Below, in pieces: positions 1 through 49,129 of a stretch of 49,129 nucleotides of DNA. The number at the start of each line of letters is the position of its first letter. Position 1 is the first letter of the stretch. Source of the stretch: Candidatus Iainarchaeum sp. GTDB lineage: Archaea; Iainarchaeota; Iainarchaeia; Iainarchaeales; VGJJ01. The DNA lies in the NCBI GenBank assembly GCA_016198125.1, contig JACQJG010000009.1, positions 69,104-118,232 of the forward strand, read 5' to 3'. A program made the position numbers and the translations under genes. The notes beneath the pieces are model-generated. The model ran no database searches, was not told the DNA's origin, and saw only the letters and a list, made by a program, of their open reading frames with translations.

Positions 1-159
1 GCATATAGAACATTTTACTTCAGGCCCAGGTATGTTTCCAATTGGGCGTATAGAACCGTGCGCCAACGCAACTGGAACCAGCTTGCCTATGCCGCGCGAA
101 ACGCGTGGAAGGGCGTGCGCAACGTGAACTTCCAGGTGCTTGCGGAATCCGAAGAGTGA
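1..159 (+). CDS. C-terminal fragment of a B12-binding-type radical SAM protein (cut by window edge)
   Basis: Frame 1 is open from the first base to a TGA at 157-159 and encodes about 52 residues. The peptide contains FYFRPRYVSNWAYRT, which closely resembles the tail motif FYFRPRQAW of the radical SAM protein at 10415-11827 and FYLRPKTA in the one at 9018-10394. I therefore infer that this is the end of another cobalamin-binding-type radical SAM protein; its catalytic domains lie outside the window. It is followed after 7 bases by a glycosyltransferase, so the two are probably co-transcribed. The identification rests only on the tail similarity. Confidence 0.6.
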   Translation, partial: AYRTFYFRPRYVSNWAYRTVRQRNWNQLAYAARNAWKGVRNVNFQVLAESEE

Positions 160-166
160 AACGCGC

Positions 167-1093
167 ATGGAAAAAAAAAGCACTCAGGGGGCTCATACGA
201 ATGACCTGCAAGGACTCGAAAACAAGCCCTTTGTTTCGGTGATTGTCCCGTGTTATAATTGTGCAAAAACAGTTCCATGGACGCTGGACGCGCTCAAAAA
301 CCAGGCTTACAAGGCCTTTGAAGTCATTTTAGTGGACGATTGCAGCACGGACAAAACACTGGGATTGCTTGAAAAGTCTAGGTTCAAGGTCGTGCGCCAT
401 GAAAAAAACAAGGGGTCCGGAGCCGCGCGCAACACCGGCATTCGGAATTCAAAGGGAAGCATCCTGCTTTTCCTGGACTCGGATGCACGCGCCGATTCAA
501 CGTGGATTCAAGGCCACGTGAACGGGCACTTGAACGGGTGCACGGTGGTTGGAGGCAGTACAAGGCCCCTGCACAACAACTTCATAGGCATGGCCGACCA
601 TTACAGTACATGGTATGACTTCAGCCCCAACGCAAAACGGGATGAAAAACGCTTGCAACTCGCGTCGGCGAATTTGAGCGTGGACAGGAAAGCCATGCAA
701 CGCGTTGGCGGTTTCCGCGAGGACTTGCGCAACAACGAGGACGCGGACATTTGCGCGCGCATGAAAAAGAATGGCTGTGAACTTGTGTTCGAGCCAGGCC
801 TTGTCATTTACCACCATGACCGCGAAACCTTCAGGTCCTTTTTGCGCCACCACTACAATTATGGAAAAGCCACTCCGCGCATGCGCACCAAGGGTTCGGG
901 GACAAGGTATGAATGGATTATTCCGAAAAACAGGTTCACGGCTTTCCTTGGCATTGCCCCGCTGGCCGTTCTTTTCACGGGGTATGTGCTGTTCTACTGG
1001 CTCAGGCACGAACCAAAAGCCTTAATATACGCGCCCCTCATCTTTCTAAGCAAGCTTGCCCACACGTATGGGGTTTACAAAGGCTTTGAATGA
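167..1093 (+). CDS. Family 2 glycosyltransferase with C-terminal membrane segment
   Basis: GT-A fold glycosyltransferase that would transfer a sugar from a nucleotide sugar to a glycan or lipid acceptor at the inner face of the membrane. The N-terminal motif VSVIVPCYN (residues 23-31), VDDCSTD (56-62) and the metal-binding LDSDAR (about 103-108) are classic for the family, and NNEDADICARM supplies the later acidic motif. A hydrophobic stretch near residues 258-280 is a likely membrane anchor. The ATG at 167 was chosen over an in-frame TTG at 140 because the latter overlaps the preceding gene. It lies between two radical SAM genes in a surface-glycan region. Donor and acceptor cannot be read from the sequence. 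Confidence 0.88.
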   Translation: MEKKSTQGAHTNDLQGLENKPFVSVIVPCYNCAKTVPWTLDALKNQAYKAFEVILVDDCSTDKTLGLLEKSRFKVVRHEKNKGSGAARNTGIRNSKGSILLFLDSDARADSTWIQGHVNGHLNGCTVVGGSTRPLHNNFIGMADHYSTWYDFSPNAKRDEKRLQLASANLSVDRKAMQRVGGFREDLRNNEDADICARMKKNGCELVFEPGLVIYHHDRETFRSFLRHHYNYGKATPRMRTKGSGTRYEWIIPKNRFTAFLGIAPLAVLFTGYVLFYWLRHEPKALIYAPLIFLSKLAHTYGVYKGFE

Positions 1094-1117
1094 CTTGTTG
1101 TTTTAAGGGGAATTTGA

Positions 1118-2296
1118 ATGGCACGCCAGGCGCTCATGACCAAAGTGTTGAAGAATGCATTATTCCCCCCCTGGCACCCGGTTCATGTAATACTGCATGT
1201 TGGAAGCCCGTGCAACGCGCGGTGCAGCCATTGCTTTAACTGGCAGAACCTCAACAAAACAGACGATTTAACGCTGGAAGAAATGAAGAAACTCAGCGAC
1301 AACTTTGGAGAACTTGTTTTCTTGGATTTAAGCGGCGGCGAACCCTTTTTGCGAAAGGATTTGGATGAAATCGTGCGCTATTTTGATGAACACAACCATC
1401 CCTTGTTTGTGGACATTCCAACCAACGCATTTTTGCCCGGCAAGGTCTTGCCCATGACCGAGAAAATCGTGTCGCAAACTGAAATGGGCATTTCAATAAA
1501 CATTTCGCTGGACGGGCTGAAGGAAACGCATGAAAAATCGCGCAAGGTTCCCGGGGGATTTGACAAACTCGTGGAAACCTTTCACGGGTTAAAGGAATTG
1601 AAAAAAAAATACAAAAATCTGGCCGTTAATTTCAACACGGCCATCAGCAATGCAAACATAAAGGAATTGCCCGAAGCCATTGAATGGGTCAAGTCATTGG
1701 AACCCGACTTTCACCAGTTGTTTTTCGTGCGCCCCGGAACATGGGATGCGCACGTTGAACGCCCGTCCCTTGAAGAGCTGGCCGTAACTGCGGAACTGGT
1801 GAAGAAAACGTGGCGTCATTACAAGTATTACGCGGACTTTGACCCCTTACAGCAGCGCTTTGCCAATCTTGCACACGATTTCATCATGGACACGAACCTC
1901 AAATGCCTGGAAGAGGAACGCCAAATCATTCCATGCCTTGGAGGACAGGCCCATTGCGTAGTATACCCCAATGGAACGGTTGGAAGCTGTGAAATGCTTC
2001 CGCCCATTGGAAACTTGCGCGATTACGGTTTTGACTTCAAAAAACTATGGTTTGACCACCAGGCCAAAACGCAGCGCGAAAGCATTCAACGGGGGGACTG
2101 TCATTGCACGCATGGATGCGTGTTGCAGGACTCCATGGTTTTCAATCCCCTGGTGTACCCTTCCCTGGCCGCTTACATACTGAACCCGTTTTACAGGGAA
2201 AAGAAATACATTCCAAAAGCCCCCGCCCTTAATGCCCCGCGCCATGGTTCCCTTAGCATCCTTGGCCAAGCCGAATGGCAGGGGCCCAAGGCATAA
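1118..2296 (+). CDS. Radical SAM protein with SPASM-like C-terminus
   Basis: Predicted iron-sulfur enzyme that cleaves S-adenosylmethionine to start radical chemistry. The cluster-binding motif CNARCSHC gives Cys32, Cys36 and Cys39, followed by LDLSGGEPFLRKDL, the usual SAM-binding GGEP motif. The C-terminal third has several cysteines (CLGGQAHC, SCEM, DCHCTHGC) in a SPASM or twitch-like arrangement that would bind auxiliary clusters. The N-terminus lacks a B12 domain, unlike the other radical SAM proteins nearby. An in-frame ATG at 1136 is an alternative start. SPASM-type enzymes modify peptides, sugars or lipids; the glycosyltransferase neighbour suggests glycan or lipid work, but the substrate is unknown. 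Confidence 0.82.
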   Translation: MARQALMTKVLKNALFPPWHPVHVILHVGSPCNARCSHCFNWQNLNKTDDLTLEEMKKLSDNFGELVFLDLSGGEPFLRKDLDEIVRYFDEHNHPLFVDIPTNAFLPGKVLPMTEKIVSQTEMGISINISLDGLKETHEKSRKVPGGFDKLVETFHGLKELKKKYKNLAVNFNTAISNANIKELPEAIEWVKSLEPDFHQLFFVRPGTWDAHVERPSLEELAVTAELVKKTWRHYKYYADFDPLQQRFANLAHDFIMDTNLKCLEEERQIIPCLGGQAHCVVYPNGTVGSCEMLPPIGNLRDYGFDFKKLWFDHQAKTQRESIQRGDCHCTHGCVLQDSMVFNPLVYPSLAAYILNPFYREKKYIPKAPALNAPRHGSLSILGQAEWQGPKA

Positions 2297-2347
2297 ACCA
2301 AAATGGGCAGGGGTTATGCAAGAATTTTAGGCCTGAAAGCCAGGCAT

Positions 2348-2992
2348 TCAAGCCTGGGCGCGTTTGACGGGTGGATTGACAAGGCGTTGAACGCGTTCAT
2401 CTTCTTGTAACGCTACCAATACTTTTTTGTAAATCAGGTGCGCACCCTGGCGTGTCATATGATGCCGTTTGCCCAAGGCCGCGAAACTCACGCCATTAAT
2501 CCGCGCAAGAAAGATATTCCAATCCCTTTTGCCAACGAGGCGTGGACCTAATGTGGCAACACGGCGTGCGACTTCCCGTGTCGCAATGACTTCAAAGTTT
2601 CTACGCAAAGAAGGGTCTGCAATTAATTCATTGGCAAACCCCAAAGGGTCTGAGTTTAAGGAGAGTACACGTGTTTTTGGATTTCTCTTAGGATTGCTTC
2701 GAAAGGTGCGCAAATGAGAGATGATTCCCCGCACCTTGAAATCTAAAAAGGTGGAAAGCCTGTGCTTCCCATCATACTGCCACAACCTGGGAATAAGTTT
2801 GAGATTGACTTCCTGTACAAGTTCTTGAAATGGCATGGTGTGCAGAAGGTCTTTTCCATACCTCCTGCAAAAAAGGGCAATCATTCCCTGATTCGCTACA
2901 AGCAGACGCTTTTGCTTCCTGCCAAAGCGGGCCTTTGGAACCCTGTCCTGCAAGGATTTAGGGTTTGGGCGTTTTCCCTTTCTTAATCCCAT
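2348..2992 (-). CDS. Sigma-70-like protein (regions 2 and 4)
   Basis: Predicted 214-residue protein that looks like a short bacterial sigma-70 family factor. Residues 33-96 resemble region 2: VANQGMIALFCRRYG, then PFQELVQEVNLKLI (compare the bacterial LIQEGNLGL), then RLSTFLDFKVRGIISHL, matching the FSTYAxWWIRxAI helix that reads the -10 element. Residues 136-196 end in a helix-turn-helix (GVSFAALGKRHHMTRQGAHL) placed like region 4.2. The start is highly basic. It is the last gene of a five-gene minus-strand glycan operon, about 29 bases after the asparagine-synthetase gene. The ATG at 2992 is preferred over a GTG at 3004. An archaeal RNA polymerase normally uses TBP/TFB, so real sigma function is unproven; it may be a DNA-binding regulator. 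Confidence 0.62.
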   Translation of the reverse strand: MGLRKGKRPNPKSLQDRVPKARFGRKQKRLLVANQGMIALFCRRYGKDLLHTMPFQELVQEVNLKLIPRLWQYDGKHRLSTFLDFKVRGIISHLRTFRSNPKRNPKTRVLSLNSDPLGFANELIADPSLRRNFEVIATREVARRVATLGPRLVGKRDWNIFLARINGVSFAALGKRHHMTRQGAHLIYKKVLVALQEDERVQRLVNPPVKRAQA

Positions 2993-3021
2993 AACGACCA
3001 GCACGTAGAGTGAAACCCGTA

Positions 3022-4953
3022 TTAAAGAGTTCCCTCAAGCTTTTTTGGAGGGTGAATTTCATCCGGGTCAATGAACGTGCGGTGCCATAATTCCAATACG
3101 AGCAGGCTCCAAATCTGCCGGTCCAGTATGAGCGGGCTTGTTGCGCGCGCGCGGAACAGTCCTTCAACATATTCGGGCTTGAACAGGCCCCGTTCGCGCG
3201 CAGGGAAATCCGTTAAAATGGAGCGCGCGATTTCCCCCAATTCCCCGTTCAGCCATTGCGTGAGGGGCACGGAGAACGGGAATTTTTTGGCTTCAAACAC
3301 AAAGCGCGGCACGCGGTTTTTTACTGCACGCCTGAAAACAGCTTTTTCATTTGAATCTTGAACTTTGAATGAAGGGGGCAATGACAATGAAAACTCCATT
3401 ACTTTATGGTCTACGAAGGGCACGCGGCCTTCAAGCCCAAACGCCATGGCAAGCTTGTCCTGCTGGAGAAGAATATAATCAGGAAGCCAGGTGGTAGTTT
3501 CACGCACCATGGCTTTATGGGTCAAAGGCCCTTGGACGCGTGCAAACATGCTATTTAGCGCCTCGCGCTGGGCGCTTAAAGGCGGATTTAGCGTGTTCAC
3601 CCCCAACTCTTTCATGTCTTTTGCATCAAACAAGGACACAAGGTCCAGGTACTTTTGCTCCGTGGAATTCAGGGGGTCAAGGAATTGAAGGGCGCGCGCT
3701 TTTCCCTTGACACCAATGGAAGTGCTGTACTGAAACACGTTATCCAGCGCCTGCAAAGGGGCATGCCGTACAACCCTGCGTGCCAGGGAATTTAGGGGGC
3801 CTTTGGAAAATGCAAAAGGATACTTGCCCATCAGCGAGAGCACCTTGTAATGGCTGTACCCTCCAAAAGCCTCATCGCCTCCCTCTCCGGTTAAAACGAC
3901 TTTGACTTTTTTGGACGCGTACTCGGACAACAAGTATTTGGATGCAATCACTGCATCTGCAATGGGTTCATCCAGGTGGTACACGATTTCAGGCAGCCTG
4001 CGCAGTTCTTTTTGCGGAGGAATAAACGAATGGTGTTTTGTTTCAAAATGCTCGGCCACGCGCCGGGCTTTTTGCGCCTCAGATTGAGGGTCTTCTTCAA
4101 AGGAAATGGAAAACGTTTCAATGTGCTCGGGCACAAGGTCGTGCATGTACGATACGATGGCCGAGGAGTCAAGACCTCCTGAAAGAAAAACGCCCAGCGG
4201 AACATCGCTTTGAAGGTGCGATTCAACAGTGCGGCCGAGAAGGGCATTCAATTGCATGGCTGCGCCTTGCATGGAGCCGTTGAATGAAGGTTTAACATAC
4301 GGATTCCAATACTCTTTGATTTGCAGGCCTTTGCTGGATGCAAGCAAATAGGTTCCAGGCTGCACGCGCTGAATGCCCTGAAAAAAAGTGGCAGGCCCTG
4401 GAACATACCGGTAGGCCAGGTAGTCCGCCAGCACGTTTTTGTTTGGAACGCGTTGCACGAAGCGGGCTTGGAGAATGGATTTGGCTTCCGAGGCAAAGAC
4501 CAGCATGTCATCCTTGTAATAATAATACAACGGCTTGATGCCCAGCCTGTCACGCGCAAGAAATACCTGTTTCCTGTTTGCATCCCACAATGCAATGGCA
4601 AACATGCCCTGCAACCGCTCCACGCACGCAGGACCCCATTCTTCATATGTGTGAACAATGGTCTCGGAATCGGTTTGCGTGTAAAACGAATGGCCTTTTT
4701 TTTGTAATTCCATGCGGAGCGCTTTGTAATTGTAGATTTCACCATTGAATGCAAGGAAAATGGATTGGTCTTCGTTGTGAATGATGGGTTCCCGTTTTGT
4801 AGTGTCAATGATGCTCAGCCTTCGGTAGCCAAGGCCTATATTTTTGTCCGTGAAAAACCCTTCTCCGTCCGGGCCCCTATGCGACAGGGCGTTGGTCATG
4901 GCATTCAAGAGGGTTTTATCTTCCAATCCAAAATAACCGCAAATGCCGCACAT
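3022..4953 (-). CDS. asnB: Glutamine-hydrolysing asparagine synthetase-type amidotransferase
   Basis: Two-domain enzyme of 643 residues. The N-terminal class II glutaminase domain begins MCGICGYFG with the nucleophilic Cys2 after Met removal, followed by SHRGPDGEGFF and FNGEIYNY. The C-terminal synthetase domain has the ATP pyrophosphatase loop SGGLDSS (residues 258-264) and GEGGDEAFGGY. Ammonia from glutamine would amidate an aspartate or another carboxylate activated by ATP. The gene lies 4 bases from a flippase gene inside a glycan operon. In such loci AsnB-like enzymes often amidate sugar carboxyl groups (known family behaviour), so free asparagine synthesis is only one possibility. Length is normal for the family. 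Confidence 0.9.
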   Translation of the reverse strand: MCGICGYFGLEDKTLLNAMTNALSHRGPDGEGFFTDKNIGLGYRRLSIIDTTKREPIIHNEDQSIFLAFNGEIYNYKALRMELQKKGHSFYTQTDSETIVHTYEEWGPACVERLQGMFAIALWDANRKQVFLARDRLGIKPLYYYYKDDMLVFASEAKSILQARFVQRVPNKNVLADYLAYRYVPGPATFFQGIQRVQPGTYLLASSKGLQIKEYWNPYVKPSFNGSMQGAAMQLNALLGRTVESHLQSDVPLGVFLSGGLDSSAIVSYMHDLVPEHIETFSISFEEDPQSEAQKARRVAEHFETKHHSFIPPQKELRRLPEIVYHLDEPIADAVIASKYLLSEYASKKVKVVLTGEGGDEAFGGYSHYKVLSLMGKYPFAFSKGPLNSLARRVVRHAPLQALDNVFQYSTSIGVKGKARALQFLDPLNSTEQKYLDLVSLFDAKDMKELGVNTLNPPLSAQREALNSMFARVQGPLTHKAMVRETTTWLPDYILLQQDKLAMAFGLEGRVPFVDHKVMEFSLSLPPSFKVQDSNEKAVFRRAVKNRVPRFVFEAKKFPFSVPLTQWLNGELGEIARSILTDFPARERGLFKPEYVEGLFRARATSPLILDRQIWSLLVLELWHRTFIDPDEIHPPKKLEGTL

Positions 4954-4957
4954 GACA

Positions 4958-6433
4958 TTACCTCTTAAACGAATTCAACCGGTCCTGCACCCACTTCAAC
5001 GGGTGCACTGCCATGGCCAGGAGGATTTGCTTGTCGTTGGACAACACCAGTCCGGAGTGCCACGCCAAAGCAATAAAACTGAATGCGAGCACAGCCCCCA
5101 AAAAAACCTGGGCTTCGAGAAACTGGGGAACTGCATACGCCAGTGCTATGAAAAAACCCACCATTCCAAGGGCTTTTCCAATGGCGCGCAGTGGGAGATG
5201 AATGAGCGTGCGCACCTTCCAATAACATCCAAGCAAAAGAACGGCATACGCGCCAATCATGGCCATTCCTGCCCCTGCGGCATAAAAAAGCGGAACCAGG
5301 TACAAGGCCAGTGCAATTCCAATTCCAAGTGCAAGCACGTGCAGTGCAATGAGGTATTTCATTCTGTTGAGTGCCTGCAAAGCCACGTGCAGTACAAGAA
5401 ATACGGCATTCAACAGGTGCACGATGACAAGGATTCCCACCAGAGGAATGGCAGGAGCAAATGCGGGGCCATACAAAATGTTTACAAGCAGGCCGCGTAA
5501 TACAACAACTCCAATCATGGTAAAACCAAGAACCAAGACGAGTTGCACGATGCTGCGTTCTAATGTGTATCTAAGAAGTTTTTCGTCTTTTTTGGCATTG
5601 GACTCTGAAAAATAGGGCAAGAGCACGCGCTTGAATGAAACCCCCAAAAACATAGTAGCCCCTGCAAGCGTGAAAGCCCCGGCATACCAGCCCACCCATT
5701 CACGGGGCGCAAAAGCGCCCAGCAGGATTTTGTCCAACTGGGGGATAAAGGCATTGACCAGTTCGTTCAACGTAAGCCAGCCCCCAATGGCCACGATTTC
5801 ATGCGGGACAATGGGCGCAGGGTTAAACACATGGCCTTTGAGACGGTACAAAAAAACCAGGATAAGGGGATAAGGCGCCAACGCCATTCCAAGCACGGCG
5901 CCTTCTGCTTTCAGCCCAATGGCCAGGAGCAAGAACAGGGTTAAAGCGATTAAAATGAACTGGCGCGTGAACTCAAACAGGGAGAAAAATGCAAAGCGCT
6001 TGAGGCCGCGCAAAATCCCGGTAAGGTTTACGTACAATATTGAACCAAGTACGAAGGGTGCGGCTTGAAATACAAGGGACGTTAATGTTGAGTCGTTGTA
6101 CAGGACTTGGGCAATAAAAGGCGCAAGCCCCATGAACAACCCGGTTGCAAGCAGTCCAAACACAAGCGAAAAAAGAACATGGGTTTTGATGAGCGGCGCC
6201 AAGGGCTTTTTTTGCGCACGGTACTCGGTTATTTTTTTTGTGATGGCAGTGTCCAGCATGAGCGAGCCCAGCACAATAAACCAGGGGGCAAACGCAAACA
6301 CCAAAGCCATGGTTCCCAGTCCTTCAGGGCCCAGCACGCGCGCAAGAATGGGCGTGTAAAAAAACGTGAGCACTTTGCCTAAGAGGATTCCTGCCACAAG
6401 CACAAAAGAATGCCGGATGATTTCCTTTTGCAT
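4958..6433 (-). CDS. Wzx-like polysaccharide/oligosaccharide flippase
   Basis: Integral membrane protein of 491 residues with about 12-14 hydrophobic segments throughout and almost no soluble domain. It starts IIRHSFVLVAGILLGKVLTFFYTPILARVLGPEGLG, which has the pattern of the MOP/MATE-superfamily polysaccharide exporters (RfbX/Wzx): a first helix, then a short loop with an LGPxxLG motif. It would flip a lipid-linked glycan from the inside to the outside of the membrane. It sits 6 bases after a glycosyltransferase gene and 4 bases before the amidotransferase gene, consistent with one operon for making and exporting a surface glycan. The substrate is not readable. Confidence 0.88.
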   Translation of the reverse strand: MQKEIIRHSFVLVAGILLGKVLTFFYTPILARVLGPEGLGTMALVFAFAPWFIVLGSLMLDTAITKKITEYRAQKKPLAPLIKTHVLFSLVFGLLATGLFMGLAPFIAQVLYNDSTLTSLVFQAAPFVLGSILYVNLTGILRGLKRFAFFSLFEFTRQFILIALTLFLLLAIGLKAEGAVLGMALAPYPLILVFLYRLKGHVFNPAPIVPHEIVAIGGWLTLNELVNAFIPQLDKILLGAFAPREWVGWYAGAFTLAGATMFLGVSFKRVLLPYFSESNAKKDEKLLRYTLERSIVQLVLVLGFTMIGVVVLRGLLVNILYGPAFAPAIPLVGILVIVHLLNAVFLVLHVALQALNRMKYLIALHVLALGIGIALALYLVPLFYAAGAGMAMIGAYAVLLLGCYWKVRTLIHLPLRAIGKALGMVGFFIALAYAVPQFLEAQVFLGAVLAFSFIALAWHSGLVLSNDKQILLAMAVHPLKWVQDRLNSFKR

Positions 6434-6439
6434 GCGCGT

Positions 6440-7393
6440 TCACGCTTCCTGCGTGCGTCCAATCACGCGCTTAAACCAAGAAAGATTATATGCCCACACG
6501 AAAACGGTTTCAGTGACAATCACATACCACGCGTGATTGAAAATGAATTCCTTTGACAGGCCTTTTCCCAAATCCTTAACAAAAACGCCCAACCATAATC
6601 CAAGAAAAGCAAACAAAAAAAGCCCCCATAACCCCAGTCCAAGCAAAGGCCAAAAAATAAAAGAAACTGCCCCAGAAAAACCAGCGAGAGCCCACGCAGT
6701 AAACAAAATTATTTTTACACCCCTGAACTCTCCCGGGTGTTTTTTCCAGTACTTGTGCATGTTCATTCCAAACCACCAGCTGCGTTTTAACGCGTGCCTC
6801 CACGAAGAAGGCTCCCCTCTATGGCGTTGCACGGCGTTGTGCGCAAAGTGAATTTTTACTCCTTTTGCAAGCGCGCGGTCTCCCAAATCCTTGTCTTCGG
6901 CACAATTCAAAGACTCGTCAAAACCCCCCAGTTCAAGGAAGAGTTTTTTATCGAACACCCACGCGCTGAAGGGCGTGTAATTCCTGTACCGCGCAGTGAA
7001 GAACGCGTCATTGAGTCTGGCCACAAAAGATTTTGGTTCAAACACCTGGCGCCGGTCAATGACCGCTTGAGCGCCTTTTGCAAGTTCTTTTTTAACTTCC
7101 TCCAGCCAATTCAAGTCGTATGAAGAATCGTCTTCAATGAATGCCATGTAATCTCCTTTTGCATGGCGCGCGCCAAAATTGCGTGCCGCGCTGCGCTCCA
7201 AGTGCTTTTCCAGTTCAAGCACTTTGACGCCCTTCTTTTTTTTCAGGCATTCAACAGTGGCATCCGTGCTTTTATCATCCACTACAAGGATTTCATGGAA
7301 TTTAACCGTTTGATTCAACAGCTCATCAACGGTTTGGGATACAACAGAAGCACGGTTGCGTGTTGGAACAATGGCGGAAACCTTGAAGGGCAT
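6440..7393 (-). CDS. Family 2 glycosyltransferase
   Basis: GT-A glycosyltransferase of 317 residues. VSAIVPTRNRASVV near residue 5, ILVVDDKSTDAT near residue 36, and IEDDSSYD near residue 92 match the nucleotide-sugar and metal-binding motifs; NCAEDKDLGDRAL gives the later ED motif. The last 80 residues contain two or three hydrophobic segments (FTAWALAGFSGAVSFIF and following), suggesting membrane attachment. It lies between the B12-type radical SAM gene upstream (13 bases) and the flippase gene downstream (6 bases), so it probably adds a sugar to the glycan that the flippase exports. Specificity is unknown. Confidence 0.88.
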   Translation of the reverse strand: MPFKVSAIVPTRNRASVVSQTVDELLNQTVKFHEILVVDDKSTDATVECLKKKKGVKVLELEKHLERSAARNFGARHAKGDYMAFIEDDSSYDLNWLEEVKKELAKGAQAVIDRRQVFEPKSFVARLNDAFFTARYRNYTPFSAWVFDKKLFLELGGFDESLNCAEDKDLGDRALAKGVKIHFAHNAVQRHRGEPSSWRHALKRSWWFGMNMHKYWKKHPGEFRGVKIILFTAWALAGFSGAVSFIFWPLLGLGLWGLFLFAFLGLWLGVFVKDLGKGLSKEFIFNHAWYVIVTETVFVWAYNLSWFKRVIGRTQEA

Positions 7394-7406
7394 AACATCC
7401 TCTTTT

Positions 7407-8870
7407 TTACACAGCCCATGCCGACTTCATGCGAAAGCGCAAGGCTTGAAGGAATTGAAGGGAATGATTCAGGGGTTTAACCGTGAGCACTTTGAAAATC
7501 GTGGAGTACTTGGAGTGAATGCCCATTTTACGAAGCCATTCACGCACGTTGATCGTGTAAAACAAGGCTTTTTGAAGGTCTTTCACCTGCTCTTTTGAAA
7601 GGTGTTCGAGCTTGAAGGCAGACTGTTCTCCATAACCTCCAATGGCCTGCCAGTGGGGGTCTTGAATAAGCCCTTGTTCGGAGAGGCGTTCATACAAGTA
7701 GGTTTGGGGAAGAGGCGCTGCAATGGTTACCTGGGCATACGTTGGCTGGATTTCATCCAGCAAATACACCGTTTCCCGCACAGTTTCCAGGGTTTCACCC
7801 GGGCTTCCAACCATCAAATAGGCCTCAGTTTGCAGTCCGGCCTCGCGCATGCCCTTAAAGCCTTGAACGAGTTTTTCCCGTGGAAGCTTTTTGTCAAGCA
7901 CGGTGTTGCGGATAAAATCGTTTCCGGATTCAACGCCTGCAGAAACAAGAATGCACCCTGCTTTTTTCATGAGCACGGCAAGCTCTCCTTTGGGCATGGT
8001 GTCGCACCGCGTGTTGGCAGTCCATTTCACGTTCACTTTTTTTTCAATCAGGAGCTCGCAAAATTTCTTGAGCCAAATGTGATTGTAGGTCAAACCGTCA
8101 TCCGTGAAATGCGCTTCTTTTAGTGCATGGCCTTTTTGCGCAAACAATTCTTTTGTTTCCAGCAGTTCCTGCACCATGTTTTCTGGAGAGCGCATGCGGA
8201 ATTTTTCTCCAAACAACTTGTCCAGGGTGGGCTGGCAGAATGCACATGTCCACGGGCACCCTCTTGTGGCCATAAAAGAACAAATGCCTTCACGAAAGTA
8301 TTTTTCGTCCAACAAGTGGCGTGCAGGCAAAGGAAGTTCATCCAAGTTTTGGAGCAGGGCCCTGGGAGGGGTTAGGATTACTTTTCCTTCTTCATCCTTG
8401 AATCCAATGCCCTTGACTTCATGCAGGCTTTTTCCTGCAACAAGAACATTCATCAGCTCTGAAACCGTTTGCTCGGCTTCCTGCGTAACCACGATATCTA
8501 TCCCTTCTTCCTTGAGCGTATCCGTTGGAAGCAATGTAGGGTGGGGCCCTCCAATGATTATTTTAGTTTTAGGAAGTGCCTTTTTAATTTCCCGGATCAA
8601 TGGAAATGTCTTGTCTGCAAACACGCTTTGAAGGGAAAAAAATACAAACAAGGGCGCTGAATCCTTGATGCGCTGAATTACTTGGGCTTCGCTTAAAAGG
8701 GTTCCATCCAGGAACTCCAATGCATACCCTGCTTTTTCAAGCACGCCTGCAACCCATAAAAAGCCCAGGGGCATGCCCATGTTCCGGTACACAAAACGCG
8801 GGAAAACAAGCGTAACCTTGCGTGCAGTCTCTTCATTCACGGTACGCGTGATAGGCAAGTGCGCATTCAA
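7407..8870 (-). CDS. B12-binding-type radical SAM protein
   Basis: Predicted enzyme of about 487 residues. The N-terminal 150 residues have the Rossmann-like cobalamin-binding layout (MPLGFLWVAGVLEKAGY, then IIIGGPHPTLLP) but no DxHxxG motif, as is usual for this class. The radical SAM motif CPWTCAFC gives Cys205, Cys209 and Cys212. Family members methylate unactivated carbons or do other carbon-carbon chemistry on lipids, cofactors and antibiotics. It would be the first gene of the minus-strand operon that ends with the sigma-like gene. The start is uncertain: the open frame begins at a TTG (8870), with TTG 8858 and GTG 8840 as alternatives; a TATA-like element at 8883-8892 favours 8858. Confidence 0.83.
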   Translation of the reverse strand: MNAHLPITRTVNEETARKVTLVFPRFVYRNMGMPLGFLWVAGVLEKAGYALEFLDGTLLSEAQVIQRIKDSAPLFVFFSLQSVFADKTFPLIREIKKALPKTKIIIGGPHPTLLPTDTLKEEGIDIVVTQEAEQTVSELMNVLVAGKSLHEVKGIGFKDEEGKVILTPPRALLQNLDELPLPARHLLDEKYFREGICSFMATRGCPWTCAFCQPTLDKLFGEKFRMRSPENMVQELLETKELFAQKGHALKEAHFTDDGLTYNHIWLKKFCELLIEKKVNVKWTANTRCDTMPKGELAVLMKKAGCILVSAGVESGNDFIRNTVLDKKLPREKLVQGFKGMREAGLQTEAYLMVGSPGETLETVRETVYLLDEIQPTYAQVTIAAPLPQTYLYERLSEQGLIQDPHWQAIGGYGEQSAFKLEHLSKEQVKDLQKALFYTINVREWLRKMGIHSKYSTIFKVLTVKPLNHSLQFLQALRFRMKSAWAV

Positions 8871-8882
8871 ACCCTAAAACCC

Positions 8883-9000
8883 CTTTAAAAGCCTGCTCGA
8901 AGGGAATTGAGCAAAAACCCTTATTATAGTTATTGGTGCTTAATCCAGCAACAATGTACAAGAACGCTTAAATACGCGTGTGAAAGCATTGCATAAAAGG
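8883..9000. promoter_or_regulatory. Divergent promoter region with TATA-like elements
   Basis: The gap between two divergent radical SAM genes holds CTTTTAAAGG at 8883-8892 (for the minus-strand operon), TTAAATA near 8968-8974 and ATAAAAGG at 8993-9000, the last centred about 22 bases before the ATG at 9018. This spacing fits archaeal leaderless transcription. No operator-like repeat was seen. Confidence 0.45.
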
Positions 9001-9017
9001 TCCAAAGGTTCGGTTTC

Positions 9018-10394
9018 ATGAAAAAAAAAGTGTTATTAGTGTACCCCTCGTTTTCCTTTGAAGGCTCACTTGTGGAAGACGCCGAATCCACCATGCCTTC
9101 CATTCCATTGCTGTACATTGCAGGTAACTTGGTGTCGGAACACGAGGTCCGATACCTGGACATGAATTTGTCCAAAAAACCCATTGAAGATGAACTGCAA
9201 GCATTCAATCCTGATTTTGTGGCGCTCACCTCTTACGCAGTCAACTTTCCTGAAGCCGTGCGTGTGGCCAAATCCATAAAGTCCAATAACCTTAACACTA
9301 AGATTATTTTGGGCGGCCATCATGCATTGCAGTGTGGCCGGCAAATAGTTGAACAATACCCGGAATTTGACTTTGTATTGCGTGGCGAAGGCGAATTTTC
9401 ATTCAGAGACCTTGTAAACGGGAAAAGCCCGCTTGAAATCCCCGGCTTGCTGTTCAAGGCCAACAATCAAGTCATTGACAACGGTTCTGCCATGGTCCCA
9501 AACTTGGATTCCATTCAGTTTCCTGCACGCGAAATTGTGGACCCCAAGGATTACTCAGAATCGCCTATTTACTATTTGAACGAACCGCACACATTTTTGC
9601 TGAGCTCGAGGGGGTGCATTCATGAATGCACCTTCTGTGATTATGCCAACAAAGACCCTTTGCGGGGAAGAAGCGCGGAGAACGTGCTTGCAGAATTGAG
9701 AGTCATGCAACGCCAGGGCTATAAGGACTTTCGCATCATCGATGAATTGTTCTCGTACAGCAAGCCCCGCGTGAAACAGATTTGCGAGGGCATGGCAAAA
9801 GAAAAAATGGATTTCTCCTGGCATTGCCAGACAAGGGCGGACCTTTTGGATGACGAAATGCTGGACAAAATGGCAGGTGCCGGGTGTTTTTCCATTCAAA
9901 TGGGCGTTGAAACCGGCAGTCAGAGGGTTATGGACAAGATAAAAAAACGCCTCACGCTTGAAACCGTGCAAAAAGGCGTGGACATGGTGAAAAGCCATGG
10001 CATGAAAGCCTACGGTTCGTTCATGCTGGGCTTTCCATTTGAAACGGACGAAGAAAGATATCAAACCATTGAGTTCGCGAAAAGCCTTAATCTAGATATG
10101 GCTTTTTTCAGCATTGTCACCCCGCTGCCCGGGACAGAGTTGTGGAAGGAATCAGGCTTGGATGCCATGAACAATGATGACTTGAAGAAACTGCGCATTT
10201 TTACTCCCGAAGGCTCGTTTGTGGAAAAAGAAAAAATCCAAAAAGTGCACCGAGACGCTGTGAAAGGGTTTTACCTGCGCCCCAAGACCGCGCTCAAAAT
10301 CCTTGCCGATGCAACGCTCAACGGTGCTACGCGCAGAAGGACGCGCTACCTGAAATTCCTGTGGAGCCAAATGCGCAGTCCCACGTATTTTTGA
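9018..10394 (+). CDS. B12-binding-type radical SAM protein
   Basis: Predicted enzyme of 458 residues. The N-terminal cobalamin-type domain includes KVLLVYPSFS, SIPLLYIAGNLV and IILGGHHALQ, followed by FDFVLRGEGE, the common loop before the radical SAM barrel. The cluster motif is CIHECTFC (Cys200, Cys204, Cys207), and the usual FRIIDELFS and IQMGVETGS segments follow. The tail carries GFYLRPKTA, shared in form with the fragment at 1-159 and the next gene. It heads a two-gene plus-strand unit with 10415-11827, divergent from another paralogue. Such clustered enzymes often act in sequence on a lipid or polyketide-like chain; here the substrate is unknown. Confidence 0.85.
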   Translation: MKKKVLLVYPSFSFEGSLVEDAESTMPSIPLLYIAGNLVSEHEVRYLDMNLSKKPIEDELQAFNPDFVALTSYAVNFPEAVRVAKSIKSNNLNTKIILGGHHALQCGRQIVEQYPEFDFVLRGEGEFSFRDLVNGKSPLEIPGLLFKANNQVIDNGSAMVPNLDSIQFPAREIVDPKDYSESPIYYLNEPHTFLLSSRGCIHECTFCDYANKDPLRGRSAENVLAELRVMQRQGYKDFRIIDELFSYSKPRVKQICEGMAKEKMDFSWHCQTRADLLDDEMLDKMAGAGCFSIQMGVETGSQRVMDKIKKRLTLETVQKGVDMVKSHGMKAYGSFMLGFPFETDEERYQTIEFAKSLNLDMAFFSIVTPLPGTELWKESGLDAMNNDDLKKLRIFTPEGSFVEKEKIQKVHRDAVKGFYLRPKTALKILADATLNGATRRRTRYLKFLWSQMRSPTYF

Positions 10395-10414
10395 ATAAAG
10401 GCAAAGGTACTTTT

Positions 10415-11827
10415 ATGAAAGTAGCACTCGTACGGCCTTCCTATCACACGCACATCGTGAGCCCTCCCCTTGGAATGGGATACGTGGCCTCAGCGTTAAA
10501 CCATGCAGGCCATGAAGCCAGAATCATAGACGGTTTAAACCAGGATTTGAATGACGGCCGGATCATTGAAAAAGTCCAGGAATTTGGGGCTCAGCTGGCT
10601 GGAATATATTGCATGTCCGCCTACTTCCTGCGCGCAGTTGAATTGACGCAAAAACTGCATGCGGCTGGAATCAGGGTCATGATGGGCGGCACACAGCCCA
10701 CGTTTTTGCCGGAATTCACCATGCAAAAATCAGGAGTTGACTTCATTGTAAGCGGCGAGGCCGAGGAAACCGTGGTAGAACTTGCGTCCGCGCTGGAGAA
10801 AGGAATTGAAGTGGAAGGCATTCCTGGCGTGTACACGGGCCCTGGAAAAAAGTTTTTTCCCCGCGACAAAGTAGTGGACTTGGACAAGATTCCATTCCCG
10901 GACTGGGAGCAAATTGACCCGCGCACGTACAAGAAAGCACCGCATGGCGGACTCATACGACACTTTCCCTATGCGCCCATCACTTCAACCAGGGGATGTC
11001 CTTACCGGTGCACGTTCTGCGCAAGTCCAAAGTTTTCGCAAAAACAAATTACGTTCAGAAGCCCTGAAAATGTGGTTGCGGAAATTGAACTGCTTGCAGA
11101 CAAGTACGGCGTAAAAGAAATTCACTTTGAAGACGACAACTTTACATTGAAACGCAGCCATGCAGAAGGCGTGTGCAGGCTGTTGATTGAAAAAAACATT
11201 AAAGTGGTATGGGCGTGCCCCAACGGAGTGAGGGCAGACAAGGTTGACCTTGAATTGCTGAGGTTAATGAAAAAAGCAGGGTGCTATTACCTTGCCTTTG
11301 GCATTGAAAGCGGAAACCAAAAAATCCTGGACACTGTCATCAAGGACACCACCCTGGAAAAAATTGAAACCGCGGTAAGGCTTGCAGACCAAGTGGGGAT
11401 CATGACCCAGGGGTTTTTCATTTTTGGACTTCCAGGGGAAACCGAGCAAACCATTGAACAGACCATTGAATTCGCAAAACGCATCCCCCTCACAAGGGCA
11501 CAATTCCTTGTGCTGGATGTAATGCCCGGCACCGCGTTATGGGACGAGTTAAGGTTTGACGAAAAAGTGGACTGGACAAAGAACTCCTACCATGAAATCA
11601 CGTGGACCCCGCCCACAGTGAAACGCGAATCCTTGGAACAGGCCGCGCCGCGCGCATTCAAGGCCTTTTACTTCAGGCCCAGGCAGGCATGGTCCATTCT
11701 CAAGTACATGCGCCCGGAACAAATTCCATTCATCATCCAGCGCGTCCTGGATTACGGGCTGTTAAAATTGCCCGGGAAAAAAACAGGCACTGCATTGCCG
11801 GCCCAGGCATTGAATGACAGCCCATAA
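10415..11827 (+). CDS. B12-binding-type radical SAM protein
   Basis: Predicted enzyme of about 470 residues. MKVALVRPSY, PPLGMGYVASALNHAGH and VMMGGTQPTFLP are the cobalamin-domain landmarks; IVSGEAEETV links to the barrel, where CPYRCTFC gives Cys195, Cys199 and Cys202. HFEDDNFTL and FGIESGNQ are typical downstream strands. The ATG at 10415 was chosen over an upstream in-frame ATG at 10361, which would overlap the previous gene by 34 bases and only add a non-conserved leader. The last 76 bases overlap, tail to tail, the membrane protein gene on the other strand. Probably co-transcribed with 9018-10394 and acting in the same pathway. Confidence 0.86.
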   Translation: MKVALVRPSYHTHIVSPPLGMGYVASALNHAGHEARIIDGLNQDLNDGRIIEKVQEFGAQLAGIYCMSAYFLRAVELTQKLHAAGIRVMMGGTQPTFLPEFTMQKSGVDFIVSGEAEETVVELASALEKGIEVEGIPGVYTGPGKKFFPRDKVVDLDKIPFPDWEQIDPRTYKKAPHGGLIRHFPYAPITSTRGCPYRCTFCASPKFSQKQITFRSPENVVAEIELLADKYGVKEIHFEDDNFTLKRSHAEGVCRLLIEKNIKVVWACPNGVRADKVDLELLRLMKKAGCYYLAFGIESGNQKILDTVIKDTTLEKIETAVRLADQVGIMTQGFFIFGLPGETEQTIEQTIEFAKRIPLTRAQFLVLDVMPGTALWDELRFDEKVDWTKNSYHEITWTPPTVKRESLEQAAPRAFKAFYFRPRQAWSILKYMRPEQIPFIIQRVLDYGLLKLPGKKTGTALPAQALNDSP

Positions 11828-13440
11828 AGGGCATACCGCGCATTCTCATACACGATGGGCAGGTCCAATTCGTTCAGGGTTTTATCCACTACAATGAAAT
11901 CAACCCCTGCTTTTTTCTGCAGGAAAAGAAATGCGTCCAGGGAATTGGATGCGTACGCGTTCAACGCCTCTTTGTAGGATTCAAGCCATTTTTCAGCATA
12001 CCCTGCAGAGAAAACACTGGGCGTTCCATCCTTGCGTACAACGACCACGGAACGTTCGGAATAGGCCCTGAATGCTGAAAAATCATAAGGGGGTACAAGA
12101 AACAGCGCGTCCTTTGATGTATTTTTGCGCGCAAACTCTGCAAGCGCGTGAAAGTTCTCCCAGTCATTGGATGGACTGGCATGCGCGCGCGATTCCAAGT
12201 CATACAATTCCATGCAAACAGGGTTGGTGCACACTTGATTGAGTACAAGTTGATTGTGCGCAGAGGGAAACAAGGCATTGAATGCACTGCCCCAGGGCAT
12301 GAATAAAAGGAATAGCAGTGCAAGCGCGCTTACTTTGGCGCGCACGCCTTTTTCATCAAACAAGCGCGCAAAGAGAAGGGCGCAGAAGGCATACAAAAAC
12401 AAGTACGGAACAGCGCTTGCGCGATGGAATTGAATGGACATGAGGAAGGGTTGAAGGGGCGTGTAAACCGTCAGGGCAAACAAGGCCGTTACAAGAAGCC
12501 CGCTTCCAAGCCATGCCAGGGGAACTGTCAAAGTGGAAAGGGATTTCCTTTCCTGCCCCATTAGAACAAAAAACCCGGCAAGGAATGGAATCAACCCATA
12601 ACCCCAAACCAAAAAGTCTCTTTTCAACGGCCTGAACAAGTGAAACCACGCGTATTCAAGTATTTCCCTGGAAGCCGGCTGAGACGCGTGCAGGAGGTAC
12701 CACCATGCATAGGGCGCCATTCCAATTCCAAAAGCCACGATGTTTGTTCCTTGAATGCGCGCAAAATGAGTGGGAGAAGTTCTCACAAGGCCCCTGTCAA
12801 GCCATGCCTGGGCAATAAAAAACACAAGGAACGCGTGCACGGACGCAAGGGGGTTGAACAGGGCAAGAATGCCCAAAACCAAAAATCCTGCAAGCGTGTA
12901 CCTGGTTTTACGCGTGCGGTTGAACAAAAGCAAGGCTATGGCAATCCATGGAAGGAATGCAAATACAAGCTCTCTTGGAACAAGCCTTCCAATGCTCAAC
13001 CCAAATCCGATGTCTCCAAGTACGGGGCGAACTACGCTTCCAAACAAGGCCATGGCAAAACCAGTGCCATTGCACCGAAGCGTTTTTCCAAGAAAGAAAA
13101 GCCCTGATATGAACAGCACAAAAGCCAGCGTGGACAGCACAAGGTACGCGCGTTGAATAGTGCCAAAAATGCCGATAAAAACTGCGGCCACCCATTGGAA
13201 AGGCGCTGGATAGAATTGTTCGTGGTCCAGCAAAAGAACGTCCCGTGAAAACAATTCGTTGTCCAGCACGCGCAATGCCATGGGAATTTGAAACGCTTCA
13301 TCGCCATCCAAAAAAGGCTCTGCCAGCCTCCCAGAGTACAAGCCCATTCCTGCATTGACAAGCAATGCGATTCCAAGGGCTGCAAGAAAAATGACAAAGG
13401 TGCGGTTCCGCTCAGACATTGAAGGGGACGGCAGGGGCAT
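11752..13440 (-). CDS. Multi-spanning GT-C-like membrane protein with outward C-terminal domain
   Basis: Protein of 562 residues with about 11-12 hydrophobic segments up to roughly residue 385, then a soluble C-terminal domain of about 170 residues. The first loop contains acidic residues (FLDGDEAFQ), as in the catalytic first loop of GT-C glycosyltransferases that use polyprenyl-phosphate sugars. The tail has LFLVPPYDFSAFRAYSERS, also found in modified form (LFVVPPQYTGFRPGSMRS) in the protein at 25533-27404, so the two are paralogues. I recall similar proteins being filed under a domain of unknown function. A TATA-like TTAAAAA on the minus strand at 13465-13472 lies about 28 bases before the ATG. 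Function inferred, not shown. Confidence 0.7.
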   Translation of the reverse strand: MPLPSPSMSERNRTFVIFLAALGIALLVNAGMGLYSGRLAEPFLDGDEAFQIPMALRVLDNELFSRDVLLLDHEQFYPAPFQWVAAVFIGIFGTIQRAYLVLSTLAFVLFISGLFFLGKTLRCNGTGFAMALFGSVVRPVLGDIGFGLSIGRLVPRELVFAFLPWIAIALLLFNRTRKTRYTLAGFLVLGILALFNPLASVHAFLVFFIAQAWLDRGLVRTSPTHFARIQGTNIVAFGIGMAPYAWWYLLHASQPASREILEYAWFHLFRPLKRDFLVWGYGLIPFLAGFFVLMGQERKSLSTLTVPLAWLGSGLLVTALFALTVYTPLQPFLMSIQFHRASAVPYLFLYAFCALLFARLFDEKGVRAKVSALALLFLLFMPWGSAFNALFPSAHNQLVLNQVCTNPVCMELYDLESRAHASPSNDWENFHALAEFARKNTSKDALFLVPPYDFSAFRAYSERSVVVVRKDGTPSVFSAGYAEKWLESYKEALNAYASNSLDAFLFLQKKAGVDFIVVDKTLNELDLPIVYENARYALYGLSFNAWAGNAVPVFFPGNFNSP

Positions 13441-13464
13441 GGTATGGGATTTGCACGCACATGC

Positions 13465-13472
13465 TTTTTAAC
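13465..13472 (-). promoter_or_regulatory. TATA-like element for the membrane protein gene
   Basis: Read on the minus strand this is GTTAAAAA, centred about 28 bases upstream of the ATG at 13440. The plus-strand gene at 13510 is about 42 bases away, so the element fits the minus-strand gene better, though it could serve both. Confidence 0.4.
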
Positions 13473-13509
13473 CCCTGCAGGGCTGAATGCTTGAAACAAG
13501 GTTCTTTGA

Positions 13510-14490
13510 ATGCCGCCTACTGTTCAATGGATTACCTCGGCAGTGCTTGCCGTGCTCGTACTCGGATTATTGGTTTACATGGCAGGCGCGCGTGAAACCC
13601 TGGAAGTCATTTTGTCCATGAATGTTTTGTGGGTGGTTTTTTCACTTGTCATTTACACCCCCGGATGGGTGCTGCGCGGCGTGAGATGGCAAACCATTTT
13701 GCGCGCCCTGCATGCGCGCATTGGATTGAAGGACAGCATTCGCCTGACCTTCATTGCCAACACGGTCAACATCCTGGTTCCGGCAAAGCTTGGAGAACTG
13801 GCCAGGGCTTTTGGTGTGAAAAAAAAGTATGGCATTCCCCTGTCCAAAGGCCTTTCCAGTTTGTTTGTTGACAGGCTCGCGGATTTGATTGCCGTGGTCC
13901 TTGTGGCATTCCTTGGTTTTTGGCTTGCAGCCGAAGCCATTGCCATTCCGTTGTGGGTAGAGCAACTGGTGATTGCCTCACTTGCATTGGCGTTGATTGC
14001 CGCGCTGGGGTTTTTTGTTTTTCTCAAAACCAATTGGATTGAACGCGCCCTTGTAAAAATTCCTTTTTTGCGGGAAAAAAAAGAACGCGTGCATGAAGTG
14101 CTGGGCGCCATGAAGGGAACGTTTGGCACGCGGAGCAGTATTGGAATACTGTTCATTTCATTGGCCATGTGGGTCTTGGATTCAGCGTCCTCCCAGGCCA
14201 TTCTACTCTCAGCCAATTACCAGGCATCCTGGGGGCTTGTGGCATTTGCAGTCATGTGCGGCGCGCTCACCAAAATCGTTCCTCTTACCCCTGGAGGCAT
14301 TGGCATTTACGAAGGCACCATTGCCCTGATTCTTTCCCTGGGCGGCGTGCCCTTCTCTGTGGCGTTATCCGTGGCAGTGGTAGAGCATGCCCTCAAAAAC
14401 GTGTACACTGCGCTTGGAGGGATTGTGTTCCTGCGCCAGATGGGATTAAACCTTGCAGAATTGGAACGTTCGCACCAGAAGCCTATTTAA
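13510..14490 (+). CDS. Flippase-like membrane protein (LPG synthase TM / UPF0104 family)
   Basis: Integral membrane protein of 326 residues with about eight hydrophobic segments. The segment RGVRWQTILRAL, followed by ANTVNILVPAKLGELARAFGV and then FVDRLADLIAVVLV, matches the well-known pattern of the lysylphosphatidylglycerol-synthase transmembrane family (R-x-x-R-W, then the N-x-x-P-x-R/K-x-GE signature). Near the C-terminus LTPGGIGIYEGTI is the second conserved signature. Members are thought to flip or modify lipids and are common next to glycosyltransferases in archaea. It lies 25 bases upstream of a FAD oxidoreductase gene in the same direction. The actual substrate is unknown. Confidence 0.85.
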   Translation: MPPTVQWITSAVLAVLVLGLLVYMAGARETLEVILSMNVLWVVFSLVIYTPGWVLRGVRWQTILRALHARIGLKDSIRLTFIANTVNILVPAKLGELARAFGVKKKYGIPLSKGLSSLFVDRLADLIAVVLVAFLGFWLAAEAIAIPLWVEQLVIASLALALIAALGFFVFLKTNWIERALVKIPFLREKKERVHEVLGAMKGTFGTRSSIGILFISLAMWVLDSASSQAILLSANYQASWGLVAFAVMCGALTKIVPLTPGGIGIYEGTIALILSLGGVPFSVALSVAVVEHALKNVYTALGGIVFLRQMGLNLAELERSHQKPI

Positions 14491-14515
14491 TTCAACCCTG
14501 GCACGGGTTTCAGGT

Positions 14516-15958
14516 ATGCACACCCTTATCCTGGGCGGAGGCCCTGCGGGTCTGACTGCGGGCCTCATGCTCTCGCGGAACAACCACCCTGTAACCATTC
14601 TAGAGAAAGGAAAAAGCGTGGGAGGCCTGGCAAAAACCATTGAATGGAACGGCTTTAAAGTGGATTTTGGCGGCCACCGGTTTTTCACAAAAAACGAGGC
14701 CGTATACAACCTGGTCATTGAACTGTTGAAGGACGAAATTGTGCAAGTAAAGCGCACAAGCCGCATTTACATGGATGGAAAATACTATGATTATCCAGTG
14801 AAACCCGTGCAGGCCCTTTTGAACCTGGGGCCCCTGGCGTCCGTGCAAATCATGCTGGACTATGTGCGCGCGCATGCAGAAAAAGAAAAGAAGCCGGCTG
14901 TAGAAGAATCCTTTGAAGAATGGACCGTGAAAAAGTACGGGCGGAAAATGTATTCCATTTTCTTCAAGGATTATACAGAAAAAGTGTGGGGCATTCCCTG
15001 CAACGAATTGTCCTCCAAGTGGGCCGCGCAGCGCATCAAAGGACTGTCACTGGGAAACATTGTGCGAAACGCCCTAATACCCAAAAAGAAGGCGCGAAAA
15101 ACCAGTTTGATTGGCCAGTTCCTTTACCCCAAGTACGGGTATGGCCGCATTTGGGAGCGCATGCGGGAAGAAATTGTAAAAGACCCTTCCAGCACTGTTG
15201 AGTTGAACGCGTGCGTGTCAAAAATCCACCATGAAGGCAGCCGCGTAACACAAGTGGAATTGGATAACGGAAAAATGCGTGCAGCAGACCAGTTTGTTTC
15301 CACCATTCCCGTCACTGAACTCGTAAAAAGCATGCACCCTGCCGCGCCAAAAGAAGTATTGGAAGCCGCTTCCCAGTTAACGTTCAGGGACTGGATTGGA
15401 GTGAATTTAATCATCAAGGACAGGCGCACGCTTTCCGAAGACACGTGGTTGTACGTGCACACCCACAAGGTTTTATTTGGCCGCATTCAAAACTGGGCGC
15501 ATTGGAGCGAGGATCTTGTTCCGGGAAAGGATGGCAGCATCATGCTGGAATACTTTTGCTATGAAACAGACAACTTGTGGAAGAAAACAGACGCGGAATT
15601 AATTGAGTTTGCCACGCATGAGTTATGCGACGTCCTTGGCCTGGCCAAACGCAAGGAAGTCATCAACGGTTTTGTGCTGCGCGCGCGCAAAACCTACCCC
15701 GTGTACAGGCTTGGGTTTGACGTGCCCTTGCAAAAGCTCAAGGACTACGTGAAAACGTTTGACAACCTGCAAATCATTGGGCGGTATGGAACGTTCAAGT
15801 ACAACAACGCCGACCATTCCATTGAAATGGGATTGAAGGCCGCGGAAAACCTTCTTGGAAAAAAACACGATGTGGACCAGGTCAACACGGAACAGGAATA
15901 CCAGGAAGAAAAAGAAGAAGCCAGCACGGACTATGAAGACGTTGAAAGCGTGGCCTAG
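14516..15958 (+). CDS. FAD-dependent oxidoreductase of the UDP-galactopyranose mutase / PPOX-like group
   Basis: Flavoprotein of 480 residues. It opens MHTLILGGGPAGLTAGLML, a GxGxxG dinucleotide fold, followed by EKGKSVGGLAKT and FGGHRFFTKN, a combination usual in amine-oxidase-superfamily proteins encoded in glycan clusters. Later YGTFKYNNADHSIEMGLKA matches the C-terminal FAD-contact helix. The short acidic tail (about 25 residues) is probably disordered. Relatives include UDP-galactopyranose mutase and protoporphyrinogen oxidase; with no haem genes around, a role in sugar or lipid modification is more likely. The ATG at 14516 was chosen over an upstream in-frame ATG at 14453 inside the preceding gene. 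Confidence 0.8.
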   Translation: MHTLILGGGPAGLTAGLMLSRNNHPVTILEKGKSVGGLAKTIEWNGFKVDFGGHRFFTKNEAVYNLVIELLKDEIVQVKRTSRIYMDGKYYDYPVKPVQALLNLGPLASVQIMLDYVRAHAEKEKKPAVEESFEEWTVKKYGRKMYSIFFKDYTEKVWGIPCNELSSKWAAQRIKGLSLGNIVRNALIPKKKARKTSLIGQFLYPKYGYGRIWERMREEIVKDPSSTVELNACVSKIHHEGSRVTQVELDNGKMRAADQFVSTIPVTELVKSMHPAAPKEVLEAASQLTFRDWIGVNLIIKDRRTLSEDTWLYVHTHKVLFGRIQNWAHWSEDLVPGKDGSIMLEYFCYETDNLWKKTDAELIEFATHELCDVLGLAKRKEVINGFVLRARKTYPVYRLGFDVPLQKLKDYVKTFDNLQIIGRYGTFKYNNADHSIEMGLKAAENLLGKKHDVDQVNTEQEYQEEKEEASTDYEDVESVA

Positions 15959-15970
15959 ACCCCTCCTGTT

Positions 15971-15998
15971 AATATAGTATTTTGATAGTATTTTAATA
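15971..15998 (+). promoter_or_regulatory. AT-rich promoter with a tandem repeat ahead of vapBC
   Basis: The 10-base word ATAGTATTTT occurs at 15974-15983 and again at 15985-15994, an 11-base period, about 12-25 bases before the antitoxin start. The region also supplies TATA-like sequence. VapB antitoxins commonly repress their own promoter by binding repeats, so this is a plausible operator, by inference. Confidence 0.45.
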
Positions 15999-16009
15999 GG
16001 GTGATATGA

Positions 16010-16213
16010 ATGGCCACTCTTACCGTTGAATTCAAAGGCATCCCAGGAGAGGTGCTTGAAGCGCTGGTCAAAGAAGGATATGCAAAAACCAAGGCCGAGG
16101 CCCTGCGGTATGCCCTTCTTCACATTGGAGAAGAATTGGACCTCATAAAAACAAGGTTTCACGTGCGTTCGGAAGAATATGCTTACCGGGAGATCAAAGG
16201 AAGGCGCAAGTAA
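16010..16213 (+). CDS. vapB: VapB-like antitoxin
   Basis: Small protein of 67 residues ending immediately before the PIN-domain toxin gene. It begins TLTVEFKGIPGEVLEALVKEGYAKTKAEALRYAL, a beta strand followed by two helices in ribbon-helix-helix style (strand, then the xxTKAEALRxAL helix), and ends with a charged tail that would bind the toxin. It would neutralise the toxin and repress the operon. The stop codon TAA at 16211-16213 abuts the toxin ATG, supporting translational coupling. Sequence alone cannot exclude an AbrB-type fold, but the helix pattern favours ribbon-helix-helix. Confidence 0.75.
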   Translation: MATLTVEFKGIPGEVLEALVKEGYAKTKAEALRYALLHIGEELDLIKTRFHVRSEEYAYREIKGRRK

Positions 16214-16621
16214 ATGTATGTAGATTCAGACGTCCTGTTTGCATTGCTCAAGCCAAACGACCGGCACTATTCTTTTGCCGCTTACGTGTGCGCTTTGAAG
16301 GATCGTTTTTATTGTTCGGCTGCAGCATTGATGGAGGTCGAAATTGTTGTCAAAAGAGAAATCTCTGACTACGCCAGCCAGCACGTCCTGGAAGCGCTCA
16401 AGCAAAAAATGCCTTCATTAAACATTGTTTCCCTTGACCAAAAAACATTTTTAAAAAGCCAGGAGCTGAGACAACAACTGGGATTGGGGATTTTTGATTC
16501 CATCCATGCGGCAACCGCACTTGCAAAGGACAAGCGCATGGCATCCACCGACCACATCTTTGACCACGTACGCGGCCTTGAGTGTATAAGACCCCCTGCT
16601 TTTTATTCAACGAGTAAATAA
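16214..16621 (+). CDS. vapC: VapC-like PIN-domain ribonuclease toxin
   Basis: Protein of 135 residues with the PIN-domain acidic residues: MYVDSDVLFALL at the N-terminus (Asp4, Asp6), ALMEVEIV near residue 41 and GIFDSIHAATAL near residue 95, plus ASTDHIFDHV near residue 114. These would hold magnesium or manganese for RNA cleavage. It starts directly after the stop codon of the antitoxin gene, so the two form a standard type II toxin-antitoxin pair. Members usually cut tRNA or rRNA, but the target here is unknown. Length is normal. Confidence 0.88.
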   Translation: MYVDSDVLFALLKPNDRHYSFAAYVCALKDRFYCSAAALMEVEIVVKREISDYASQHVLEALKQKMPSLNIVSLDQKTFLKSQELRQQLGLGIFDSIHAATALAKDKRMASTDHIFDHVRGLECIRPPAFYSTSK

Positions 16622-16825
16622 CTAAAGCATTCCCTCCATGTGGAAACGCTTTTTTAAAACCCGGTTTCAGCCGTGGTGCTGATTCCTTGGATGCATTCAA
16701 CGCTTGCCGTTGAACACGAACACGCAGCCACACGTGACAATTAAAGGGATCGACAAGAAACAAAAAACGATTTTCGAGACGTTGGATGGAGATACCCATA
16801 AAAAGACTGAGAAGAAGAGGCTCGT

Positions 16826-17542
16826 ATGACTGAACTATTTCAGGATTTTGCGTTGATCCAAGTCGATCATCTGGATCGAGCGATAGTAAGGGAACTCTAT
16901 CAGATGATAATGGAAAAAAATATCGATGATCCCGTATTTTTGCATGAGTGCAGGGAAAAGCTGGTCCGATCCATCCGATATGGAAGACAGGCTATCCTAC
17001 GCACCACTCAACCGGGGGATTTGGTTTTATTCGAAACCCCCGAAAAGGAAAATTACATTTCTTTTTTGTCAAAAACACATAAAACGGATTCTCCCGAACT
17101 GCGCCGGATATGGGAACTTGTTTTGAATCTACACTATAACATTTATTGGCAATTGTCGCAATTTGCTGAAAAAAACAAAAGAATGGTGGGCACGCTGGAA
17201 TCATCCGCCATTGACCGGTTACGAAAACTTGTCGCCCGTTCATATTCTCTTAAAATGCGCGATCAATACCGGTTGGAGTATCTTATCGCCAATGGCCGCA
17301 GCCAATCGATGATTCGCCGCATCAGCCGGCGAAAACCCGCGGCCATTGTCACGGCTGCAGGTCATGCCTGGTTCATTGAAAAAAAAATGAATCCGAAAAA
17401 AGTTTGTTGGAGCGATACGAGTAAACGGTTCTTTGTTTTACGAAATCCACAAAATTATTCCACTATTTTTCGATGGATTGAAGAACGATACAAGAAATTT
17501 AAACAGGTACGAAAACGGTTGCAACAAAAAAGGGGGCGATAA
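16826..17542 (+). CDS. Orphan protein, possibly TraB/Tiki-like
   Basis: Protein of 238 residues that I do not recognise with confidence. It has no signal peptide or membrane segment, and the C-terminal 40 residues are strongly basic. The segments GDLVLFETPEKE (about residues 64-75) and AIVTAAGHAWFIEKK (about 172-186) vaguely recall the first acidic strand and the GxxH motif of TraB/GumN-type proteins; this is a weak resemblance. Base and codon use is AT-richer than the neighbours, with many CGA, GAT and TAT codons, suggesting transfer. A TATA-like ATAAAAAG lies about 25 bases before the ATG. It stands alone between VapBC and a frameshifted small gene. Confidence 0.5.
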   Translation: MTELFQDFALIQVDHLDRAIVRELYQMIMEKNIDDPVFLHECREKLVRSIRYGRQAILRTTQPGDLVLFETPEKENYISFLSKTHKTDSPELRRIWELVLNLHYNIYWQLSQFAEKNKRMVGTLESSAIDRLRKLVARSYSLKMRDQYRLEYLIANGRSQSMIRRISRRKPAAIVTAAGHAWFIEKKMNPKKVCWSDTSKRFFVLRNPQNYSTIFRWIEERYKKFKQVRKRLQQKRGR

Positions 17543-17545
17543 AAA

Positions 17546-17599
17546 AAAAGTAAGGGAATAAAAATAAATAAAGGAATGGAAAAAAATCCCCTTACCCTT
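17546..17599 (+). terminator. Imperfect hairpin after the orphan gene
   Basis: AAAAGTAAGGGAAT at 17546-17559 can pair with ATCCCCTTACCCTT at 17586-17599 (about 11 of 14 positions), with an A-rich loop between. It directly follows the stop codon of the orphan gene, as a terminator or processing hairpin would. There is no strong T tract on the plus strand. Confidence 0.3.
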
Positions 17600-17634
17600 T
17601 CAACCCGTCGTACACGGCTGGAATTCCGCCCACG

Positions 17635-17927
17635 ATGGCGAGCAAACCAGAAGGATGCAACCCCTGCAAGTTGCGCCAGGAACAAAAAATCTCCAAACGC
17701 ATGGCCCAGACCCGTTCAAAAAAATCATTGTCGATCATGAAGTGCATGAAGCCATTTTGAAACGTGCGGGTCATGGCCTAAACGCCCATCGGATTGCGCG
17801 GCGCAAGGAATTCGAATACCTCCAGCGCACCGGCCAATTAAACCCATTCATGAAATGGCTCAAGCATATATATCCAACGGCCTACCGGGAGCGCGTGAAA
17901 GCATGGAAGTTCAAGCCCGCCCAATAG
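17635..17927 (+). pseudogene. Small gene interrupted by a one-base frameshift at an A7 run
   Basis: Two overlapping frames look like halves of one protein of about 97 residues. The first starts at the ATG 17635 (MASKPEGCNPCKLRQEQ, with a CxxC-like CNPC) and runs to a TGA at 17758. The second is open to a TAG at 17927 and reads KKIIVDHEVHEAIL, then FEYLQRTGQLNPFMKWL. They join cleanly if one extra A is placed in the A run at 17718-17724, which is a minus-one shift. This may be a sequencing error in the homopolymer, a real mutation or programmed slippage. If the second frame is independent it would start at ATG 17655. The product is unrecognised, basic and soluble. Confidence 0.5.
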
Positions 17928-17955
17928 CCAACCTTAAAAAGGCTTTTGCAGTAGG

Positions 17956-17962
17956 TTTAAAT
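17956..17962 (+). promoter_or_regulatory. TATA-like element for the surface protein gene
   Basis: TTTAAAT lies about 26 bases before the ATG at 17985, which fits a leaderless or nearly leaderless archaeal transcript and supports that start codon. Confidence 0.5.
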
Positions 17963-17984
17963 CAATTATTCATTCAGGTTTGAG

Positions 17985-20777
17985 ATGGGGGAACAAAGGG
18001 TGAACCGGCACGCAGTAATGGGAATAGCATTCATTCTGTTTCTAAGCGGTGCCCAGGCCGTGGCCCCGGTTGTAAGCCTTGAAAGCCCTTCCGGGACCGG
18101 GGTTTACTGGAACGGCGTTAAAACCATTTCCTTCAAAGTAACGGACGCGGATTCAACCGCGGTCCTCAAAGCCAACGTGCAGTACTCGGCCGTGGAAACA
18201 TTCACATCATGGCCCGGAACCCCCATCGTGTCCAACATGGATTTGAACGCAGAAAACTGCGGTGATTCCGATTTCACCACGCAGAACACGTGCACCTTGA
18301 ACTGGAACACTGCCTCCGTTCAGGACAAGAATTATTACATTTACGTGGAAGTAATTGATTCCAACAATGGAAATGAAACGGCAAGCGATTCCACGGACAA
18401 CGCGTTTGCAGTGGACAACATGGTGCCAGAAACCCCTGCTTTTACGAACACAAATGTCACGTGGAAGAACACGAATGCCAATATTACGCTTTCATGCAAT
18501 ACTGACGGTAACGGGGCATTGAACTGTTATACCATCACCTACAAGGTGGACAATGATTCCAACACTGTTTACACGGGCCCCTTCACCATTTCCTCTGACG
18601 GAGACCATCCCATTGCATTCTTTTCAACCGACGCGGCTGGAAACGTTTCGCCCACGACAACCATTCATGCGCTGGTGGACAAGACCGCTCCCACTATTAA
18701 CGGCCAGTCGCCTGCAAGCAGTTCATACACCACTGATAACACGCCCCTTATTGAATTTGACCTCAACGGCTCTCCAAGCGGGCTAATCACTGCGGATTTG
18801 AATATTTTAATTGACGGAAACGTTGTCACCGTGGACATTAACTCTTCCAGCATATCAAATGGGAAGCATTACTCGTACCAACTGCCTTATGTAAAAGCGG
18901 ATGGAGTCATTCAAGTTCAGGTATTCAACGCCTCGGACAACGCGGACAATGATGCAAACCTGAGTTATTCATTCACCGTGGACACTATGACACCAACGTC
19001 GCTGACCATTTCACTGCCGGATTTCACAAACACCGGCAAGCCCTCCATTTCGTTGAGTGCAACTGACGCTTCGGGCATTTCAAAAATGGTTTTCGCGTGC
19101 ACGGACGCAGGGCTTTCAAGCGGAACGGAAGTGAATTATGCCACCAGTTACAGTGATTTCAACATTCTTTTAGGCCCCGGTTGTTCGGGAGGCGACGGAA
19201 CAAAAACGGTTTTCGTTAAATTCAAGGACAATGCGGGAAACTCTTATTCTTCCAGCGTGTCTGATTCAACCAATTATGACACTACCAAGCCCAGCGCGCC
19301 CAGCATAAGTTCAGGCCCCAGTGCTTCCGGAAACACGGTAACGTTAAGCTGGAGCACGCCTTCAGATGGCAGTGGAAGCGGCATAAACAATTACAAAGTA
19401 TACCGCGGCACTGTCAATACTTTTTCAAGTGCAAGCCTTGTCAGCAGCCCCACTGGAACTACGCACACGGATACTGGTTTGAGCGACAATACGTATTATT
19501 ATTGGGTCAAAGCCGTGGACAAAGTGGGATTGGAAAGCGATGAATCCCAGGCTGGGAGTGTTGCAGTGGCAGTCGGCGGTTCAAGTAATCCCAGCGGCGG
19601 CGGAAGCAGTCCAACAACCTCGGATGGATGCGATTATGGATCATCGCTTGCATTCTCTGCAGTTCCAGGAAATGGAGTGCTGAATGCAAGTGTTACCTCC
19701 AGCCAGGCCATGTACAGTGCAACCCTACGCGTAAAACTGCCCAATGCCGCCAGTTCAGTCAAACTGGTGGACGGAGACAATGTGACTGTGTTGAGTGGAA
19801 GTGTTCCTGCTCCAACGCCGTTGATTGGAACGGTTTCCGTGATTTTGTTTGCCAATGACGCGGAAGGAGATTCATGCAATACCACGAAAAACATTGCGGT
19901 AAACAGCACGCTCACTGCTTCTGACACAAATGATGCAATAGGAAGCGGCAATGACACGGGGACAACAGACGAAGAAGGCGCAGGTCCCACAGCGCTTATT
20001 TCACTGGAAGACCTTGAAAATGGAACCGTGGAAGACCAAATAGATATTGCATTTAACTTTGACATTCTTGCAGATATTTTGGCTGAAAGCGGTTTTGCAG
20101 AGAACCGCATTACTGGATTGGTTGCAGAAACCACTCAATTGGCCCGGCAAAACAATTTGAAAAGAACCATTGAACGTGTACGCGTTACTTTGAATGGAGT
20201 TGAAGCGTACGCGTTAAGAGTGACATTGCGCTTTACCAATGCGTCCAGCGATTCCGGCATTGAATTCATTGAAGACGTTCCAAAGGCATTGGCCCAAAGC
20301 GCTTCCCTGCTGGCGAGCGACACGCCTTTTACGGTTGTAAAAGAAGACCCTCAAATCAAGTTTTCCATTTCAAGCCTCGTTCCTGGACAGGAAGTAATTA
20401 TTCGCTATTGGGCCACAACGCCCTTGTCAGAGCTTGATGCCCAGGGAATCATGGCTTTACTCCAGGACGATTTTACTGCACCTGCCCTTATGCTGCGGTC
20501 TGCCGGAACCCCTACAGATGTGGGAAGCGCAATCACTGGACTGGCAGGGTTTGTGGGCGCAAACATTGCATGGATTGGACTCGGTGTTGTAATTATATGG
20601 GGCGTGCTCGTGGGCATGTCACGCATGCGAAACGCCCAGCCTGCAATGATGGGAGAAGGATTGCACACGGTCAACAACAATTGGAATTCGCCCCTGTCTG
20701 GTTTGAAAGTAGCCGAGGCCAGGCGCAAAAAGGAAACCGCTTTGCGCGTGAAAAAATGGCGGTTTGAAGAACAATAA
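17985..20777 (+). CDS. Large secreted surface protein with Ig-like and fibronectin III domains and C-terminal anchor
   Basis: Protein of 930 residues. The N-terminus has a basic stretch and then GIAFILFLSGAQA, a signal peptide. Residues about 30-440 contain repeated bacterial Ig-like units, each with phrases such as DNMVPETPAFTN, DKTAPTINGQSP and DTMTPTSLTIS. A fibronectin type III-like domain follows (about 445-530: PSAPSISSGP, then YKVYRGTVNTF, YYYWVKAVDKVG). A Gly/Ser-rich linker (about 530-545), a beta-rich domain and then a transmembrane helix (about 870-890: WIGLGVVIIWGVLVG) with a basic cytoplasmic tail complete it. It would be a membrane-anchored surface or adhesion protein. Many NxS/T sites suggest N-glycosylation. 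Partners are unknown. Confidence 0.82.
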   Translation: MGEQRVNRHAVMGIAFILFLSGAQAVAPVVSLESPSGTGVYWNGVKTISFKVTDADSTAVLKANVQYSAVETFTSWPGTPIVSNMDLNAENCGDSDFTTQNTCTLNWNTASVQDKNYYIYVEVIDSNNGNETASDSTDNAFAVDNMVPETPAFTNTNVTWKNTNANITLSCNTDGNGALNCYTITYKVDNDSNTVYTGPFTISSDGDHPIAFFSTDAAGNVSPTTTIHALVDKTAPTINGQSPASSSYTTDNTPLIEFDLNGSPSGLITADLNILIDGNVVTVDINSSSISNGKHYSYQLPYVKADGVIQVQVFNASDNADNDANLSYSFTVDTMTPTSLTISLPDFTNTGKPSISLSATDASGISKMVFACTDAGLSSGTEVNYATSYSDFNILLGPGCSGGDGTKTVFVKFKDNAGNSYSSSVSDSTNYDTTKPSAPSISSGPSASGNTVTLSWSTPSDGSGSGINNYKVYRGTVNTFSSASLVSSPTGTTHTDTGLSDNTYYYWVKAVDKVGLESDESQAGSVAVAVGGSSNPSGGGSSPTTSDGCDYGSSLAFSAVPGNGVLNASVTSSQAMYSATLRVKLPNAASSVKLVDGDNVTVLSGSVPAPTPLIGTVSVILFANDAEGDSCNTTKNIAVNSTLTASDTNDAIGSGNDTGTTDEEGAGPTALISLEDLENGTVEDQIDIAFNFDILADILAESGFAENRITGLVAETTQLARQNNLKRTIERVRVTLNGVEAYALRVTLRFTNASSDSGIEFIEDVPKALAQSASLLASDTPFTVVKEDPQIKFSISSLVPGQEVIIRYWATTPLSELDAQGIMALLQDDFTAPALMLRSAGTPTDVGSAITGLAGFVGANIAWIGLGVVIIWGVLVGMSRMRNAQPAMMGEGLHTVNNNWNSPLSGLKVAEARRKKETALRVKKWRFEEQ

Positions 20778-20815
20778 CCCTGTTGTGGGAAAGCAGGATA
20801 AAAAATACAATGTAT

Positions 20816-21112
20816 TTATTGCAACCCTTTTTTTTGCGCGCGTCCACGGGCAACAAACAAAAGGATTCCCGCCATGGAAATGACGCCCATAACGCCCACT
20901 ACCGAATAAAAGTGAATAGGCATTCCAAAAACGCGGTTTAATACATACAACGTTAATGGCACGCACGCAATGGACAGGAAAAACGACCACCCCACTCTAT
21001 ATGGAAGGGAAACTGTTTTGAGGGGAAATAGGCCCAAAGACAAAAAGAACCCTGGAAAAAACGCGGCGCTTGTCATTAAAATAAAGCCTTGAACCAATGC
21101 CCATTCAACCAT
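20816..21112 (-). CDS. Small membrane protein, DUF1616-like
   Basis: Protein of about 98 residues with three hydrophobic segments. The phrase FFPGFFLSLGLFP followed by YRVGWSFFLSIACVPL has the pattern I recall for DUF1616 membrane proteins, where an FxPGxxLxxALFP motif precedes a helix with SxxLVP. DUF1616 proteins are frequent in archaea and have no known reaction. The open frame extends upstream to a GTG at 21157, but the ATG at 21112 is the more natural start. It faces the surface protein gene tail to tail with a gap of about 38 bases, and is divergent from the reductase gene. Confidence 0.5.
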   Translation of the reverse strand: MVEWALVQGFILMTSAAFFPGFFLSLGLFPLKTVSLPYRVGWSFFLSIACVPLTLYVLNRVFGMPIHFYSVVGVMGVISMAGILLFVARGRAQKKGLQ

Positions 21113-21200
21113 GAACCCATTAAACGTCCAAAGGCCTTTTAAAAAAGAACGGCGCACAGTCTAGTAAAAACCTTAAAAGCACGTCAGCGGGGGATATTTT

Positions 21201-22349
21201 TTGGGAAGCCAGGAAATTGGAGTGGTGGGCGCAGGGCCCGTGGGATTGCGGTGCGCCACGCGTTTGGCCGAAAAAGGTTTTTCCGTCAAAGTGTTTGAAG
21301 ACCATGGAGAAGTAGGCACCCCGGTAAACTGTTCAGGCCTCATCAGTAAGTCCAATACTGATTCCCTGGGCATTCCGGTAAAAGAGTGCACGGTCAATGA
21401 AATACGCGGGGCACGCATTTTCGCGCCCAACACAACCATGCTTGAAGTGGAACGCAAAGAACCCGTTGCATACGTGGTAGACCGCGCGCAGTACGACAAG
21501 GTTCATTTAAAGCAGGCCCAGGATGCCGGCGTGCAAATCCAATACCATTCAAGGGTTATTGACGCCCGCGGGGGAACGCTTTTCGTGAAAGTGGGTGAGA
21601 GAGGGGAAATGGAAAAATCAAAGGTCATCGTGGGCGCGGATGGCGTTCAATCCAAGGTGCGCAAAATCATGGGTTTTGAACCTGGAAGCGAATCGTTTGT
21701 GCATTCCATTCAAATGACGGCAAAGGGAAAATTCGACCCGCATTTTGTTGAAGTGCACCTGGGACCGTTTGCCCCGGGTTATTTTGCCTGGGTGATTCCT
21801 GAAAGCAAAAGTGTTGCGCGCATGGGTTTGGGATTCAAAGTTGGAACCAACCCCAATGAGGCATTCAAAAAATTCATTGAATCCAGGGGATTTGAAGTTG
21901 AAACCTGTTTTCATTGTTCCGCCCTTATTCCGTGCACGCCGCCCATGAAAAACGTGGTGAAGGAAAACATGGCTCTTGTGGGAGATGCGGCCATGCAGGC
22001 CAAAGCCACTACCGGAGGCGGGTTGATTTTGGGCGCCATGGCCGCAGACATTCTAAGCGAAAGCATTATAGGGCATTTGAAAAACGGAACGGCGTTGACT
22101 CAATACGAAAAAAACCTGAAAGACTTGAACAAGGAATTCAATCTCCACTGGAAGATCCGCCAGTACTTTAATGCGTTAAATGAAGACCAGGTCAACAGGC
22201 TTTTCATCAAAGCCAAAAAGGCAGGCGTGGAAGAATTCCTTTCAAAGGAAGGCGACATGGACATGCCCTCCAAGTTCATCGGAAAAGCCCTTGCACGCCC
22301 ACGACTGTTTTTGCTTGCCCCCCAATTGCTGAGGATGGCGCTTGCTTAA
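21201..22349 (+). CDS. Geranylgeranyl reductase family FAD protein
   Basis: Flavoprotein of 382 residues. IGVVGAGPVGLRCATRLAE (residues 6-24) is the FAD-binding Rossmann motif and VFEDHGEVGTPVNCSGLIS follows as in digeranylgeranylglycerophospholipid reductases, which saturate the isoprenoid chains of archaeal lipids. ADGVQSKVRK and LVGDAAMQAKATTGGGLI are the second and third signatures of the family (DG and GDA motifs). A TTG start is used; no ATG is available near the motif. A paralogue is encoded at 36430-37674. The next gene follows after 10 bases. Which of the two acts on membrane lipid and which on another isoprenoid cannot be told. Confidence 0.85.
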   Translation: MGSQEIGVVGAGPVGLRCATRLAEKGFSVKVFEDHGEVGTPVNCSGLISKSNTDSLGIPVKECTVNEIRGARIFAPNTTMLEVERKEPVAYVVDRAQYDKVHLKQAQDAGVQIQYHSRVIDARGGTLFVKVGERGEMEKSKVIVGADGVQSKVRKIMGFEPGSESFVHSIQMTAKGKFDPHFVEVHLGPFAPGYFAWVIPESKSVARMGLGFKVGTNPNEAFKKFIESRGFEVETCFHCSALIPCTPPMKNVVKENMALVGDAAMQAKATTGGGLILGAMAADILSESIIGHLKNGTALTQYEKNLKDLNKEFNLHWKIRQYFNALNEDQVNRLFIKAKKAGVEEFLSKEGDMDMPSKFIGKALARPRLFLLAPQLLRMALA

Positions 22350-22359
22350 AGAGATTGCT

Positions 22360-23373
22360 ATGAAAGCAGTGTTCTTTGACCAAAACGGTGGACCCGAAGT
22401 CCTTGGGTATGGCGAGGTTTCAACACCCATTCCAAAAAAAGGCGAGGCACTCATAAAAGTAAAGGCGTGCGCGCTCAACCACTTGGACTTGTGGTTGCGA
22501 AAAAGGCCCATCACATTCAAAGGCCCTCACATTCCAGGCTCGGACGTGGCAGGAGTCGTAGAAGAGGTAAACGGAAAATCAAAATTCAGACCTGGTGACG
22601 AAGTTATCATCAACCCTGCCATTCCATGTGGAACGTGCCAGCCCTGCAAGAACAACCAGCCTTGTGAATTGGTAACCATTTTTGGCGCGAAAACGCAAGG
22701 GGGTTACGCAGAATACGTAACTGTTCCAATCCCCCAGGTATACGCAAAGCCCAAAAACGCTTCCTTTGCCGAAGCCGCGGCGTTTCCCCTCACGTTTTTA
22801 ACGGCGTGGCACATGCTCGTAGGCCGAGCAAACGTGAAAAAAGGGGAAACTGTTTTTGTTTGGGGAGCCTCCGGCGGCCTTGGGTCCGCGGGCATTCAAA
22901 TTGCAAAAAACAGGGGTGCGCGCGTCATTGCGGCTGCAAGGTCCAAAGAAGCTGGAGAAAAAATAAAGGCCATGGGCGTTGACCGTACCGTGAATTATAC
23001 GGAAGAAGATGCGGTACAACAGGTAAAGAATTACACACAAGGCAAGGGCGTGGACATTGTATTCGACAGCGTGGGGGCAAAAACATGGAATGCATCGCTG
23101 GCCATGCTGCGCCCGCATGGAAAACTTGTGTATGCAGGCACAACAAGCGGTGACATGGTTACCTTTGACGCGAGTGACGTGTACTATTATCAGCAGTCCA
23201 TTTTGGGCGCGCGCATGGGAACGAAAAAGGAATTCGAAATGGTGCTGAAACTGTTCTCGCAGGGAAAACTCAAGCCCATGGTGGACAAGGTCTTTCCCCT
23301 GCACCGGGCAAGAGAAGCCCAACAGTGCCTGGAAGAAGGAAAGCAAATGGGAAAAGTTGTGCTCGAAATGTAG
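22360..23373 (+). CDS. Zinc-type medium-chain dehydrogenase/reductase (quinone-reductase-like)
   Basis: NAD(P)H-dependent oxidoreductase of 337 residues. The N-terminal GroES-like catalytic domain has NHLDLWLRKRP and IPGSDVAGVV; Cys90, Cys93, Cys96 and Cys102 would bind the structural zinc. The nucleotide-binding domain contains VWGASGGLGSAGIQIAK (about residues 163-179). It is closest in style to NADPH:quinone reductases and alcohol dehydrogenases of the MDR superfamily. ATG 22360 was chosen over TTG 22342, which overlaps the preceding reductase gene. It may share an operon with the geranylgeranyl reductase, suggesting isoprenoid or quinone-like redox work, but the substrate is unknown. Confidence 0.84.
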   Translation: MKAVFFDQNGGPEVLGYGEVSTPIPKKGEALIKVKACALNHLDLWLRKRPITFKGPHIPGSDVAGVVEEVNGKSKFRPGDEVIINPAIPCGTCQPCKNNQPCELVTIFGAKTQGGYAEYVTVPIPQVYAKPKNASFAEAAAFPLTFLTAWHMLVGRANVKKGETVFVWGASGGLGSAGIQIAKNRGARVIAAARSKEAGEKIKAMGVDRTVNYTEEDAVQQVKNYTQGKGVDIVFDSVGAKTWNASLAMLRPHGKLVYAGTTSGDMVTFDASDVYYYQQSILGARMGTKKEFEMVLKLFSQGKLKPMVDKVFPLHRAREAQQCLEEGKQMGKVVLEM

Positions 23374-23405
23374 AAGTAGTTCACTGGAAGCGGGCTTGCA
23401 AAGGA

Positions 23406-23430
23406 TTTAAATATAAGTCGTTATATACGA
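23406..23430 (+). promoter_or_regulatory. TATA-like promoter and short palindrome before the mazEF-like pair
   Basis: TTTAAATATAAG (23406-23417) is a TATA-like element. It is followed by TCGTTATATACGA (23418-23430), whose outer four bases on each side are inverted repeats. The palindrome ends 16 bases before the ATG at 23447 and is a candidate self-repression site for the antitoxin. Confidence 0.4.
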
Positions 23431-23446
23431 GTTATTGGTGAATTAT

Positions 23447-23674
23447 ATGGCAAGCGTCACTACCATTCAGGTGCCAAAAAAGGTCCTCAACGAACTCAAG
23501 TCAATAAAGGAATACCCCAAACAGCCGTACTCTGAATTGCTGGCTAAAATGGTCAAAGTATTCAAAGAAGCAAAAAAGACCAGCCAATACGACGAATTTC
23601 TCCACAGAATACAACAGTATAAAATGAAGGAATTGTGGGACAACAAGTATGATGAGGTTTGGGATCATGTATGA
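23447..23674 (+). CDS. Antitoxin of a MazEF/PemIK-like pair
   Basis: Small protein of 75 residues. ASVTTIQVPKKVLNELKSI at the start is the strand-then-helix opening of ribbon-helix-helix antitoxins, and the segment YSELLAKMVKVFKE gives the second helix. The C-terminal third is charged and would wrap the toxin. Its stop codon overlaps the start of the toxin gene by 8 bases, a standard toxin-antitoxin layout. An in-frame TTG at 23435 exists, but the ATG at 23447 suits the promoter distance and family form. Confidence 0.68.
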   Translation: MASVTTIQVPKKVLNELKSIKEYPKQPYSELLAKMVKVFKEAKKTSQYDEFLHRIQQYKMKELWDNKYDEVWDHV

Positions 23675-23981
23675 ACCCGGGGACGTCGTGCTGGCTTATT
23701 TGCAATATGCAGACTCCCAAGGTATTAAACAGCGTCCGGCTGTGGTGCTGTATGAAGAACAGGGAAACATTGTTGTTGCCGGGATAACCAGCAATCCCCA
23801 CAGAGTAGGGGTGCCCATTACAACAGAGGAAGGCATGATGGTGGACAGCATCATAAGAACAAATTACATCTTTACAACCGTCGATTTCATGGTAAAAAAG
23901 CGGTTATTCAAATTGTCAAAAAATAAAAAAAGAGAAGTTTACAGTGCATTGAAAGAACGTCTTGGAAGGCTTATTGAATGA
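23667..23981 (+). CDS. MazF/PemK-like endoribonuclease toxin
   Basis: Protein of about 104 residues. MYEPGDVVLAYLQYADSQG followed by KQRPAVVL is the classic opening of the MazF/PemK fold, with the conserved GDVV strand and the RPAVV strand; IVVAGITSN follows where family members have the next strand. Members cleave mRNA at short sites. The ATG at 23667 lies inside the last codons of the antitoxin gene, and the stop codon overlaps the next gene by 4 bases. An earlier in-frame ATG exists at 23649 but lies upstream of the conserved region. The target sequence is unknown. Confidence 0.78.
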   Translation: MYEPGDVVLAYLQYADSQGIKQRPAVVLYEEQGNIVVAGITSNPHRVGVPITTEEGMMVDSIIRTNYIFTTVDFMVKKRLFKLSKNKKREVYSALKERLGRLIE

Positions 23982-24490
23982 GAGTCATCCTCTACATGGC
24001 AGTTACTGTGAATGGGTTGATTGCACGGGAAAACGATGATACGTCCTGGGTGTCCAAAGAGGAATGGAAAAGCTTTCAACGCATGATTAAGCGTGCGGGC
24101 AATATTATCGTTGGCCGCAGGGCTTGTGAAATCATGGCACGCGCCAAGGAACCCGTTCCCCCCTGCCAAGTACTTTCAGTGTCAAGCCAGGGAAACCTTG
24201 AATGCTTGGCTCCGCAGGGAACGTTGTTTTTCCCAAACCCCCAGAGTGCATTGGATTTTTTGGAGGGAAAGAAATTCAAAACTGCGCTGGTGGCAGGAGG
24301 CGCGCACTTGAATGCATCGTTTTTGTCCCAAAATCTTGTGGACGAATTGTACTTGGATGTAGAGCCCGTGCTCATTGGAAAGGGCATTCCCTTGCTTGTG
24401 CCGTCGGACGTTGAACGCAAACTCAAATTCATTGGGGCAAAACGCTTTGGGGAGGGAATTGTGCAACTGCATTACCGAGTTAAAAAATAA
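23978..24490 (+). CDS. RibD C-terminal / dihydrofolate-reductase-like protein
   Basis: Protein of 170 residues of the DHFR-like superfamily. RVILYMAVTVNGLIA at the start, a segment NIIVGRRACEIMAR near residue 43, and TALVAGGAHLNASFLSQNLVDELYLDVEPVLIGKG (about 101-135) match the NADPH-binding pattern of RibD C-terminal reductases (GGA/G motif and the later DELxxxxxPxxxGxG). It probably reduces a pyrimidine- or pterin-like compound. The ATG overlaps the toxin stop codon as ATGA, so it is likely translated with the toxin-antitoxin pair; this may be chance packing. No other riboflavin genes are present in the window. Confidence 0.75.
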   Translation: MRVILYMAVTVNGLIARENDDTSWVSKEEWKSFQRMIKRAGNIIVGRRACEIMARAKEPVPPCQVLSVSSQGNLECLAPQGTLFFPNPQSALDFLEGKKFKTALVAGGAHLNASFLSQNLVDELYLDVEPVLIGKGIPLLVPSDVERKLKFIGAKRFGEGIVQLHYRVKK

Positions 24491-24555
24491 GCCCTCTTGA
24501 GAACTGCAATTTTGTACCAATTCGTTTAAAACGCATTTTTTGCGCGCACAGAGGA

Positions 24556-24565
24556 TTTTAATACC
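24556..24565 (+). promoter_or_regulatory. TATA-like element for the Dpm-like gene
   Basis: TTTTAATACC lies about 29 bases before the ATG at 24590, in a gap of 99 bases that holds no other recognisable element. Confidence 0.45.
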
Positions 24566-24589
24566 CTTGGCGTGTAAAAAATCAATGGT

Positions 24590-25519
24590 ATGCCCAAACC
24601 AAAAACCGTTTGCGTTATTCCTGCGTACAATGAGGAAGGCACGATTGGCAAGGTTGTGCAAGACGTAAAATCACTTGTAGACCTTGTCATTGTAGTGGAT
24701 GATGGAAGCACGGATGCTACTGCAGAGCGCGCGCGCAAGGCAGGGGCAAGCGTGGTAAACACCATTTCCAATAAAGGCCTGGTGGCTGCTGTTTCAAGGG
24801 GATACTTGGAAGCCTTAAGGAATGGCGCGGATATTATTGTTCAAACAGATGCGGACAATCAGTATGATGCCAAAGACATTCCACGGCTTGTCCAGCCCAT
24901 TGTTGAAAACAAGGCAGACCTGGTGCTGGGCATGCGCACAGGAGAGGGCATGGACTTGATGCCAAGTGGAAATAAGTGGGGCAACCGCATTGCTTCCTGG
25001 ATTACTTCCATCAGCGCAGAGAGAAAAATCCACGACGCCCAGACAGGTTTCAGGGCGCTGCGCAGGGAAGTGCTGGAGGACGCGTTTCCAGTGAGCACGT
25101 ATACGTATACGCAGGAAATGATTATTCGTGCCATTAAAAATAATTGGCGCGTACTGGAAGTTCCAGCGCAGTTCAATTTGCGCATTCATGGAAAGTCAAG
25201 GCTTGTGAAAAGTGTGATAGGATATGCCGTCAAGGATGCCGTGGTTTTCATTCGCGCCATCGTGGAATTCAGGCCCCTGCTTTTTTTTGGGCTTCCGGGA
25301 GCCGTGCTGTTTTTTGCCGGATTCGTGCTTGGACTTGAATTATTGTATGGGTTGTACTTGTACTTGGCGTTTGGCGTTTATGCAGAACGCATGGGTACTA
25401 CCATTCTAAGCGTTTTCCTCATGATTTCAGGCATTACCGCCTTCCTCATGGGATTTTTGGCAGACCACATTCAGACAAAGTACCTGCAGTTGCGCAACGA
25501 ACTGCGCAAAATAAAGTAA
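24590..25519 (+). CDS. Dolichol-phosphate mannosyltransferase-like family 2 glycosyltransferase
   Basis: Protein of 309 residues. KTVCVIPAYNEEGTIGKVV (5-23), VVDDGSTDAT (34-43) and TDADNQYDAKDIP (84-96) are the signatures of the DPM1/GtrB group, which moves a sugar from a nucleotide donor to a polyprenyl phosphate on the inner membrane face. FRALRREVLEDAF and RIHGKSRLVKS fit the acceptor-binding region. Two transmembrane helices lie in the last 80 residues. The next gene, 13 bases downstream, encodes a large membrane protein with a GT-C-like look; GT-C enzymes use exactly the polyprenyl-phosphate sugars that this enzyme would make, so the pair may work in series. The sugar is unknown. Confidence 0.86.
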   Translation: MPKPKTVCVIPAYNEEGTIGKVVQDVKSLVDLVIVVDDGSTDATAERARKAGASVVNTISNKGLVAAVSRGYLEALRNGADIIVQTDADNQYDAKDIPRLVQPIVENKADLVLGMRTGEGMDLMPSGNKWGNRIASWITSISAERKIHDAQTGFRALRREVLEDAFPVSTYTYTQEMIIRAIKNNWRVLEVPAQFNLRIHGKSRLVKSVIGYAVKDAVVFIRAIVEFRPLLFFGLPGAVLFFAGFVLGLELLYGLYLYLAFGVYAERMGTTILSVFLMISGITAFLMGFLADHIQTKYLQLRNELRKIK

Positions 25520-25532
25520 TGGAGTGCGCCTT

Positions 25533-27404
25533 ATGAATCCGCGCGTGAAAACCCTGCTGTTCCTTGTACTTGCAACTCTTGTTGCATTGGGCTTGAATGG
25601 CTTTCCATTGCCTGGATACGACCACGACTTTTTGGTTCCATTCGCGCAAAAAATTTCCAATCCTTCTTTGTACGGACAAGATCTTGTTGTCGAAGACGTT
25701 CAGCCTTATTATCCTTCACTTGTGCCCCTATTGTTTTCATTCTTTTATATGCTGGGCGTGTTGAATGAATTTCTTTTACTTGGATATGCGCTCACGTGGC
25801 TGGCTTTTGTTGCAGGCGTATACCTTCTTGCCCGGACGCTTTTTCCAGGCCAACAGGGCGTGGCGTGGCTGGCGGTTGTGCTGGCTGTTTTTTCTAAAAC
25901 CATGCTGTCTGCCCCTTACTTTGCAGACCATCTGACCAGCGGAAACCTTGTACTGCCTTTTCTTTTGGCGTCCATTGTTTTGTATTTGCGCAACAAACGT
26001 CTTCCTGCATGGGCGTTGTTGGGGATTGCATTGAACATTCATCCAGCCCACGCCTTGTATGGGACAGGCATGTACGTGGTACATGGTTTATTTGAAGCCG
26101 TAAAGAAAAAGCACGGTCCATGGGCGCTGGCAAAAGGGTTGAGCGTATTTGCAGTCCTTGGATTGCCTGTGATTTTTATTTTCCTGTCCACGCCCTCCCA
26201 GGTATTTGGAATGGAATGGATAGAGTTATTGAAAGCGCGTGCCGCGCACCATTATTTTCCACTGGAATGGGGCTTTTTGTACTGGATTCTATTCCTCCAA
26301 CCCCTTCTATTATACATAACCTGGTTTTTTGTTAACGGCCTGCACAATGAAACCCATCAAACAGTAGGCATTTTCGCGGGCGCAATTGGGGGTATGACAC
26401 TCATAGGCATTCTTGCAACCGTCCCACTGTTTACCAGTCCTTTCCTCATTCGCCTGCTCCTGCCCCAGGCCACGCGCATTCTTGTTTTGTTTGCACTCAT
26501 TTACGCGGCGCATTTCATCGCACAATGGATTGGAAAGGGATTGCGTGAAAAGACGGTTGCTTCTCTTTCAGCCATTGCGCTTGCCTTCAACTTTTTGCAT
26601 TTCCTTATCCCCTTGTGGCCGGCCATCTTGGGGTGCGCGTGCAAAAGCGCGTGGAGTGAGAAAAAACGCAGGACATTGTTCAACGTCTCTTTGATGGGTG
26701 TTGGCGTGTATGCAGTGCTTTCCCTTGGGCAAAGCGTTTTTCTTCCAGTTATTCAAAGTATAATTCCATTCATTGTTGGCACGCCTGTTAAAGGGATTTA
26801 TCTTACCCTGTTTGGGACTCCTGCCCAGGCACTTGCATGGATTGCGTTAAGTGCAATATTTTTGATTGGAACAAGAACAGCATCCCTTCCCGGAAAGATT
26901 GAACATTACCTTCCAATTACTGGCATCCTTGTTTTAGCCCTTGGAATTGTTTTAATTCCCGGGGCCGTGCTGAGCCCGGGCATTACGCCCTACAACAACA
27001 TTCACTCTCAAGAGCTTGCACGTGCCTGGGAGGACGTTCAACGCTGGGCCCAAGATGAAACGCCATTGACTGCATTGTTTGTGGTGCCGCCCCAATACAC
27101 GGGTTTTAGGCCTGGAAGCATGCGCAGTGTTTTTGCCACGCGCCTGGATGGAGCGCTGGCGGCCAACAGCCCTGCAACCTTTAATGAATGGTTTGCGCGC
27201 ATGGAATTGCTTGGGTACAAAGAAGTGCTGTTGGAACGAGAACCATTTGACGGAGCTCCTTATGCACAGCTTAAAGTAAGTGATTTTGAAGGAATAGCAG
27301 AAGCATATGGGTCTCTATACATAGTAACCCAAAAACCCCACTCGCTGGAAGCCCAACCCCTTTACGAAAATGCATTCTTTTTTGTTTATTTTATTTCCTC
27401 TTAA
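25533..27404 (+). CDS. Multi-spanning GT-C-like membrane protein, paralogue of 11752-13440
   Basis: Protein of 623 residues with about 12-13 membrane segments and a soluble C-terminal domain. The first loop (LPGYDHDFLVPFAQKISN) has acidic and aromatic residues in the place where GT-C glycosyltransferases keep catalytic acids. The tail shares LFVVPPQYTGFRPGSMRS with the corresponding part of 11752-13440. The ATG at 25533 was chosen over a GTG at 25524. It is probably translated with the Dpm-like gene before it and could transfer the sugar from a polyprenyl-phosphate carrier on the outer membrane face; that is an inference from neighbours and topology. The 3' end overlaps the next minus-strand gene by 14 bases. 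Confidence 0.68.
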   Translation: MNPRVKTLLFLVLATLVALGLNGFPLPGYDHDFLVPFAQKISNPSLYGQDLVVEDVQPYYPSLVPLLFSFFYMLGVLNEFLLLGYALTWLAFVAGVYLLARTLFPGQQGVAWLAVVLAVFSKTMLSAPYFADHLTSGNLVLPFLLASIVLYLRNKRLPAWALLGIALNIHPAHALYGTGMYVVHGLFEAVKKKHGPWALAKGLSVFAVLGLPVIFIFLSTPSQVFGMEWIELLKARAAHHYFPLEWGFLYWILFLQPLLLYITWFFVNGLHNETHQTVGIFAGAIGGMTLIGILATVPLFTSPFLIRLLLPQATRILVLFALIYAAHFIAQWIGKGLREKTVASLSAIALAFNFLHFLIPLWPAILGCACKSAWSEKKRRTLFNVSLMGVGVYAVLSLGQSVFLPVIQSIIPFIVGTPVKGIYLTLFGTPAQALAWIALSAIFLIGTRTASLPGKIEHYLPITGILVLALGIVLIPGAVLSPGITPYNNIHSQELARAWEDVQRWAQDETPLTALFVVPPQYTGFRPGSMRSVFATRLDGALAANSPATFNEWFARMELLGYKEVLLEREPFDGAPYAQLKVSDFEGIAEAYGSLYIVTQKPHSLEAQPLYENAFFFVYFISS

Positions 27405-27831
27405 TAGTGACTGTACGCCAGTAAAACGCATTCTCCAATGCCTTGTAGTAAAAAACAAGCACGCGACCTAGAGGGTCTATCAAATGCACGTGGAATGGAA
27501 CTACGTGTGCGCGCTGGACAAACATGGTGGCTTCCACAACACTATGCCCTGATAAATTCATATTCACGTTTACCTGTTGAATGATTGCATTTTGAAGGGA
27601 TTGCAGCACTGTATCCACACGCTGAACGCGTTCGAACCGCTTCCCCTGGATGAAATACAGCCCCCGCGTGTCTGCGATTTTCTGCATTTGTTCCAATTCA
27701 GGTTCTTTTAACTCTGTCATAATGTCATGCCTTGTACGCGCATTGGCATGACTCACCCACCGCTTCCATTCTTTGCGCGGACTTGGATGCTTTTTCTTCA
27801 TTTTTTTCCTTGGCATGTTTTTCCTGAGCAT
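27391..27831 (-). CDS. Hypothetical basic protein
   Basis: Protein of 146 residues that I do not recognise. The first 50 residues are very basic and probably unfolded or nucleic-acid binding (RKKMKKKHPSPRKEWKR). The rest is a mixed alpha/beta region with a conserved-looking strand run (VVPFHVHLIDPLGRVLVFYYK). There is no signal peptide, membrane segment or cysteine. A TATA-like palindrome at 27850-27866 lies about 28 bases before the ATG at 27831, so that start is preferred over ATG 27816. It is divergent from the broken YdeI-like gene and converges on the membrane protein gene. Confidence 0.55.
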   Translation of the reverse strand: MLRKNMPRKKMKKKHPSPRKEWKRWVSHANARTRHDIMTELKEPELEQMQKIADTRGLYFIQGKRFERVQRVDTVLQSLQNAIIQQVNVNMNLSGHSVVEATMFVQRAHVVPFHVHLIDPLGRVLVFYYKALENAFYWRTVTIKRK

Positions 27832-27849
27832 GTGCTTTGTTGGAAGGCA

Positions 27850-27866
27850 AAAATTTATTTAAATAA
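27850..27866. promoter_or_regulatory. Shared bidirectional TATA element
   Basis: AAATTTATTTAAATAA (27851-27866) is nearly self-complementary. Its centre lies about 26-28 bases from the ATG at 27831 on the minus strand and about 26 bases from the ATG at 27886 on the plus strand, so one element appears to serve both divergent genes as a leaderless promoter. Confidence 0.5.
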
Positions 27867-27885
27867 GATGGAGAAACAACTCCCC

Positions 27886-28168
27886 ATGAGGCCATTCACT
27901 GCCGCTGTTTTCAAGCTTGGCATTAATCCCTGGGGGCCGTGTAAGAATATCACTTGCGTTTGACTCTAAACCGCGAACGGTTCCCATGCCCCCCGCACTT
28001 GCACGGGCCTTGTCCCGAAATGCCAGGGTAAAAAGGGCTTTTGAAGGTCTTGCGCCTTCCCGCCAAAAAGAAATCCTGCAGTACCTTTACGCTCTTAAAA
28101 CCCAGGAATCGCTTGAACGCAATGTCAAAAAAGTAATCCGATATATTGAACGAATCTTAAGAAAGTAA
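27886..28168 (+). pseudogene. Broken YdeI/OmdA-like (DUF1905 plus OmdA) gene
   Basis: From ATG 27886 the frame reads MRPFTAAVFKLGINPW, which is the start of the DUF1905-type domain, but stops at a TGA at 27963. In the minus-one frame, from about 27927, the sequence GGRVRISLAFDSKPRTVPMPPALARAL and then SRQKEILQYLYALKTQES is the end of that domain plus the whole OmdA domain of bacteriocin-protection YdeI-like proteins. About 50 residues of the middle of DUF1905, by memory of the family, are absent at the junction near 27930, which sits in a GGGGG run. I infer a deletion with frameshift. Alternatively a TTG at 27917 could restart translation of an 83-residue OmdA-only protein. Confidence 0.6.
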
Positions 28169-29020
28169 AGCCAAACCTACAAAGCCAACTATGATTAAGA
28201 GCATCCCCGCATATTGGTATAAGTGCAAGCGCTCCTTTAGAAACATGTGGGCAAGTATCACTGCAACCAATGGAGCAGCTGAAGTCACAGCAGAAACAAT
28301 GGAAACCAGCCCAACAGAAAGACCTGCATTAAAGCTCAGAAAACCAAGCACGTCTAAAAAGCCCACTATTACAAGCAAGAAGAAAAGTGAATCCGTTTTT
28401 CCTTTTTTAATTGGCTCGGATGGAATCAAAAACAAAAATGCAAGCGTTACCATGCGTGTAAATACCACGGTGTAAAACACCCCCATGGCATCCACTACGA
28501 ATTTGGCTAAAACCCCATACACTCCAAAACTGACCATGGCCAGCAATGCCAGCGCTGCCCCTGACTCCAGTCTTTTTGAAAAGGCAGTTACCACCTCTTT
28601 CCAGTTCAATGATACCAAGAACACGCCCAAAAATATGGTAAGTGACAAAACAATTTGTGTGAATGTAATTTTTTCGGATAAAACAATCAATGCAAGAACA
28701 AAGGTAACAATTCCCCAACTCGAAGCAATCGGAGAAACCACTGAAACCCTTCCTTGTCCCAAGGCCTTGTAGAAGGATCCCCACCCCACGGCTCCTGCAA
28801 ATCCAGCCAAAAGCCCGAAAACCAATCCATTCATGAACGTTGTTGGAATACTTACAAAAAAAATGGAGTAAGCAAATACTGCAAAGGTTCCAATGAAAAG
28901 CGTTCGTTTGAGCGCCCGGATCGGACCATAATCTTCAACTACATTCTTGGCTAGAAAATCCGCAAGCCCATAACTTGCCATGGCCCCAAACCCAAACACT
29001 ACTTCAATTGGGATAAACAT
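28157..29020 (-). CDS. EamA-type drug/metabolite transporter
   Basis: Integral membrane protein of 287 residues with ten hydrophobic segments in two similar halves, typical of the DMT superfamily EamA group. Landmarks are AVGWGSFYKALGQGRVSVVSPIASSWGIVTF in the first half (the usual ALxxxxxSxVSPI pattern) and NAGLSVGLVSIVSAVTSAAPLVAVILAHMFLKERL in the second half, where xxxxPxxxxxxxxxxLxErl is the family signature. Substrates of the family include amino acids, nucleotides and drugs; this one cannot be assigned. It starts in the stop codon of the C39-like gene (TAATG), so the two are probably co-translated, and it converges with the broken YdeI-like gene. Confidence 0.87.
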   Translation of the reverse strand: MFIPIEVVFGFGAMASYGLADFLAKNVVEDYGPIRALKRTLFIGTFAVFAYSIFFVSIPTTFMNGLVFGLLAGFAGAVGWGSFYKALGQGRVSVVSPIASSWGIVTFVLALIVLSEKITFTQIVLSLTIFLGVFLVSLNWKEVVTAFSKRLESGAALALLAMVSFGVYGVLAKFVVDAMGVFYTVVFTRMVTLAFLFLIPSEPIKKGKTDSLFFLLVIVGFLDVLGFLSFNAGLSVGLVSIVSAVTSAAPLVAVILAHMFLKERLHLYQYAGMLLIIVGFVGLALLS

Positions 29021-29664
29021 TAACGTGCCTTCTCTTTTTCATACGTACAAAGCTCTGGGTTGCTAACGGCTTCCAGCCAAGCTTTGATGAACAACGCTTT
29101 AGGCACGTTGCGCTTGATATGCCTTTCCATCGGACGAACACGCGGGTCATGAACAACAACGTTATCCATTTGCACATCCAGCACCACCAGACGATGAAGC
29201 TCAAAACCTTTAACTTCATCTAGTGTGTGCGAATCCACAAGCACTTCACACACCGCGCCTCTTTCAAAGGCTTTTTGAAGGTCGGTAAATGTTGGACGCT
29301 GCCAATGAAAGTGAAAGTTAGGATGCGAAAAAACCTCGCGTATGCATTCTGCGTACGCACTAAGATTCTTAGTGTTCTCAGCATAATACTTGAACTCCTT
29401 TTCTGAAACACTTTTTCGAAGGCCCGCAACCCCCTGCACGGCCCATGCTGTATAGTCTATTGAGCTGAATTCGTTTATTTTAACGCCTTTATCAAGAATC
29501 CACTTCCAAAAAGGAAATGGCCACACCACATATTTTGGTTCAGCCTCTGCGATTTGGGCAATTTCTTTTTTGTGTACATCTGGGAAAAAATATTTGGCCA
29601 CCATGGAATAGCATGCCAGTGCACACCCATTAGGGGCAGAATTTACATAAGGAATATTCAACAT
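29020..29664 (-). CDS. C39-like papain-fold peptidase
   Basis: Protein of 214 residues. NIPYVNSAPNGCALACYSM at the start is the signature of the C39-like peptidase 2 family, with the catalytic Cys in NGCALAC preceded by the oxyanion-hole region. A later FELHRLVVLDVQ, with VVHDP following, gives the catalytic His and Asp. There is no signal peptide or fused transporter, so it is a free cytoplasmic protein or acts by an unknown route. Its ATG lies 13 bases after the end of the tRNA-Gln gene on the same strand. C39 enzymes cleave double-glycine leader peptides, but no such peptide gene was seen nearby. Confidence 0.72.
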   Translation of the reverse strand: MLNIPYVNSAPNGCALACYSMVAKYFFPDVHKKEIAQIAEAEPKYVVWPFPFWKWILDKGVKINEFSSIDYTAWAVQGVAGLRKSVSEKEFKYYAENTKNLSAYAECIREVFSHPNFHFHWQRPTFTDLQKAFERGAVCEVLVDSHTLDEVKGFELHRLVVLDVQMDNVVVHDPRVRPMERHIKRNVPKALFIKAWLEAVSNPELCTYEKEKAR

Positions 29665-29677
29665 ATTGAAAATCCAA

Positions 29678-29750
29678 TAGCCCCGGGGAGAGTCGAACTC
29701 CCGTCTTCAGCTCCAGAGGCTGACATCCGTGACCACTAGACGACGGGGCT
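29678..29750 (-). tRNA. tRNA-Gln (CUG anticodon)
   Basis: The minus strand folds as a full tRNA of 73 bases: acceptor arms AGCCCCG and CGGGGCT, discriminator A, D-arm GTCT/GGAT, anticodon stem TCAGC/GCTGA with loop CTCTGGA, and T-arm GGGAG/CTCCC with loop TTCGACT. The anticodon is CTG, reading the glutamine codon CAG. There is no intron and no encoded CCA. A TATA-like CTAAAAG lies about 24 bases before the 5' end, inside the endonuclease gene. The 5' 15 bases of the tRNA overlap the end of that gene. Confidence 0.95.
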
Positions 29751-30674
29751 ATATTTAGCCAATTTTTCCGCTTTTAGCGGGTGCCTGAACCCTATACGCT
29801 GGGCAAAGTTTATAACGCTACTTTTACGCCGTATTGCTATGGAATACAACGGAAGATATTTTTCGGCTTTAAGCCATACCGCCTTGCTGTGGACAATATT
29901 GCGGGTATTTAGAAGGCTACTTACTTGGTCAATAATCCTTTTACTCGTGGATGCATATTGGACGTAGCCTCTCTTTGTTATCGTCCCATCCGTGTCAAAT
30001 AAGCCCTGCAATACTGCTGCTTGTAATTTATCGTTTTTTGAGTTTAAAATTATTTTTGGAATCATTATTTTACTGGCCTTGTATCCATTGTGCATTTCGA
30101 AGAAAGAACGCAGATACCAGTGCAATGGTTTTGAACAAAAATAGGAAACAAAATGGTTCTTGTTTTTAGGCCTACATATTTTTGGTTTAATTGAGAATTC
30201 ATTTTCAACAATTTGATTAAAAATACTCATGTGTCCCTCATTATCAAAGTACGTCAATATCCCCCAATTGCCTTTATCGTTTGAATTTTCTCCGGCTAAA
30301 CTTCCATCACCCAAGATCGCCCCGATTAAATAAGCCATATCTTCCGATATATTGCTTTGAAATAGAATTTTATGCGGAGAATATACACAGCTTAACGTCA
30401 AACTTTTGGCATTAATTTTAGCTTTAACCTGCTGCTGAAATTCCATTTCAAAAAAGTCAATTATTTTTTCCAACTGCTTAAGCGGAATAGGTGCTCTTCC
30501 CATTACCCATTCAGCAAAACGAGATTTGTAGCTAACCCCCAATTCTTTCGCTGCCTTGACTCTCCCACCCAAAATTCCCGCCATTTCGTCTAATTCGTCT
30601 TTAACCCCATGCACATAAATCTCATTCTTCAGCCAATCCGATTTCACGTCAAAAATGGATAGTTTTTCAGCCAT
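29736..30674 (-). CDS. LAGLIDADG homing-endonuclease-like protein with N-terminal HTH
   Basis: Protein of 312 residues. Two LAGLIDADG motifs, LIGAILGDGSL (116-126) and LQGLFDTDGTI (222-232), each carry the metal-binding aspartate, so it should fold as a single-chain endonuclease. Residues 32-75 (AAKELGVSYKSRFAEWVMG) look like a helix-turn-helix, which would help target a DNA site. It is free-standing: there is no host intron or intein. Its last codons and its TAG stop are formed by the 5' end of the tRNA-Gln gene. The gene is clearly AT-richer than its neighbours, a sign of transfer. The target site and activity are unknown; a role as a regulator is also possible. Confidence 0.82.
   Translation of the reverse strand: MAEKLSIFDVKSDWLKNEIYVHGVKDELDEMAGILGGRVKAAKELGVSYKSRFAEWVMGRAPIPLKQLEKIIDFFEMEFQQQVKAKINAKSLTLSCVYSPHKILFQSNISEDMAYLIGAILGDGSLAGENSNDKGNWGILTYFDNEGHMSIFNQIVENEFSIKPKICRPKNKNHFVSYFCSKPLHWYLRSFFEMHNGYKASKIMIPKIILNSKNDKLQAAVLQGLFDTDGTITKRGYVQYASTSKRIIDQVSSLLNTRNIVHSKAVWLKAEKYLPLYSIAIRRKSSVINFAQRIGFRHPLKAEKLAKYSPVV
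29768..29780. repeat. Perfect 13-base inverted repeat upstream of tRNA-Gln
   Basis: CCGCTTTTAGCGG is self-complementary except for the middle base. It overlaps the TATA-like element of the tRNA gene, centred about 24 bases before it, and lies inside the end of the endonuclease gene. It could be a protein-binding or cleavage site. Confidence 0.35.
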
Positions 30675-30739
30675 ATGCTGATTTCGTTTTTGACTTTAAT
30701 AGACTTGTCCAAGCCTCATTGCCGGTGATCTTGGAAAAG

Positions 30740-31111
30740 TCAGTCAATGTCAAACCCAATCAGCAGAGTGGCTTCCAAGGGTTTTACAACCATTTTCTCG
30801 CACAGGTATTCGTGCGCGTGTTCGCTGGGAGAAGAGCTTACCACGTTTTTTGCAGGAACTTCCGGAAAGGAAACCGGGGGAAAGTAGGCTTCTCCAGCCT
30901 TTTGTTTGACGATGACTTGGGTGGGTTCGCGGAAGGTTTCATCGTGCGTGCAGCACACCACGTACTGCCTTTTCAGCGCTTCATGCACGCCTGCATTCAA
31001 GGGAGGTTCCATGCGCTCAACCTGTTTTTTGTCTTCCTCGGTTAAAACGTAAAAAGAGTTAAGGCCTTGGACTTGGGAGAGGGCGTGAATAACATGTTTA
31101 ATGCGGTTCAT
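30740..31111 (-). CDS. Hypothetical protein
   Basis: Protein of 123 residues that I do not recognise. It is soluble and mixed in charge. MNRIKHVIHALSQVQGLNS suggests a first helix; the middle (ALKRQYVVCCTHDETFREPTQVIVKQ) has a pair of adjacent cysteines followed by a Thr-His-Asp triad, though nothing indicates catalysis. Minus-strand GAGGAG lies 7-12 bases before the ATG, an unusually clear Shine-Dalgarno-like sequence in this window, and its spacing of 14 bases from the prenyltransferase gene suggests translation from a shared transcript. The homing-endonuclease-like gene lies downstream. Confidence 0.6.
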   Translation of the reverse strand: MNRIKHVIHALSQVQGLNSFYVLTEEDKKQVERMEPPLNAGVHEALKRQYVVCCTHDETFREPTQVIVKQKAGEAYFPPVSFPEVPAKNVVSSSPSEHAHEYLCEKMVVKPLEATLLIGFDID

Positions 31112-31125
31112 GCGTTCTCCTCATT

Positions 31126-31830
31126 TCATTTTCCAAAACGCCGTGCACGGTCTTCAAATTCCGCAATGGCATTTGTGAGGTCTTCCCTGGAGAACTCCGG
31201 CCAGTACTTGGGGCAAAAGTACAATTCAGAGTACACGCTTTGGTAGGCCAAGAACCCTGAAAGGCGTTGCGTGCCAGACGTTCGAATGATCATGTCCGGG
31301 TCTGCAAGCGGGCTGTACAAGTAGTTTTTGAACGATTCTTCGTTTAAAGATTCAATGTCCACTTTGTTTTCTTTTGCTTCGCGGGCAAGGCGCTTGGCCG
31401 CGTCAAGGATTTCCGTGCGCCCATTGTAGGCCAATGCCAGGTGAATGGTGCGTTGTGCGTTGTTTTCCGTTTCTTTTTGCGCGCGCTCCATTTTCTCGCG
31501 CAGGGGTTTTGGAAATGCATTCAAGCGGCCCATGAATTTTAACGCAATGCCGTTTCTTTCAAAAAAATCCGTTGTGAATACTTTTTCCAGTTCTTTGTCA
31601 AAGATTTTGAATAGCACGTTCAACTCTTCTTTGGACCGTTGGAGGTTTTCCAAGGAAAGCGTGTAAAACGTTCCCGTGGCTATTCCTGGGTAAGAGGAAA
31701 TCCACTCCACGACCTCCCACGCCTTTTGCGTTCCAAGCGCATAGGCCTGGGCCAGGGGCATGTTCATTTTTTGGGCAAACCTGCGGTTTCCGTCAGGAAT
31801 GAATGCAATGGATTCCAACAAGGGGCTCAC
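31126..31830 (-). CDS. uppS: Cis-prenyltransferase (polyprenyl diphosphate synthase)
   Basis: Enzyme of 234 residues that lengthens isoprenoid diphosphates with cis bonds to make the lipid carrier for glycans. IAFIPDGNRRFAQK (8-21) is the substrate-binding P-loop with the catalytic Asp-Gly-Asn-Arg-Arg; the usual His two residues before is Ser7, so the very start is slightly unusual. LALAYNGRTEILDA, DPDMIIRTSGTQRLSGFL and YSELYFCPKYWPEF are further family signatures. The start is a GTG, with a TATA-like CTTTTAAAG about 30 bases upstream at 31855-31864. The product would feed the Dpm-like and glycan genes in this window. Confidence 0.9.
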   Translation of the reverse strand: MSPLLESIAFIPDGNRRFAQKMNMPLAQAYALGTQKAWEVVEWISSYPGIATGTFYTLSLENLQRSKEELNVLFKIFDKELEKVFTTDFFERNGIALKFMGRLNAFPKPLREKMERAQKETENNAQRTIHLALAYNGRTEILDAAKRLAREAKENKVDIESLNEESFKNYLYSPLADPDMIIRTSGTQRLSGFLAYQSVYSELYFCPKYWPEFSREDLTNAIAEFEDRARRFGK

Positions 31831-31894
31831 CGGAAAGTATTACGCGAATGAACGCTTTAAAAGCTTTCACTCAAATCAAGTGGGTCAAAGGCCA

Positions 31895-31903
31895 TTTTTA
31901 AGG
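31895..31903 (+). promoter_or_regulatory. TATA-like element for the coiled-coil gene
   Basis: TTTTTAAGG is centred about 23 bases before the ATG at 31922, supporting that start codon and a leaderless transcript for the genes that follow. Confidence 0.4.
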
Positions 31904-31921
31904 CCTTGGTACAAACCTTGA

Positions 31922-32191
31922 ATGCATGAAACCCCCCATAAGCATTTTAAGGCGAAAAAGCTTCTTGAATGGAGTCCCATGAAGCCCCACAAGAAATCCT
32001 CGGATTGGCTGGTTAATGAGTTGCGCCAGCGCATGAAAGAAGTGGAAAAGCTTCGCAAGGAACTGCGCGTGAAAACCTTTACGGGCTTGAGCCCGCATCA
32101 GACCAGGGCCTTGGTGGAAGAAATTGATGTGCCGGCCCTTGAACTCATCAAAGACGAGCCGCGCAAGCCCAAAAAGCACGTTGACAATTAA
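31922..32191 (+). CDS. Small coiled-coil hypothetical protein
   Basis: Protein of 89 residues that I do not recognise. The middle (WLVNELRQRMKEVEKLRKEL) is a strongly charged helix with heptad-like spacing, a likely coiled coil. The rest is basic. There is no signal peptide or cysteine. The ATG at 31922 is supported by the TATA-like element; an in-frame ATG at 31979 is an alternative. A minus-strand reading frame covers much of the same stretch (31898-32179), but the plus frame has better protein-like composition. The next gene follows after 11 bases. Confidence 0.5.
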   Translation: MHETPHKHFKAKKLLEWSPMKPHKKSSDWLVNELRQRMKEVEKLRKELRVKTFTGLSPHQTRALVEEIDVPALELIKDEPRKPKKHVDN

Positions 32192-32202
32192 AGGTTTTGC
32201 GC

Positions 32203-32613
32203 ATGCTGTTCAATGCCACGCAGCACAAAATTGTTTTGAAACGCGTGCGCATCGCGCAAACGTTTTGGCAAAAATTCAAAGGCCTTATGGGAGAACAAAG
32301 GGAACGGTTTGATTACGCGCTCGTATTCGTGCTTGGACGCGAATCGCGCGCAGGAGCAAGCATTCACATGCTGTTCGTGCAGTTTCCTATTGATGTTGCA
32401 TTCCTAAATGCAAAAAAGCAAGTGGTAGACCTTGTTGAAAATTTGCAGCCTTGGACGCTTAATTGCACGCCCAAAAAGCCCGCGGCCTTTGTGGTTGAAC
32501 TGCCTGCGGGCACCATTGAAGAAAAGGGGCTGAAAAAAGGGGATGCAGTTGAATGGAAGCGCACAAGCGGGACACGCGTATGCAAATGTTTTTTATTTCT
32601 TTCCCAAGTATAA
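32203..32613 (+). CDS. DUF192 family protein
   Basis: Protein of 136 residues of the DUF192 family. FWQKFKGLMGEQRE gives the GLM signature; ASIHMLFVQFPIDVAFLNAKKQVVDLVENLQPWT (about 62-95) is the conserved central block (I-H-x-x-F-x-x-x-P-I-D-V-x-F-x-x) and FVVELPAGTIEEKGLKKGD is the end block. The family has no known reaction; it is common in archaea, sometimes at the surface. It has no signal peptide. ATG 32203 was preferred to TTG 32197. Its end lies 14 bases before the propeller gene start. Confidence 0.85.
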   Translation: MLFNATQHKIVLKRVRIAQTFWQKFKGLMGEQRERFDYALVFVLGRESRAGASIHMLFVQFPIDVAFLNAKKQVVDLVENLQPWTLNCTPKKPAAFVVELPAGTIEEKGLKKGDAVEWKRTSGTRVCKCFLFLSQV

Positions 32614-32627
32614 TTTACCAGTTCTAT

Positions 32628-33872
32628 ATGAACGCTAAAAAGCATTGGACTGATAAGGTCATCCTCGCGGGATTTTTCCTCCTTGCTCTGGCTGGCTTAA
32701 CTTTTTATCCTTTGAATGTCAATGCCCTTTTTTCCATTGACCCTGCACCAATATCCCCCCAGGTTTTTGTCACGGCCAATGCGAATGGAACAGCGTCCAT
32801 TCTGAACGCTTCCACGGGGATTGTGCGCCATGTACAGTTGCCGAGGCCGGTTGCCGCTGCAATAAATGTTGAAACAAGCCCCACAAACGGAATGGCTTAT
32901 GTGCTATACGAAAACTCTCTTATTGGAGAAACAACATTTGAAGTTGGCGTATTGGATGCATTAAACGGACGATTTGTAAAAAAACTTCAGGGGATTATTG
33001 AATACTTTGCATGGGACATGGAGATTTCACCGGATGGAAAATACTTGCTGGTGGCAACTGCAGAGGGAGGTTATCCGAATTTACTTCCATATTTATACGT
33101 GTTTGATACCAATCTTGGAAAGCTGACTGAAAAAATAGAGCTCAGCAACGTTAAAACGCCCGCTGACGGGGTGCCAAAAATAGCCGTCTCCTATGACAAC
33201 CGGTATGCATTTGTGTCCAACAATTACCGAAAAGAGGCCTATGTTTACAACCTTGACACCAAAACCCTGACTGGGACCATCCCGTTAGTGCCTACAAATG
33301 AAATTGGGATAATTGAATTGGCTCCGACTGCAAACTCTGCCATGTGGCTTTGGGTACCAAACGGTCCGGGGACCACTATCCGCACGCGAACGGCCATCGT
33401 ACCTTCGCTGGGCTTTGTAGATGCACGCTATCCCCAACTCAAAGCACCCAATGTCGGTGCAGGGGGGTTAAAATACGACCCCTTGAGCGGCATTCTTGCA
33501 ATGGCTGTAACAAACAAGATATACAATGTTACCTCAAATTGTTCTATAGAACTCCAAAATCCGCCTCCAGGTTACTATCTGCCACATTCCATGAACTTCA
33601 GCCCGATCAGCGGTCACCTGTATCTTACTGCAGGAGATGATTTTATAACCGTCAACCCGGCAGCGTGCAGTCTCGTTTCAAGCATGACCCTCCCTGATAC
33701 GACCAATACCGGCGCCCTTACCCCTGACGGGGCATTCTACGCAGCCACAACTGTAGGCAACATATATGTTGTTCCAACCAACGCCACCAGCCCAAGCCAG
33801 ATAAAAAAATACAACATCGGTAACACGCCTATCAATGACATAGAAGCCGTGCACAGTGTTCAATTCAACTAA
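32628..33872 (+). CDS. Membrane-anchored beta-propeller surface protein (YncE-like)
   Basis: Protein of 414 residues. A signal anchor (ILAGFFLLALAGLTFYPL, about residues 13-30) is followed by repeated blades: VFVTANANGTASILNASTG, then MEISPDGKYLLVATAE, AVSYDNRYAFVSNNY and ALTPDGAFYAATTVG. These fit the YncE/lactonase-like beta-propeller fold that displays a ligand-binding surface. It probably sits outside the membrane. The ATG at 32628 was chosen because the signal anchor starts a few residues later; an earlier in-frame ATG at 32553 would overlap the DUF192 gene. A hairpin with T-rich tail follows the stop codon. Function unknown. Confidence 0.72.
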   Translation: MNAKKHWTDKVILAGFFLLALAGLTFYPLNVNALFSIDPAPISPQVFVTANANGTASILNASTGIVRHVQLPRPVAAAINVETSPTNGMAYVLYENSLIGETTFEVGVLDALNGRFVKKLQGIIEYFAWDMEISPDGKYLLVATAEGGYPNLLPYLYVFDTNLGKLTEKIELSNVKTPADGVPKIAVSYDNRYAFVSNNYRKEAYVYNLDTKTLTGTIPLVPTNEIGIIELAPTANSAMWLWVPNGPGTTIRTRTAIVPSLGFVDARYPQLKAPNVGAGGLKYDPLSGILAMAVTNKIYNVTSNCSIELQNPPPGYYLPHSMNFSPISGHLYLTAGDDFITVNPAACSLVSSMTLPDTTNTGALTPDGAFYAATTVGNIYVVPTNATSPSQIKKYNIGNTPINDIEAVHSVQFN

Positions 33873-33889
33873 GGCCCAATTAAAATAGT

Positions 33890-33956
33890 AAAAGGGAAAG
33901 GCTTCAATGCATTGCACTGAAACCTTTTCCCCTTTTGCCTTTTATGCCTTTTTTTT
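33890..33956 (+). terminator. Hairpin with T tract after the propeller gene
   Basis: AAAAGGGAAAGGCTTCA (33890-33906) pairs imperfectly with TGAAACCTTTTCCCCTTTT (33918-33936), and an eight-base T run lies at 33949-33956. It starts 18 bases after the stop codon. A T-rich tract is the usual archaeal terminator signal. Confidence 0.45.
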
Positions 33957-34140
33957 GCAGAATATGGGGTGATATATACCCTTGACCTTAATTGCCCCTG
34001 TTCAGGCTATTATTTTTTGTTGTTCCAAAACCCAAACCGGTTTGTACGTAATTGCATGGAAATCCAAACCGCGCCCTAAAAATGGTTTTTTAACCCTTTC
34101 CACGGTTGTTTAATTGCAGGTTTTTTAGGGGTTGAACAGT
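33957..34140 (+). other. Gene-free stretch with TATA-like elements
   Basis: No protein frame or RNA fold is evident. It has TATA-like GATATATACC near 33972-33981 and TTTTTTAACC near 34087-34096; the latter is about 45-50 bases before the zinc-finger gene start. A short inverted repeat AACCGGTT sits near 34040. A small RNA cannot be excluded. Confidence 0.3.
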
Positions 34141-34338
34141 ATGGATTTCAGCAAGTACATGAAGAACCAGCCCAAGTATTCGTCGCGCGCAAACGTTGGG
34201 CCTTATGGGAGAAAAAAGTATTGTTTGACGTGCGGCCGGGAAGTGGAAAAAACCGATTCGCACTTGTACTATCAGAGTTTTTGCTCGGACGCGTGCAAGG
34301 ACGAGTACATGCAGGGCGAAGCCAAAACCCGTTTTTGA
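34141..34338 (+). CDS. Small zinc-finger protein
   Basis: Protein of 65 residues with four zinc-binding-type cysteines: CLTCGREV near residue 29-32 and FCSDACKDEY near residues 48-52 (CxxC, about 15 residues, CxxxC). This treble-clef-like layout, with FCSDACKDEYM at the end, resembles short archaeal zinc-binding proteins and YacG/MYM-type fingers. It probably binds nucleic acid or stabilises a complex. The ATG at 34141 was preferred to an in-frame TTG at 34132. It converges on the second sigma-like gene with a gap of 31 bases. Confidence 0.68.
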   Translation: MDFSKYMKNQPKYSSRANVGPYGRKKYCLTCGREVEKTDSHLYYQSFCSDACKDEYMQGEAKTRF

Positions 34339-34369
34339 ATGGTTTCCTGCAGGTTTTTCTAGGAACAGG

Positions 34370-35170
34370 CTACTTTGGGCGAGTGATTATTGCGCGCAGG
34401 GTGTCAAATGCCTTTTCCTGGATTTGGCGTGCGCGTTCACGCGAGATTCCCATCTCTGCCCCCACTTCTTTCAACATTCTGGGAGGATTTCCATCCAAGC
34501 CAAACCGCAGGATGATGACCTTCCTCCACGCTGGCCTCAAAGACTTAAATGCTTGTAAAAGCTCCTTGTTTATATGGGCTTGAGCTTCTTCCCCGCGTTT
34601 TGATGCAAGCCAGTTTCGGTATACGACTCCTTCTGTGACATCTACTTTGTCGCCTTCAACTTCCACTTGAAGGGGAGTTGTATGCTGTTTTGCAGCACGG
34701 CGTTGGTGTAGTACGTATCTTAATGCATTTTTCCATGAGGCAATGACATATGTGGAGAACAAGACTTTTCTTTTATCGTCCCACATCTGAATACAGCGCA
34801 GGGAGTATAGTTGGCACAATTGGGCTAATTCATTTTTATCATCAGGGTTTAACTGCCATTTTTTACTTGTTGCATGCAAAAAGCCTTGAAAGTGTCCTTT
34901 GAATATGCCCTCCAGCATTTTTTCACGCTTTCTTATTTCCTGAGTGGAAAGCACTTGAGTTGGGCGTTTAACAGTCCAGGAAGGATTATTTTTCTTTAGC
35001 AGGTAGTGCAGGTATCTTATTGAGACCCCGTATTTTGCGGCGGAGGCATGAAGTTCTGCTTGAGTGCTGGGAGGATTGGAAAGCAACTCAGGCACGTTGA
35101 CCTTGCTTGGTCTGCCAGGCAGAGGTTTGTTCTTTTTGCGCCCCGCGGGCAAAAAACGGCGTTTTCCCAT
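34370..35170 (-). CDS. Sigma-70-like factor with clear region 4
   Basis: Protein of 266 residues closely resembling bacterial sigma-70 factors. Residues 203-263 include WRKVIILRFGLDGNPPRM and then EVGAEMGISRERARQIQEKA, almost the textbook region 4.1/4.2 sequence that reads the -35 element. Residues about 84-155 fit region 2, with LFSTYVIASWKNALRYVL matching the FSTYAxWWIRxAI helix. The N-terminus is basic, followed by a helix-turn-helix-like segment (AAKYGVSIRYLHYLL, 44-58). There is no region 1.1 or typical region 3. The ATG at 35170 is supported by TTAAATA at 35194-35200, an archaeal-type TATA, about 27 bases upstream; the frame itself opens at 35266. Whether it binds the archaeal RNA polymerase is untested. 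Confidence 0.75.
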   Translation of the reverse strand: MGKRRFLPAGRKKNKPLPGRPSKVNVPELLSNPPSTQAELHASAAKYGVSIRYLHYLLKKNNPSWTVKRPTQVLSTQEIRKREKMLEGIFKGHFQGFLHATSKKWQLNPDDKNELAQLCQLYSLRCIQMWDDKRKVLFSTYVIASWKNALRYVLHQRRAAKQHTTPLQVEVEGDKVDVTEGVVYRNWLASKRGEEAQAHINKELLQAFKSLRPAWRKVIILRFGLDGNPPRMLKEVGAEMGISRERARQIQEKAFDTLRAIITRPK

Positions 35171-35193
35171 GCAAAAGGGTAACAGGGTTAAAG

Positions 35194-35200
35194 TATTTAA
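35194..35200 (-). promoter_or_regulatory. TATA-like element for the sigma-like gene
   Basis: On the minus strand this reads TTAAATA and is centred about 27 bases before the ATG at 35170. The sigma-like gene itself therefore seems to be driven by an archaeal TBP/TFB-type promoter. Confidence 0.5.
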
Positions 35201-35306
35201 TTCATTCGCGTACACGCTTGAAGGGCATTTAAGAAAGCAGGAATACATGGAAGGCGGGACGCGCACAGACTTTTAAGGCACGCACACAAGCATTGGTTTT
35301 CAAGAC

Positions 35307-36365
35307 CTATTTTTCTTGTTTTACGTACAGGGTTTGCGTGGGGTATGCAAAGGAAATGCCTTCTTTTTCAAATTCCTTTTTTATGGCCATGTTAATCCCA
35401 TCCCACGTAGGCACAAGCTGGTTTTCATCCACGTAATACACAATGTTGAGTTTAAGCGAACTTGAAGAAAACCCTGAAAACCATACAAGGGAACTCAAAT
35501 CCCCAAAGGTTTTCTTTTTAACCCCGGGGAGGGAGTCCAAGATGGACCGCACGATTTCTTTTGCTTTTTCCAATTTTTTATACGGAGTGGTATATTCGAG
35601 GTCCAAAACTGTAACCGTGTGACGCCCTGGCGCCCTAGACCAGTTCTCAATGACCTCGGTTGCAACCTTGTTGTTGGGGAGCGTGATGAATCTCCCTGCG
35701 TCATCGCGTATGCGTGTAGTTCGAAGAAAAATGGATTCTACCCTTCCAGTCACTCCGTTTACTGTAATTCGGTCCCCTATGAAAAAGGATTTGTTTGCAA
35801 AAAGGGTGATACCCCCAAAAATGTCTTTAATGGTTTCCTGGGCGGCAAACGCAATGGCCAAGCCTCCAATTCCAAGCCCTGCAAGGAGCGCTGTAACATC
35901 ATACCCCACATTTGACAGTGCAAGAAGAAAAGCCAGAATAAGAATGGTGTATTTGGCCGAGCGCTGGGCAAGAGGAACAAGCTGGTCGTCCAACTGGGAT
36001 TGTGTTCTACCCGCCCAAGGCCTTAACACGTTGTCCGAGAAAAAATCCACACTCTTCAAAACCACCCACGTGCCCCAAGCAAGAAGAACAAGCCCCAGGC
36101 CAGAGATAAAAGCATCCTTGAATGCATCCCCTGGAAGGGGATAGAAAAACATTCCGGCAAGCCCTATCCCCACAATGAAAAAAAGGTATTGAACGGGAAG
36201 GGAAAAACTTTGAATGAGCGCGTCATCCAATGAAGTACGTGTTTTTTTAACAACCTTTGCAATAACTGTGTTTAGAAAAAAGTACGTGACCTTTCCCAAC
36301 AAGATGAATGCAAACACGACTAGAAAAAAATTCCACAGGGCTTGAGACAAAAAAGGCAGTTCCAT
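35307..36365 (-). CDS. mscS: MscS-type mechanosensitive channel
   Basis: Membrane protein of 352 residues. Four or more hydrophobic segments are followed by the pore-lining helix ALLAGLGIGGLAIAFAAQETIKDIFGG (Gly/Ala-rich, as in MscS TM3) and the beta domain FFIGDRITVNGVTGRVESIFLRTTRIRD. It would release small solutes during osmotic downshock. The ATG at 36365 is supported by a TATA-like TTAAATTT at 36396-36403; an upstream GTG at 36410 would lie on top of that element. It stands between the reductase and the sigma-like gene, both on the minus strand, with gaps that suggest its own promoter. Confidence 0.9.
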   Translation of the reverse strand: MELPFLSQALWNFFLVVFAFILLGKVTYFFLNTVIAKVVKKTRTSLDDALIQSFSLPVQYLFFIVGIGLAGMFFYPLPGDAFKDAFISGLGLVLLAWGTWVVLKSVDFFSDNVLRPWAGRTQSQLDDQLVPLAQRSAKYTILILAFLLALSNVGYDVTALLAGLGIGGLAIAFAAQETIKDIFGGITLFANKSFFIGDRITVNGVTGRVESIFLRTTRIRDDAGRFITLPNNKVATEVIENWSRAPGRHTVTVLDLEYTTPYKKLEKAKEIVRSILDSLPGVKKKTFGDLSSLVWFSGFSSSSLKLNIVYYVDENQLVPTWDGINMAIKKEFEKEGISFAYPTQTLYVKQEK

Positions 36366-36429
36366 AGTTAACCTTCTTTGAACACCCACCGAAAAAAATT
36401 TAACTTTCACGCGTACATGGCATGTAAAT

Positions 36430-37674
36430 TCAGGTCAACAGTAGTTTTAACAGGGTGGCTGGGGAAGAAAGCCTTCGAGCAAGGGTGTAATCGTTTTGCA
36501 TGCGCGAGGACAGTTCAATGAGTTCCTTGTTCTTTGAGGCTTTTTTGATCACCCAGTCGAACACCCCTTCGTGCAATAACAGGAATTCCAGCCAGCGAAA
36601 GCCTTTGACTTCTGGTTCTAGCACGCGCCACAGGTTTTCCTCGTAAAGCCGCAGGCTTTTCTCTGACACGTCTTTTTTTTGCAGTGCGGTGTGAAGGGAC
36701 TGGGCCGCAATCTTGCCTGAGCGCATGCCAGGGCCGCATCCTTCTCCTGAAAACGTCATGGCAAACGTTCCTGCGTCTCCAACGAGCACCCACCCGCTGC
36801 CAGCGCATTTTCTTCTCTGTCCTAACACGCTCAACCCCCATTGCTTTAAGGGGGTGACTTGCCTGGCATTGCAAAAACGTTCTTTGAATGCAGGGCTCAA
36901 CAGGAGTTCTTTTAACTTTTCATCCAGTGAAACGCCTTGCCTTTCAATGTCTTCCATACGCATACCAACGCCCACGTTGCACGTTTTTTCATCCACTGGA
37001 AAAATCCAAAAATACCCCGGGCAAACGCCCTTCAAATAGTACAATTCGCACTGGTTGTGAACGCCGTGCACGTTTTCAAAGTAGGCCCGCGTGTTCAGCG
37101 CATAACGGCCTTTCACTCGAGGCGAAACGCCCACTGCCTGGGCAATCGGAGACGTACTTCCATCTGCCCCCACTACCACACGTGCGTACGCATGTTCTGT
37201 TCTGCCCTGCGCATTCTTGAATTCCACTCCAATGACCTGTAAAGGCTTTTTTGAATCAAAAAGCGGACGCACCACTTCGCATTGTTCCTTGAAGGCAATG
37301 TTTTTTTCTTTTTTGCATGCCTTGGCGAGCATAAAGTCAAAGTGGTACCGGCGCACGTTAAACCAGGGACCCTTAACCCGCACGTCTTCCCTATGCAAAG
37401 GCGTGTACATTTCATTTCCACTTGGACTGGTTACCCGGACACCATCAATTTGGCGTTTTGGGAGGCGTTCAAACTCAGCCCACAACCCCAATTCTTTGAC
37501 AATGTCCAGGCACTTCCATGTTTTATTGTCCGCGCACACCTTGTCTCTTGGGAATTGGTCTTTTTCCAGTACAAGCACGTTGTGACCGGAACGCGCAAGG
37601 AATAATGCACATGCAGTTCCTGCAGGCCCGGCGCCTGATACGATGACATCAAAATCAGTTGGCTGCACCTGCAT
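36430..37674 (-). CDS. Geranylgeranyl reductase family FAD protein
   Basis: Flavoprotein of about 414 residues. FDVIVSGAGPAGTACALFLAR is the FAD-binding motif, LEKDQFPRDKVCADN is the family linker with the usual cysteine, VVGADGSTSPIAQ is the second motif and VLVGDAGTFAMTFSGEGCGPGMRSG the third (with GEG as in archaeal reductases). It would reduce double bonds of isoprenoid chains of lipids or carriers. It is a paralogue of 21201-22349 with low similarity. The ATG at 37674 is supported by a TATA-like TTTTAAAC at 37691-37699; the longer start is an ATG at 37689. It is divergent from the Tad-like operon. Confidence 0.84.
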   Translation of the reverse strand: MQVQPTDFDVIVSGAGPAGTACALFLARSGHNVLVLEKDQFPRDKVCADNKTWKCLDIVKELGLWAEFERLPKRQIDGVRVTSPSGNEMYTPLHREDVRVKGPWFNVRRYHFDFMLAKACKKEKNIAFKEQCEVVRPLFDSKKPLQVIGVEFKNAQGRTEHAYARVVVGADGSTSPIAQAVGVSPRVKGRYALNTRAYFENVHGVHNQCELYYLKGVCPGYFWIFPVDEKTCNVGVGMRMEDIERQGVSLDEKLKELLLSPAFKERFCNARQVTPLKQWGLSVLGQRRKCAGSGWVLVGDAGTFAMTFSGEGCGPGMRSGKIAAQSLHTALQKKDVSEKSLRLYEENLWRVLEPEVKGFRWLEFLLLHEGVFDWVIKKASKNKELIELSSRMQNDYTLARRLSSPATLLKLLLT

Positions 37675-37690
37675 GCGTTCTACTTCCATT

Positions 37691-37722
37691 GTTTAAAAGC
37701 GCTGGGCGAAAACCATTTAATT
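37691..37722. promoter_or_regulatory. Divergent promoter between reductase and Tad-like operon
   Basis: GTTTAAAAG at 37691-37699 lies about 21 bases upstream of the minus-strand ATG at 37674, and TTTAATT at 37716-37722 about 27 bases upstream of the plus-strand ATG at 37746. Both suit leaderless archaeal transcripts. Confidence 0.45.
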
Positions 37723-37745
37723 CCAATCCAAAAACGCGTTATTTC

Positions 37746-39206
37746 ATGGAATCTTCTCCCACTCCTCCAGAGAAACTGCCGTTAATGGAAGACGTGCTGG
37801 GCTGGGCGCTTGAGCGCGTTAAAGAGGAGGATTTTGCGCGCGTGATTCAGTCCAGGGAGCACGCCCAGGTCATTGAATTGCGGGATGGAAGGAAAAAGTA
37901 TGCCGTGACTTCCATACCGCGTCTTTCACCCGAAGAATCCTTGCTCGTGCAGCATGTGCTGGAATTGTTTCGGAGGTCTGAAGAGCATTCAACGCTTGAA
38001 CGGCCTTCCATTGCCTCTTTTTTGCACAGGCATTGCGGGGAGCATAAAATTGAATTGGAGGCTGACCAGCGCGCATATGTTATGGCCGTTCTCCATGCAG
38101 AAGCCCATGGGTGGGGGCCTTTGACGTTTTTGCTTGAAGATGCACTTCTGGAAGAGATTGCAGTGATTGGAATTGGAAAAGAAAAGCCTGTGCACGTGTA
38201 TGATTCCCTGCATGGCTGGCTTGCGTCCAATGTGTGGTTTGCAAGCGCGGAGTGCGTTAAGAATCTTGCCAATAAAATGGGCCGCGGCATGGGCAGAAGG
38301 CTGAGCTTGCAAAGCCCTCATTTGAATGCAGTGCTGGAAAATGGAAGCCGGTTGCATGCGGTAATGGAACCCCTTGCATTTTCAGGGCCTTCACTTACGC
38401 TGCGCAAATTCAAGCGCGAACTTGTGACCCCGGTTTCGCTGTTGGATTGGAAAACGGTTTCGCCGGAGTGCCTGGCCTTTTTGTGGCTGGCCCTTCAAAC
38501 CAGTGCAAGCATGGTCATCGCAGGCAATACGGGCAGTGGAAAGACTACTACGCTCAATGCCTTATTCCATTTCATTCCATTGGATGAACGCATCATTGCC
38601 GTGGAAGAAACCCCTGAACTGCAATTGCCTCACACCCACTTTGTGCGATTGAACACCGTGGATGGATTGGGCATTGAAATGAGCGATTTGATTTTGGACA
38701 CGCTGAGGATGAGGCCTGACCGCATCATTGTGGGCGAGGCGCGCGGCCCCAAGGAAGTGAAAGCGTTATGGGACACGCTTTTGGCAGGCCAGGGAAAAGG
38801 TTCCTATGCCACTTTTCATGGGCAGTCCGCTGAAGAAGCCTTAAAGCGCGTGCAGGCCATGGGAGTTCCTGTTCAGGATCTTTCCGCGTTGGACTTGCTG
38901 GTCGTGCAACGCAGGTGGAGTGCATTTGACTTTGAATCAAAGTCCAAGCGCGAGGTGCGCCGCATTGTGCAAGTGGGCGAAATCCTTGAAACGCGCAAGG
39001 GCCCTGCATGGAACAGCCTTTTTGAATGGAATGCAAGTGAAAACCGTTTGATGGAAGCGCATGAAAGCGCACGCATAATTCCACGCATCTGCGAGGCCCT
39101 GGGATTAACGCGTTCAGGGTACACTGAAAAGTGGTTGAACCTGACTGAAAGACTGCTCCGCTACAAGCAATCCCATTCCATGGAATTGGATTGGAGCGTG
39201 TTTTGA
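37746..39206 (+). CDS. TadA/ArlI-type secretion ATPase
   Basis: ATPase of 486 residues that drives pilus assembly or protein secretion. AGNTGSGKTTTLNAL (259-273) is the Walker A loop, VEETPEL (286-292) the aspartate box, RIIVGEARGPKE (326-337) the Walker B region and GSYATFHGQ (352-360) the histidine box; together these define type II/IV secretion and archaellum motor ATPases. It begins a three-gene operon, with the TGA overlapping the ATG of the next gene by one base. The ATG at 37746 was chosen because the open frame extends upstream only into the divergent gene. No pilin-like gene is evident nearby, so the exported product is unknown. Confidence 0.9.
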   Translation: MESSPTPPEKLPLMEDVLGWALERVKEEDFARVIQSREHAQVIELRDGRKKYAVTSIPRLSPEESLLVQHVLELFRRSEEHSTLERPSIASFLHRHCGEHKIELEADQRAYVMAVLHAEAHGWGPLTFLLEDALLEEIAVIGIGKEKPVHVYDSLHGWLASNVWFASAECVKNLANKMGRGMGRRLSLQSPHLNAVLENGSRLHAVMEPLAFSGPSLTLRKFKRELVTPVSLLDWKTVSPECLAFLWLALQTSASMVIAGNTGSGKTTTLNALFHFIPLDERIIAVEETPELQLPHTHFVRLNTVDGLGIEMSDLILDTLRMRPDRIIVGEARGPKEVKALWDTLLAGQGKGSYATFHGQSAEEALKRVQAMGVPVQDLSALDLLVVQRRWSAFDFESKSKREVRRIVQVGEILETRKGPAWNSLFEWNASENRLMEAHESARIIPRICEALGLTRSGYTEKWLNLTERLLRYKQSHSMELDWSVF

Positions 39207-39988
39207 TGGGCGCAGACGTAAAAGGATTGGAATTGGTTGTTGAACGCGTGCTTGCATTCCCTCATGTAAAGGCATGCATGGCCTTTGGCGGTTTTGCAGG
39301 TGTTGGAGGCATGCTTGTATTGGACGAATGGCTAATGGGATTGTTGATTGGAGTGCTCTCAGGAACAGGATGCGCGCTTTTCATTAAATTTTTTGAACGC
39401 CAGAAACTGGAAGCGCGCGTGAAACGCTTTGAGGCAGGCCTGCCATTTGCATTGATGGGATTGGCGGTTGAATTGAACCTGCGCATTCCGTTTGAAAAAG
39501 CGTTAATGGACATGGCGCGTGAAAACAAGGGAATTGTTGGAAGAGAATTTGAATGCGTGCTCCGTGAAGTGCATGCAGAGGGCAGTTCAATCCCTGAAGC
39601 CCTGCGCCGTGTGGGAGAGCGCATGCCTTCCCTGCACGTGAAACGCGTGACCAGCTTGCTTGTCAATGCATACGAACAGGATTCCAGGGAGCGCCCTGGA
39701 GAAGCATTGAAACGCTTGGCATTGGAAGAGCTTGGAAGGCAGCGCGCGGAAGCAAAAGAGTTTGGAGGAAAACTTTCCGTTTATGCATTGGTGTTCATTG
39801 TTATGAGCGCCATTCTTCCTGCGCTCTTTCAGGCATTCGTGCTCGTGGGAAGCGCGTTCTTGGACCTTTCATTCACTCCCTTTCAGGTCATGGCCATTGT
39901 CGTGCTTGGATTCCCTTTAATGGACGCAGGCGTGCTGGCATTCATTCACTATAAAACGCCCATTTTCATGCGGGGGAACGCGTTTTGA
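39206..39988 (+). CDS. Type II secretion F-domain membrane protein (TadB/TadC-like), first of two
   Basis: Platform protein of 260 residues. Two hydrophobic segments near the N-terminus (about 27-65), a cytoplasmic T2SSF domain (FEAGLPFALMGLAVELNLRIPFEKALMDMARE, then RRVGERMPSLHVKRVTSLL), and two more segments at the C-terminus (about 190-250). It would anchor the ATPase in the membrane. Archaellum ArlJ carries two such units in one chain; here they are split into this gene and the next, like TadB and TadC. The ATG overlaps the ATPase stop (TGATG), and the last bases overlap the start of the next gene. Confidence 0.82.
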   Translation: MGADVKGLELVVERVLAFPHVKACMAFGGFAGVGGMLVLDEWLMGLLIGVLSGTGCALFIKFFERQKLEARVKRFEAGLPFALMGLAVELNLRIPFEKALMDMARENKGIVGREFECVLREVHAEGSSIPEALRRVGERMPSLHVKRVTSLLVNAYEQDSRERPGEALKRLALEELGRQRAEAKEFGGKLSVYALVFIVMSAILPALFQAFVLVGSAFLDLSFTPFQVMAIVVLGFPLMDAGVLAFIHYKTPIFMRGNAF

Positions 39989-40872
39989 ATAGCATTTTTT
40001 TTGTTTACGCATTTCTTTCCCGCCATGGATGGAAGGGAAAAGAAAAAACATGGGCACTGCATGCAAGTGCAATGGCAAGCGCCGTATTCATGCTGGGGCT
40101 GGCAGCGCTTCTTGCCTTGAAAGTGGAGCCAGCGCTTGCAACTGGGGCAGCGCTTTTGGGCTTTGCAGGCGTGTTTTTTCTAAGCCTGGTTTGGGTGGCA
40201 TGGAAATGGGAACAGCGCGTGCTCACCATTGAACGCCTTGTGCCTGATGCATTATTGCATGCCAGCGCGTTTCCACGGGGAACGCACGCGCAAAAAATAA
40301 TTGAACACCTTTCAAACGCCCATTACCCTTTTCTTTCCATGGAATTCGGGCAATGCCACCACGAAATCGAACGTGGAATGCCGGTAGAAGAAGCGTTGAA
40401 TGGAATGGCTTGGCGCACGCCTTCCAAGGCCTTGCACCGCGCGGTGCGGTTGCTTGTCCTTGGATACAAGAGCGGCGCAGACATGTCCCTGGTGTTCAGC
40501 GAAACCGCAAACGATTTGCTGGAAACCCATTCCATTCTGCGCGAGCAGAACGCAAGCGCGGTCATTGAAAAGTACACGCTTCTCTTGGCGGGAGGCCTTA
40601 TTGTTCCAGGAGTATTGGGCATGCTTACAGGAATGGTGGGAAACTTGAATGCAACCGGCATTGAATTGCTTGGCATTGGAGCTGAACCTGTACAACGCGA
40701 AGCCCTGTTGCGTGCAAGCGTGCTTTCCACGCAAGTGTACATTGCCGTGTACGCGTTTCTTGCATCGGTCTTTGTGGGCATCCAGGAAGGCCAGCCCAAG
40801 AAAGGCATTGCATATGCGTGCGCACTTGTTCCTTTGAGCCTTGGCGTGTATTTTTTCATTCAATGGATTTAA
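39985..40872 (+). CDS. Type II secretion F-domain membrane protein (TadB/TadC-like), second of two
   Basis: Platform protein of 295 residues. Membrane segments at about 32-75, then a T2SSF domain (HASAFPRGTHAQKIIEHLS, GMPVEEALNGMAWRT, LLVLGYKSGADMSLVFSETANDL), then two helices at about 200-225 and 250-295. It starts at a TTG that overlaps the stop of the previous gene by four bases, so translational coupling is likely. Together with the first platform protein it would form the complete membrane base. A small hairpin at 40885-40908 follows. Confidence 0.8.
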   Translation: MNSIFFVYAFLSRHGWKGKEKTWALHASAMASAVFMLGLAALLALKVEPALATGAALLGFAGVFFLSLVWVAWKWEQRVLTIERLVPDALLHASAFPRGTHAQKIIEHLSNAHYPFLSMEFGQCHHEIERGMPVEEALNGMAWRTPSKALHRAVRLLVLGYKSGADMSLVFSETANDLLETHSILREQNASAVIEKYTLLLAGGLIVPGVLGMLTGMVGNLNATGIELLGIGAEPVQREALLRASVLSTQVYIAVYAFLASVFVGIQEGQPKKGIAYACALVPLSLGVYFFIQWI

Positions 40873-40884
40873 GGCGTGCGCATG

Positions 40885-40908
40885 GCTTTCCGTGAAAAAC
40901 AGGAAAGC
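40885..40908 (+). terminator. Seven-base hairpin after the Tad-like operon
   Basis: GCTTTCC (40885-40891) and GGAAAGC (40902-40908) are perfect complements with a ten-base loop, 13 bases after the stop. No long T tract follows, so a terminator or processing role is tentative. Confidence 0.3.
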
Positions 40909-40943
40909 ATTAATAGGCAGGGCTTCGTATTACCAAAAATCGT

Positions 40944-41918
40944 ATGCGCCGTGCAAAGAAGAAAAAGAGTGTTTTGAATGGCCTTGCAGGCCCTGGATTT
41001 GTTGCAGGCATCGCATTGCTGGCGCTCTTGATTTCAACTGCGAGTCATGCCAAAACCCTTTCACCTGCAGGGAGTTCTGCTTCCAATAATTCATTGCCAG
41101 TCACGGGAAACCGTGCAATGCTTTTCGAAGAAACGGCTTTTCACGAACCTGCACAAGACCTTTCCTATGGGCCTTTTCCAGACCAGGTCCTGGACTGGTA
41201 TCCTCCCCTGCACCGCACGCAAGACCCTGCCCCGGTCATTGTGTTTGCGCATGGCGGAGGGTTTGTAATGGGCGATGAAGCAATCGACACAGAAAAAGAC
41301 CCCTGGAATGCACTGCTCGAACAAGGGTATGCCATTGCCTCCATACGTTACCGCCTTTCCTCCACTGCAGTGTTTCCCGAACAGCCAAAAGACCTTGGAA
41401 AAGCCATTCAATTCATCCGCGCCCACGCGCACGCGTTCAATGCAGACCCTGAACGCATAACCGCATACGGCATTTCGGCAGGAGGAACGCTTGTATCCTA
41501 CGTTGCATTCGGGCCTGACCTTCAGGTTATTAACAGTCCAATCGCACGTGAACGCTTTTCAAGCCGGCCCAACTCAGCTATCATTCAAAACGGGGCCACG
41601 GACTGGCGCATATACGATTCAAAAATTCCCGGCGTTTACTTTGGCACGGCCACGCTTGCAGATGTTTCTCAAACCACCTTGGAACAAGCGTCCGCAGTAT
41701 GGCACATTGAGAACAGTGCTCCGCCCATCCCAACGCTTGCACTCTACACCACGAACATCTCAAGCGCACCTCTCACAAATATCCATGATGCATTCAACGG
41801 CCTGCACCTCCACAAAAGCCTGAATGCGCGCAATACCCTTGTACCGCACGCGTTTTATGCACGCACAAGCACGCCTCTTGCCCCCCTCATCGCAGACTGG
41901 CTGGAAGAAATTGAATAA
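40944..41918 (+). CDS. Secreted alpha/beta hydrolase (esterase)
   Basis: Protein of 324 residues. A basic start and hydrophobic stretch (GFVAGIALLALLISTASHA, about 18-36) act as a signal peptide. The hydrolase domain has the oxyanion-hole motif HGGGF (103-107) and the nucleophile motif YGISAGG (175-181, with Ser178), plus PEQPKDLGKAIQFIRAH before it. This places it among BD-FAE/esterase-like hydrolases of the alpha/beta fold that cut ester bonds. A late His (LVPHAFY, near residue 307) can complete the triad. It follows the Tad-like operon by 71 bases; the operon may help to export or deploy it, which is only a guess. Confidence 0.82.
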   Translation: MRRAKKKKSVLNGLAGPGFVAGIALLALLISTASHAKTLSPAGSSASNNSLPVTGNRAMLFEETAFHEPAQDLSYGPFPDQVLDWYPPLHRTQDPAPVIVFAHGGGFVMGDEAIDTEKDPWNALLEQGYAIASIRYRLSSTAVFPEQPKDLGKAIQFIRAHAHAFNADPERITAYGISAGGTLVSYVAFGPDLQVINSPIARERFSSRPNSAIIQNGATDWRIYDSKIPGVYFGTATLADVSQTTLEQASAVWHIENSAPPIPTLALYTTNISSAPLTNIHDAFNGLHLHKSLNARNTLVPHAFYARTSTPLAPLIADWLEEIE

Positions 41919-41971
41919 ACCCATTAACACGTGCGTGCTGTACGCGTACGAAACCCCAGGGGCTTTCTTTT

Positions 41972-42568
41972 TTATTCCAACGGATTTATGGGGCTGAAAT
42001 AGAGGTTGGGGCTTTCCATAAGAATGGAACGCAGTTTATGCAGGTCGCGCGCATTGAAAAATCCCCTATCAAAGTCGGCCTGCACGTTAAGGAACCTGCC
42101 CAATGTTCTTTTGGAAACCAGTACATATTCTCTAAGGTTACGCAGACCTAATTCCAATCCAATCAATTCCGCCTGGCTCAACACCGGCAAGTCCAACCCA
42201 TACTTTCTTGCACGGGCCTTGAATCCCTGGCGTGCAAGTTTCAAGTAATATTCCCATTTCAAAACCAATTCCTGGCCGATGCGCACGCGATCCTTGTACG
42301 TGTCCACCATCAAATGGGGCAGGCGCTCCAATCCCTCCCCACTTTGGACGATGGTTTCAATTTTTTCAACCGTTTGGAGCATTCTCCTGGAATTGAATGC
42401 GGAAAGGGGATTTGCACTTCCCTTTTTAATGGCTTCCAAGCGCTTCAAGGCCAGGGTTTTGCGCCCGTGTTGAGTCAAACGGAGTTTTCTGAAAACCTTT
42501 TTTTCAGCCAAACCCATCCGTTCAAGTTGGCCGATTACACGAGACCTTAAAAGGCGCGGCATTTGCAT
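41972..42568 (-). CDS. Hypothetical protein with winged-helix-like N-terminus
   Basis: Protein of 198 residues. Residues 1-45 (SRVIGQLERMGLAEKKVFRKLRLTQHGRKTL) read like a winged helix-turn-helix with a wing, as in MarR/PadR-type regulators. The rest is alpha-helical and unrecognised, with a segment KWEYYLKLARQGFKARARKYGL. The ATG at 42568 is supported by a TATA-like element (TATAAATA on the minus strand at 42589-42596), about 25 bases upstream. It is divergent from the swivel-domain operon, so it may regulate that operon. Confidence 0.58.
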   Translation of the reverse strand: MQMPRLLRSRVIGQLERMGLAEKKVFRKLRLTQHGRKTLALKRLEAIKKGSANPLSAFNSRRMLQTVEKIETIVQSGEGLERLPHLMVDTYKDRVRIGQELVLKWEYYLKLARQGFKARARKYGLDLPVLSQAELIGLELGLRNLREYVLVSKRTLGRFLNVQADFDRGFFNARDLHKLRSILMESPNLYFSPINPLE

Positions 42569-42588
42569 GCACGTTAACTTCAAACCTG

Positions 42589-42638
42589 TATTTATAGGCA
42601 TGCCAGCCCAAACCAAGACCCTTGTATATTTTAAAAAG
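42589..42638. promoter_or_regulatory. Divergent TATA elements between wHTH gene and swivel-domain operon
   Basis: TATTTATA at 42589-42596 (TATAAATA for the minus strand) and TATATTTTAAAAAG at 42625-42638 (plus strand) lie about 25 and 29 bases from the ATGs at 42568 and 42661. The two promoters overlap in range, allowing one regulator to control both. Confidence 0.5.
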
Positions 42639-42660
42639 AAATGACTCCTTATATGTTATT

Positions 42661-43719
42661 ATGCCATCAAACCCCCTGCATTACGAAAAGCACCAGCGCG
42701 ATTACACGCTTCTTGGAACGTGCGTGGTATTCCAGGCATTCCTCGGCAAGGGGATGTGTTCGTACTATGATTACACGCCCCACCCGCTTTTTGTACTTGT
42801 AAAAAACAGGGTGTTGTACCACTTTAGCGCCGTGGAAGACTTGCGCGCGTGGGCGTTGAACTGGATTAAAAAATACAAGACCGCTGAACTGCTGTTGGAA
42901 CACAAACGCGTGCATGATGAGATTGTACGTTCCTATGAAACGCTCCTGGAACACCCTCCAAAAGATGCAGTGAAAGCCATTCAAGAACATCACAAGCACC
43001 TGGAAAAACTTGTGAAAGTCATTACCGCGGCCATTGAGATCCCTGAGTTTTGCGGTCCTGCACTGGACCCTGCATTGAAAGAGGCATGCATGCACATCCG
43101 CGTGGAAAACGAGAACATCATCAAAGAAGGGTTTTCCCACCACGCAAAACTCCTTGAACGCATTGAACGGGAGAAAAACATTCCCCGTGGAACGCTTTCC
43201 TGTTTGACTCTTAATGAATTTAACGCGTTTTCCAAAACAGGAAAACTCCCACAAAACGTGCTTGAACGCAAAGACTTTGTGCTGGTACGCCACACGCAGG
43301 GAAAAGAAGAAGTGTTCCTGGATGAAAGGGAATTGAAACGGTTTGGTTTAATTTCCCAACAGGATTTTTCGCTGGTCACGGAATTAAAGGGCCAGACCGC
43401 GTTCGCAGGAAAAGCCCAGGGAAAAGTGCACATCATTAAATTCATCGAAGAAGCCCAGCACCTCATTGAGGGAGAGGTGCTTGTGACTGGAATGACGGAT
43501 CCGCGGTATGTACCTGCAATGAAAAAAGCCTCGGCCATTATCACCAATGAAGGAGGCATTACCTGTCATGCGGCCATTGTTTCAAGAGAGCTTGGCATTC
43601 CGTGCGTTATTGGAACAAAAATCGCGACAAAGGTTCTGAAGGACGGTTGGATTGTTCAAGTGAAAGCCAATCATGGCCAGGTCATTGTATTGGATAAAAA
43701 AGGAGATGGTAAAACATGA
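42661..43719 (+). CDS. Stand-alone PEP-utilising (phosphohistidine swivel) domain protein
   Basis: Protein of 352 residues. The C-terminal 110 residues hold the mobile phosphohistidine domain of PEP synthase-type enzymes: ITNEGGITCHAAIVSRELGIPCVIGT with His303 as the phosphate carrier. Residues 1-240 do not contain the ATP-grasp or PEP-binding domains normally joined to it; they are unrecognised, with a helical CxCyYDYTP region and many His and Glu. Thus it would need a partner kinase or PEP enzyme. The ATG at 42661 is supported by the TATA-like element. Its TGA overlaps the ATG of the next gene as ATGA. Confidence 0.75.
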   Translation: MPSNPLHYEKHQRDYTLLGTCVVFQAFLGKGMCSYYDYTPHPLFVLVKNRVLYHFSAVEDLRAWALNWIKKYKTAELLLEHKRVHDEIVRSYETLLEHPPKDAVKAIQEHHKHLEKLVKVITAAIEIPEFCGPALDPALKEACMHIRVENENIIKEGFSHHAKLLERIEREKNIPRGTLSCLTLNEFNAFSKTGKLPQNVLERKDFVLVRHTQGKEEVFLDERELKRFGLISQQDFSLVTELKGQTAFAGKAQGKVHIIKFIEEAQHLIEGEVLVTGMTDPRYVPAMKKASAIITNEGGITCHAAIVSRELGIPCVIGTKIATKVLKDGWIVQVKANHGQVIVLDKKGDGKT

Positions 43720-44315
43720 AACCTGCCTTGCTGGTAATGGACTTTGAAAATGACATCGTGCACGAGAAAGGAAAAATTGGCGCGCAGGGGTATGCGCAGT
43801 TTTTGAAGGAGCATGGAACGTTTGAACGCGTGCAATCCCTCATCCGAAAAGCACGGGAAAAAGACGTGCCCATTGTTTTTGTCATGGTCGGGTTTTCAAA
43901 GGATTATAGGGAATGGTCGCCTGTTCCGCGCGCCTTTCAAGGAGCCAAGGAAGCAGGGCTTGTCACGCTGGGCACGTGGGGCACTGAATTCCACGAAAAA
44001 ATAGACGTGCAGGCAAAAGATTTTGTAGTGGTAAAACACCGCATCAGCCCCTTTTATGGAACTGATTTGGAGGTTATCCTGCGCACGCTTGGAATAGACA
44101 CCTTGTACCTGGCCGGGGTTTCAACCAATTATGTGGTGCAAAGCATGGCGCGCGAGGCCCATGACAGGGACTTTCACGTGGTTATTGTAGCGGATTGTTG
44201 CGGGGCTTCGAATGTGGAAGAACATGAGCATGCATTGGCAACCCTTCAGCACCTTGCAATGATGAAAAAAGAAGTCCAGGTCGCGTTCACTCCGGGAGAC
44301 CTTGAAAGCAAATAG
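43716..44315 (+). CDS. Isochorismatase-like hydrolase lacking the usual catalytic cysteine
   Basis: Protein of 199 residues of the cysteine hydrolase/isochorismatase fold. LLVMDFENDIVHEKGK supplies the catalytic Asp near residue 9 and FVVVKHRISPFYGTDLEVIL the lysine near residue 106. The position of the nucleophile, usually TNVCV, reads GVSTNYVVQSMARE, so Val replaces the Cys. Cys-less relatives (for example true isochorismatases) hydrolyse vinyl ethers without a covalent intermediate. It is translationally coupled to the swivel-domain gene (ATGA), so the two may act on one substrate. The substrate is unknown. Confidence 0.76.
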   Translation: MKPALLVMDFENDIVHEKGKIGAQGYAQFLKEHGTFERVQSLIRKAREKDVPIVFVMVGFSKDYREWSPVPRAFQGAKEAGLVTLGTWGTEFHEKIDVQAKDFVVVKHRISPFYGTDLEVILRTLGIDTLYLAGVSTNYVVQSMAREAHDRDFHVVIVADCCGASNVEEHEHALATLQHLAMMKKEVQVAFTPGDLESK

Positions 44316-44350
44316 AAACCCACAGCCGGCCTGAAAAGCCTTCCACAAAG

Positions 44351-44359
44351 TATTTAAAT
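44351..44359 (+). promoter_or_regulatory. TATA-like element for the PAC2 gene
   Basis: TATTTAAAT is centred about 37 bases before the ATG at 44392, slightly far for a leaderless transcript. A Shine-Dalgarno-like GGAG at 44381-44384 fits a short leader. Confidence 0.45.
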
Positions 44360-44391
44360 CTGGCGCGCGTTGTAGAAGTTGGAGATGGATT

Positions 44392-45207
44392 ATGGCCAAA
44401 GGAACTGCAAAGGGCAAAACCAATGCGTTTGAGTTGAAGGCTTCGCCCCTTCAACCCGAGTGCAAGATCTGCTTCATTGAATCCAAGCACAAGAACTGGA
44501 AGAATTACACGCTCATTGAAGGATTTCCCGGCATGGGCTTGGTGGGAACGATTTCCGCAAAATACCTTGTAGAACGCCTGAAGTTCAGGGAAGTGGGGCA
44601 CATTGAAAGCGATATTTTTACCCCCATCATCCGCATTCACAACGGCCTGCCCGTGTACCCGTCGCGCATTTACGCAAACGATGAAAAAAAACTCGTGGTG
44701 CTCATCTCAGAACAGTTGATTCCCAACCAGCACGTGGTGACAGTGTCCAATGCGGTGGTGGATTGGATTAAGAGCGAAGGCATTAAACGCGTTATTTCGC
44801 TTGCGGGCATTCAAACCAGCGACAAAGGAGAAGGAAAAGTGTATGGCATTGCCGCCAACAAGGAATCCAAGGAAGCCCTTAAGAAGTACAGTGTAGACGT
44901 CATTGAAGACGGCATTACCACTGGAATAACGGCACTCATGCTGTTGAGTCTGCGTGACTCTCCTACCATTGCGTTTTCTTTAATGGGGTCGGTTGAGATT
45001 GGCGCGGACTACAAAGCGGCTTCCATTATCACCAAAAAACTAAACGAAGTGCTTTCTTTGAACATTGAAGTGGAGCCCTTGCTGAAAGAGGCAAAGAAAA
45101 CCGAAGAAGAGCTGGTCAAACAGTTGAAACGCGTGCAGGAAACAAAGGAAAGCGTTGAAAACATGCCCGAACAAATGGGCGAACTTGAAACCCCCAGTTA
45201 CACGTGA
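44392..45207 (+). CDS. PAC2 family protein (archaeal proteasome-assembly-chaperone-like)
   Basis: Protein of 271 residues. TLIEGFPGMGLVGTISAKYLVERL (about 41-64) is the PAC2 signature (the G-x-P-G-x-G-x-V-G loop), and KRVISLAGIQTS is a further family block; a coiled-coil tail (KKTEEELVKQLKRVQETKE) ends the chain. PAC2 relatives assist 20S proteasome assembly in archaea (PbaB-like) and eukaryotes; this one may bind other partners. The gene is followed by a histidine phosphatase whose ATG overlaps its stop codon. No proteasome subunit genes lie in the window. Confidence 0.88.
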   Translation: MAKGTAKGKTNAFELKASPLQPECKICFIESKHKNWKNYTLIEGFPGMGLVGTISAKYLVERLKFREVGHIESDIFTPIIRIHNGLPVYPSRIYANDEKKLVVLISEQLIPNQHVVTVSNAVVDWIKSEGIKRVISLAGIQTSDKGEGKVYGIAANKESKEALKKYSVDVIEDGITTGITALMLLSLRDSPTIAFSLMGSVEIGADYKAASIITKKLNEVLSLNIEVEPLLKEAKKTEEELVKQLKRVQETKESVENMPEQMGELETPSYT

Positions 45208-46061
45208 TGGCAGGAATTTTGGTTTTTATGCCAAGACGCGTTGAAGTGTGGTTTGTCCGTCACGGCGAAAAGGAATGGCTTGAATTGAACAAGAGAACCC
45301 ATGACCAGGTTTTAACGCGCGAAGGCCATGCCAAGACAAGGAAATTAGGGGAACGACTGGGCACGCGTTCCAGGGCCTACACGCGTGTTTTTTCATCGGG
45401 TACAACGCCCACTTTACAGACCGCGGCCAACATTGCACATGGCATTCGCTCCAAAGGAGGAAAGGTATTCGAAGGTCAGGGCATTGTCCCTTTGTTTGCA
45501 CAGCACAATCCTGCAGGCGGCGTTTTGGAACCTGGAGCTGCCCTGCACATTTCTCCTGGCATGTACGAAGATTTTCGTGAAAATGCACGGACTGGAAAAG
45601 GCGGCTTGCCTTCGTTCACGAAGTGGATGGAAGGCCGTTTCAAGGATGCTGCTTCGCCTGAACGCGCGGGGTCTTTGATGGCAAACTGGCTGGCCAGGCC
45701 TTATGCGGAGGCACAAAAGAAAGGGCCACCCTTGCGGTATGTAATGGCCTCGCACGGGGGTTCAAACCTGGAAGCGCTGTTTTACGCGCTCACAGGAGTT
45801 AATGCCGCGGAAGTGAAAGGAAAAGGGCTTGTGTCTTACGCACAAGGATTTGGGGTGATTATGGAAGGAAAAAAGGTTAAAGTGGAATTCCGCAACCGCT
45901 TGTTTCCCTTGTACCCTGCATGGAAAGGCATCCTGCGCAAAGCCAGTGAAGCCAGGCGCGCCGCACTCATTGAACGCAGTATTCATACCATGGAAGAACA
46001 GCGCAGAATGCGCGTGCAGCGCAAAAAACGCGATTCCAAGAGAAGAACATGGAAAGGGTAG
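45207..46061 (+). CDS. Histidine phosphatase superfamily protein
   Basis: Protein of 284 residues. VWFVRHGEKEW (about residues 13-23) is the RHG motif with the phosphate-accepting His, and VMASHGGSNLEALFYAL (about 180-196) has the second catalytic His. Phosphoglycerate-mutase-like enzymes remove or shift phosphates on sugars, lipids or proteins. It is longer than simple phosphatases and its tail (about 40 residues) is very basic. The ATG at 45207 overlaps the PAC2 stop as TGATG; an in-frame GTG at 45204 and an ATG at 45228 are alternatives. It faces the giant surface protein gene at its 3' end, 16 bases away. Confidence 0.83.
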   Translation: MAGILVFMPRRVEVWFVRHGEKEWLELNKRTHDQVLTREGHAKTRKLGERLGTRSRAYTRVFSSGTTPTLQTAANIAHGIRSKGGKVFEGQGIVPLFAQHNPAGGVLEPGAALHISPGMYEDFRENARTGKGGLPSFTKWMEGRFKDAASPERAGSLMANWLARPYAEAQKKGPPLRYVMASHGGSNLEALFYALTGVNAAEVKGKGLVSYAQGFGVIMEGKKVKVEFRNRLFPLYPAWKGILRKASEARRAALIERSIHTMEEQRRMRVQRKKRDSKRRTWKG

Positions 46062-46077
46062 TGCACGGGCAAAATTA

Positions 46078-49000
46078 TTATTGCACGTTTTCTTCTGGTT
46101 TTTTCTTGTACGTGTAGGAAATGGCAAACGCAATCATTAAGAGGAATGCAAATGCCCCTAATTGGAACAGGTTGGTGGGCAGCGAGGCCACGTTGAACAG
46201 GCCCCCTGTTCCCTGGCCGGGGTTGATGATGAACGTGTTCCCTGAGGGTTTGGCGGAAACGCTTCCATCCGGGTTAACTCCAACGCCAAGCCCTTTGTTG
46301 CGGAAGTCATCATTGGTTGGAATGAGTTGCGCGTTTTCCGGGTAATACAATCCTTTTTTGGGGTCATAGTAAAAGGAGCCGTTTTTTCCAGTGGCACTGC
46401 GCAATAATTCTGGCGCGCCGTCATTGTACTTTAAAGTGGGCTGGCCGCCTTCTTCGCCGAATTCAAGGGTGTGATTTCGTCCATCCGCGGTTTGCACTTC
46501 AATAGTTCCATCCGGGTTTTGCTTGATGTTTGAAATTTCCTGGTCTACCAGCACTTCTCCTGTTTTCTTGTCCACTACTTTGAAGTAATCCTTGCATGCC
46601 CCTTCCACGAGTTTGGAGTAAAATACGAATATTTTGGAGTCCGTTTCAAACGTTTGGAAGGGTCCCTGTTTTTTTATTGAAGTGTTAAAATTCTTTGCGC
46701 GCTCGGTGGCCTGGTCGTTGTCCGGGTTGGCGGTAACGGAAAAGTCCACTGCGGGTTCATCGCAGTTTGTTTCAGGATTTTTTGTCTGGGTCAACTCAGC
46801 GTTGAATCCTGTGACATCGTCTTTTGAGATGACGGCACGTTCATCGTGTTTCAGCCAAATCAAAAGTTCGCGCGTTTCAGGCTTGTAAATCATCAGCCCG
46901 TTTTTGAATTGAATGGAGTTCAGCCTTCCAATGCTGGGCACTTCGTGTTCTCTGAGCAGAACGCTTGCACTGTTAAGAACCTGAATCCTTGAATCCGAAC
47001 CGCGCACCACTTTGCGCGCCAGGCCTTCAGCCACAATTTGATTGTTTGTTGGATCCGGGAATACGTTGGAGTGCGTGGTGGTTGTGACGTTTTGTACCAG
47101 TCCAAATGCGTCCGCGAGGTTGGGGGAATTCAGCACCAAACCGGATTGGTCGAATACGGCTTGCTGGATGCAGTTGGCCGCAAGCGAGTCGCGCACCACC
47201 AGTTCTCCCTGCACGTTGATTTCAAACAGCACTTCGTTGTTGTCGGGCAATGCATATTTTCCCAGGCGGTTGGGCACTTCAATGGCCGGAATTTGGTTGT
47301 TGATGCTGTTCAAGCGCACATGGTCTGCTTCTGTGAGGGTGGGTTTTCCGTCTACTGTAATGGTTCCGGACGCGTTGTCAATGACAACCGTTTTATTGTC
47401 ACCTCCAATCAATACCATTTTTCCTTCGGTTTCATACGCGGCTTTGTCCAGTATGCCCCCGCCTGCCACCCAATACCAAAGCATTTCCTTGGATTTGAGT
47501 GTTCCATGGGAGTCGCCCTGCAATTCCAATCGGCCCTGCACGAGGCGGTGTTCCTGCGCGTTGTCTGCAAAGTCTTTCACCTGGGTCGCGACTTCGCGCA
47601 CGGCTTTGTCGGTTAAACTGCCCGTTGAAAAGTCTTTTTCTGCTTTGTCCGCGGCCTTGCGGATGCCGTCCAATACATTGTTGGAGGCAAACTTGGAAAG
47701 GTCTTGTTCTTCCTTGGAAGATTTTGCTTCCGGATTGGACTGGTAAAAGTTGGCAAAGTATCCTTCCTGGTCGTCCACGCAATCATTCAATTCCGGGGCA
47801 AAGTACAATTGTTGCACGGCTGTGGCAAATATTCCAGGGAGTCCAAAAATGTAGTATGTGAGGCTTTCAGTGATGGCCAGCACGCCTCCTGCAGAACCTC
47901 CTCCGGCAAAGTCTGCAATCAGTCCCACTCCCAGGGGAAGCGAGCGCGCTTTTTGTTCGCAGGTTTCATTCTTTCCCTTGGCCGCGGCAATGTTAATGGG
48001 ATTCGTGGATTCCTGGCCTTGAAGTTTTCCTTTAATGTCTGCATGGTGGGCGAATGACACGAGCACCTGGCCTTTTTCTTTTGCATCCTTTGTTACACGA
48101 TCTTCAAATAGAATGCTGGAATAATTCTGCGTAGCATGAAAAGAGGCGTGAATGGATGTGCGCTGCGCGTCCTGGGAGGCAAGAGAGAGATTGCACGCAC
48201 TGCAGTCATCGGGTCCGTAAAGGTAGAAAGCAAGGTTTTCAGGCGTGTCCCTTGAATAGGTTCCACGGGCTTTTTGCCACAAATCATCCACGGGCTTGTA
48301 GCTTGACACAAGGGGGGTTACAACAAAAGCCCCCCATACAAACATGTTGTTGATGACGCGCGTGAAAATATCCCCCTGGTCGGAGCCTTCATGGGAGAAA
48401 AAGTCAATGTAGGCATCCTTGTAAATTTCCTCGTTTCCCGGGGAAAAGTCAAGCACGGAATACTCGTCGGGCAGCCTGAATGCAGAGTACTTGTCTCCTT
48501 CAATTCCAAACAACCCGTCAAATCCTTTTTTGCCCCATACATAGATATATGGAACCACCGTCCACTTTGCTGCTTTTGGGAGGTTGCTGAAATACGCTTT
48601 GATGAGCTCGTCTTCTTCCTGCAATTGCTTGCTGAGCCAGTCTCCATATCGCGCAGAGCTCCAGTCCTTGGCAATGAGCGCGTCCCTGAACGTGCGCTGG
48701 TTTCTGGCCGCCGTGTTAATCTTGTCCGGAATGAAGTCTGCTGAAATGATTTCGTTTCCAAAGTGAATGGGGTCAAGTTCTCCTTTGGGCTGGAAGCCTG
48801 CGTCTACAATTTGCACTACGTTGTTGGTGCGCACGGCATCGGCTTTTATTTGTTCCAAATTGTTGGGAGTTACTTCCACATATTGAAAATTGGACAGGCG
48901 TACAGCCTTCTTGGGGGAACCAGGGCCAAGGTTTTTGAGGATGTCCTCCAACCCCTGGATGCTGGTAGGAGTTTCAATGCCCGCAGGCTTGATTTCATAC

Positions 49001-49129
49001 AATTGAAGAGTGTTGGATCTTCCGGGCACTTTTTCAAAAAAGCTTTTAGAAAAACCGTCCTGCACGCTTTCAGCGTCCTTGTACACATCAAAAATTCCCT
49101 TGTCATAAAACTTTCCTTCTCCCCCAGCA
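46078..49129 (-). CDS. Giant surface protein with C-terminal anchor (N-terminus outside the window)
   Basis: At least 1016 residues; the frame stays open to the right edge, so the start and any signal peptide lie outside. There is no recognised domain. Residues are largely polar with repeated beta-rich phrases such as GKMVLIGGDNKTVVIDN and KKTGEVLVDQEISN. A hydrophobic segment inside (VLAITESLTYYIFGLPGIF) may be a membrane-associated region. The last 45 residues contain one transmembrane helix (FQLGAFAFLLMIAFAISYTY) with a basic tail, so the chain is anchored with the bulk outside. Paired cysteines (DDCSACNL) could form disulphides. Function unknown, perhaps a surface or adhesion protein. Confidence 0.75.
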   Translation of the reverse strand, partial: AGGEGKFYDKGIFDVYKDAESVQDGFSKSFFEKVPGRSNTLQLYEIKPAGIETPTSIQGLEDILKNLGPGSPKKAVRLSNFQYVEVTPNNLEQIKADAVRTNNVVQIVDAGFQPKGELDPIHFGNEIISADFIPDKINTAARNQRTFRDALIAKDWSSARYGDWLSKQLQEEDELIKAYFSNLPKAAKWTVVPYIYVWGKKGFDGLFGIEGDKYSAFRLPDEYSVLDFSPGNEEIYKDAYIDFFSHEGSDQGDIFTRVINNMFVWGAFVVTPLVSSYKPVDDLWQKARGTYSRDTPENLAFYLYGPDDCSACNLSLASQDAQRTSIHASFHATQNYSSILFEDRVTKDAKEKGQVLVSFAHHADIKGKLQGQESTNPINIAAAKGKNETCEQKARSLPLGVGLIADFAGGGSAGGVLAITESLTYYIFGLPGIFATAVQQLYFAPELNDCVDDQEGYFANFYQSNPEAKSSKEEQDLSKFASNNVLDGIRKAADKAEKDFSTGSLTDKAVREVATQVKDFADNAQEHRLVQGRLELQGDSHGTLKSKEMLWYWVAGGGILDKAAYETEGKMVLIGGDNKTVVIDNASGTITVDGKPTLTEADHVRLNSINNQIPAIEVPNRLGKYALPDNNEVLFEINVQGELVVRDSLAANCIQQAVFDQSGLVLNSPNLADAFGLVQNVTTTTHSNVFPDPTNNQIVAEGLARKVVRGSDSRIQVLNSASVLLREHEVPSIGRLNSIQFKNGLMIYKPETRELLIWLKHDERAVISKDDVTGFNAELTQTKNPETNCDEPAVDFSVTANPDNDQATERAKNFNTSIKKQGPFQTFETDSKIFVFYSKLVEGACKDYFKVVDKKTGEVLVDQEISNIKQNPDGTIEVQTADGRNHTLEFGEEGGQPTLKYNDGAPELLRSATGKNGSFYYDPKKGLYYPENAQLIPTNDDFRNKGLGVGVNPDGSVSAKPSGNTFIINPGQGTGGLFNVASLPTNLFQLGAFAFLLMIAFAISYTYKKKPEENVQ

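Follow-up and report, generated by a model that had tools for sequence, protein, structure and literature searches.

Archaea are described as initiating transcription with TBP, TFB, and TFE, without a sigma factor (PMC7289017, PMC12993045). Sigma-70 genes were reported from DPANN archaea, mainly Woesearchaeota, in 2021, with no anti-sigma factor and no analysis of mechanism (PMC8204110); a search of the open-access literature returned no paper on sigma-70 genes of the lineage studied here. In bacteria, the closest described proteins are the ECF (group 4) sigma factors, such as E. coli RpoE. Holoenzyme formation in E. coli requires residues R275, E295, and A302 of the beta' subunit, and archaea commonly lack the beta flap-tip helix, by which sigma4 is held in bacteria (PMC8321222).

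We analyzed a stretch of 49,129 nucleotides from a Candidatus Iainarchaeum genome (hereafter the window; contig JACQJG010000009.1, positions 69,104 to 118,232), which encodes a small protein with the sigma2-linker-sigma4 architecture and the size of a bacterial ECF sigma factor. The motifs of its regions 2.2 and 2.3 can be aligned with those of sigma70, and E. coli sigmaE is the best match of its whole-protein model in the PDB. In contrast to the ECF factors, it occurs in an archaeon with TBP and TFB, has a pI of 11.6 (RpoE, 5.4), scores below the curated profile cut-off, and lacks an adjacent anti-sigma gene, and the RNA polymerase (RNAP) of its own cell is without the bacterial docking residues. 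The DPANN sigma-70 family fam00359 (PMC8204110), compared here by its description, likewise belongs to small-genome archaea that have TBP and TFB and shows no anti-sigma factor; it differs in that its main carriers are Woesearchaeota. The fold and the superfamily are known; the bacterial model does not account for the archaeal setting, the charge, or the absence of the docking residues. We favor, with moderate confidence in the statement as a whole, the reading that this divergent sigma2-sigma4 member acts in its archaeon most likely as a promoter-selective factor on the cell's own RNAP.

Gene and Genomic Setting

The open reading frame begins with an ATG at 2992 and ends with a stop at 2348 on the minus strand (Table 1); an in-frame GTG upstream, at 3004, is a possible alternative start. 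Its codon-position composition is similar to that of the neighboring genes. The gene is the fifth and final member of a tight minus-strand run with gaps of about 4–30 bases, three or four of whose members resemble glycan genes. An earlier sequence-only reading had placed it at the end of a glycan operon, and this position is confirmed; co-transcription with the run is possible. No anti-sigma gene adjoins it, the neighbors being the asparagine synthase gene upstream and a convergent radical SAM gene downstream.

Elsewhere in the window, three radical SAM/B12-binding proteins are clustered at the head of divergent gene runs (7407–11827). Two large acidic proteins of 930 and 1002 aa (17985–20777 and 46078–49086; pI 4.3 and 5.0), possibly surface proteins, stand out from the rest of the window, which is mostly basic.

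Table 1. Coordinates of the sigma-like genes, their domains and motifs, and the gene run within the window
Feature	Position	Strand	Basis
Sigma-70-like protein (214 aa; sigma2-linker-sigma4; pI 11.6)	2348..2992	−	ORF, TIGR02937, homolog
Sigma2 domain, residues 30–98	2699..2905	−	Pfam Sigma70_r2, AlphaFold2, 34/69 identical to homolog
Region 2.2, PFQELVQEVNLKLI, residues 54–67	2792..2833	−	Alignment to E. coli RpoD and archaeal sigma-like proteins
Region 2.3, RLSTFLDFKVRGIISHL, residues 78–94	2711..2761	−	Alignment to E. coli RpoD and archaeal sigma-like proteins
Sigma4-like C-terminal domain, residues 139–204	2381..2578	−	TIGR02937 to model end, AlphaFold2 helices, 12/66 identical to homolog
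Asparagine synthase (glutamine-hydrolysing), directly upstream of the sigma-like gene	3022..4953	−	Pfam Asn_synthase 3e-91
Polysaccharide flippase	4958..6433	−	Pfam Polysacc_synt_3 1.5e-24
Glycosyltransferase family 2	6440..7393	−	Pfam 3.4e-30
Radical SAM protein with B12-binding domain, first of run	7407..8870	−	Pfam
Second sigma-70-like protein, strong region 4	34370..35170	−	Pfam Sigma70_r4 3e-12, NCBIfam

Membership in the Sigma-70 Superfamily

The sigma70-ECF profile TIGR02937 matches the window protein at E = 1.1e-6 over model positions 4–163 of 165, with 28.4 bits against a cut-off of 42.9; Pfam Sigma70_r2 also stays below its cut-off (20.4 vs 24 bits, E = 4e-4), and Pfam Sigma70_r4 gives no match. 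A homolog (30% identity over 181 aa, E = 4.6e-26), which comes from a different genus within the same GTDB family, passes both curated cut-offs, with 49.7 bits (vs 42.9) for sigma70-ECF and 29.7 bits (vs 24) for Sigma70_r2. Given these E-values, the resemblance to region 2 that had been noted from the letters goes beyond chance. Both motifs on which it was based are present, and they align to regions 2.2 (PFQELVQEVNLKLI) and 2.3 (RLSTFLDFKVRGIISHL) of E. coli sigma70, where the intervening turn has a gap of two residues.

An AlphaFold2 model of residues 22–102, for which the homolog was included as input, has a pLDDT of 90 and a pTM of 0.79. Compared with the PDB, this sigma2 model finds sigma factors or their region 2 domains at the top of the list, mostly with TM-scores of 0.6–0.7 and rmsd values of 2–3 Å, including M. 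tuberculosis SigA, E. coli sigmaE, SigE, SigC, and sigma70; within the first fifty matches, the sole exceptions are two chains of 3les, an engineered epitope scaffold. The matches carry weak Foldseek E-values (0.012 at best for the whole-protein model and 0.069 for the sigma2 model), in the case of sigma2 probably because the domain is short. Confidence in the whole-protein model is low (pLDDT 62, pTM 0.39); its best matches are likewise sigma factors, with E. coli sigmaE in first place. With sigma factors leading both lists and TM-scores of about 0.7 to solved region 2 domains, the prediction is of a sigma region 2 fold and not of an unrelated one. The helix-turn-helix proposed at the place of region 4.2 is a putative one: predicted helices at residues 170–176 and 181–197 come in the right order for region 4 and the TIGR02937 match reaches the end of the model, in a region that has diverged and is without a Pfam Sigma70_r4 match.

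Superfamily membership is based on the profile, the homolog, and the predicted sigma2 fold, and there is little doubt that the protein, though divergent, truly belongs to this group. The homolog in another genus also shows that the gene is coding.

At the core-binding positions D403, Q406, E407, and N409 of E. coli RpoD, the window protein has E, Q, E, and N; sigma70 Y430 and W433 are each replaced by F and W434 by K. An alignment of 32 archaeal sigma-like proteins shows D or E at the D403 position throughout, Q at Q406 in 24 of them, and an aromatic residue at Y430 in 30; conservation at D403 and Q406 is partly expected, since most of these sequences were chosen by a region 2 profile.

Sigma-Like Genes in the Genome and the Class

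The genome (20 contigs, 71% complete, estimated contamination 0.66%) contains at least five sigma-like genes. Sigma70-ECF matches at E ≤ 0.001 number five; besides the two window genes, contigs C4, C8, and C18 have a single match apiece, and none of the five reaches the curated cut-off. The second window gene was correctly recognized as sigma-like by the sequence-only reading, as its independent Sigma70_r4 match attests. Its product has a clear region 4.2 and an N-terminal part that looks helix-turn-helix-like by eye; it is without a Pfam region 2 match, yet region 2 can be aligned with its middle part.

Kinship of the two window proteins had been suggested from a shared MG[LK]R start, and an expanded family from their occurrence in one window. 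The first suggestion fails, because direct alignment yields no pairwise match (BLASTP E = 1.7). The second is supported: five sigma-like genes are present, so that "two" understates the number. The window pair does not reflect a tandem family, since its two proteins cannot be aligned with each other. The three other genes (L110:4571-5563 on C8, L111:4374-5036 on C4, and L112:4436-5005 on C18) lie in unrelated contexts, that on C8 near probable ribosomal protein uL3 and uL4 genes (by eye). In the genome that carries the homolog, a further sigma-like gene of 331 aa (contig C104, L113:2285-3280) directly precedes a threonyl-tRNA synthetase-like gene (by eye) and is thus again beside an informational gene.

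Across the class, sigma70-ECF exceeds its cut-off in 18 of 87 species, and Sigma70_r2 matches at E ≤ 0.01 in 25, over its cut-off in 21. Four named control archaea have no Sigma70_r2 match.

A Homolog in Another Genus

The homolog (JAGVNS010000144.1, locus L043) belongs to the MAG DeMMO3_24, which bears the depositor label "Thaumarchaeota archaeon." The two proteins share their domain order and are identical at 34/69 positions in sigma2 (49%), 9/40 in the linker, and 12/66 in sigma4 (18%); the constraint therefore falls on the part that binds the polymerase and melts DNA. The homolog is longer (410 aa; L043:3386-4618), with an N-terminal extension of roughly 218 residues that is absent from the window protein, and it lies among informational genes, not beside glycan genes. 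The genes around it encode eL15, an unassigned ORF, Pop5/Rpp14, proteasome alpha (PsmA), SBDS, and an Rrp4-like protein, a typical archaeal informational cluster, the exosome superoperon. A search for eL15 in the window's own genome as a test of this neighborhood gave no match, an absence that carries no information in a genome 71% complete.

The homolog's setting bears on the suggestion that the window gene connects surface-glycan expression to transcription. Its genome contains no match at E ≤ 1e-40 to the asparagine synthase of the operon. Because the homolog sits among archaeal informational genes in a genome without this enzyme, the glycan link is weak, and a dedicated role in surface-glycan control is unsupported by anything found here.

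Single-protein searches of IMG/VR and GTDB contigs returned no relatives of the window protein. A two-row profile search of the GTDB contigs had the DeMMO3_24 homolog as its sole match, and the same profile found nothing viral in IMG/VR. A second match within the class (G051), from direct protein search, proved fortuitous, as it falls within an ORF of no relation, which leaves one real relative.

The specific group of the window protein is rare, with members in 2 of 87 class genomes. This rarity, the different gene contexts of the carriers, and weak profile similarity to the phage sigma PHROGs 1740 and 351 (E 0.001–0.01) could reflect a sigma gene acquired from a phage or mobile element, short-lived and with no fixed role in its archaeal host. 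We regard such an acquisition as improbable, given that sigma2 is strongly conserved across two genera, that the frame is open with the usual codon-position composition, and that sigma70-ECF matches over the cut-off recur in the class at large (18/87 genomes). The gene also differs from phage-type sigma genes in its surroundings, where no viral genes were seen, and no relative was found among IMG/VR contigs at the sensitivity used.

Residence in an Archaeal Genome

The gene resides in an archaeon with archaeal-type machinery. TBP is encoded on the same contig (C2:22700-23221), TFB on C4 together with a third sigma-like gene, and RNAP A' (an 891-aa frame, the only PF04997 match of the genome) on C8 together with another. 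An assembly of 20 contigs and 71% completeness might in principle harbor a bacterial contig through faulty assembly or binning. Estimated contamination is 0.66%, however, the gene shares its contig with TBP, and the contig of the homolog carries archaeal genes (eL15, Pop5, PsmA, SBDS, and Rrp4); contamination is no explanation, and we give it practically no weight.

Polymerase Interface and Proposed Mechanism

The sigma-side interface residues are kept, and the matching bacterial residues are missing from the archaeal clamp. In the cell's own Rpo1', the clamp coiled coil is canonically archaeal, with I, L, and H at the positions of beta' R275, E295, and A302 (aligned by eye); across 48 loci, also compared by eye, species that have Sigma70_r2 matches showed no visible clamp difference from those that lack them.

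The window protein has a net charge of +30, with a pI (11.6) far from those of E. coli RpoE (5.4) and FecI (5.8). All 32 sigma-like sequences of the class have a pI of at least 9.55, compared with a window median of 8.8 and with 9.6 and 8.4 for the cell's own TFB and TBP. Such strongly basic proteins point to direct DNA binding. Together with the missing R275, E295, and A302 equivalents, the lack of clamp co-variation with Sigma70_r2 presence, and the fall of region 4 to 18% identity between homologs, the charge would suit a stand-alone DNA-binding regulator (a repressor, activator, or chromatin-type protein) that kept the sigma2 and helix-turn-helix folds and lost contact with RNAP. In a protein that binds DNA independently of RNAP, the helix-turn-helix should be conserved no less well than the rest, whereas sigma2 is the best conserved part, including its polymerase-binding positions; we consider this account rather unlikely.

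Retention of the sigma-side residues in a cell whose single RNAP A' lacks the bacterial counterparts could also mean that the protein serves a bacterial polymerase, being delivered to or shared with a bacterial partner whose transcription it redirects. The homolog lies among housekeeping genes, which argues against such export, as does the fact that the known hosts of DPANN-type archaea are mostly archaea; nor was a secretion signal or delivery system seen near the gene. Symbiosis is established for some DPANN-type lineages (PMC8204110), and even so we hold a bacterial target to be very improbable.

The reading we prefer is a promoter-selective transcription factor that serves the cell's own polymerase. 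Its sigma2 domain would attach to the archaeal RNAP at the clamp coiled coil and hold melted DNA, with duplex DNA bound by the basic tail at the N-terminus and by the C-terminal helix-turn-helix. The factor would work beside TBP and TFB and not as their replacement, without a neighboring anti-sigma factor. The missing clamp residues, and the flap-tip helix that archaea commonly lack, weigh against this reading. For docking on the cell's own RNAP, taken by itself, we put the chances at about even; a conserved sigma2 and a diverged sigma4 would fit, rather than prove, a polymerase contact made through sigma2 only. More tentatively, and with less confidence than we place in docking, the lineage may have adopted sigma-70-type proteins of bacterial kind and turned them into a set of several accessory initiation factors, acting on archaeal RNAP alongside TBP and TFB, with a docking mode unlike the contacts made by beta' R275, E295, and A302.

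Implications

Sigma-70 genes of small archaea have already been listed (PMC8204110). The present case provides concrete, testable proteins: a sigma-like factor with a conserved sigma2, a diverged sigma4, and its sigma-side contacts kept, in a cell whose RNAP is without the bacterial contacts, and at least four more such genes in the genome. Should these sigma-like proteins bind archaeal RNAP, one cell would house two initiation systems that are regarded as divided between the domains.
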